Source of the DNA: Spirochaetae bacterium HGW-Spirochaetae-4
GTDB lineage: Bacteria; Spirochaetota; Spirochaetia; Sphaerochaetales; Sphaerochaetaceae
Assembly: GCA_002839335.1 (NCBI GenBank)
Contig: PGXU01000031.1
Coordinates: 1 to 33,182, forward strand
Length of the DNA stretch: 33,182 nt
Direction: 5' to 3'
Shown: in pieces, positions 1 through 33,182 of the stretch
Position numbering within the stretch: the stretch's first letter is position 1
Layout: the number at the start of each line of letters is the position of its first letter
The notes under the pieces: model-generated
The model's input: only the letters and a program-made list of their open reading frames with translations
The model's database searches: none
Told to the model about the DNA's origin: nothing
Made by a program: the position numbers and the translations under genes

Positions 1-134
1 TGTTCGGCCACATAGGTGTTGATATCATCGGGGGTGTTGTCGGCCAGGAATGTCTCGGTGAATGTCTTCACGCTGAGCGTCCGGAGCGTTTCAATGTCCT
101 TGTACCTGCATTGCCTGGTTACGAGATTGTCCAT
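1..134 (-). CDS. GNAT-family N-acetyltransferase, N-terminal part (runs off window)
   Basis: The minus strand reads 44 codons from ATG at 134 to the window edge with no stop. The peptide starts MDNLVTRQCRYKDIETLR and continues with TFTETF, then NTPDDINTYVAE. This is the usual beginning of GNAT acetyltransferases (beta1, alpha1 and the TFxETFxxxN motif of the PaiA-like subgroup), which move an acetyl group from acetyl-CoA to an amine. The acetyl-CoA binding motif would lie beyond the edge, so substrate and integrity cannot be judged. The Shine-Dalgarno is weak (GGTGGG about 14 nt upstream). The gene lies about 200 bp downstream of the permease genes on the same strand. I see no clear terminator between them. 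Confidence 0.6.
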   Translation of the reverse strand, partial: MDNLVTRQCRYKDIETLRTLSVKTFTETFLADNTPDDINTYVAE

Positions 135-337
135 ACGTCTTTGCTTGTTCCCACCTGTTTTTCCGATGGACACTGTACCCTTTTTGCAGGAAATCGCCAA
201 CCAGGAGGGGCAATGGTAAGAACTTTGTTTTTTTTTAATGAGGTATGAGTCTTCAGTATTTTGGTATCTTTGATACTGGTCATCATCAAGGGGTCCCAAG
301 AAAATTGGAAATATGGAATCTCTTCTTTTGACAATCA

Positions 338-1192
338 TTAACGACCACCGAGTCCTGTCATGGTTATTCCTTTTACCAGGTATTTCTGAAAGAGAATGAA
401 CACCAGGAAACTTGGTATGATAGCGATTGATGCGGCTGACATCAATCCGGACCAATCGGTGCCATACTGCCCATTAAACATGTAAATCCCCAACGGCAGT
501 GTCTTGACCCTGTCAGATCCAGTGATTATCAGAGGCCATAGGAAACTTTTCCATGAATTGATGAAAGTAAAAATCAACAAAGTTGCGATACTAGATTTTG
601 CCATAGGAAGGATAATTCGAATAAAAGATTCGACTGCTCCACAACCATCTATCCGTGCAGCATCTTCAATCTCATAGGGTATCGTCAATAAAAATTGCCG
701 CATGAGGAATGTTCCGAATGCTGTGAAGCCAACAGGAAGGACCATTGCCGCATAGGTATCGTACCAACCGAACCTTCTCATGATTATAAACAGTGGAATG
801 ACGGTCACCTGTTGGGGAATCATCAGCGTCCCCAAATACATGGTGAATAAGAGATCCCTTCCCCGGAAATGTAGCCGAGAAAAGGCATACCCCGACATGC
901 TTGATGTAATTACGGCAACCAACGATGTACATAGTGCAATGAACACAGAATTGAATAAAAACTGTCCGAAAGGGAAAAATGTCCATGCCCTTTGGTAATT
1001 TTCCATAGCAAGGCGTGATCCGAATATCCTGATCGGGAGAAGCAGGACTTCTGTTTCCGGTTTGAGTGATGTAAGAACCATGCCTAGAAACGGAATGAGA
1101 AATATGAATGCCAACACTGTGAGCACTATATGATTTGCTGCTTTTTTGATAATTGGTCTATATGTTTGTCTGTTCGTTTTAATCTCATTCAT
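338..1192 (-). CDS. ABC sugar transporter permease, MalG type
   Basis: Inner-membrane permease of a carbohydrate ABC importer (CUT1 family, MalG-like), 284 aa, the usual length. Six hydrophobic segments are visible, beginning with HIVLTVLAFIFLIPFLGMVL, followed by the family's conserved early SLKPETE. The cytoplasmic EAA loop that docks on the ATPase is present (EDAARIDGCGAVESF, about residues 185-200). The ATG overlaps the end of the upstream MalF-type gene by 8 bp (ATGAATGA), so the two are translationally coupled. No ATPase gene is in the window; such importers often share an MsmK-type ATPase encoded elsewhere. With the adjacent fucosidase, the likely substrate is a fucosylated oligosaccharide or its product (inference). 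Confidence 0.93.
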   Translation of the reverse strand: MNEIKTNRQTYRPIIKKAANHIVLTVLAFIFLIPFLGMVLTSLKPETEVLLLPIRIFGSRLAMENYQRAWTFFPFGQFLFNSVFIALCTSLVAVITSSMSGYAFSRLHFRGRDLLFTMYLGTLMIPQQVTVIPLFIIMRRFGWYDTYAAMVLPVGFTAFGTFLMRQFLLTIPYEIEDAARIDGCGAVESFIRIILPMAKSSIATLLIFTFINSWKSFLWPLIITGSDRVKTLPLGIYMFNGQYGTDWSGLMSAASIAIIPSFLVFILFQKYLVKGITMTGLGGR

Positions 1193-2069
1193 AGGTTACA
1201 AAATCCTTCTGCAGTCGCATTTGCAACAGGGTGAAGATCATGATGATTGCAAAGAGTACCCAGGCCATGGCTGCGGCATATCCCATTTTCAAGTATGTGA
1301 ATGCATTATTGTATAGATAAAGTACCAGAGTATTCGTTGCGTTGGCCGGTCCCCCGGCCGTCATGATCATTGTTTGATCGAAAACCTGGAACGAACTGAT
1401 GACAGTCATGACAATGGCGAAAAAAATTGAAGGCGATATCAAAGGCAATTTTATTTTAATGAATACCTGCCATTTCCCGGCACCATCGATGCGGGCAGCT
1501 TCAATCTGAGATTCGGGAATTGCATATAAGCCAGCGATGAAGATGATCATATTGTAACCAAATCCCTGCCAGACACTCATTATGATAATCGCAGACATTG
1601 CCGTACCTGTGGTACCCAACCAGTTGATATCAGGCACACCGAATATGCCAAGGAAATTGTTGATGATTCCGTACTTGGGAAGGAATAGCCACTTCCAGAT
1701 CATACCGGTTGCAACAATCGGCGTTACTTGAGGTAGGAAGAATACTGAACGGTAGAGTTTTTCTCCCCGTCGTATATTTGTGAGCCACAAAGCCATTGCA
1801 AGAGCCAACACAATATTCAATGCAACATAACAGAATACATATATGCTGGTGTTACCCATAACCTTGGGAAATAGGGGATCTTTGGTGAACAAGTCGATAT
1901 AGTTTTGTAATCCGATGAACTTTCGTTCTCCGAATGTGGGCCAGTCATACAGACTGATAATAAGTGACTGTACTACCGGAATAGCCGTGAATAGCATGAA
2001 TCCGATGATATTGGGGGAGAGGAAGCCGACGGCAGTCAGCATGTTTCTTTGATTTTTTCCCAATTGCAT
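1185..2069 (-). CDS. ABC sugar transporter permease, MalF type
   Basis: Partner permease of the same CUT1 importer (MalF-like), 294 aa. The N-terminal segment LTAVGFLSPNIIGFMLFTAIP is the typical first helix, and the EAA loop reads EAARIDGAGKWQVFIKIKLP (about residues 191-210). Start ATG at 2069 has GGGAGA 8 nt upstream. It overlaps the MalG-type gene by 8 bp and is separated from the upstream binding-protein gene by 97 bp that hold a hairpin. It would form the membrane channel with the MalG-type partner. Confidence 0.93.
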   Translation of the reverse strand: MQLGKNQRNMLTAVGFLSPNIIGFMLFTAIPVVQSLIISLYDWPTFGERKFIGLQNYIDLFTKDPLFPKVMGNTSIYVFCYVALNIVLALAMALWLTNIRRGEKLYRSVFFLPQVTPIVATGMIWKWLFLPKYGIINNFLGIFGVPDINWLGTTGTAMSAIIIMSVWQGFGYNMIIFIAGLYAIPESQIEAARIDGAGKWQVFIKIKLPLISPSIFFAIVMTVISSFQVFDQTMIMTAGGPANATNTLVLYLYNNAFTYLKMGYAAAMAWVLFAIIMIFTLLQMRLQKDFVTYE

Positions 2070-2113
2070 ATGTTTCGTCTCCCTTCACGAGTATGATGTC
2101 AGATCTACACGGT

Positions 2114-2152
2114 TGCCGGTTCCTTCGGTTTTCTTTGCCGTGGGAACCGGCA
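2114..2152 (-). promoter_or_regulatory. Hairpin between binding-protein and permease genes
   Basis: Perfect 10-bp inverted repeat TGCCGGTTCC / GGAACCGGCA (2114-2123 and 2143-2152) with a 19-nt loop and no U-run after it. It sits just after the binding-protein stop codon. In other sugar ABC operons such a hairpin protects the upstream mRNA and keeps the binding protein more abundant than the permeases. That role here is inferred. Confidence 0.6.
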
Positions 2153-2166
2153 GATGCTGTTGGGCA

Positions 2167-3429
2167 TTACTGGCCGAGAATTCCGTCAATGATTTCCTGA
2201 GCGTTGTCCAACCCCTTCCGAGCCGATACATTGCCGATAAATATTGCCTCGAGGTTTTGACTGATGGTATTTGTTACTTGCTGCCATTTCATTGGAGTAA
2301 TGAATGGAACTCCAATATCTGTCGTAATTGATTTTTCAACCGCATCGTGCAATCCGTTGACATCTGCATGCAGCTTATAATAGACATCACGGACCGATGA
2401 ACGGGCGGGAAGGGCTCTTCCCCAACCGGCAAGTTTGGAAAGGGAATTCTTGCTGGTCAGTTCCTTGATTGCCAGATAGGCTTCTCCAGGATAATCGGTA
2501 TCTTTGCTGATGCCGAAACCTGAACCAGCGACCTGTGATCGTCGATATAGATTACCGGGAGGGACCATGGTGACTCCAACGGCAAAGGATGATTTTTCCT
2601 TGATATTTGTCAGATTCCAGGGACCATCCAGATACGTTGCGACATTTCCTGCATAGAATTGTTCTCGATCCCAATTGTTGTTGCCGGTATCTGAAATCCG
2701 GGGAGCATACCCCTGGTCTATCAATCCCTGCAGGTATTCTATGGTTTCGATTATGCGCGAATCATTCACCTTGACCGTACCGTCAGCAGCAAAAAGACTT
2801 GCCCCTGAACCTAGAAAATAGGTGTACAATTTGTCCATCACTGTTGGAACCACTGTTCCATATGTGTCATGACCTGCGAATTGACTACATAGCTCTTCAA
2901 AATCTTCTGCTGTCTCGATGGTGTCGGGATATGGCAATCCGTACAGATCGAACAAATCCTGATTATAGAACATTACGTAGGGACCGAAATCGTATGGCAG
3001 ACAGTACAGTTCTTCTCCAATACTCAATCCTTCAAGTATCCCAGAGTAAAAATCAGCGATATTGATATCGGGGTCATCCGCAACATATTGTGAGAGAGGT
3101 AAGAATCCTGCCTCCAGATAATCCTTCGCTCGCATGCTTTGCATGTAGAGTATGTCGGGTGGATTGCCTCCAGCCAATTCGCTAGGCAGTTTTGTCCAGT
3201 ATCCATTCCAATCGGTTGTACTCAGCTCAACCAGTATATCCGGATATCTCTCCGTTACTCCGGCAGCAAGTTCACGCCACTGACGGGCTTCCTCCGCACT
3301 TGCAACCTGCATAAGCCAGCGAAGTGTGACCGTTTCTGTAGTACTGGATTTACTCTCCCCCGTTCCGCCGGCGAAAATCATCCCTGTAGCGATGACCATA
3401 ATACACACAGTTGTCATTAATTTTCTCAT
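2167..3429 (-). CDS. ABC transporter sugar-binding protein (family 1)
   Basis: Extracytoplasmic solute-binding protein of the CUT1 importer, 420 aa. The signal peptide is MRKLMTTVCIMVIATG followed by MIFAGGTGES. There is no lipobox cysteine at the expected site, as is common in Sphaerochaeta-type binding proteins that end in AGG. The mature part shows family-1 features: TVTLRWLMQ at the start, PDILYMQS, a ligand-loop LPYDFGPYVMFYNQDLF, and a C-terminal ALPARSSV. Start ATG at 3429 has a strong GGAGGGAGGAAAT. It lies 30 bp after the fucosidase gene and before the permeases, so it should deliver the fucosidase-related glycan or oligosaccharide. The exact ligand cannot be read from sequence. Confidence 0.92.
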   Translation of the reverse strand: MRKLMTTVCIMVIATGMIFAGGTGESKSSTTETVTLRWLMQVASAEEARQWRELAAGVTERYPDILVELSTTDWNGYWTKLPSELAGGNPPDILYMQSMRAKDYLEAGFLPLSQYVADDPDINIADFYSGILEGLSIGEELYCLPYDFGPYVMFYNQDLFDLYGLPYPDTIETAEDFEELCSQFAGHDTYGTVVPTVMDKLYTYFLGSGASLFAADGTVKVNDSRIIETIEYLQGLIDQGYAPRISDTGNNNWDREQFYAGNVATYLDGPWNLTNIKEKSSFAVGVTMVPPGNLYRRSQVAGSGFGISKDTDYPGEAYLAIKELTSKNSLSKLAGWGRALPARSSVRDVYYKLHADVNGLHDAVEKSITTDIGVPFITPMKWQQVTNTISQNLEAIFIGNVSARKGLDNAQEIIDGILGQ

Positions 3430-3458
3430 ATTTCCTCCCTCCTTTGGGTTATGGTTTG

Positions 3459-4721
3459 TTACAATTCAAATTCCCAGTTTTCCAATGGTTCAAAGATCGG
3501 TTCCTCTTCTTTGATATCGACAGCGATGGTAAAGTAATTTTTACCTATATACGTAATTGGCACAAAAAATTCCCAATCTGTGTTGCCCTCACAAGTTTTT
3601 CTTTGATGGAATCGTACTTCTTCACCGGATTCCAATATCGACGCATGTTCGATGTGATTTGCAACGTTATGGATCGAATACCGTTGTACCGGCTTGACCA
3701 CATGAATAAAGACTTTGTTCGATTTGGTTGTGAAGAGCGCCCAGTCCAAATCGTAGTGATAGGTATCCAATGCATGCGTGCCGTAGACAGCATCGGAATT
3801 TACCTGAATCCGTTTACCCATCTCAGTCAGTATCCGATCGGTTTCCTCTGGAATTCGACCTTCTGCATCAGGTCCGATGTTGAGCAGGTAATTACCTCCG
3901 CGTCCATTTATCTTTAGTAGGAGTGTCCAGATATCATCAGTCGATTTCCAATTTTGATCACCTTCCTTATACCCCCAGGTATCGTTCAAGGTTGCGGGAA
4001 CTTCCCAATCGCCTTTATACGGAAGAAGTGGGATGAAATTGTCTCCTGTAGTCAGATAATCACCACGGTTGTTACCGACTCGACCACTCACCAGACAATC
4101 GGGTTGATAGGATTTTACAAGCCTGACCAGCTTGTCACTTTCTTTTCTTGTCATCATTAGCGGAGTGTCAAACCAGATTAGTGAAATCGTTCCGTACGAA
4201 GTGAGAAGTTCCCGAAGCTGGGGGATGCACTTGCGTTCAAGGTAATTGTTGAAATTCTTTTTGGAATTGTCCTTTTCTGCAACATATCCATCGGGATCAT
4301 GCCAATCCTGGGCATGGGAATAATATAAACCCAGCCTCATGTCGTGTTTTTCACATGCGAGTTGCAACTCGCGAACTATATCCCGTCTGAATGGAGTCGC
4401 ATCAACAACATTGTATGGATTGCACTGGGAGTGGTACATCGCAAATCCATCGTGGTGTTTCGCTGTGAAGACGATATACTTCATACCCCAGGCTTTTGCC
4501 TTTCTGACATATTCGTCTGCATTGAAGTGTGTCGGGTTGAATTTTTCCGCCAATTTTTCATATTCCACTACCGGTATATCCAAATGATTCATAATCCATT
4601 CGGATATATTCGGAGCCTGTCGCCCGTTGTAGCTTCCCGCTAGGATCGAATAAAGCCCCCAGTGGATGAACAATCCGTACTTTGCCTCTTTGAACCAAGT
4701 TTGTCTGGTATCCTTCTTCAT
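3459..4721 (-). CDS. Alpha-L-fucosidase, GH29
   Basis: Retaining exo-alpha-L-fucosidase of glycoside hydrolase family 29; it removes terminal L-fucose from glycans. Numbered from ATG 4721, conserved catalytic-barrel motifs are visible: FIHWGLYS (about 18-25), AKHHDGFAMY (87-96), YYSHAQDWH, and LIWFDTPL, where Asp185 is the expected nucleophile. About 420 aa, catalytic barrel plus a short C-terminal beta domain. No signal peptide, so it acts in the cytoplasm after uptake of oligosaccharide. Start choice: AAGGAG abuts the upstream ATG at 4727 but lies 6 nt before ATG 4721, so 4721 is preferred. First gene of the operon with the sugar ABC importer. The acid/base residue is variable in the family and I did not assign it. 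Confidence 0.93.
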   Translation of the reverse strand: MKKDTRQTWFKEAKYGLFIHWGLYSILAGSYNGRQAPNISEWIMNHLDIPVVEYEKLAEKFNPTHFNADEYVRKAKAWGMKYIVFTAKHHDGFAMYHSQCNPYNVVDATPFRRDIVRELQLACEKHDMRLGLYYSHAQDWHDPDGYVAEKDNSKKNFNNYLERKCIPQLRELLTSYGTISLIWFDTPLMMTRKESDKLVRLVKSYQPDCLVSGRVGNNRGDYLTTGDNFIPLLPYKGDWEVPATLNDTWGYKEGDQNWKSTDDIWTLLLKINGRGGNYLLNIGPDAEGRIPEETDRILTEMGKRIQVNSDAVYGTHALDTYHYDLDWALFTTKSNKVFIHVVKPVQRYSIHNVANHIEHASILESGEEVRFHQRKTCEGNTDWEFFVPITYIGKNYFTIAVDIKEEEPIFEPLENWEFEL

Positions 4722-4756
4722 TTGCATCTCCTTTGATTACTACCTTGTTTGTGAAT

Positions 4757-4770
4757 TGTAAACGTTTACA
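4757..4770. promoter_or_regulatory. LacI/GalR-type operator
   Basis: Perfect 14-bp palindrome TGTAAACGTTTACA with a central CG, the classic operator form of LacI/GalR-family repressors. It lies downstream of the -10 box (about +24 to +37) in the leader of the fucosidase operon, a roadblock position. No LacI-family gene is in the window, so the cognate regulator is elsewhere. Confidence 0.8.
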
Positions 4771-4800
4771 TTTTGGCATTGAAAAGTACTTTGATACGTA

Positions 4801-4829
4801 ATGATAAATCCGTATGGACAATTTGTCAA
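4801..4829 (-). promoter_or_regulatory. Sigma70-type promoter of the fucosidase/ABC operon
   Basis: On the minus strand TTGACA (4829-4824), a 17-bp spacer and TATCAT (4806-4801). Spacing is ideal and five of six -10 bases match. The predicted start is near 4794, giving a leader of about 70 nt that carries the LacI-type operator. Confidence 0.75.
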
Positions 4830-4882
4830 TAAAAAATATTCCAAATGAACAATTCGTAGTACTCTAATGATATAAATCGGAT

Positions 4883-5278
4883 ATGAGTAAAGAAGTGGCG
4901 TTCTGGAACCGTGTCGAACACCAGATGGCGGAACTTTCGATCAAATATCTGGATCTCTGGAAGGCGATTGGAGTTTCTTCCAACACTGGTGCAGGATGGA
5001 GGGCAAAGAAACGTCTTCCCCCGGCCGATTCCTGTCTCGCGATTGCTCGTCATCTGGATGTGAGTGTCGAATACCTGATTACCGGTAGCGAAACTGCATT
5101 GTTGGATGACAGCTATACCTACGAAATGCCGGACTTGGACTATCAGGAGAGGGTAGAAAGGGATAGGAAGAGAGTTCCCCGATCCCTACCTGATGATCTT
5201 CTTGGAGCACTTTCCTATTGTGGGGAGGTACAGATGAAGTATATTCGGCGGATACTCAAACTGCCTTCAGGAGAATAA
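4883..5278 (+). CDS. CI-like HTH regulator, short form
   Basis: 131-aa protein with an N-terminal helix-turn-helix of the phage CI-repressor type: FWNRVEHQMAELSIKYLDLW, IGVSSNTGAGWRAKKRLPP, IARHLDVSVEYLITG (about residues 7-72). After the HTH comes an acidic stretch (DDSYTYEMPDLDY) and a basic tail, with no S24 peptidase domain. It shares the FWNRV...EYLITG module with the longer regulator at 18069. It is divergent from the fucosidase operon but is not a LacI-type protein, so control of that operon is uncertain. No Shine-Dalgarno is visible; TATAAA at 4871-4876 lies 6 nt before the ATG, suggesting a leaderless mRNA. Confidence 0.75.
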   Translation: MSKEVAFWNRVEHQMAELSIKYLDLWKAIGVSSNTGAGWRAKKRLPPADSCLAIARHLDVSVEYLITGSETALLDDSYTYEMPDLDYQERVERDRKRVPRSLPDDLLGALSYCGEVQMKYIRRILKLPSGE

Positions 5279-5461
5279 TTGTCATATTTGGGAATGGATA
5301 AATGGAAGTGTTACCATCTATCCAAAAGCGTTTGTCGAAGAAACGCACCTTCCTGATTTGATTGTAAAAGAAGGTTTCTGGTCAATTAGACAATTTTCGA
5401 ACGAATGTCCATTACCCTGGAACCATGAACAATGGGAATGGGAAGGGAGGATAAACGTACC

Positions 5462-5641
5462 ATGCCATATAATAATCTCGGACAACCGATTCTTATCATG
5501 GCAATAGTCTTGATAGTGCTAGCCGGAGGAGCCAAATGGTTCAGTATAGGGGAGGGCACACTTTCTACCGCCGTGTTTGTGGTAGCGCTTATTCTGGCCG
5601 GAGCTGGTATATACATTTCAAAAAGAGATAAAGACAAGTAG
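5462..5641 (+). CDS. Small two-helix membrane protein
   Basis: 59 aa from ATG 5462, chosen over an in-frame upstream ATG at 5432 because AGGGAGG (5444-5450) lies 11 nt before it. Two hydrophobic segments are visible (ILIMAIVLIVLAGGAKWF and TAVFVVALILAGAGIYI), linked by a short SIGEGTLS loop, with a charged KRDKDK tail. No recognised family. It stands alone between a regulator gene and a long non-coding stretch. Product and function unknown. Confidence 0.55.
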   Translation: MPYNNLGQPILIMAIVLIVLAGGAKWFSIGEGTLSTAVFVVALILAGAGIYISKRDKDK

Positions 5642-6319
5642 CTGCCCGGTTGGTGATACATTCCTGTAGCTTTTCAGGAACTCTACCGATCCGGCGGCGA
5701 AATAGCGAATTGGGCATCTGTTGTTGCGCATGGAATCCTATTGAAGTACAGTTGATAAAACTTTTCAGATGGGGTTTCGGTAATCCTCTCCTTGTCGGTC
5801 ATCCATTCATACGTTCCTTGTCCAACCATTTATGATTCCATATCGCTACCCTCCAACGGGGAGATGATTTTTCCCTTCTGTGCGAAGCAGGAAAGGATCT
5901 GTGGATCGAGCAATTTTTGCAGTACCTTCATTGTTGCTTCTTTCGTGAAGCCTGACTATAATCGTGTGCACACGAATTTGACTGGAAAAGGTTGCTCCCT
6001 GAAGCCAAACGGGGAACTCCATCTCCTTTCCTGCCAATCAAACGATTCCATTTTCCTCTTCAGCAAACCAAGGTTCACCGGGATGGTAAAAACCCGGGCG
6101 TCCTGTGATGGCGTGAAGTTTGTAGGACTGGATGGGCCTTTTCATGGTGGTGGAAGACGCGTAACAGGCGATTTTCATATGATCGTTTAAGATATAATTG
6201 CAGACATGGTTGGACACGAACTGTATGGGAGTCGAAGATTCCATGAATTAAGAAGAAAGGAATCGATGAAGTGGTAGGTATTCAACAGATTTTGGATATA
6301 TTTTTATCAATATAAACTC
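5642..6319. other. About 0.68 kb without a convincing gene; possible relic
   Basis: No ORF here has a ribosome binding site and a recognisable product. On the minus strand one reading frame stays protein-like from 6244 down to 5846 (pieces ITGRPGFYHPGEPWF and TAKIARSTDPFLLRTEG) but is cut by an in-frame TGA at 6038-6040 and ends at a stop near 5846. This may be a decayed gene. A competing plus-strand ORF (5792-6190) also lacks a ribosome binding site. A perfect 14-bp palindrome TCGTGTGCACACGA lies at 5962-5975. Confidence 0.35.
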
Positions 6320-6349
6320 TTGACAATAGCAACCAAGTGACTTTACAAT
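6320..6349 (+). promoter_or_regulatory. Promoter of feoA
   Basis: TTGACA (6320-6325), an 18-bp spacer and TACAAT (6344-6349). The predicted start near 6356 puts the inverted repeat at 6358-6373 directly on the start region, the expected place for a repressor site. Confidence 0.7.
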
Positions 6350-6357
6350 AATCAAAA

Positions 6358-6373
6358 GTTAGCCATGGCTAAT
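6358..6373. promoter_or_regulatory. Iron-box-like operator 1 (feoA)
   Basis: GTTAGCCATGGCTAAT, whose inner 14 bp (TTAGCCATGGCTAA) are a perfect palindrome. It is related to the boxes at 6697 and 9387. Size, symmetry and the iron genes it precedes fit a DtxR/IdeR/MntR-type metalloregulator. The regulator gene is not in the window. Confidence 0.65.
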
Positions 6374-6391
6374 TTATATGAGGGTTTATTC

Positions 6392-6652
6392 ATGAATATT
6401 ACAAGATGTGAATTACATACGGAATACCTAATTGACAGCATTTTGGCTTCAGAAGAGGATATGAAAGATTTTCTTTTCACCTTGGGGTGCTATCCAGGGG
6501 AAAGGATTATCCTCATTTCCCGATTAGCTTCTATTTACATTATAAATATTAAGAATTCCCGCTACAGCATTGATAAGGATCTGGCGGAGGCAATTTGCCT
6601 GAGAAATCCGATAGAGAGGCCTTCTACCGGTCTTATGGGTAGAGTGGTGTGA
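6392..6652 (+). CDS. feoA: FeoA-family ferrous iron transport protein
   Basis: Small cytoplasmic SH3-like protein that partners FeoB in Fe(II) uptake. 86 aa from ATG 6392. An upstream in-frame ATG at 6365 lies in the middle of the operator palindrome and is rejected; GAGGG stands 8 nt before 6392. FeoA features: a short N-terminal strand, a central LGCYPGERIILISR (the G-x-x-P/PGE turn of the family) and a C-terminal RYSIDKDLAEAICLR, the FeoA-type ending. Its stop is followed at once by a terminator and then a second iron box before feoB, so feoA may be transcribed separately as well as with feoB. Confidence 0.85.
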   Translation: MNITRCELHTEYLIDSILASEEDMKDFLFTLGCYPGERIILISRLASIYIINIKNSRYSIDKDLAEAICLRNPIERPSTGLMGRVV

Positions 6653-6660
6653 AAGAACTG

Positions 6661-6689
6661 GAGATGTCCTTTTCGGCGTCTCTTTTTTT
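6661..6689 (+). terminator. Terminator between feoA and feoB
   Basis: Stem GAGATGTC / GGCGTCTC (6661-6668 and 6675-6682, two G-U pairs, 6-nt loop) followed by seven T. It starts 8 nt after the feoA stop codon and can separate feoA from feoB transcription. Confidence 0.6.
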
Positions 6690-6696
6690 AATAAAA

Positions 6697-6712
6697 GTTA
6701 GCTATATGCAAC
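6697..6712. promoter_or_regulatory. Iron-box-like operator 2 (feoB)
   Basis: GTTAGCTATATGCAAC: the left half is identical to the 9387 box and the right half is imperfect. It lies 27 bp before the feoB start. No clear -35/-10 pair could be assigned around it. Confidence 0.5.
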
Positions 6713-6738
6713 TTTCTATAACTGGAGGAGGAAATTGA

Positions 6739-8745
6739 ATGAAGATTGCTTTGGCAGGTAATCCAAACAGCGGAAAGACTACCCTGTTTAACGCCATTAC
6801 CGGTAAAATTGAACATGTAGGGAACTGGCCCGGCGTTACGGTTGAGAAAAAGGAAGGTCTGGTTAAAGCCACCTTGAATCCCGGAAGCAGGAAAATGACC
6901 ATAGTTGATCTGCCCGGGGCTTATTCCATGTCGCCCTTCACCAATGAAGAATCGATCACCAGGGATTTCGTACAGAAGGAATCACCTGAGGTTATCATCA
7001 ATATTGTAGACGCCACAAATTTAAGTCGCAGCCTCTTTTTTACTTCCCAGTTGATGGAACTGGGCATTCCAGTGGTGGTAGCGTTAAATAAAAGCGACTT
7101 GACTCGAAAAAAAGAGATCCTGGTTGATACCGATCTTCTAAGTGAAGTACTAGGGTGTCCTGTTATCAGTACGGTATCTACCAAAAGCTCCAACAATGGA
7201 TTGGGTCCCCTGGTGGAAGCAGTTCAGGAAGTCTCCATGAAAAAGAGAAACCAGCAACCCCTTCGAGTCAAGGGAGCCAAAGCCAATGCAACCAAGGAAG
7301 AGATGGAGCAGATTGATAGAAACCGCTTTGCCTTAGTGAATGATATAGTAGCTCGTGTAGAGCGTCGTAAGATAGATTCGTCCAATCACACGTTTCAAGA
7401 TAAAATGGACAAGGTGGTTGCCCATAAATGGCTTGGGATTCCAATTTTTGCCGCCATCATCTGGCTTGTATTCTCATTTTCCCAGTCGTGGGTAGGACCT
7501 TGGCTAGCGGATATCCTTGTTGGTTGGATCGACAGTTTCTACGGTTTCGTGGAAGGCGTTATGGGGGATACCGTTAGCCCGGTCCTGTCTTCGCTCCTGT
7601 TGGACGGTATTATCGGTGGGGTGGGAGCCGTGGTAGGTTTCCTGCCACTGATTATGGTACTTTTCTTTATGCTGGCGCTACTGGAAGATAGTGGATACAT
7701 GGCACGGGTCGCCCTGGTTATGGACCGCTTTTTCAAAAAGATCGGTCTTTCCGGAAAATCCATCATTCCCATGATTGTAAGTACCGGATGTGCCATTCCC
7801 GGAATCATGGCAACCCGTACCATTAAAAACGAGCGGCAGAGAAGGACTACCGCCATGCTGGCACCGTTTATGCCATGCGGGGCCAAGCTTCCGATTATCG
7901 CACTTTTTGCCAGCGTCTTCTTCGGCGAAAACGCCTGGGTGGGTACCTCCATGTACTTTTTGGCTATCGTTGTGATCGTTATAAGCGGTTTGATAATTCG
8001 AAAAATTACCGGAGATACCTCCAGCTCATATTTTATCATGGAACTGCCGGAATATCGGTTCCCCAGTATCAAGCGGGCTATCGTTTCAATGTTTAGTCGA
8101 GCAAAAGCCTTTATTATCAAAGCTGGAACCATAATATTAATCTGCAATGCCATTGTTCAAATTCTTCAAACCTTCAACTGGCAGTTTCAGGTCGTGGGCC
8201 AGTCGGCCCCGGACACCAGCATACTGGCAAGTCTTGCCTCGCCCTTGGCATGGGTCTTCATTCCCCTGGGATTCGGCATATGGCAGTTCGCGGCCGCTGC
8301 AATCACAGGGTTTATCGCCAAGGAGAATGTCGTGGGAACTCTTGCTGTAACCTTTGCTGTCACCAATTTCATTGACATCGAAGAATTGGCGTTGGTTGCC
8401 GGGAGTACCGATGTAATGACCGTATTCGGTATCGGTGCCGTAGCAGGATTATCATATCTGGTATTCAACTTGTTTACCCCACCTTGCTTTGCAGCAATCG
8501 GTTCCATGAACTCGGAAATGGAATCGCCCAAGTGGCTCTGGGGTGCCATCGGGTTCCAGTTGGGAATGGGTTATGTACTTTCCTTTCTGGTATACCAGCT
8601 GGGAACACTCTTCACAACGGGAACTGTGGGAGCCGGATTCCTTGGTGGTCTGATTGCCGTCACCGCAATGGTGGGGTATGTGGTTTTTCTTATGAGTAGA
8701 AATGCAGGAAAAGTTTTGAAACCGGTGGTCGGGGAGGTGGCATAG
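6739..8745 (+). CDS. feoB: FeoB ferrous iron transporter
   Basis: Fe(II) transporter of the inner membrane, 668 aa. The N-terminal G domain shows G1 GNPNSGKT (7-14), an NWPGVTVE switch region, G3 DLPG (57-60) and G4 NKSD (117-120). A helical linker follows (about 180-225), then the polytopic membrane part with the two Gate motifs: MARVALVMDRFFKK, TGCAIPGIMATRT, FMPCGAKLPI and a second half with TPPCFAAIGSMNSE. The conserved gate cysteines are present. Start ATG 6739 follows GGAGGAGG. It is followed 1 bp later by a FeoB-associated Cys-rich peptide gene. The length is slightly below that of long FeoB proteins but all core elements are there. Confidence 0.97.
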   Translation: MKIALAGNPNSGKTTLFNAITGKIEHVGNWPGVTVEKKEGLVKATLNPGSRKMTIVDLPGAYSMSPFTNEESITRDFVQKESPEVIINIVDATNLSRSLFFTSQLMELGIPVVVALNKSDLTRKKEILVDTDLLSEVLGCPVISTVSTKSSNNGLGPLVEAVQEVSMKKRNQQPLRVKGAKANATKEEMEQIDRNRFALVNDIVARVERRKIDSSNHTFQDKMDKVVAHKWLGIPIFAAIIWLVFSFSQSWVGPWLADILVGWIDSFYGFVEGVMGDTVSPVLSSLLLDGIIGGVGAVVGFLPLIMVLFFMLALLEDSGYMARVALVMDRFFKKIGLSGKSIIPMIVSTGCAIPGIMATRTIKNERQRRTTAMLAPFMPCGAKLPIIALFASVFFGENAWVGTSMYFLAIVVIVISGLIIRKITGDTSSSYFIMELPEYRFPSIKRAIVSMFSRAKAFIIKAGTIILICNAIVQILQTFNWQFQVVGQSAPDTSILASLASPLAWVFIPLGFGIWQFAAAAITGFIAKENVVGTLAVTFAVTNFIDIEELALVAGSTDVMTVFGIGAVAGLSYLVFNLFTPPCFAAIGSMNSEMESPKWLWGAIGFQLGMGYVLSFLVYQLGTLFTTGTVGAGFLGGLIAVTAMVGYVVFLMSRNAGKVLKPVVGEVA

Positions 8746-8746
8746 T

Positions 8747-8896
8747 ATGAGTGCTGCAGATATCCTTGTAGGTGCGGTGGTTGTGACTCTGATTGTGGCG
8801 GCATTCCTCTATCTCCGTCGAAACAAGAAGAGGGGTAGTGCCTGTACAGGCTGCTCTTTCTGCCATTTCTCAGAAAACTGCGACAATAAGAAGTAG
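8747..8896 (+). CDS. FeoB-associated Cys-rich membrane peptide
   Basis: 49 aa; start ATG 8747 lies 1 bp after the feoB stop, with GGGGAGGTGG before it. One N-terminal helix (ILVGAVVVTLIVAAFLYL) is followed by basic RRNKKR and a Cys cluster CTGCSFCHFSENC (four Cys). This is the build of the FeoB-associated Cys-rich family (PF12669-like), thought to help Fe(II) transfer at FeoB. It takes the place of FeoC seen in other feo operons. Confidence 0.85.
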   Translation: MSAADILVGAVVVTLIVAAFLYLRRNKKRGSACTGCSFCHFSENCDNKK

Positions 8897-8952
8897 TTGC
8901 CGAAGGCCTTGTATCTAAAGATTGTATGCCCACCTTATCAGGTTTCTGGAGA

Positions 8953-8978
8953 CCCACAGGCTCCGGCGGACCTGTGGG
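8953..8978. terminator. Hairpin after the feo operon
   Basis: Perfect 8-bp stem CCCACAGG / CCTGTGGG (8953-8960 and 8971-8978) with a 10-nt GC-rich loop. There is no U-run, so it may be a processing or Rho-assisted stop, or simply a stable hairpin. Confidence 0.4.
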
Positions 8979-8985
8979 AATGTAA

Positions 8986-9348
8986 TTGGAAGCAATTGCT
9001 GAAGATCTAGCGGTTATGTATGATTTTATCTATAAGAATTTTGACTTGTTCAGAATCCTGCTGATCGGTGCCGGCGGCTCGGCTCATTCCGACTTCATCC
9101 ATGTGCTTGTAAAGCATGAAGTGAATCATACGCTGGCTTATCTGGAAAGACTTGGGATAGGCAGAGACGGTAACATGCGATTGGACACTACCGTAATCCA
9201 CACCATTTCAGAAGGATACTTCAACGCTCTTTTGGAGCAGGTCTGCCGTGGCATTAGCCACGGTGAGGCACTGGGGAATTTGGATTTTATCGTGACATTC
9301 TACGCCGGAGGCTGGTTGAACGTATTCGGCAGGTGCCGACCTCTTTGA
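8986..9348 (+). pseudogene. TetR-family regulator remnant lacking the HTH domain
   Basis: The frame reads 120 codons from a TTG. The protein VMYDFIYKNFDLFRILLIGAG, then VKHEVNHTLAYLERLG, ISEGYFNALLEQV, and a closing FIVTFYAGGWLNVFG, matches the ligand-binding half of TetR/AcrR regulators, including the final TAGW-like helix. The N-terminal helix-turn-helix (about 70-80 residues) is absent, and no piece of it is seen in any frame between the feo genes and 8986. No ribosome binding site precedes the TTG. It is most likely a 5'-deleted gene that once regulated the ABC pair downstream. A functional non-DNA-binding protein is less likely. Confidence 0.65.
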
Positions 9349-9374
9349 GCATCGCCCGTAAAAGGGGGTATTTT
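9345..9374 (+). promoter_or_regulatory. Putative promoter of the ABC pair
   Basis: TTGAGC (9345-9350), an 18-bp spacer and TATTTT (9369-9374). Both hexamers are imperfect, but the predicted start near 9381 places the iron-box-like palindrome at 9387 just downstream, the same geometry as at feoA. Confidence 0.4.
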
Positions 9375-9386
9375 TTTAGAACGGAA

Positions 9387-9402
9387 GTTAGCTATAGCTA
9401 AC
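9387..9402. promoter_or_regulatory. Iron-box-like operator 3 (ABC pair)
   Basis: GTTAGCTATAGCTAAC, a perfect 16-bp palindrome and the best copy of the element also seen before feoA and feoB. It links the ABC transporter pair to the same presumed DtxR-family regulon. Confidence 0.7.
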
Positions 9403-9425
9403 AATTAATAGGGGGAGGGGTACTA

Positions 9426-9575
9426 TTGGGACGATCGCAATGGGATGAAGCGGTTGATATCGGCACCAGGTCGGTCGTGGGAAAGCAGGAGGCAGAGAAA
9501 CCCGGTTCGTGTTTTCGTGCGATGTGCTTGAAGGTAGCATTGTCCGACAGTGACAAGAGCGTCACCAGATGGTGA
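9426..9575 (+). CDS. Small ORF of unknown function before the ABC pair
   Basis: A TTG at 9426 with a very strong GGGGGAGGGG 5 nt upstream opens a 49-codon frame (start LGRSQWDEAVDIGTRSV, end SDSDKSVTRW). No family recognised. It could be a short real peptide, a leader peptide, or the relic of a longer gene lost together with the TetR HTH. It follows iron box 3 and precedes the ABC genes on the same strand. The main support is the ribosome binding site. Confidence 0.35.
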   Translation: MGRSQWDEAVDIGTRSVVGKQEAEKPGSCFRAMCLKVALSDSDKSVTRW

Positions 9576-9624
9576 TGGCAATCGGAGGAATCATGTTTTT
9601 AAACATTGATGGAGAAGGGTATTC

Positions 9625-11400
9625 ATGGATACATTAAGGAAATTGCAAACCTATATGGAGGGAAGAAAAGCTCTTCTTCCTGCGGCATTGTTGATATCGG
9701 CATTGAGTTCGATTACAGCCATGGTTCCGTATGTACTGCTTTGGTTCATAATCAGGGAATTGTTCACACATGGAATTCATGTATCGAACACGACTATTGC
9801 CATCTACGGATGGTGGGCAGTTGGATCAGCTATAGCGAGTATCCTGTTCTATTTCATGGCCTTGTCGTTCTCACACTTGGCGGCTTTCAGGGTTGAGACC
9901 AATATGCGAAGGTATGCCATGGCGAAGATCATCGCCTTGCCACTTGGTTTCTTCAATAGCACGACTACCGGACGCATACGCAAGATCATCGACGACAACG
10001 CCGGTATCACGCACGGTTTTTTGGCACATCAGATGCCTGATCTTGCCGCAACGATTCTGATGCCGCTTACCGTTCTGTTACTGATATTCGTGTTCGACTG
10101 GAGACTTGGGCTTGCGTGTCTTATTCCTGTGTTTTTTTCCTTTGTCATCATGAGTTTCATGATGAGCAAACGGGGTAGGCGCTTCCTTGAAAGCTATATG
10201 ACTTCCTTGGAAAACATGAATACCGAAGCTGTCGAGTATGTGCGGGGTATCCCGGTGGTGAAGGTATTTCAGCAGACTGTCTTTTCCTTCAAGAATTTCC
10301 ACAAGTGCATCATAGCCTATAAGCACATGGTATTCGGATACACAAGGATGTGGGAAAAGCCCATGTCGGCATATACGGTGATCATCAACAGCTTCGTTTT
10401 CCTGCTCGTGCCGATAGCTTTGATCATCATCGGTCATACGGGAAATACCGCTCAGACAATCCTGAATCTCTTTCTGTATGTGTTGCTTACTCCTGTATTT
10501 TCACAGAGCATCATGCGCAGCATGTATCTGAATCAGGCTTTGGGACAGGCGAGTGAAGCTGTCGATCGTATCGAGCATCTCATGGATTTTCCCGCCCTGC
10601 CTGTTCCGGCAGAGCCAAAAACCATCAGAGGTCATAGCATACAGTTCGATAACGTATCGTTCTGCTATCCGGGAACCCGGCACAAGGCTGTCGATACTGT
10701 CAGCTTAAAAATCCCAGAAGGAAAGACAACTGCATTGGTAGGAGCCTCCGGGAGCGGTAAAACCACGATAGCTCGTCTTGTGCCCCGTTTCTGGGATGTA
10801 GATCAAGGCTCGGTACTTATCGGTGGGACCAATGTGAAACACCTTGATCCCGCCGAACTCATGGGTCACATTTCCTTCGTATTTCAGAACACGCACCTGT
10901 TCAAGACTTCTCTTTGGGAAAACCTGAGATTCGGCAATCCCTCGGCGACTCTGGGAGAAATCGATCAAGCCGTTGACCAGGCCCAGTGCCGCGAAATTAT
11001 TGATCGGCTCCCCCATGGGCTTTATACCAAGATCGGCACGGAAGGCACCTATCTTTCGGGGGGAGAGCAACAACGGATTGTGTTGGCGCGTGCGATCCTG
11101 AAGAATGCTCCGATTGTGATTCTCGACGAGGCGACAGCCTTCACCGACCCGGAGAATGAACACCTGATCCAACTGGCATTCAAGAAACTGACCAAAGGCA
11201 AGACCGTACTCATGATCGCACATCGCCTGACGAGCGTAACCTCTGCCGACAAAATTATTGTGATGGACGCAGGCAGGATTGCCGAGCAGGGCAGCCATAA
11301 GGAATTATTGCAGAAGCAGGGGCTATACGCAAATATGTGGAGAGAATACCAGCAATCGGTCAACTGGAAAATCGGGAAGGAGGATACCCCCCATGCTTAG
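9625..11400 (+). CDS. ABC transporter, fused permease/ATPase subunit A (YbtP/IrtA-like)
   Basis: 591-aa half transporter: six-helix membrane domain (about 1-320) then ATPase. Walker A GASGSGKTT (373-381, Lys379), signature LSGGEQQR (from 477), Walker B IVILDEAT with Asp501-Glu502, and an AHRL H-loop. The sequence after Walker B reads AFTDPENE, typical of the YbtPQ/IrtAB-type heterodimers linked to siderophore or metal-complex uptake. That link is family knowledge; here it is supported by the neighbouring iron genes and iron box 3. Start ATG 9625 has GGAGAAGGG upstream. It overlaps the next half-transporter gene by 8 bp. Confidence 0.9.
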   Translation: MDTLRKLQTYMEGRKALLPAALLISALSSITAMVPYVLLWFIIRELFTHGIHVSNTTIAIYGWWAVGSAIASILFYFMALSFSHLAAFRVETNMRRYAMAKIIALPLGFFNSTTTGRIRKIIDDNAGITHGFLAHQMPDLAATILMPLTVLLLIFVFDWRLGLACLIPVFFSFVIMSFMMSKRGRRFLESYMTSLENMNTEAVEYVRGIPVVKVFQQTVFSFKNFHKCIIAYKHMVFGYTRMWEKPMSAYTVIINSFVFLLVPIALIIIGHTGNTAQTILNLFLYVLLTPVFSQSIMRSMYLNQALGQASEAVDRIEHLMDFPALPVPAEPKTIRGHSIQFDNVSFCYPGTRHKAVDTVSLKIPEGKTTALVGASGSGKTTIARLVPRFWDVDQGSVLIGGTNVKHLDPAELMGHISFVFQNTHLFKTSLWENLRFGNPSATLGEIDQAVDQAQCREIIDRLPHGLYTKIGTEGTYLSGGEQQRIVLARAILKNAPIVILDEATAFTDPENEHLIQLAFKKLTKGKTVLMIAHRLTSVTSADKIIVMDAGRIAEQGSHKELLQKQGLYANMWREYQQSVNWKIGKEDTPHA

Positions 11401-13138
11401 TTTCATACGAAAGCGGTTCGCCTTGTCTCATAAGGGAGCGAGGGATTTTGTCACCGGTACATTGTGGACTATGGTCCAGAACATCGCACTTATGCTTCCT
11501 GCCGTGTATATGTTCTCGTTTCTGGATGATTATCTATCCAGCGTATTCAATCCATTTGGAGAAGTAAAAAACGGCCTCCGGTACTATATCCTGCTTGGTG
11601 TCGGCTTCATGTTACTTATGTTCGTGATTGCGATATTCCAGTATAGAAGCACCTATACCACCGTATATGAAGAGAGTGCCAACCGCAGGATATCCTTGGC
11701 GGAAAAACTGAGGCGGCTGCCATTGGCTTTTTTTGGGGAGAAGGATCTTTCCGACCTCACGTCCACCATCATGGAGGATTGTACCGACCTTGAGCATACA
11801 TTCAGCCATGCTGTGCCGCAACTGTTCGCTTCCATCCTGGGTATCTTGCTCATGGCTGTCGGTTTGTTCTTCTATAACTGGCAACTGTCAATCGCGTTGT
11901 TCTGGGTCGTTCCCTGTGCAGCGGCAATAATTTTGGTATCGAAGAAAATCCAGCATAGGGAATTCTTCACCGGCTACCAGATCAAACGGGAAGTAAGCGA
12001 ACATATCCAGGAGGGTTTGGAAACCATTCAAGAGATCAAATCGTACCAGCAGGAGGCTTCGTACCTTCGTACGCTGCATGCGGCGATAGACCGGTACGAG
12101 AAACAATTGATCAAAGGGGAGCTTCTTGTCGGTGGTCTGGTGAACTCCTCCCAAAGTTTTCTCAAGCTGGGTTTGGTCAGTGTCATTCTCGTTGGTGCCA
12201 ATCTCCTCTTTTCCAGGAGTATTGATCTGTTCACCTATCTGGTATTCTTGCTGGTTGCCTCGCGCATCTTTGCACCGATGGGAGAAGTCTTCAACAATCT
12301 TGCTGCGCTCTTCTTCCTCGATGTGCGTATCAATCGCATGAATGGGATGGAAGCCCTGGCAATCCAACAGGGTACTACGGTGTTCGATCCGGAGAACTAC
12401 GACATTGAGTTCAACAATGTTTCGTTTTCCTATGAAGAGGAGAAACAGGTTGTCAAGGAGGTGTCCTTTACGGCGAAACAAGGGGAAATCACCGCTCTGG
12501 TAGGACCGTCGGGAGGAGGAAAGAGCACGTGTGCGAAGCTTGCAGCACGATTCTGGGATTGTGATGGAGGAACGATACGATTGGGAGGATATGACATCAA
12601 GGAAGTTGATCCCGAAACGCTTCTTGAGCAATATTCGGTGGTGTTCCAGGATGTCGTGTTGTTCAATACATCCATACTGGACAATATTCGTATCGGTAGG
12701 CGCGATGCGACCGACGATGAGGTCATACGGGCGGCTGAACTTGCCCAATGTGATGAATTTGTGCGCAATATGCCGCAAGGGTACCATACGGTAATTGGAG
12801 AGAATGGCGAGACTCTCTCCGGTGGTGAGAGACAGCGGGTTTCCATTGCCCGTGCATTGTTGAAGGATGCTCCGATCGTTCTACTCGATGAAGCGACCGC
12901 TTCACTGGACGTTGAGAACGAGACGAAAATCCAAGCAGCCATAGCTGAGTTGATCCATGAAAAGACTGTTCTGATCATTGCCCATCGCATGCGAACCGTA
13001 GCCAAGGCTGACACCATTGTGGTGCTTGACGGGGGTACACTTGTTGAAAAAGGTTCCCATGAACAACTACTGGCCAAGAAAGGAACGTATGCAAGGATGT
13101 GGCAGATTCAGCAGGATAGCGCCGGATGGAACATATAG
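11393..13138 (+). CDS. ABC transporter, fused permease/ATPase subunit B (YbtQ/IrtB-like)
   Basis: 581-aa partner half transporter from ATG 11393, preceded by GGGAAGGAGG; an earlier in-frame start inside the upstream gene is unlikely. Membrane domain 1-320, then ATPase with Walker A GPSGGGKST (371-379, Lys377), signature LSGGERQR (from 475), and Walker B VLLDEAT with Asp499-Glu500 followed by ASLDVENE. Both ATP sites of the pair look catalytically complete. The 8-bp overlap with subunit A indicates a heterodimer. Substrate (ferric siderophore, metal complex or another compound) is not fixed by sequence. Confidence 0.9.
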   Translation: MLSFIRKRFALSHKGARDFVTGTLWTMVQNIALMLPAVYMFSFLDDYLSSVFNPFGEVKNGLRYYILLGVGFMLLMFVIAIFQYRSTYTTVYEESANRRISLAEKLRRLPLAFFGEKDLSDLTSTIMEDCTDLEHTFSHAVPQLFASILGILLMAVGLFFYNWQLSIALFWVVPCAAAIILVSKKIQHREFFTGYQIKREVSEHIQEGLETIQEIKSYQQEASYLRTLHAAIDRYEKQLIKGELLVGGLVNSSQSFLKLGLVSVILVGANLLFSRSIDLFTYLVFLLVASRIFAPMGEVFNNLAALFFLDVRINRMNGMEALAIQQGTTVFDPENYDIEFNNVSFSYEEEKQVVKEVSFTAKQGEITALVGPSGGGKSTCAKLAARFWDCDGGTIRLGGYDIKEVDPETLLEQYSVVFQDVVLFNTSILDNIRIGRRDATDDEVIRAAELAQCDEFVRNMPQGYHTVIGENGETLSGGERQRVSIARALLKDAPIVLLDEATASLDVENETKIQAAIAELIHEKTVLIIAHRMRTVAKADTIVVLDGGTLVEKGSHEQLLAKKGTYARMWQIQQDSAGWNI

Positions 13139-13343
13139 GAGTACCATGCAAGGGAGTACGTTATGGAAAGAAAAGACTGCGGATAAAAGATCCTATCATA
13201 GTCGGCGAGTTTTCCCTACTGTATTTCGTGCTGTTGTCTGCTTTTGACATACCTGGGCATATTCCGGTCCAGTTTGGGTTCTCGATTGTAGGGTTGCATG
13301 CCGAGAATAGACAACGGACAGGGGGGTTTTGTTGGAGGTAATG

Positions 13344-14108
13344 ATGAGCAAATCCAATGGCAATATTCTTGAAATCAAGGATCTTTGTGTTCGTGTAGGT
13401 ACTGAAGAAGTACTCAACCATATTGATCTTGAAATTCCGGATGGAGAAGTGCATGCCCTTTTAGGACAGAATGGGAGCGGGAAAACCTCATTGATGATGG
13501 CTATCATGGGATTTTCAGAATATGAAGTGACTCATGGTACTATCCTGTTCCAGGGGAAGGATATCACGGAATCCGATGTGTGTGAACGCGCTCGATTGGG
13601 AATTGCCCTCGCGCAACAGCGTCCGCCTACGATCAGGGGAATTACGCTCCGAGATATTCTTGCCTATGTTTTTCGAAATGAAGACAACCCGGAAAAGAAG
13701 ATCTCTGGACTCGCCGTTTCTTCACGTCTGGAGTTGTTCTTGGACCGGGATATCAATCATGGATTGTCGGGTGGAGAAATCAAACGCGCTGAACTGTTGC
13801 AGCTTCTCGCATTGTCACCCATTTTTTCCATGATGGACGAACCTGATTCTGGCGTGGATGTGGAAGCTCTCTCCTTGATGGGAGAACTGATCAATCGGCT
13901 GTTTACATCCGATCCGGATCATCCCGTACATAGAAAAGCAGGTCTGATCATTACGCATAGTGGAAGCATCCTGCGAAGCTTCCCTATCGATAAGGCGCAT
14001 GTGATGGTGAACGGGCAGATAGGGTGCTCGGGGAATCCTACCATTCTGATGAAGCATATCAACAATTTCGGATACGATTCATGTATACGATGCATGGGTG
14101 CGAGATGA
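13344..14108 (+). CDS. sufC: SufC-like Fe-S assembly ATPase
   Basis: 254 aa. Cytoplasmic ABC-type ATPase that drives the SufB-type scaffold in Fe-S cluster assembly. Walker A GQNGSGKTS (from 41, Lys47), signature LSGGEIKRAE (from 141), Walker B MMDEPDSGVD with Asp165-Glu166; the DSGVD stretch is a SufC hallmark. Two adjacent ATG codons exist (13341, 13344); GGAGG at 13334-13338 is 2 and 5 nt away, so 13344 is preferred. It carries a C-terminal CIRCMG Cys pair not typical of E. coli SufC. The SufB-like scaffold follows 90 bp later. Confidence 0.88.
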   Translation: MSKSNGNILEIKDLCVRVGTEEVLNHIDLEIPDGEVHALLGQNGSGKTSLMMAIMGFSEYEVTHGTILFQGKDITESDVCERARLGIALAQQRPPTIRGITLRDILAYVFRNEDNPEKKISGLAVSSRLELFLDRDINHGLSGGEIKRAELLQLLALSPIFSMMDEPDSGVDVEALSLMGELINRLFTSDPDHPVHRKAGLIITHSGSILRSFPIDKAHVMVNGQIGCSGNPTILMKHINNFGYDSCIRCMGAR

Positions 14109-14198
14109 GAAGCAGTTTCTGGCGGATAGGATCCGGATCGAGTGTGTAGGGCATATGGGAATATGTAAGGGTTCAACAAACTGGAAGGAGGATATGTC

Positions 14199-15302
14199 AT
14201 GGTTTTGAACGATGCTGATCGAGAGGCCTTGACGGTAACGGGAGTATATCTGGGAAGTACCGTACGTTCGGCTACCATCGTCGTGTGCGACCTTGCACAG
14301 GTTTGCCTGGAGAACAATACCCGTGGTTTTGAATTGATGCCGATTTCATCTGCATTGGAACGGTATTCTTGGTTGAGGGAACAATACTTTTTCAAAGCCC
14401 TCCCAGCTGACCTGGATGAAACAGTTTCACGTTGTGCGAAAGAGGTTGATCCCCTGGGCTTTTTTCTACACGTGGATAAAGGAGTTAAAATAGCTCTTCC
14501 CGTTCAGGCCGCCATGTACATGAAAAACGAAGATATTGTCCAGATGATCCATAATGTGATTATTCTGGAGGAAGATTCGGAACTGCAATTGATCACCGGT
14601 TGCTTAGCGGGACATGAGATAAAAACGGGTACCCATATTGCTATAGAAGAACAATACATAGGTAAGAATGCAAGACTTGTCAGCACCATGGTGCACGCTT
14701 GGGGTTCCGAACAATTCGTGTACCCCCATACGGGTACCGTTGTAGAGGAGGGGGGGCGGTTCGAAAGCAACTATGTTTCATTACGCCCGGCCAAGCACTT
14801 TGTCAGCAATCCACAATCATGGTTAATTGGAAAAGGGGCCTCGGCTAAGTATCTGACAGTTGTGCTCGCTTCCCCTGGTTCGGTTATCGAAACCGGCGGT
14901 ACCGTATACCTGAATGCCGAGGATACGTCAGCAGAATTGGCACACCGGGGTGTATGTACCGGTGGAGTCATGAACCAAGGAGGTCTTTTGGTGGGAACAG
15001 CTTCCTGTAAAGCTCATGTGGATTGTGCGGGCATGTTGCTTTTTTGTGGCGAGGGTGGGTATATCGAATCGGTACCGGGTTTACGATCAATGCATCCTGA
15101 TGCCCGGATGAGCCACGAGGCCAGTATTGGAAAGATTGCCCCGGAGCAGGTACAGTATCTGATGTCGAAGGGTATGGAGGAACGTGAGGCGATTTCCATG
15201 CTGATCCGTGGATTCTTGGGAACCGATGTCGAGGGACTTGGCGCTGAACTTGATGGGCAGATAGCCAAGATTGTTGAAGTTGCAGGGCATGGAGAAGATT
15301 AA
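14199..15302 (+). CDS. SufB/SufD-type Fe-S scaffold protein
   Basis: 367 aa, shorter than E. coli SufB (about 495). It has the right-handed beta-helix repeat pattern of the SufBD core: SELQLITGCLAGHEIKTGTH, IGKNARLVSTMVHAW, GTASCKAHVDCAGMLL, then the conserved C-terminal HEASIGKI and EQVQYLMSKGMEEREA followed by SMLIRGFLG, the SufBD signature. Together with SufC this is a two-gene minimal SUF set (SufBC, as in archaea and many anaerobes), without SufD, SufS, SufE or SufU. Start ATG 14199 has GGAAGGAGG. Several Cys could act as sulfur acceptor; which one is not clear. Confidence 0.87.
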   Translation: MVLNDADREALTVTGVYLGSTVRSATIVVCDLAQVCLENNTRGFELMPISSALERYSWLREQYFFKALPADLDETVSRCAKEVDPLGFFLHVDKGVKIALPVQAAMYMKNEDIVQMIHNVIILEEDSELQLITGCLAGHEIKTGTHIAIEEQYIGKNARLVSTMVHAWGSEQFVYPHTGTVVEEGGRFESNYVSLRPAKHFVSNPQSWLIGKGASAKYLTVVLASPGSVIETGGTVYLNAEDTSAELAHRGVCTGGVMNQGGLLVGTASCKAHVDCAGMLLFCGEGGYIESVPGLRSMHPDARMSHEASIGKIAPEQVQYLMSKGMEEREAISMLIRGFLGTDVEGLGAELDGQIAKIVEVAGHGED

Positions 15303-15320
15303 TGTCATCTCCACCCATAA

Positions 15321-15357
15321 TTTATCAATCTCCCTGAGCTGATAAAACATTTTTTTT
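15321..15357 (+). terminator. Terminator of the iron/Suf block
   Basis: Stem TTTATCA / TGATAAA (15321-15327 and 15340-15346), with an inner CTC/GAG pairing in the loop, followed by eight T (15350-15357). It ends the plus-strand block just after the SufB-type gene. Confidence 0.7.
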
Positions 15358-15503
15358 GGACAAATTCTTCCACCTTATCCCCTATCCCAGGATATTTGTT
15401 CACCTTCCGCTATCCTGTGATGATGCGAAGAAAAGCCAATCAATTCATTCGCTATCCGACCCCTATTTCCATCCCATGGATTTGTTGCGGACCATTTGTC
15501 TTA

Positions 15504-17438
15504 TCATATTCTGTCCACAATGGTGGAAGCCCTTTTAACCAGTTCCAGAAATTCTACTTCAGGTAAGGGTTTGGAGAAATAATAACCTTGCACACGTTCA
15601 ATGCCAATACGTTTGATCAATGCCAACTCTTCCTCAGTCTCGACACCTTCCGCGACTATTTGTTTTTCCATCTTGTGTAACATTTCCGTAAGCAATGTCA
15701 GCATTTTTGGATTGATCGTTGACTTGGCGATCACACTTCTATCAATCTTGACATAATTGTACGGTAACTCCATCAATACCTGCAAGTTGGAATACCCCTT
15801 GCCAAAATCATCCAAGGCAAATGTAACTTTCTTCAAAGACATTTCAATTATTACCTTAGCTACCTCCTCGTACGATTGCAACATCATTGATTCGGTGATT
15901 TCAAATCCAATTCGTTCCGGGTTTACCCCTTCCTTTGATATGATGTTCATCAATTTCTTGCTTATGGCAGTAGAAGAAAAATCTTCACCAGAGAGGTTCA
16001 CCGAAATATGGTCAATGATATTTTTCTCTTTTGACAATTGGTTGATTACAGTGCACACCTTTGATAGCACAATCTCGGTGAGGTGGATTATCAGTCCGGT
16101 TTGTTCGGCGATAGGGACAAATTCTCCGGGTGTCAGGAAACCAAGATTGCTGTCCTGGATTCTCATAAGTGCTTCAGCAGATACCATTCTCGAATCATTC
16201 ACATTATAAATCGGTTGAAAGTATACTTTAACCTGTTCTGGATTCCTTATCGAGTCCCGTAATGCGGAAACGATGTCCAATTTCTTTTGTTGGTTGATGG
16301 AATCCTCCCGATTATAGATGATAATGTTTTCCCTGCGTCCGGACTTTATTTCTATGAACAACTGGTCTACTGCGTTCTTGAATTCATCATAGTCCGAAGC
16401 TTGTTCCGGAATATCGATGATTGCGCAATTGATTTGAATGTGCACATGATTAACATCCAACTGCCACGAATTTTGCATTCTCTCTTCAATCTGTTGCACC
16501 AACCCCTCAACCATATGCCTGTCTGACTTTGGGATACATATGCAGAAACAATCATTGTCAAATCTATACGTCTCGTGTCGACCTTCCAATGAAACCAGGA
16601 ATTCCGCCACCTGGGCCAACATCCTGTCCCCAATTACCCTGCCATACCGTTTGTTGAAGAATCTGAAATTCTCAATGTCCAAGATGATTACAGTGCTCTC
16701 CAACTGCAATCTGAATATTTTTAGCAATCGACGATTGAACAGCGATTTTGTCGGAAGATTTGTCAGAGTATCGACAACCACAGAATCCCGGTGGATTATC
16801 AGATAATTGAGAATCAGTAGAAATGAGGAAACCACGGTAAATTGGGTATGGTCGTGCATATACCAGAAGAAGACAATGGAGATCAATAATGTAGAAGGAG
16901 TAAGCATGAAGAGGAACAACCTTGATCCCGGGAGTTCTTTGATATTGATTAATACAATGAGAATCATTGCCAGACAATAGAGGAGGGAAAGGGTAATTAT
17001 GAGGTACGAACCAAGGATTTTCGGCAAGTGCTCATGATGTCGACCAAACACGAAAAAATACTGATGCGGAATATCTGCAATCATAAGTGCCGACAGGGCA
17101 ACCAAAGGAGCCACAAGTATCTTGGTGTGAATTGATACTTTCCTCCTGTCCTCGATAACATTTATAGCGTTGAAGTGAGCCCACAGTAGGAGCATGAATG
17201 GAAATGATATGACATGCAGTGCCCACAACGACCGCTCGACATACATTGGGAATGCCATGAATTTCATGGTACAGGCATACACCAACAACGAGATTACAAG
17301 GAATATTGAATAGATAACCGATAATTCGGCAAAAAAAATGCTTCCCTTGTCTTTTTTTGGTAAAGGAAATCTCCGAACATCAAAAAAAATAAAAAGCAAC
17401 AATACGATGGAAAGAACATCAGCCTCCAAGTCATGCAT
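15504..17438 (-). CDS. Membrane c-di-GMP phosphodiesterase, degenerate GGDEF plus EAL
   Basis: 644 aa from ATG 17438 (GTGGGG 6 nt before it; a GTG at 17450 is the alternative). About seven N-terminal membrane helices (to about residue 215), then a GGDEF-like domain whose active-site motif is RFDND (292-296), so it should not make c-di-GMP, then an EAL domain. The EAL domain keeps EALMR (422-426), NLSGEDF, ITESMM, LDDFGKGYS, KIDRS, EGVETEEE and QGYYFSKPL, all the metal and catalytic residues expected for an active phosphodiesterase. The degenerate GGDEF may serve as a GTP or c-di-GMP sensing module (known for the family). The gene starts 8 bp after the interrupted gene at 17458-17790. Confidence 0.92.
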   Translation of the reverse strand: MHDLEADVLSIVLLLFIFFDVRRFPLPKKDKGSIFFAELSVIYSIFLVISLLVYACTMKFMAFPMYVERSLWALHVISFPFMLLLWAHFNAINVIEDRRKVSIHTKILVAPLVALSALMIADIPHQYFFVFGRHHEHLPKILGSYLIITLSLLYCLAMILIVLINIKELPGSRLFLFMLTPSTLLISIVFFWYMHDHTQFTVVSSFLLILNYLIIHRDSVVVDTLTNLPTKSLFNRRLLKIFRLQLESTVIILDIENFRFFNKRYGRVIGDRMLAQVAEFLVSLEGRHETYRFDNDCFCICIPKSDRHMVEGLVQQIEERMQNSWQLDVNHVHIQINCAIIDIPEQASDYDEFKNAVDQLFIEIKSGRRENIIIYNREDSINQQKKLDIVSALRDSIRNPEQVKVYFQPIYNVNDSRMVSAEALMRIQDSNLGFLTPGEFVPIAEQTGLIIHLTEIVLSKVCTVINQLSKEKNIIDHISVNLSGEDFSSTAISKKLMNIISKEGVNPERIGFEITESMMLQSYEEVAKVIIEMSLKKVTFALDDFGKGYSNLQVLMELPYNYVKIDRSVIAKSTINPKMLTLLTEMLHKMEKQIVAEGVETEEELALIKRIGIERVQGYYFSKPLPEVEFLELVKRASTIVDRI

Positions 17439-17457
17439 ATGAATCCCCACAAACCAG

Positions 17458-17790
17458 TCAGATATCTAATTCTTTGTACACATATTTCCAGTATCCGTAA
17501 TATTTAGCAGCAAAATGAGCAAACATAATTGCGTTATTGTATTTGCCGTATTGGTGGAGATACCTATCATATGCGTACGCGGTCAAGAAGGGATTTTCCA
17601 GCGACTTGCCCCTCCGTACATTTTAGTCAGCGTGGAACTAAATCGGTCTCCCTCCCATTTGGTTCAGGTTATACAATAATCCAAGATTCTCGAAACCGCT
17701 TGCCCACCCATAAGAATAGTTGGGGGAACTGCGATGGAAAATCCAATAGTTAGCAAAGGTTGTAATCGCAAGAGAATAATCATCTGCCAT
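17458..17790 (-). pseudogene. 110-codon gene with two in-frame stops, partner of the RHH gene
   Basis: The minus strand from ATG 17790 (MADDYSLAITTFANYWIFH) stays in one frame to TGA at 17458 for 111 codons, apart from a TAG at 17638-17640 (codon 51) and a TAA at 17623-17625 (codon 56). The parts before and after both read like one aromatic-rich protein (YSYGWASGFENLGLLYNL; then NPFLTAYAYDRYLHQYG, YNNAIMFAHFAAKYYGYW). The ATG overlaps the end of the RHH gene by 11 bp, so the pair once formed an operon. No family recognised. Either a pseudogene, or a 50-aa protein with a dead tail, or a readthrough gene. The RHH-first, overlapping layout resembles antitoxin-toxin pairs, but no toxin motif is visible. 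Confidence 0.5.
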
Positions 17791-17965
17791 AGTATTCGTC
17801 TTGAGAATCGAAATCCTTCTTGTGATTATCCATGTATTCTAGAACAGACAGCTTGTATAATTGGGATAGGGTTAACCCCGGTCGCTCGGCAACATATTTT
17901 TTTGCTTTGATAACTACCTCTTGTGGGATTCTAATACCAACATACACTGTATTTACGTTATTCAT
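17780..17965 (-). CDS. Ribbon-helix-helix (CopG/Arc-like) small protein
   Basis: Conserved core NTVYVGIRIPQEVVIKAKKY, then GLTLSQLYKLSVLEYMDNHK: one strand with alternating residues and two helices, as in ribbon-helix-helix DNA-binding proteins that dimerise and bind operator DNA. The start is unclear: ATG at 17965, 17971 and 18007 are in frame and none has a Shine-Dalgarno. TATAGT at 17977-17972 (with a weak TTGATT 18 bp before) would start transcription at about 17965, so a leaderless message from that ATG is possible. It is divergent from the S24 repressor gene and overlaps the interrupted gene downstream. Likely an autoregulator. Confidence 0.65.
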   Translation of the reverse strand: MNNVNTVYVGIRIPQEVVIKAKKYVAERPGLTLSQLYKLSVLEYMDNHKKDFDSQDEYYGR

Positions 17966-18068
17966 ATCCATACTATATACTGTGTTTTCGTGTAAAATCA
18001 ACAACATTCTGTATAATCATAAAATCAACACTGAAAATCCGTTCTATAGCTGTAGGTAGAGGTAATAT

Positions 18069-18776
18069 ATGCACATGAAAGACTTTTGGAATCGTGTCGA
18101 TTCTTTACGTGAAATCCAGGGGATGACACAACTACGGCTGGCAGAGAAGATTGGGAAAAGTCATCGGACAGTCGAAGATTGGAAAAAGCGATCGTATGTT
18201 CCAAATGGTTTGGTCTGTGTGAAAATCGCCAAAATCTTCTCGACAACCACAGAGTACTTGATTACGGGAGAAGAACTGGAGCTTCCCGACGATGACTATG
18301 TCCTGCCATACAAGCCAGTTGTCCAGGCTTACACCAGTATCAACGTTGGATACGACGAGGAGACATCTGTCGTGGTACCGGTTATCCCTCAACGAATCTC
18401 TATCGGTCCGGGTGAAGTCGGTCTACGTAAAAATCACTTTATCGGCTATGTTCGGATACTCAAAAGGATAGCCAAGGACGTTGATACATCTTCTTTGGTT
18501 GCGACATCAGTCAAAGGTGACAGTATGATTGGAATTCAATTGTTCGAAGGTGATCTAGTCATTTTTGTCCATGGACGTATCAGTGAAAATGGGATTTATG
18601 TGATTCTTCTATTTGGTGAGGTCAAAGTCAAGAGACTCGAATTCCGGGCTGTAGAGCAATTGATCTATATCCATAGCGAAAATTCCCATTATTCGACTGA
18701 GAAAGTGGAAATGCGCAACGAACACATGGTAATTCTTGGGAAAGTCGTAGGGTGGGTTCATTGTCATCCCTATTAG
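18069..18776 (+). CDS. CI/LexA-like repressor with S24 peptidase domain
   Basis: 235 aa. The N-terminal HTH of the phage CI type (FWNRVDSLREIQGMTQLRLA, IGKSHRTVEDWKKRS, IAKIFSTTTEYLITG, about 6-73) is followed by a linker and a C-terminal LexA/UmuD-type S24 fold (about 130-230). The Ser-Lys dyad is present: Ser152 in KGDSM and Lys188 (or 186) in VKVKRLEF. Such proteins dimerise through the S24 part and can self-cleave on a RecA-type signal; the usual Ala-Gly cleavage site is not obvious in the linker. Start ATG 18069 has AGAGGTAA. TATAAT (18012-18017) is a good -10 without a clear -35. It shares its HTH with the gene at 4883. Confidence 0.85.
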   Translation: MHMKDFWNRVDSLREIQGMTQLRLAEKIGKSHRTVEDWKKRSYVPNGLVCVKIAKIFSTTTEYLITGEELELPDDDYVLPYKPVVQAYTSINVGYDEETSVVVPVIPQRISIGPGEVGLRKNHFIGYVRILKRIAKDVDTSSLVATSVKGDSMIGIQLFEGDLVIFVHGRISENGIYVILLFGEVKVKRLEFRAVEQLIYIHSENSHYSTEKVEMRNEHMVILGKVVGWVHCHPY

Positions 18777-19180
18777 GTGATGGTAGTTGTCTCAGTCTTA
18801 TAAATTCCTCTTCCAAACTTTTACCTGGAGTATCCAGAGGGGAGATACCAGGGTAACAATCATAAACCTGCAATTGTTCAAAACGAAGTATCCATGCTCT
18901 TCGATATGGTAACGGAATCCCCACAATTGGCCCCGATTTTTCTCCACGGAGCAATTTTGAATCTGACAAGCGATGCATCAAAATTAAAGGCCTTTACATT
19001 GAAGTCTACAAATCTGTCGGGCCCAAACCTTCTTACGACTGCAAGAAGCACCAATAGATCATTAAAATGATGGAAATTAACATTTAAAAGTAATTAATAA
19101 TAAAAAAAGATATAAATTAATAAAAAATATCAGTAAATAACATATATTATTAATAATTGATAGATAATGATAATAAATGA
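18777..19180. other. 400 bp without a confirmed gene, AT-rich on its right side
   Basis: No plus-strand gene. On the minus strand two different frames look protein-like in sequence: 19093 to 18878 (contains RFGPDRFVDFNVKAFNFDAS and ends in TGA at 18878) and, in another frame, about 18930 to 18780 (RFEQLQVYDCYPGISPLDTP). This pattern fits a frameshifted relic but no family is recognised. From about 19070 to 19180 the DNA is almost only A and T, which may act as an UP element for the promoter at 19181. Confidence 0.3.
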
Positions 19181-19209
19181 TTGACAAAGCTTGGATAAAT
19201 CGATACTAT
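19181..19209 (+). promoter_or_regulatory. Strong promoter of the DUF3494 lipoprotein gene
   Basis: TTGACA (19181-19186), a 17-bp spacer and TACTAT (19204-19209), preceded by about 100 bp of A/T tracts. Predicted start near 19216, which leaves a leader of about 330 nt. Confidence 0.75.
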
Positions 19210-19215
19210 CAAGGT

Positions 19216-19544
19216 AAGAAGAAGTCTTTCACTAGGCAGCGTCCTACGCGAAAGTCGTTCGGTCCGGATACAGGTGGGCAGCACATGCCAACCAACGGGC
19301 AGCAACCTTATTTCCTTTAGCTTAAGGACCTGTAAGCCAGTAAGTGTACTCTGCTCCCCGTGGGATCTGAAGCTTGTAAGCTATTGGGCATTCTTGCGCT
19401 ATCGAAGATTCCTTCTTTCCATTCATATATTTCAACCTCGCCGGCGATCCCTCAATGTGAAGCCGCGGCAGGATCCGGCACCCACCAACTCTACTTACAA
19501 CTATTTGCCGAATTATCCTGGAGGAAGAAACCTAAGGAAAACCT
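19216..19544 (+). promoter_or_regulatory. Unusually long 5' leader, function unknown
   Basis: About 330 nt between the predicted transcription start and the lipoprotein ATG. It is GC-richer than the upstream DNA, has several short inverted repeats (for example AGCTT-GT-AAGCT near 19375) and no match that I recognise to a known riboswitch core. It may hold a structured RNA or may simply be an untranslated region. Confidence 0.3.
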
Positions 19545-21218
19545 ATGAAAAAAATACCAATGGCTGTATTCAGCCTGTTGCTTGTTCTCGTATTGGTCGT
19601 GTCGTTCACCAATTGCAAGCTAGACGACGCACCTGCATTGAATTCGGATTTGACCCTTCGGTTCACTTCGGATCCCGGTGCCAGGACTCTCACACCCGAC
19701 ACCCTGAATCTTGCCGTCGAAACGTATGATATCAGCGGTACGGGACCTCACGGCGAAGTATTGTCTATTGTTGGAATCACAACCGACACCTATGTGCTGG
19801 AAAACCTGGCACCGGGCGAATGGTCTGTGGTTGCGAAGGGGAAAAACATCGACGGAATCGTTATCGTCCAATCGGCGGCAACGGTGATCAACCTCAACAG
19901 TGAGAACAACAACCTAATCCTCTCGCTGCTCCCGCTCGAAGGTTCGGGCACCTTTGGCCTTGATCTTTCGTGGCCAGTCGATTTGGTCGGCACACCGGTA
20001 ATCACCGCCGTACTTACGCCGGATGTGGGTGTGGCCATTCCACTTGATTTTGTCATCACGGGTACTAGTGCCTCGATTGTGCCTTTGACACTCCCACGTG
20101 GATACTACGAATTGACCTTGAAACTCACCGATGCATCGTTCGACTCCTACCTCGCGTGGTCCAAGGTCGAGACGGTCCTCATATTTGCAGACGCGACCAC
20201 AAGTGAAAACTGGGTCCTTGTCTCTACAGATATGAATGCAGCTACTCCTCAGAATCTAGGACTTGTCATCGATTCCGATACCAAGTCGCCTATAGAGATG
20301 GTTCTTACGGGAGCTGTCGCGGAACTTGCTTATGATACCAATATGACAGTGACCGCAACGGGAACTCCTGTGCCGACATCCTACAAATGGTTCTTGGATG
20401 CGGATGAGTTGGTTGGCCAGACGACATCCTCGGTAACCGTTGGTGTAGGTCTCGCTGAAAATACCGTCCATACCCTTACAGTAATCGGGAGGAATGGTGA
20501 CATTGCCGGCTCGGCGGATGCGACGTTTCTCATAGGGGAGGCTCCGATTATCATCTCGTCGGTGGACCTCAAGACTGCGGGTACGTACGTTATCCTTGCA
20601 CAGTCGGCGATCTCTGGTAATGCCGGAACTACCGTTGTCGGAGATATGGGTGCAAGTCCCGTAACCGCAGCGGCGATAACTGGGTTCGCCTTGGATCTCG
20701 ATATTTCGGGGACGTTCTCCACATCGACGCTCGTAAGCGGTTCAATCTACGCATCCGACTATGCCGAACCGACTCCGACAAACCTTGCCCAGGCGGTACT
20801 CGATTCGAACGATGCGTATGCAGCGGCCCAGTCAAGGGTCGAGCTTGAAGCTGTCGATACTCTGATCGGGGAAATTGGTGGTATGACGTTGGCTCCTGGC
20901 CTGTACAAGTGGAGCTCGGCTGTTTCGATCACCACCGATCTGACGCTTGATGGCCCAGCGAATGGTGTCTGGATATTCCAGATAACCGGATCACTCACCG
21001 AGGCGGCAAGTGCCCAGGTACTGCTCTCCGGCGGCGCGCTGGCTGAGAATATCTTCTGGCAGGTCGAAGGTGGAGTCCTTTTGGGCGCAAACTCCCATAT
21101 TGAAGGAGTGGTGTTGTCCGGAACGTCAATCGCACTTGGTGCAGGAGCTTCTGCCCATGGCCGGTTGTACGCAAAGACTGCGGTGACGTTGGATACATCC
21201 AATGTAACGCAACCTTAG
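19545..21218 (+). CDS. Lipoprotein with Ig-like region and DUF3494 (ice-binding-like) domain
   Basis: 557 aa. A signal peptide ends in SFTNC, with Cys24 as likely lipid anchor (a relaxed spirochaete lipobox). The N-terminal half is beta-rich and of unknown family (about 30-245). An Ig/PKD-like stretch follows (GAVAELAYDTNMTVTATG, SYKWFLDADELVG, about 250-330). The last 220 residues match DUF3494, the ice-binding protein beta-solenoid: LKTAGTYVILAQSAISG, GDMGASPVTAAAITGF, AYAAAQSR, MTLAPGLYKWSSAVSIT, GVWIFQITGSL, IFWQVEGGVLLG and HGRLYAKTAVTLD. In non-polar bacteria this fold is probably an adhesin or matrix protein. It is expected on the cell surface or in the periplasm. Start ATG follows CTGGAGGAAG, about 20 nt upstream, and a nearer AAGGAAA. 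Confidence 0.88.
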   Translation: MKKIPMAVFSLLLVLVLVVSFTNCKLDDAPALNSDLTLRFTSDPGARTLTPDTLNLAVETYDISGTGPHGEVLSIVGITTDTYVLENLAPGEWSVVAKGKNIDGIVIVQSAATVINLNSENNNLILSLLPLEGSGTFGLDLSWPVDLVGTPVITAVLTPDVGVAIPLDFVITGTSASIVPLTLPRGYYELTLKLTDASFDSYLAWSKVETVLIFADATTSENWVLVSTDMNAATPQNLGLVIDSDTKSPIEMVLTGAVAELAYDTNMTVTATGTPVPTSYKWFLDADELVGQTTSSVTVGVGLAENTVHTLTVIGRNGDIAGSADATFLIGEAPIIISSVDLKTAGTYVILAQSAISGNAGTTVVGDMGASPVTAAAITGFALDLDISGTFSTSTLVSGSIYASDYAEPTPTNLAQAVLDSNDAYAAAQSRVELEAVDTLIGEIGGMTLAPGLYKWSSAVSITTDLTLDGPANGVWIFQITGSLTEAASAQVLLSGGALAENIFWQVEGGVLLGANSHIEGVVLSGTSIALGAGASAHGRLYAKTAVTLDTSNVTQP

Positions 21219-21240
21219 AATTCTTTTCTAGAATGTTTCC

Positions 21241-21270
21241 TGCGCACCCCAGAATTTGGGGTGCGCACTC
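21241..21270. terminator. Bidirectional terminator after the DUF3494 gene
   Basis: Perfect 10-bp GC-rich stem TGCGCACCCC / GGGGTGCGCA (21241-21250 and 21258-21267) with a 7-nt loop, followed by CTCTTT. It lies between the convergent lipoprotein gene and the small minus-strand gene and can serve both. Confidence 0.65.
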
Positions 21271-21271
21271 T

Positions 21272-21640
21272 TTAGCGCTTCGGTTGTTTCATGCCGATAC
21301 CAGTCAAGGGATCGAAGGCCAGCTGGTAGTGCAGTTGCCTGTCCGGCGTATGCAGATGGATTGTCTTGCCATCTATAAAACAACAATTTTCAAGCATCTT
21401 GCCATTGCTTTGCTTCAGGGAGATTCCTTTCGCCAGCCGATTCATATCATCGCTGTCGGAAGAGATCTTCTTTCCTGTGAACGGACAGAATGCGGGCTTC
21501 AGGTGTTCACTGGAAATGACAGAATCATCGGTCTCCAGCGAAACCGTGAGGCGAAGCTCATCGTGGTAGGTATAGGCGTACAACCTGAGATAATTCTTTT
21601 TGTCTATATTGATTTCAAGCAGGGAGGAATCTTCATCCAT
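21272..21640 (-). CDS. Hypothetical protein, 122 aa
   Basis: Soluble, mixed-charge protein with no recognised family. It contains LRLYAYTYHDELRLTVSLE, a FCPFTGKKI stretch (two residues short of a zinc-ribbon CPxCG pattern) and a QLHYQLAFDPLTG end. No Shine-Dalgarno. On the minus strand TTGACT (21677-21672), a 17-bp spacer and TAATAT (21654-21649) predict transcription from about 21642, two nt before the ATG, so the mRNA may be leaderless. A longer plus-strand ORF covers the same DNA but has no ribosome binding site. Confidence 0.5.
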   Translation of the reverse strand: MDEDSSLLEINIDKKNYLRLYAYTYHDELRLTVSLETDDSVISSEHLKPAFCPFTGKKISSDSDDMNRLAKGISLKQSNGKMLENCCFIDGKTIHLHTPDRQLHYQLAFDPLTGIGMKQPKR

Positions 21641-21648
21641 AATCTGTC

Positions 21649-21677
21649 ATATTATCGATTTATCTGGAAAAAGTCAA
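21649..21677 (-). promoter_or_regulatory. Promoter of the 122-aa gene
   Basis: TTGACT-17-TAATAT on the minus strand. The -10 ends 8 nt before the ATG at 21640, which predicts an almost leaderless transcript. Confidence 0.5.
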
Positions 21678-21901
21678 AAGGACTGGGGCTCCCAAAGGTC
21701 TTTTCGGCGGAATCGACATATACCGGGCAACCGGACATGCCAGGCGGAGGTGCATGCGCGACCCATGTGTGACTTAATCACAGCCACAATTGGGGGATAT
21801 TGATATCATTACGACATTGAACTCCTGCCGCTGCCTGCATTTGGTTGCAGGTCGACATAGAAGGGGCAAGGGCTTTGGCGATGTATGGTCCTGTTGCTTG
21901 C

Positions 21902-21931
21902 TTGACCCTGAAAATTTTTGGTTCATATATT
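21902..21931 (+). promoter_or_regulatory. Promoter of the CoA-disulfide reductase gene
   Basis: TTGACC (21902-21907), an 18-bp spacer and TATATT (21926-21931). Predicted start near 21938, about 20 nt before the ATG at 21959. Confidence 0.6.
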
Positions 21932-21958
21932 CGGTTGTACATACCAGAGGAGAATAGG

Positions 21959-23977
21959 ATGAAAGATCTTTTGATAATAGGTGGAGTTGCGGCGGGAGCG
22001 ACCGCAGCGGCCAGGGCACGACGACTGGACAACGAGGTGAATATCACGTTGCTGGAGGCAGGGGCGGATGTTTCGTTCGCCAATTGTGGACTTCCGTACT
22101 ACATTGGCGGTGATATCGAGTACCGCTCCTCCTTGATCTTGGCAAGCGAGCAGACCTTCGACGACCAGTACCGGGTCAAGGTCCATACCCATACCCAGGC
22201 GATCGGGATCGATCGCAAGAACAAGAAGGTGAAGGCACGCAATACCCAGAGTGGCGAAGAGCGGGACTTTTCCTACGATTCGCTGATCTTGGCCCAGGGT
22301 GGCAAACCGGTGGTCCCCCCGCTTCCTGGAGTAGACAAGAATCACGTATTCCAATTGTGGACGCTTGAAGATATGGATGCCATAGACCACTATATCAAAG
22401 AACGGGAACCCAAGCATGCGGTGGTCGTAGGTGGCGGATTCATTGGTCTCGAGATGGTCGAAGCTTTGGCAAAACGTTCGATGGCGGTTACCCTTGTGGA
22501 AATGGCGCCCCAGGTGATGCCGAATCTCGAGGGTGAGTTCGCCGGTTTCATCACCAAGGAACTGCTGGACTTTGGTGTGGAGTTGAAACTGGGCAAGTCA
22601 CTGCAGGCAATCGAGGATACCCGGGTACTATTGGGCGACGGGACTGCGGTCGATGCCGATTTCGTGCTCCTTTCGGTTGGAGTGCGTCCCACCTTGCAGT
22701 TGGCCAAGGATGCGGGTCTGGAAATCGGCTTGTCGGGTGGATTGCTGGTCGATGCTACGATGCGCACCAGCGACCCTTCGATCTGGGCTGCCGGCGATAT
22801 GGTCGAGATAGCACACTCCGTCCATGGGAAACAGGTGCGTATGCCCCTCGCTGGTCCTGCCAACCGGCAGGGAAGGATCGTGGGAGAGAATGCCCTGGGT
22901 GGTTCGCGCACGTACAAGGGTGTCATGGGGACCTCGATTGTCAAGGTGTTCGAGGCTGTGGCCGGGTCCACAGGCATGGGACTGAAGGCGGCTAGGGATG
23001 CCGGGTACGATGCCGATGCCGTTGTGGTCCACAAAAGCAGCCATACCGCCTATTATCCCGGGTCCCAAAAGGTGAGCCTGATGCTCGTTTGGGATCGCGC
23101 GACCGGTAAGGTCCTGGGTGCCCAGGCCGCCGGCCGTGTGGGAATCGACAAGCGTCTCGATGTGATTGCGACGGCCATAGCGGGCGGGCTGACGCTGGAA
23201 AACCTTGAGGAGCTCGATCTTGCCTATGCTCCGCCATTCAACTCACCCAACGGGCCGGTGAATATGGCTGCCTTCACTGCGGCGAACCATGCGAGCGGAT
23301 TCAGTCCGTCCGTACTGGCGCAGGATATGGAGCAGTTTGTGATCGACCATCAACCGATTGTGATCGACTTGCGTGACCCGATCAGCTTCTCGAAAGCCAA
23401 TATTCGCAACACCAACAACTTGAGTCAGAATGTGATTCGGGACAATCTGGACCGCATTCCTTCGGGGCATCCGATCCTCCTGATCAGCGATGACGGGCAA
23501 AAGGGTCACGTGGTGCTGAGGATGCTCAAGGGCTCCGGTTTCGAACAGGTGTACAATGTGAGCGGTGGATATATCAGTGTCGAACGGTATGCCCGTGCGA
23601 TCGGCTACCAACACCTGAGCGTTGGCCTGTTTCCGGTTGAGCACAAGTCCGTGGAGGATATGGGCGAGAGTGGTGCACCACGAACAGCTGGCGAAGCTGT
23701 CGAAGATACCGATACCCCGGCATCCGATGGACCGATTATCCTGGATGTGCGTACCCCGATGGAGTTTTCCATGGGTTCTTTCCCCGGTGCCATCAATGTG
23801 GGGCTGGACAATCTCGTGCAGTGGGCACAGGCTATAGAGGACAAGGATCGCAAGATCATAGTGTATTGTGCCTCCGGAGCCCGCTCGAGCTATGGACTGC
23901 GTCTTCTTGCGCAACAGGGATTCACCAACGTGGAGAACGGTGGCGGTCTGCACGATATGATGTCGAGGGCGCAATAG
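21959..23977 (+). CDS. CoA-disulfide reductase fused to two rhodanese domains
   Basis: 672 aa from ATG 21959 (AGAGGAGA 5-6 nt upstream); an in-frame start at 21845 has no ribosome binding site. Residues 1-445 form a FAD/NAD(P)H pyridine-nucleotide disulfide reductase: FAD site IIGGVAAGATAAARARR, active Cys43 in SFANCGLPYY, NAD site VVVGGGFIGLE, WAAGDM. The family reduces CoA disulfide, CoA-persulfide or polysulfide. Two rhodanese domains follow: the first (about 455-550) has ISDDGQKGH at the active loop and lacks the Cys; the second (about 575-670) has VYCASGARSS with Cys637 and can carry a persulfide. This matches the CoADR-RHD (Npsr) type. It converges on the ArsR/DsrE operon. Confidence 0.92.
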   Translation: MKDLLIIGGVAAGATAAARARRLDNEVNITLLEAGADVSFANCGLPYYIGGDIEYRSSLILASEQTFDDQYRVKVHTHTQAIGIDRKNKKVKARNTQSGEERDFSYDSLILAQGGKPVVPPLPGVDKNHVFQLWTLEDMDAIDHYIKEREPKHAVVVGGGFIGLEMVEALAKRSMAVTLVEMAPQVMPNLEGEFAGFITKELLDFGVELKLGKSLQAIEDTRVLLGDGTAVDADFVLLSVGVRPTLQLAKDAGLEIGLSGGLLVDATMRTSDPSIWAAGDMVEIAHSVHGKQVRMPLAGPANRQGRIVGENALGGSRTYKGVMGTSIVKVFEAVAGSTGMGLKAARDAGYDADAVVVHKSSHTAYYPGSQKVSLMLVWDRATGKVLGAQAAGRVGIDKRLDVIATAIAGGLTLENLEELDLAYAPPFNSPNGPVNMAAFTAANHASGFSPSVLAQDMEQFVIDHQPIVIDLRDPISFSKANIRNTNNLSQNVIRDNLDRIPSGHPILLISDDGQKGHVVLRMLKGSGFEQVYNVSGGYISVERYARAIGYQHLSVGLFPVEHKSVEDMGESGAPRTAGEAVEDTDTPASDGPIILDVRTPMEFSMGSFPGAINVGLDNLVQWAQAIEDKDRKIIVYCASGARSSYGLRLLAQQGFTNVENGGGLHDMMSRAQ

Positions 23978-24009
23978 ACTATGCGCTGAGGTAATGAACA
24001 AACCGATTT

Positions 24010-24051
24010 CCGGTCACTATCCGTTAGGGGTGGCTGGTGATCGGGCTTTTT
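24010..24051 (+). terminator. Probable terminator of the CoADR-rhodanese gene
   Basis: Stem CCGGTCAC / GTGATCGG (24010-24017 and 24037-24044, one G-U) with a 19-nt loop, then GC and five T (24047-24051). Confidence 0.5.
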
Positions 24052-24095
24052 ATGCCAGATACATTGCTTTTTACATGAACCTATATGGCCTCGAA

Positions 24096-24127
24096 TGAAA
24101 GTTAGTCGACGTGTCGACTAACTTTCA
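24096..24127. repeat. 32-bp near-perfect palindrome between convergent genes
   Basis: Two 15-bp arms (TGAAAGTTAGTCGAC and its exact complement) separated by only GT. A bidirectional terminator is possible, but no T-run follows on either strand and a 2-nt loop is too tight for an ordinary hairpin. Its ends carry the GTTAG/CTAAC half-sites also found in the iron boxes, at wider spacing. Confidence 0.6.
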
Positions 24128-24161
24128 ATTATTACTCTTTCATTGACCCAGGTACCTGAAT

Positions 24162-24455
24162 TCACGGTGCTCGGGAAAGAAGTTGAAGCAACTGGTCGAT
24201 AAAGACAGGATCTACCAGTGAGTAGCATCGTTGCTTTCCCTGCTCCGTATAGGTGATAAGATGGGCTTGCCGCAGTATGGAGAGGTGTTGGCTGATGTTC
24301 GGCTGGGCCCGCCCAAGCAAATCTCCCACATTCTGGACACACAAAGGACCCTCCCGCAAGACATCGAGGATGGCCAAGCGGGTAGGGTGGGCTATTGCTT
24401 TCAGAAGAGCTGCCTTCTTTTGCAAATCAGAATGTGAGGAGCTTGTCACTTTCAA
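24162..24455 (-). CDS. ArsR-family transcriptional regulator
   Basis: 97 aa if started at TTG 24455; GTG 24449 is the alternative, and a longer upstream reading is only the antisense of the DsrE gene end. Winged helix: LLKAIAHPTRLAILDVL, NVGDLLGRAQPNISQHLSIL, LITYTEQGKQRCYSLVD. Two Cys (39 and 77) flank the recognition helix and could form a thiol or persulfide switch, or a metal site; ArsR's Cys-Val-Cys motif is reduced to Cys-Val-Gln. It is the last gene of the operon with the ThDP enzyme and DsrE, overlapping DsrE by about 29 bp. Its likely operator is the palindrome at 26557. Confidence 0.85.
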   Translation of the reverse strand: MKVTSSSHSDLQKKAALLKAIAHPTRLAILDVLREGPLCVQNVGDLLGRAQPNISQHLSILRQAHLITYTEQGKQRCYSLVDPVFIDQLLQLLSRAP

Positions 24456-24786
24456 CTGTCCATTGGGCCAAGGCTGCCATGGTCGATTTTTCCGCACCTT
24501 CGAAATAGGGCTCTTGCTTATGGATGCCACAACGGGCCATGCAGGTACCGCACACCTTGACCTGTACGCCTTTGGCAATGAGGTCGCGAAGCATCTGGCT
24601 CAAGTCTTGGTCGTATTCCATGGGTTTCTTGTTCGAATCCCTTGCCAAATCGACCGAATCGTTCATGAGAAAGATTCGGACATCGTGTCCAGTCGCCTCG
24701 AGCTGGCCAGCCAGGCGCAGCGCATTCCAGGTCACATCTGTTCCGTCATACGGGGCATGGTTGAAAATCATCAAAACACTACTCAT
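24427..24786 (-). CDS. DsrE-family sulfur-transfer-like protein
   Basis: 119 aa, DsrE/DsrF-like fold: N-terminal SVLMIFNHAPYDGTDVTWNA with a Rossmann-like strand and helix, HDVRIFLMNDSVDLA, and a Cys cluster CGTCMARC (Cys79, 82, 86) after VQVKV. Family members carry or relay persulfide sulfur on such a Cys. Three Cys in a CxxCxxxC layout are more than the usual single one. Start ATG 24786 has AAGGAG. It is 17 bp after the ThDP enzyme gene and overlaps ArsR. Confidence 0.85.
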   Translation of the reverse strand: MSSVLMIFNHAPYDGTDVTWNALRLAGQLEATGHDVRIFLMNDSVDLARDSNKKPMEYDQDLSQMLRDLIAKGVQVKVCGTCMARCGIHKQEPYFEGAEKSTMAALAQWTVESDKLLTF

Positions 24787-24803
24787 TATTGTTGCTCCTT
24801 GTA

Positions 24804-26537
24804 TTATTGTGAGATCCTTTTGATATTGGGTCCCAATTCCATTTCCTTGTATGAAGAGCCGGGGCGGACGACCGGATAGAGAACTTCGTTGCGGTCGGTA
24901 ATGACCTCAAGAAATGCCGGGCCGTCCCACGCGAGCCATGCATCAATAGCCGACTCCAGTTCACTCGTCTGTACCACACGTTTGCTGAATCCGAACCCAC
25001 AGAGCTTTGCGATCTGATCGAACCTCACGTCCTCGTTACGACAGGTGGCAGAGTGACGCCTTCCATAACTGACATCCTCCAGGTTGTACACCATGCCATC
25101 GGCATGGTTGTTCATCAGCAGGATCTTGATCGGAAGGTGTTGGGTGCCGATAGTGAACAGCTCTCCCATGTTCATCCTGAAGCTTCCATCCCCATCAACG
25201 ACTATGACCGGGGATGAGGGCATCGCACTGACAGCCCCCACCGCAAGGGGCATGCCGCTACCCATCGTCCCGAAAGCTCCGCAGGTGAGGAAGGTCCTGG
25301 GTTTTTTCCTCTGGAGATATTGTGCGCTGAACAACTGATGGTTCCCGACTCCCGTGGTGACAATCGCATCATCGGCGAGTTTTCCGTTCAGTATCTCGAG
25401 TACGTTGGCCATCTGGATGGAAGGTGACTGCCTATCATAATCCAAAGGCCAACTTAGTTTCAGCTGGGCCGCATAACGACGCCAGGGTTCGATATCGAGG
25501 GTGATCGCATGCTTCATGCCCCAGTCGGTCAGGTCGTTGAGAAGGGTTGCCGCATTGCCGATGAAGGAAAAAGTCGGCCTCCGCTCATTGCGTATCTGCT
25601 GAACCTTCTCGGGATGGATGTCGATGAAGGCAATCTTCGCATGGATGGCGAACCCGACCTTTTCCGCTACCCGATCGTCCCAGCGGACACCAATGGCCAG
25701 GAAGAGGTCGTTCTCCTGGATAATCGTATTCGCCGAGGGGGTGCCGAACATTCCCAGCATCCCCTGGTGCATCGCTCCCGTCTCGTCAACCACGCCCTTC
25801 GCCATCAGTGTGTTGACGGAAGGGATACGAAACAATCCGTTGAACCGCCTGATGGCCTTGCTCCCCTCCTGGTTGTTCAGACCTCCCCCCAGATACAACA
25901 GCGGGTGTTTCGCCTGGCACAGCAAGTCGAAGAATTGCTCGCATTGCTTGTCCGACAGATGCACGTCCTGCTCGTAGACATCACTGAACCGGGTAAGAGG
26001 GAGCCCTTCATAGGTGACCTCCTTCTGTTGGAGGTTCAAGGGAAGGTCTATCACAACGGGACCGGGTTTTCCGGACTTGGCGAGAAAATATGCATCCTTG
26101 ATAACCATCTCAAGGTTGTTGATCGATTTGACCGAGTATACTTTTTTGGCAGTGGGACCGAATACTGAAGCCACATCGATGTGTTGGAAGGAGTCGGTTC
26201 CAAGCTTGTGTTCGGGGACTTGTCCTGCGATAACCACGAGCGGGATGCTGTCGGCGTAACTGTCTGCCACAGCGGTGAGCGTATTGGTTATCGCCGGGCC
26301 GCTGGTAACGATGGCAACTCCCACCTGTTCGCTCGCGCGGGAGTACCCGGCGGCACTGAAGGCGGAGCATTGCTCATTCGCATTGATGACTATCCGGATG
26401 GAACTCTTGGCAAGTTCATCCATGACAGGCAGGATTGCCGCTCCGGTATATCCGAAAATGCAGGAAACCCCGAGATCTTCCAGACTCCGAACAATAAGCT
26501 CTGCTCCTGAAAAGAGATTTTTTTCCACTTTTTCCAC
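24804..26537 (-). CDS. Acetolactate-synthase-like ThDP enzyme
   Basis: 577 aa, all three domains of the large-subunit AHAS family. Catalytic Glu55 in NANEQ, FAD/structural part in the middle, ThDP motif from GDG (449-451) to NN (476-477). The substrate loop reads GMVYNLED: the Trp of canonical AHAS (GMVxQWQ) is Leu486 and its Gln neighbours are Asn and Glu. No regulatory small subunit gene (ilvN) follows; instead DsrE and ArsR do. So a role in branched-chain amino acid synthesis is doubtful; a pyruvate-type 2-oxoacid or sulfonate-type substrate is possible (inference). GTG 26537 is used; GTG 26528 with GGTGG is the alternative. Confidence 0.85.
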   Translation of the reverse strand: MEKVEKNLFSGAELIVRSLEDLGVSCIFGYTGAAILPVMDELAKSSIRIVINANEQCSAFSAAGYSRASEQVGVAIVTSGPAITNTLTAVADSYADSIPLVVIAGQVPEHKLGTDSFQHIDVASVFGPTAKKVYSVKSINNLEMVIKDAYFLAKSGKPGPVVIDLPLNLQQKEVTYEGLPLTRFSDVYEQDVHLSDKQCEQFFDLLCQAKHPLLYLGGGLNNQEGSKAIRRFNGLFRIPSVNTLMAKGVVDETGAMHQGMLGMFGTPSANTIIQENDLFLAIGVRWDDRVAEKVGFAIHAKIAFIDIHPEKVQQIRNERRPTFSFIGNAATLLNDLTDWGMKHAITLDIEPWRRYAAQLKLSWPLDYDRQSPSIQMANVLEILNGKLADDAIVTTGVGNHQLFSAQYLQRKKPRTFLTCGAFGTMGSGMPLAVGAVSAMPSSPVIVVDGDGSFRMNMGELFTIGTQHLPIKILLMNNHADGMVYNLEDVSYGRRHSATCRNEDVRFDQIAKLCGFGFSKRVVQTSELESAIDAWLAWDGPAFLEVITDRNEVLYPVVRPGSSYKEMELGPNIKRISQ

Positions 26538-26556
26538 CGCCTGTACTTGGATTAGG

Positions 26557-26580
26557 ATTCTAATATTCGAATATTAGAAT
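26557..26580. promoter_or_regulatory. 24-bp perfect palindrome, likely ArsR operator
   Basis: Two exact 12-bp arms (ATTCTAATATTC and complement) meeting at TTCGAA. AT-rich 12-12 palindromes containing ATATTCGAATAT-like cores are typical ArsR/SmtB operators. It covers the -10 box of the ThDP-DsrE-ArsR operon, so binding should block transcription and autoregulate arsR. Confidence 0.75.
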
Positions 26581-26599
26581 ATGGTGAAGGCACCGTCAA
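26571..26599 (-). promoter_or_regulatory. Promoter of the ThDP-DsrE-ArsR operon
   Basis: TTGACG (26599-26594), a 17-bp spacer and TAATAT (26576-26571) on the minus strand. The -10 lies inside the 24-bp palindrome. Confidence 0.65.
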
Positions 26600-26613
26600 T
26601 CCCGTAGCCGAAG

Positions 26614-27726
26614 TCAGTGGATCACGGTTTCGAGCAATGCGACCACACGCTCCAGCTCTCCTTTGGTGGTGAAACGGCCAAGGCTGAATCGTATTGCGCC
26701 CCTGGCTCGTTCCTCGCTTGCTCCGATGGCACGGAATATGCCGGACAGGTTTGCATTGCCGCTGTGACACGCCGAGCCGGTGGAGGCGGCTATCATCGGT
26801 AGCGAGCCAAGGATATCTGCTCCATTGTATCCGAGAAAGCTCACATTGACGGTATTGGGCAACGAGTTTCCTAGGTCCCCGTTGAAGAATACCCCTTCTC
26901 CAAAATTTTGCTTCAGGCGTGTGATGAAATATTCCCGCAAGCCTTCGGTCTTCGGGTCGGGAACTTGTGCGATGGCACAGGCCTTGCCCAATGCGACAGC
27001 CAGCAATGCCGATTCGGTACCTGCACGTCTTCCCACTTCCTGGGGACCTCCGTGGACCAGTGGCTCGATGTCCACTCCATCTCCCACATAGAGGGCCCCC
27101 ACACCTTTCGGGGCGTAAACCTTGTGTCCTGCAATGGTCAGCATATCCACATGCATGGCTTGCACATCTATGGGAATCTTTCCAACCGATTGGGCGGCGT
27201 CGGTGTGGAACAGAACTCCCCGCTCATGTGCGATGGATCCCAATGTCGCGATGTCCTGTATGGTTCCGATTTCATTGTTCGCGTGCATGATGGAGACAAG
27301 GATCGTATCGCTCCTGATTGCTTTGATGAGATCGGCAGGATCGACGCGGCCCAAAGAATCCACCGGGAGGTAGGTGATTTCTGCCCCGAAACGGGTAAGG
27401 AAGGAAAGCGGCTCAAGAACCGCCGGATGCTCGATTGAAGAGGTGACGATGTGTTTCCCCTTTGCAGACTTGGAGAAGAACACCCCCTTTATGGCAAGGT
27501 TGTCGGCTTCACTTCCTCCGCTCGTCAGCACAATCTGGGACGCATGGGCTCCGATCCGATCCGCAATCTGCTTTTTTGCTGCCAGATATGCTTCCTTTGC
27601 CCGTTGCGATGCCCAATGCAGGCTTGAGGGATTTCCCCAGGCGTCCTCCAGGAAAGGCAGCATTGCCTTTGCAACCTCGGCATCTATGGGAGTACTGGCA
27701 TTGTAGTCCAGATAAATTTCTTTCAT
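26614..27726 (-). CDS. Cysteine desulfurase (NifS/IscS-like)
   Basis: PLP enzyme that takes sulfur from cysteine as an enzyme persulfide for Fe-S and thiol cofactors. 370 aa from ATG 27726 (AGGAGA 6 nt upstream); an upstream reading to 27789 lacks a ribosome binding site. Motifs: YLDYNASTP at the start, SSIEHPAV (His100), HTDAAQSVGK, PLP Lys202 in IAGHKVYAPKG, and catalytic Cys320 in STGSACHSG with the long loop of group I enzymes. It lies directly upstream of the ArsR-controlled operon, 76 bp away on the same strand but separated by that promoter. It could supply sulfur for the SufBC set. Confidence 0.93.
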   Translation of the reverse strand: MKEIYLDYNASTPIDAEVAKAMLPFLEDAWGNPSSLHWASQRAKEAYLAAKKQIADRIGAHASQIVLTSGGSEADNLAIKGVFFSKSAKGKHIVTSSIEHPAVLEPLSFLTRFGAEITYLPVDSLGRVDPADLIKAIRSDTILVSIMHANNEIGTIQDIATLGSIAHERGVLFHTDAAQSVGKIPIDVQAMHVDMLTIAGHKVYAPKGVGALYVGDGVDIEPLVHGGPQEVGRRAGTESALLAVALGKACAIAQVPDPKTEGLREYFITRLKQNFGEGVFFNGDLGNSLPNTVNVSFLGYNGADILGSLPMIAASTGSACHSGNANLSGIFRAIGASEERARGAIRFSLGRFTTKGELERVVALLETVIH

Positions 27727-27890
27727 AACGGCTCTCCTGTTCATATACTGCAAGTTTAGCACCAATCGGGAGCTGGATATAATCCCCATCCTTCCCCCAT
27801 TGGAGGAGGGGCCCTTTCTGGCACGGACAGGAGCTGCTTGTGCCCTTGCCCTTTGTCAAATCCACTCCAGAGGTGGGAACAATTTTTTGC

Positions 27891-27915
27891 TGGCACAGAA
27901 TACCAGACTGTGCCA
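27891..27915. repeat. Hairpin in the desulfurase/PocR intergenic region
   Basis: Perfect 8-bp inverted repeat TGGCACAG / CTGTGCCA (27891-27898 and 27908-27915) with a 9-nt loop and no T-run on either side. It lies between two divergent genes; operator or leader hairpin. Confidence 0.45.
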
Positions 27916-27975
27916 TTGTGAGTATGTAGACTTTGTGGAAGGAAGGTGTACAATTAATTTGTGGGGCATGAGACT

Positions 27976-29955
27976 ATGAAACACAACGGTCTGGAGTATC
28001 TCGATTTCGAGCGGGTGAATGCGTTGCTCGAGGGGTTCAACCAATCGACAGGTTTCGTGACGGCCATTTTGGATCTTGACGGGAATATCTTGTCGAAGTC
28101 GGGATGGCGGCGGATATGTACGAAGTTCCATCGGGTCAATTGCGAAACCAACAGACAGTGTATTGAGAGCGATACCGTATTGTCCCAAAAGATGAGTGAG
28201 GGGGAGAAGTACCATTTCTATACGTGTTTGAATGGTTTGGTCGATGTTGCGGTACCGATTGTCATACAAGGTGTCCATGTCGCAAACCTGTTTTCCGGAC
28301 AATTCTTCTTCGACACACCGGACGTCGAATACTTCAAGGCACAGGCGACACGTTTCGGATTCGAACCCGATGCCTACCTCGCCGCATTGCGAGAAGTGCC
28401 GGTTGTCTCGCAGGAGAAAGTCAGGACGGTGATGGATTTCCTGTTGGATATGACTCAGCTGATCAGTGAGATGACATTGCAACGGATCGAACAGAGCGAG
28501 TTGAACGATGCGCTGAGACTCAGCGGGATTGCCTTGCGGGAAAGCTTGGAACGGTTCCGAATTGCCCAGGACATGTCTCCCGATGGATTTACGATTCTGC
28601 GCCCGATACGGGATACACGAGGCGATGTGGTTGATTTTACCTGGGTATACGAGAATACTGCGATTGCCCGATTGAACGGAACCGATCCCGACCTGGTGGT
28701 CGGCAAGCGGTTGTTGGACCTGTTTCCCAGTCATCGTGATACCAATATCTTCCAGATCTACCACCAGGTCGCCCAATCAGGGAAAAGTCAGACCCTGGAA
28801 ATGGGTTTTTCGGGCGATAGTATGGTCAGACCGACTTGGTTCAGGTTGGTGGTAGTCCCCATGGCAGGCGATATCGCCATCCTTGCCCAGGACCTCACCG
28901 AGCGCAAGGTTTCCGAGGAACGCCTTGAATACCAACATACGCACGATTTCCTCACCGGATTGTACAACAGGGGTTTTCTGGAAAAGGAACTCGAGCGCCT
29001 CGATGATCCACGTTTCCTGCCGGTATCGCTTATTATCGCCGATACGAACGGGTTGAAACTGATCAATGATTCGTTTGGTCATGCCGAAGGGGACCAGGTG
29101 CTGCGTAAGGCGGCAGATCTGCTGCAATCCCGTTGCAGGCCAGAGGATATTGTTGCACGGTACGGAGGTGACGAGTTTATCGTGATCCTTCCCAATACTT
29201 CCCGGTCCGAGACGGAAGCACTACTGGATGAGATCGAAGCGGCAGCTCGGACGGAGGAGATCGCATCCATTGAATTGTCACTGTCTTTCGGATACGAAAC
29301 CCGCATCATCATGGAGGACGACTTCACCGCCATCTTCAAATTGGCTGAGGATATGATGTACCGGAACAAGCTCTATGCAAGTTCCAGTGCGAAGAACAAG
29401 ACGATCGGACTTGTGATCAATTCGCTGTTTGCCAAGAGCGACCGGGAATCGGAACATTCCAAGCGGGTGAGCGACCTGTGTGAGTTCATTGCGGGAAAAT
29501 TGCAGATGTCGACATTGGAGATCCAACGGATGCGCATAGCGGGTCTGATGCATGATATCGGAAAAATCGGGACTCCCGAGAGTATTCTCAACAAGCCGGG
29601 GCGACTCTCCGAGAAAGAATGGGAGGAGATACGGCGGCACCCGGAGACTGGATTCCGCATTTTGGCGGCATCGAAAGAATTCATCGATATCTCCGCTGCG
29701 ATTCTGGAACATCATGAACGGTGGGACGGAACGGGGTATCCTAGGGGTATTTCGGGCGAATCGATCTCCCTGCAAGCGAGGATAATCGCTGTGGCGGATG
29801 CCTACGATGCCATGACAAGTGCAAGATCGTACAAGCCACCGATGGATATCGAGGAGGCTGTCGACGAGTTGCACCTGTGTGCAGGCACACATTTCGATCC
29901 GAACATCGTGCGTGTCTTCACCGGGCACTTCGGGGAGTTCGCCAACCGCGAATGA
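27976..29955 (+). CDS. PocR-PAS-GGDEF-HD-GYP signalling protein
   Basis: 659 aa from ATG 27976 (GTGGGG upstream; GTG 27961 is the alternative). Residues 1-165 are a PocR ligand-binding domain: STGFVTAILDLDGNILSKSG, FHRVNCETNRQC, YTCLNGLVDVAVPI, HVANLFSGQFFF. A PAS domain follows (about 185-300), then GGDEF with active motif YGGDEF (396-401) and an RPED inhibition site five residues before it. Last is HD-GYP with HDIGK (526-530), HHERWDGTGYP (579-589) and DAYDAMTS. Both cyclase and phosphodiesterase motifs are intact. PocR domains elsewhere sense small molecules such as 1,2-propanediol. No membrane helix, so it is cytoplasmic. Confidence 0.93.
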   Translation: MKHNGLEYLDFERVNALLEGFNQSTGFVTAILDLDGNILSKSGWRRICTKFHRVNCETNRQCIESDTVLSQKMSEGEKYHFYTCLNGLVDVAVPIVIQGVHVANLFSGQFFFDTPDVEYFKAQATRFGFEPDAYLAALREVPVVSQEKVRTVMDFLLDMTQLISEMTLQRIEQSELNDALRLSGIALRESLERFRIAQDMSPDGFTILRPIRDTRGDVVDFTWVYENTAIARLNGTDPDLVVGKRLLDLFPSHRDTNIFQIYHQVAQSGKSQTLEMGFSGDSMVRPTWFRLVVVPMAGDIAILAQDLTERKVSEERLEYQHTHDFLTGLYNRGFLEKELERLDDPRFLPVSLIIADTNGLKLINDSFGHAEGDQVLRKAADLLQSRCRPEDIVARYGGDEFIVILPNTSRSETEALLDEIEAAARTEEIASIELSLSFGYETRIIMEDDFTAIFKLAEDMMYRNKLYASSSAKNKTIGLVINSLFAKSDRESEHSKRVSDLCEFIAGKLQMSTLEIQRMRIAGLMHDIGKIGTPESILNKPGRLSEKEWEEIRRHPETGFRILAASKEFIDISAAILEHHERWDGTGYPRGISGESISLQARIIAVADAYDAMTSARSYKPPMDIEEAVDELHLCAGTHFDPNIVRVFTGHFGEFANRE

Positions 29956-29971
29956 AGGTAAGCGATACCTT

Positions 29972-30484
29972 TCACTGGACTGGTGTTGCCGAAACCGTCG
30001 ATGTTGCCCACTGTCCGATAGCTTCCCAGTTGCGGAAGTCGCCTTCAGGTGCCTCGACTTTCTTGATGATCCACTTCTCGAAGGGATTCAGGGTCCCAAG
30101 GCTCAACCTGCCACCAAAACAGGTGATGTCCTGGGGATGTATGCGCTCCATAATCGGCTGGAGCGATTTTGGATAGAACCAACCCTCCATCTGGTCGATT
30201 GGATTTCCTTTTCCTGTAGGACCGCATATAAAAATCCAGACAGGCAATTTCTCCAACGATTCACCATGCGTTTTCAAGAATCGTACGGCGCTCCTATGCC
30301 ATAGTCCGATATACACCGAACTCCCCAGGATTACTGTGTCATATGGAGCAATATCTTTCACAATACCGGCATCCGACACGTCCACGGAACATCCCCGATG
30401 TCCTAGTGCTTCCCCTATCTTCTCCGCGATTTCTTTTGTTGCGCCCCGTTTGGAGCCATAGGCAATCAATATGTTATTGGGCAT
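29972..30484 (-). CDS. Flavodoxin-domain protein
   Basis: 170 aa from ATG 30484 (AAGGAGG 8 nt upstream); the longer reading to 30517 is rejected. FMN-binding loop YGSKRGATKEIAEKI near the N-terminus, VILGSSVYIGLWH and a third loop ICGPTGKGNP. The pattern resembles flavodoxin-like HemG-type or menaquinone-linked proteins. Last gene of the TetR operon, overlapping the membrane-protein gene by 11 bp. Its partner redox enzyme is unknown. Confidence 0.85.
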   Translation of the reverse strand: MPNNILIAYGSKRGATKEIAEKIGEALGHRGCSVDVSDAGIVKDIAPYDTVILGSSVYIGLWHRSAVRFLKTHGESLEKLPVWIFICGPTGKGNPIDQMEGWFYPKSLQPIMERIHPQDITCFGGRLSLGTLNPFEKWIIKKVEAPEGDFRNWEAIGQWATSTVSATPVQ

Positions 30485-31178
30485 TGCTTGCGCCTCCTTT
30501 TCCACTATCGTAAGCACATCCGAACACGAATGCGAGTATCAAGAGCAACAGTCCGGCACCAGGCATTATGACCATTGCCATACTTGCCTTGTCGGGATCG
30601 GGAATTCCGGGAACATACCCGAATATTGCTATTTGCAGTGTGAAAAGGATAAGGAAAGACCCGACTACCAACGATGGGCTCCATAGCTTTGCGATGGAAC
30701 TGCGAAAACCTTCGGGCACTCTTTTTCTCCACCAGTCCAACGGCTTGTGCAATCGTGTCGACATGCCCCATCCGATCATGAAGAAAAGTATCTGGGCAAT
30801 TCCCCCACCGACAAGAAACAACAGGATGAAGAGTGATAGGAATATCGTTGAGGCATGCTTTGTGTGCATGAATCCTACGGACCAGATGATAATTGCGATT
30901 CCAACTGTGATTGCGGCAATACCGGTTATCAGAAAATTGGGGATGATGGTGAAAGCCGGTTCATACCCATGAACCCACATTCTCTGATGTTCTCCGATAG
31001 CATCAATCACCAAACCATTGGTAGCGGTGTTGCCTTGGAGTACTTCAAAAATGCCATGCGCTATGCCACCGAAACCGAAAATGACTCCAATCGTGGCAAC
31101 AATCGCCAGTATCGCCTTGTTCTCGAAATATTGTTGCGCAGGTATGGTATTTCTTGAGTTCATTTCCAAACTTTTCAT
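30474..31178 (-). CDS. Polytopic membrane protein in the TetR operon
   Basis: 234 aa with about five hydrophobic helices: ILAIVATIGVIFGFGGIAHG, FLITGIAAITVGIAIIIWSV, FLSLFILLFLVGGGIAQIL, VVGSFLILFTLQIAIFGYV, MVIMPGAGLLLLILAFVFGC. No recognised family. GAGGAGG stands about 12 nt before the ATG. Overlap with the flavodoxin gene suggests that the two products work together, for example in membrane-linked redox (inference). Confidence 0.7.
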   Translation of the reverse strand: MKSLEMNSRNTIPAQQYFENKAILAIVATIGVIFGFGGIAHGIFEVLQGNTATNGLVIDAIGEHQRMWVHGYEPAFTIIPNFLITGIAAITVGIAIIIWSVGFMHTKHASTIFLSLFILLFLVGGGIAQILFFMIGWGMSTRLHKPLDWWRKRVPEGFRSSIAKLWSPSLVVGSFLILFTLQIAIFGYVPGIPDPDKASMAMVIMPGAGLLLLILAFVFGCAYDSGKGGASNAQ

Positions 31179-31214
31179 TGCGGATCATTTCCTCCTCTAT
31201 CTATCCTGGATGTA

Positions 31215-31799
31215 TCATTGACGGCCAAGGCCAAGTCTTGCTGCCAACAGGCTTTCGATCATCCGGTTGATCGTTTGGTTCCTCTTCTGTTCATCGAAGA
31301 AATCCGTGTCCAAATAGGAATTGTAGAACTCGGGTTTCAACAGTATGTGGTGAAATGGAAGCATCAGCTGCAAGGCGATGATGTGCAAGTCCGATTCACT
31401 GGCTTCCGGAACTATCTCCTGCAGCAACGGCATGACCAATTTGCAGGAATTCTCGCAACCGGCTTTCAATTCCAATGAGATGGCGATTCTGCAGATGTTG
31501 CGGTACAAGAACGCCGCATTGGCAGTTACTGACAACATGTTCCTCAGTCGTGTCAATGCGTCGGTCTCGGAAGGATCGGTTTGGTTTGATTGTTCGACGA
31601 GGTTGACCATCATTGTCGCAACCACCTGGCTCAGAAGGTTTTCCTTCGACTGGTAGTAGTAATTGACAAGTGCCAGATTCACACCGGCTCGTGCGGCTAT
31701 CTCCCGGATGGTTATCTGGTGTTCAAGTTTGCCTTCGCCGATCAATTCCCAAGTGGCTTGGAAAATCTTTTCCCTAGCATTTGTTTCGTCTGGGTTCAT
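31215..31799 (-). CDS. TetR-family transcriptional regulator
   Basis: 194 aa. N-terminal HTH: AREKIFQATWELIGEG, ITIREIAARAGVNLALVNYY, YQSKENLLSQVVATM (about 8-60); then an all-helical ligand domain of unknown specificity. First gene of a three-gene minus-strand operon with a membrane protein and a flavodoxin. A dyad just downstream of its -10 box indicates autorepression. Start ATG 31799 has GGCGG upstream. Confidence 0.9.
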   Translation of the reverse strand: MNPDETNAREKIFQATWELIGEGKLEHQITIREIAARAGVNLALVNYYYQSKENLLSQVVATMMVNLVEQSNQTDPSETDALTRLRNMLSVTANAAFLYRNICRIAISLELKAGCENSCKLVMPLLQEIVPEASESDLHIIALQLMLPFHHILLKPEFYNSYLDTDFFDEQKRNQTINRMIESLLAARLGLGRQ

Positions 31800-31819
31800 G
31801 GTTGGTCCGCCTTTTGATT

Positions 31820-31840
31820 AAACACGTTTAAAACATGTAT
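31820..31840. promoter_or_regulatory. TetR-type operator
   Basis: 21-bp imperfect palindrome centred on 31830, half-sites ACACGTTT and AAACATGT, 16 of 20 symmetric positions matching. It starts right after the -10 box and lies 21 bp before the tetR start codon. Confidence 0.6.
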
Positions 31841-31869
31841 AATATAACTGGATGGAGAAACATTGTCAA
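31841..31869 (-). promoter_or_regulatory. Promoter of the tetR operon
   Basis: TTGACA (31869-31864), a 17-bp spacer and TATATT (31846-31841) on the minus strand, directly followed by the TetR-type dyad. Confidence 0.7.
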
Positions 31870-31992
31870 CAGAATTTCGTGTGCTTTCCCAATTGCGGGA
31901 CATGGGATGGATGACTTGAAGCCTAACGCTTGGAATCACGAATATTACAGCAAGGACACTGTGGGAAAAATATTTCCAAAAAAATCCCAAAA

Positions 31993-32034
31993 TTGATGCA
32001 GGTCAATTTTCTTTCTTTCTTTCGGTGCTACAGT
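31993..32034 (+). promoter_or_regulatory. FNR/CRP-like site and promoter of the RIC gene
   Basis: TTGATGCAGGTCAA (31993-32006) differs from the FNR consensus TTGAT-N4-ATCAA at one base and has extra outer symmetry (AA/TT). TACAGT (32029-32034) is a possible -10; the start near 32041 puts the site centre at -41.5, the class II activator position. Confidence 0.55.
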
Positions 32035-32069
32035 TACGGCCATATCCATAGGAAAAAAAGGAGATACTT

Positions 32070-32372
32070 ATGTTTGAACACGTATCATTTGATCAGGTGA
32101 GGGGAAGCTATCTCAAGACCCTGGAGCAATATGTCCCTATCGTAGCTCGGGTGCATGGGGACAATCATCCCGAATTTCATGAAGTCCGTGCGGTTTTCGA
32201 TGTGCTCGTCGGGAAGTTGCGGAATGCAGGTGCGGAAAAACCTATGCTCCTAGAGGAATTCGCCAGGTTGCGCGAGATCACACACGATTACCGCGTTCCC
32301 CAGGATGTATGCGAGACCTATGAAGCTGTCTACCAGATGCTGGGTGAGCTTGACAGCGCTTTTCACGCGTAG
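32070..32372 (+). CDS. ric: Small RIC-type di-iron Fe-S cluster repair protein
   Basis: 100 aa. It matches the short clostridial-type RIC proteins, related to the ScdA/YtfE family that repairs Fe-S clusters after nitric oxide or oxidative damage: YVPIVARVHGDNHPEFHEVR, FDVLVGKLRNAGAEKP, EEFARLREITHDY, VPQDVCETYEAVYQML. It has His and Glu residues suited to metal binding but is shorter than full YtfE (about 220 aa). Start ATG 32070 has AAGGAG 6 nt upstream. The FNR-like promoter supports an anaerobic or nitrosative-stress role. Confidence 0.8.
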   Translation: MFEHVSFDQVRGSYLKTLEQYVPIVARVHGDNHPEFHEVRAVFDVLVGKLRNAGAEKPMLLEEFARLREITHDYRVPQDVCETYEAVYQMLGELDSAFHA

Positions 32373-32482
32373 CTGGGAGGCATCACAATGCAATGGATAG
32401 GGCCCACGTGGATCGTTGCGGATCAAATCTTGGATGACGTGGAGGCTCCTGTGCTCTCAATAACGAAGATTGGAATTTGAAA

Positions 32483-32503
32483 TATGTCAATATGTATGAC
32501 ATA
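32483..32503. promoter_or_regulatory. Dyad upstream of the lipoprotein gene
   Basis: TATGTCA-N7-TGACATA, perfect 7-bp arms, about 80 bp before the lipoprotein start. TTGCAA (32510-32515) and TACTAT lie downstream but are 19 bp apart. Operator possible, regulator unknown. Confidence 0.35.
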
Positions 32504-32582
32504 AAATAATTGCAAAAACACTGTTCCCCCTTGATACTATGTGGTAGCGCACCTACGGCAATGCGCAAGGGAGGGTTTCGTT

Positions 32583-33182
32583 GTGAAAAGATCGGCGATT
32601 ATGTTGTTGGGTTTGGGCGTAGTCTTGATTGTCTTCGCAGGTTGCTCTGCGGATATAACTGGAGGAGCCGAGGTTACAATCAACGCGAGGGTGATCGCGG
32701 ATGAAGCGGACAGGGCTTCAAGGGTGGCCAGCGAAGTCTCGGTCAACATTACTCCCTCAAGCTATAGGATCGCATTGACCTATTTCGCGCTCGTGGATTC
32801 CGAGGGAAGCGAGGTCGCTATTGTCGAACTGGATGAACCCGAGATATTCGATTTCTCCACTGCGTATGGATCCGGCCTGTTGTTGGGAAAGAGGACGATA
32901 CCGAAAGGAACCTACGTCGGCTATAAGATGCGCTTCACATACCTGGAGATGGTCGCGCCTGTCGCCTTCGATGTACCCACATGGTCGACCGATTCCAGCC
33001 ATCCCTATGTGACCGGAAGCTTGGTTGAATCCGTGCGGACATTCGAAGACCACACGTTCAGATGCTATTACAATACCGATGGTAACTATTGGAAGCGCGA
33101 TGTCCTGCTGCTGCAAGAGGGGGATACTCCCGACGACAACACCTGGGTGTGGATGCGAAGGGAAGTGGAGGATTCCGAGGGG
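32583..33182 (+). CDS. Lipoprotein of unknown function (runs off window)
   Basis: GTG 32583, with AGGGAGGG 7 nt upstream, opens a frame that stays open for 200 codons to the window edge. Signal peptide MKRSAIMLLGLGVVLIVFAGC with a classical lipobox VFAGC (Cys21). The mature part is beta-rich and acidic (NITPSSYRIALTYFALVDSE, GSGLLLGKRTIPKGTYVGY). No family recognised. Anchoring in the membrane as a lipoprotein is expected. Unrelated in sequence to the DUF3494 lipoprotein. Confidence 0.75.
   Translation, partial: MKRSAIMLLGLGVVLIVFAGCSADITGGAEVTINARVIADEADRASRVASEVSVNITPSSYRIALTYFALVDSEGSEVAIVELDEPEIFDFSTAYGSGLLLGKRTIPKGTYVGYKMRFTYLEMVAPVAFDVPTWSTDSSHPYVTGSLVESVRTFEDHTFRCYYNTDGNYWKRDVLLLQEGDTPDDNTWVWMRREVEDSEG

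Follow-up and report, generated by a model that had tools for sequence, protein, structure and literature searches.

A distinct AHAS-like ThDP enzyme encoded with DsrE and ArsR proteins in a putative thiol- or sulfur-responsive operon of Sphaerochaetaceae

The closest described counterparts of the proteins considered here are the large subunits of AHAS (IlvB, IlvI and IlvG), the Escherichia coli protein YchN, and small regulators of the ArsR family. In AHAS II, residue Trp464 is associated with the preference for 2-oxobutyrate, and Xsc is a related ThDP enzyme that has the catalytic Glu in common with the protein described below. In E. coli, the gene for YchN is not linked to one for a ThDP enzyme. 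The As(III)-responsive ArsR of E. coli carries three cysteines in a CVCDLC motif, and the sulfane-sulfur sensors BigR, SqrR, YgaV, SoxR and sHdrR contain one cysteine in helix α2 and a C-terminal one (Cys31 and Cys98 in YgaV, PMC9774250; Cys50 and Cys116 in sHdrR, PMC12423496).

The window analyzed here, i.e. the whole 33,182-nt stretch of contig PGXU01000031.1 from Spirochaetae bacterium HGW-Spirochaetae-4, carries on its minus strand an operon (24162–26537) that encodes, in this order, an AHAS-like ThDP enzyme termed ThDP-X, a DsrE protein and an ArsR regulator (Table 1). The 17-bp gap between the first two genes and the 23-bp overlap between the last two make a single transcript likely. ThDP-X comprises 577 residues if read from the first GTG (26537); comparison with the 89% identical protein of the related genome G107 indicates that the second GTG (26528) is the more likely start. 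For arsR, the GTG listed in Table 1 is most likely the start; the resulting overlap with the end of dsrE is also seen in G107. The sequence-only reading had proposed that ThDP-X acts in persulfide or organosulfur metabolism rather than in isoleucine/valine synthesis. The observations behind this proposal all held up. ThDP-X contains Leu486 at the aligned position of AHAS Trp574/Trp464, there is no IlvN partner at the locus (ilvN sits on contig C10, alongside ilvB), DsrE has three cysteines and ArsR two, and a cysteine desulfurase gene flanks the operon on the same strand. The gene set itself is real and conserved.

Table 1. Features of the ThDP-X operon, its surroundings in the window, and ilvN genes linked to ThDP-X in other genomes
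Feature	Position	Strand	Remarks
CoADR-rhodanese	21845–23977	+	converges on arsR
Terminator-like 15-bp inverted repeat	24096–24127		lies between arsR and the CoADR-rhodanese gene that converges on it
arsR, 95 aa	24162–24449	-	GTG start at 24449; NF033788 83.8 bits (cut-off 55); HTH_5 45.4 (cut-off 22)
dsrE, 119 aa, YchN-like DsrE/F family	24427–24786	-	PF02635 78.8 bits (cut-off 22.7)
ThDP-X, AHAS-like ThDP enzyme	24804–26537	-	three TPP_enzyme Pfam domains; TIGR00118; separate clade; AHAS-fold model
Perfect 24-bp palindrome ATTCTAATATTCGAATATTAGAAT, likely ArsR operator	26557–26580		inverted repeat; upstream of ThDP-X
Sigma70-like promoter TTGACG-17-TAATAT	26571–26599	-	match in a consensus scan only; -10 inside the palindrome
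NifS-type cysteine desulfurase	26614–27789	-	76 bp upstream of ThDP-X; TIGR03402 413 bits, below cut-off 530.75
Full-length ilvN linked to ThDP-X	L115:7904–8407, L118:7934–8449, L119:4257–4769, L120:4209–4766		Desulfobulbales

Among 139 genomes of the order Sphaerochaetales, orthologs of ThDP-X and dsrE were found in the same 11 genomes and are adjacent in all of them, with ThDP-X identities of 71–89% where the gene is intact, a co-occurrence that exceeds chance. Restriction of the gene order to this strain, which would have refuted the sequence-only reading, was thus not observed. arsR follows the pair in only four of the 11 genomes (G000, G107, G112 and G122). These arsR-bearing genomes bracket the arsR-less group on the tree, so that one loss of arsR would be the simplest reading. 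The pair itself can decay, since one partner is broken in each of two Sphaerochaetaceae genomes, ThDP-X in G109 (C22:14847–16706) and dsrE in G114 (C1:275277–275561), which suggests that the operon is dispensable in these hosts.

Relatives of ThDP-X were collected from ∼85,000 species genomes by a scan with the peptide patterns GTD[SE]FQHI and GVRW[DN]DRV, which partly predetermines conservation within the patterns and overlooks intermediates that lack them. The scan yielded 75 loci (47–89% identity, a few of them partial) from Spirochaetota, Verrucomicrobiota, Lentisphaerota, Omnitrophota, Fibrobacterota, Campylobacterota, Nitrospirota, Thermodesulfobacteriota, Methanosarcinaceae and others, many of them anaerobes. 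All loci form one clade (SH-aLRT of 100 in the large tree; bootstrap/SH-aLRT of 100/99 to 100/100 in smaller trees), which stands apart from every AHAS sampled; it joins AHAS and is far removed from Xsc. ThDP-X thus does not cluster with anabolic AHAS, and the clade may be either sister to AHAS or derived from within it. Although AHAS is the nearest curated profile, ThDP-X stays below the TIGR00118 cut-off (487.8 versus 538.35 bits). Judged from these comparisons, ThDP-X is a distinct AHAS-like subfamily and not a canonical AHAS. No description of the gene set or the enzyme subfamily was found in the openly accessible journal literature, and the branch is apparently undescribed so far. Genes of the clade are probably labeled as acetolactate synthase or unspecific ThDP enzyme in many anaerobes and methanogens, and naming the subfamily would reduce mis-annotation and point to a directly testable carboligase activity. 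An identity as Xsc was also considered and was ruled out by the tree (split of 100/100) and by residues: both enzymes share the catalytic Glu, but the acceptor Arg289 of ThDP-X is Phe in the Xsc sequences compared. The Xsc profile TIGR03457 is absent from the best 25 NCBIfam matches of ThDP-X, and a search of the window's genome at E 1e-80 gave no match to Xsc.

ThDP-X shares the three-domain ThDP fold of AHAS large subunits at ∼31–37% sequence identity, and the best structural matches of its model (pLDDT 89.8) are AHAS, with TM scores of 0.92–0.93. Glu55, Phe117, Gln118, Met263, Arg289, Met425, Asp450, Asn477, Met482 and Val483 are kept as in AHAS. Four of these residues, namely Glu55, Phe117, Gln118 and Arg289 (corresponding to the catalytic Glu, Phe109-Gln110 and Arg276 of AHAS II), are present in 71 of 71 members, three of the four falling inside the peptide patterns of the scan. 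From the established AHAS literature, we take Glu55 to be the catalytic residue, the Phe-Gln pair to form the donor site, and Arg289 to bind the acceptor carboxylate. Other positions differ from AHAS in nearly all members (Gly33 to Ala, His54 to Asn, Glu119 to His, Lys167 to Leu/Met/Ile, His264 to Phe, Phe286 to Trp, Leu480 to Asp, Gln485 to Asn and Trp486 to Leu), and the changed Trp, Lys, His and Gly positions are invariant or nearly so in AHAS. Position 486 is occupied by Leu in 55, Ile in 14, and Val and Tyr in one each of the 71 members. Cys199 is found in 71/71 members, at a position occupied by Ile, Leu or Val in AHAS. Since pocket residues of AHAS are replaced clade-wide (Trp486, Lys167, His264, Gly33, His54 and Leu480), the acceptor may differ from pyruvate and 2-oxobutyrate.

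The reading that we favor, with a probability of about one half, is that ThDP-X represents a new subfamily of AHAS-type carboligases acting on pyruvate and was recruited into a thiol/sulfur-responsive operon in spirochaetes. It draws on the position of the clade, the conserved residues, the AHAS-like model and the relatives beside ilvD or ilvN, and on the sulfur side on the pairing of ThDP-X with dsrE and the operator-like site that accompanies arsR. Against it count the replaced pocket residues, the ilvB and ilvN already present in nearly all hosts tested, and the lack of dsrE in 27 of 30 ThDP-X genomes tested. The AHAS fold and catalytic residues would also suit an ordinary additional AHAS isozyme of branched-chain amino acid synthesis, in whose neighborhood the sulfur genes are incidental, and some lineages carry the corresponding links. 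ThDP-X lies beside ilvD in Chthoniobacter (L090; 1041.7 bits, above the curated cut-off), and it adjoins ilvN in L115 and L118 and ilvN together with an aminotransferase gene in L119 and L120, all from Desulfobulbales (Table 1); in two of these Desulfobulbales genomes (G503 and G506), no other full-length ilvN was found. We nevertheless regard a plain isozyme as unlikely. Canonical ilvB and ilvN are kept in nearly all ThDP-X hosts tested, and in the window's genome they are located at C10:63206 (36% identity of its product to ThDP-X) and C10:52801, respectively. Moreover, many invariant AHAS residues are altered, the TIGR00118 cut-off is missed, and the linkage to dsrE is tight and recurs in different gene orders.

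The different gene orders were seen in other lineages. In L081 (a Spirochaetia MAG, Tobar) the arrangement is dsrE-ThDP-arsR, in L080 (Chitinispirillaceae) it is ArsR-rhodanese, ThDP, DSBA-like, NifS and dsrE, and in L071 (Verrucomicrobia) it is ArsR-rhodanese, ThDP, methyltransferase, nucleoside phosphorylase (PNP), two DsrE proteins and methyltransferase. In Victivallaceae, dsrE is located away from ThDP-X, beside a methyltransferase gene related to that of L071. Mutually related methyltransferases of the class I SAM type are also encoded close to dsrE or ThDP-X in members of Lentisphaerota, Verrucomicrobiota and Omnitrophota (L203:2937–3563, L071:7719–8402 and L076:10762–11382).

The presence of dsrE, NifS, rhodanese and DSBA genes beside ThDP-X in several phyla, the pocket residues unlike those of AHAS and the invariant Cys199 could mean that ThDP-X takes a direct part in the metabolism of persulfides or organosulfur compounds, acting for instance on a sulfur-bearing 2-oxo acid like 3-mercaptopyruvate while DsrE brings in or takes away the sulfur. 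This possibility is as doubtful in our view as that of a plain isozyme. Most members, among them those of methanogens, Nitrospirota and sulfate reducers, lack both a recognized sulfur gene in their operon and, anywhere in the genome, a dsrE of this kind, which is missing from 27 of the 30 ThDP-X genomes tested; and most relatives, including most methanogen copies, stand alone. Some copies adjoin ilvD or ilvN, and the clade lies outside Xsc. The proposal of the sequence-only reading that sulfur metabolism replaces an isoleucine/valine role stood only in part. In its favor, relatives in three further lineages have dsrE, NifS and ArsR-rhodanese genes next to them. On the other side, the donor site and the acceptor Arg of AHAS are kept, AHAS is the best structural match, and the loss of the Trp on which the proposal drew also occurs in a true AHAS (E. 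coli IlvB of AHAS I has Gln there); in addition, ArsR does not have the known persulfide-sensor cysteine pair and the CoADR-rhodanese gene is not conserved. Spirochaetes and a small number of other lineages probably use the enzyme in a sulfur- or thiol-responsive program, and the neighbors of the relatives are as suggestive of 2-oxo acid/amino acid chemistry as of sulfur handling by the enzyme itself.

The three cysteines of DsrE (Cys79, Cys82 and Cys86) are located in the sequence CGTCMARCG, of which CGTC is invariant across 11 homologs. The sole PDB match is E. coli YchN (1jx7; 42% identity), with Cys79, Thr81 and Cys82 common to both proteins, and the DsrE subgroup is marked off from YchN by its third cysteine (MARCG) and the N-terminus PYDGTDVTWN. 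The TusD/DsrE equivalog profile TIGR03012 was not reached (31.4 versus a cut-off of 89.25 bits). A DsrE protein 71% identical to the spirochaete one is encoded on a conjugative plasmid of Legionella oakridgensis (L141; NZ_CP004007.1, 5998–6354), where its gene adjoins one for a DMT transporter, with a gene for arsenic resistance two genes away.

The two cysteines of ArsR, Cys37 and Cys75, are common to all five operon ArsRs that were aligned. In the structure model they lie in strands 36–38 and 73–78. These two strands usually pair in winged-helix proteins, which suggests that the two thiols may be close together in ArsR. The protein resembles the sulfane-sulfur sensors in its ArsR fold, the number of cysteines and its sulfur-gene context, but differs from them in that its pair is located in the strands. 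A sensor of the known persulfide type was ruled out by these positions, with Asp at the position of YgaV Cys31 and no C-terminal cysteine, and ArsR does not reach the NF040642 profile (47.9 versus a cut-off of 155 bits). Cys37 aligns with Cys32 of E. coli ArsR, the first of the three CVCDLC cysteines, and the ArsR of L081 has extra Cys in this region. Together with the distance of two genes between the Legionella dsrE and an arsenic resistance gene, this would fit an operon responsive to arsenite or a different soft metal(loid), which ArsR would sense and for which DsrE would provide a thiol buffer. Such a response seems improbable to us, the least favored of the explanations considered, as the other two cysteines of the E. 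coli motif are missing and the identified neighbors include no gene for arsenic transport or reduction.

The palindrome upstream of ThDP-X is the only perfect one of 24 bp in the window, and no second copy of it occurs in the genome when up to 3 mismatches are allowed. The corresponding sites of the three other ArsR-containing genomes match it at 24, 23 and 19 of 27 positions, and those of the ArsR-less genomes at 15 of 27 at most; the G112 palindrome (23/27) is not above shuffles when taken alone. In L081, which has arsR, no recognizable operator of this sequence was found. The occurrence of the palindrome upstream of ThDP-X only in the four arsR-bearing genomes of the order fits an autoregulated repressor, and the strongest indication that ArsR acts at the palindrome is that regulator and site were lost together.

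In the favored carboligase reading, for which we infer repression, ligand, substrates, product and sulfur carriage, ThDP-X would most likely decarboxylate pyruvate on ThDP and transfer the resulting two-carbon unit onto another 2-oxo acid, which the conserved Arg289 would hold in place, with no need for IlvN in the window's organism. In Sphaerochaetaceae it would be made together with the YchN-like DsrE, probably a carrier of cysteine-bound sulfane sulfur, under the control of the small ArsR repressor. ArsR bound to the palindrome over the -10 element would block the operon and would be released once Cys37 and Cys75 were bridged, persulfidated or bound to a soft metal(loid), so that rising reactive sulfur would cause the operon to supply an alternative acetolactate-type activity along with sulfur handling. 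A new carbon/sulfur reaction, in which a 2-oxo acid that bears sulfur or a persulfide on DsrE is cleaved by ThDP-X or serves as its ligation partner and a new type of two-strand-cysteine ArsR sensor is the switch, is a more speculative possibility than either a plain isozyme or a direct role in persulfide or organosulfur metabolism. Among the settings of the clade, the spirochaete operon offers the most promising access: its context suggests a likely stimulus together with one operator, and the putative sensor cysteine pair is unlike that of known persulfide sensors.

Of the genes that surround the operon, the NifS-type desulfurase is a probable functional neighbor. A desulfurase remnant is present upstream of the ThDP-X gene in G107 too, and the NifS encoded between ThDP-X and dsrE in Chitinispirillaceae is 53% identical to that of the window, compared with 42% for the nearest paralog within the window's genome. 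However, a SufC/SufB-like pair faces arsR directly in G107, convergent with arsR-dsrE-ThDP, so the desulfurase could instead be an Fe-S partner of the Suf pair. In the window, genes for a SufC-like ABC ATPase and a SufB/D-core protein are located at 13329–15302 (+). The CoADR-rhodanese gene reported by the sequence-only reading is indeed present and converges on the operon, but this neighbor is not conserved. It was rejected as a member of the system, its stretch being absent between the Suf genes and arsR even in G107. CoADR-like flavoproteins encoded near L077, L082 and L120 are a faint hint of a CoADR link to ThDP-X. The stretch missing from this place in G107 also encodes, at 19545–21218 (+), a large protein that ends in an ice-binding domain (PF11999, 223 bits), and the intact flanking genes on both sides of the operon vary among relatives. 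The CoADR protein contains two rhodanese domains (23400–23977, +), of which the first seems to be without the active-site cysteine and the second appears to retain it (YCASGARSS).
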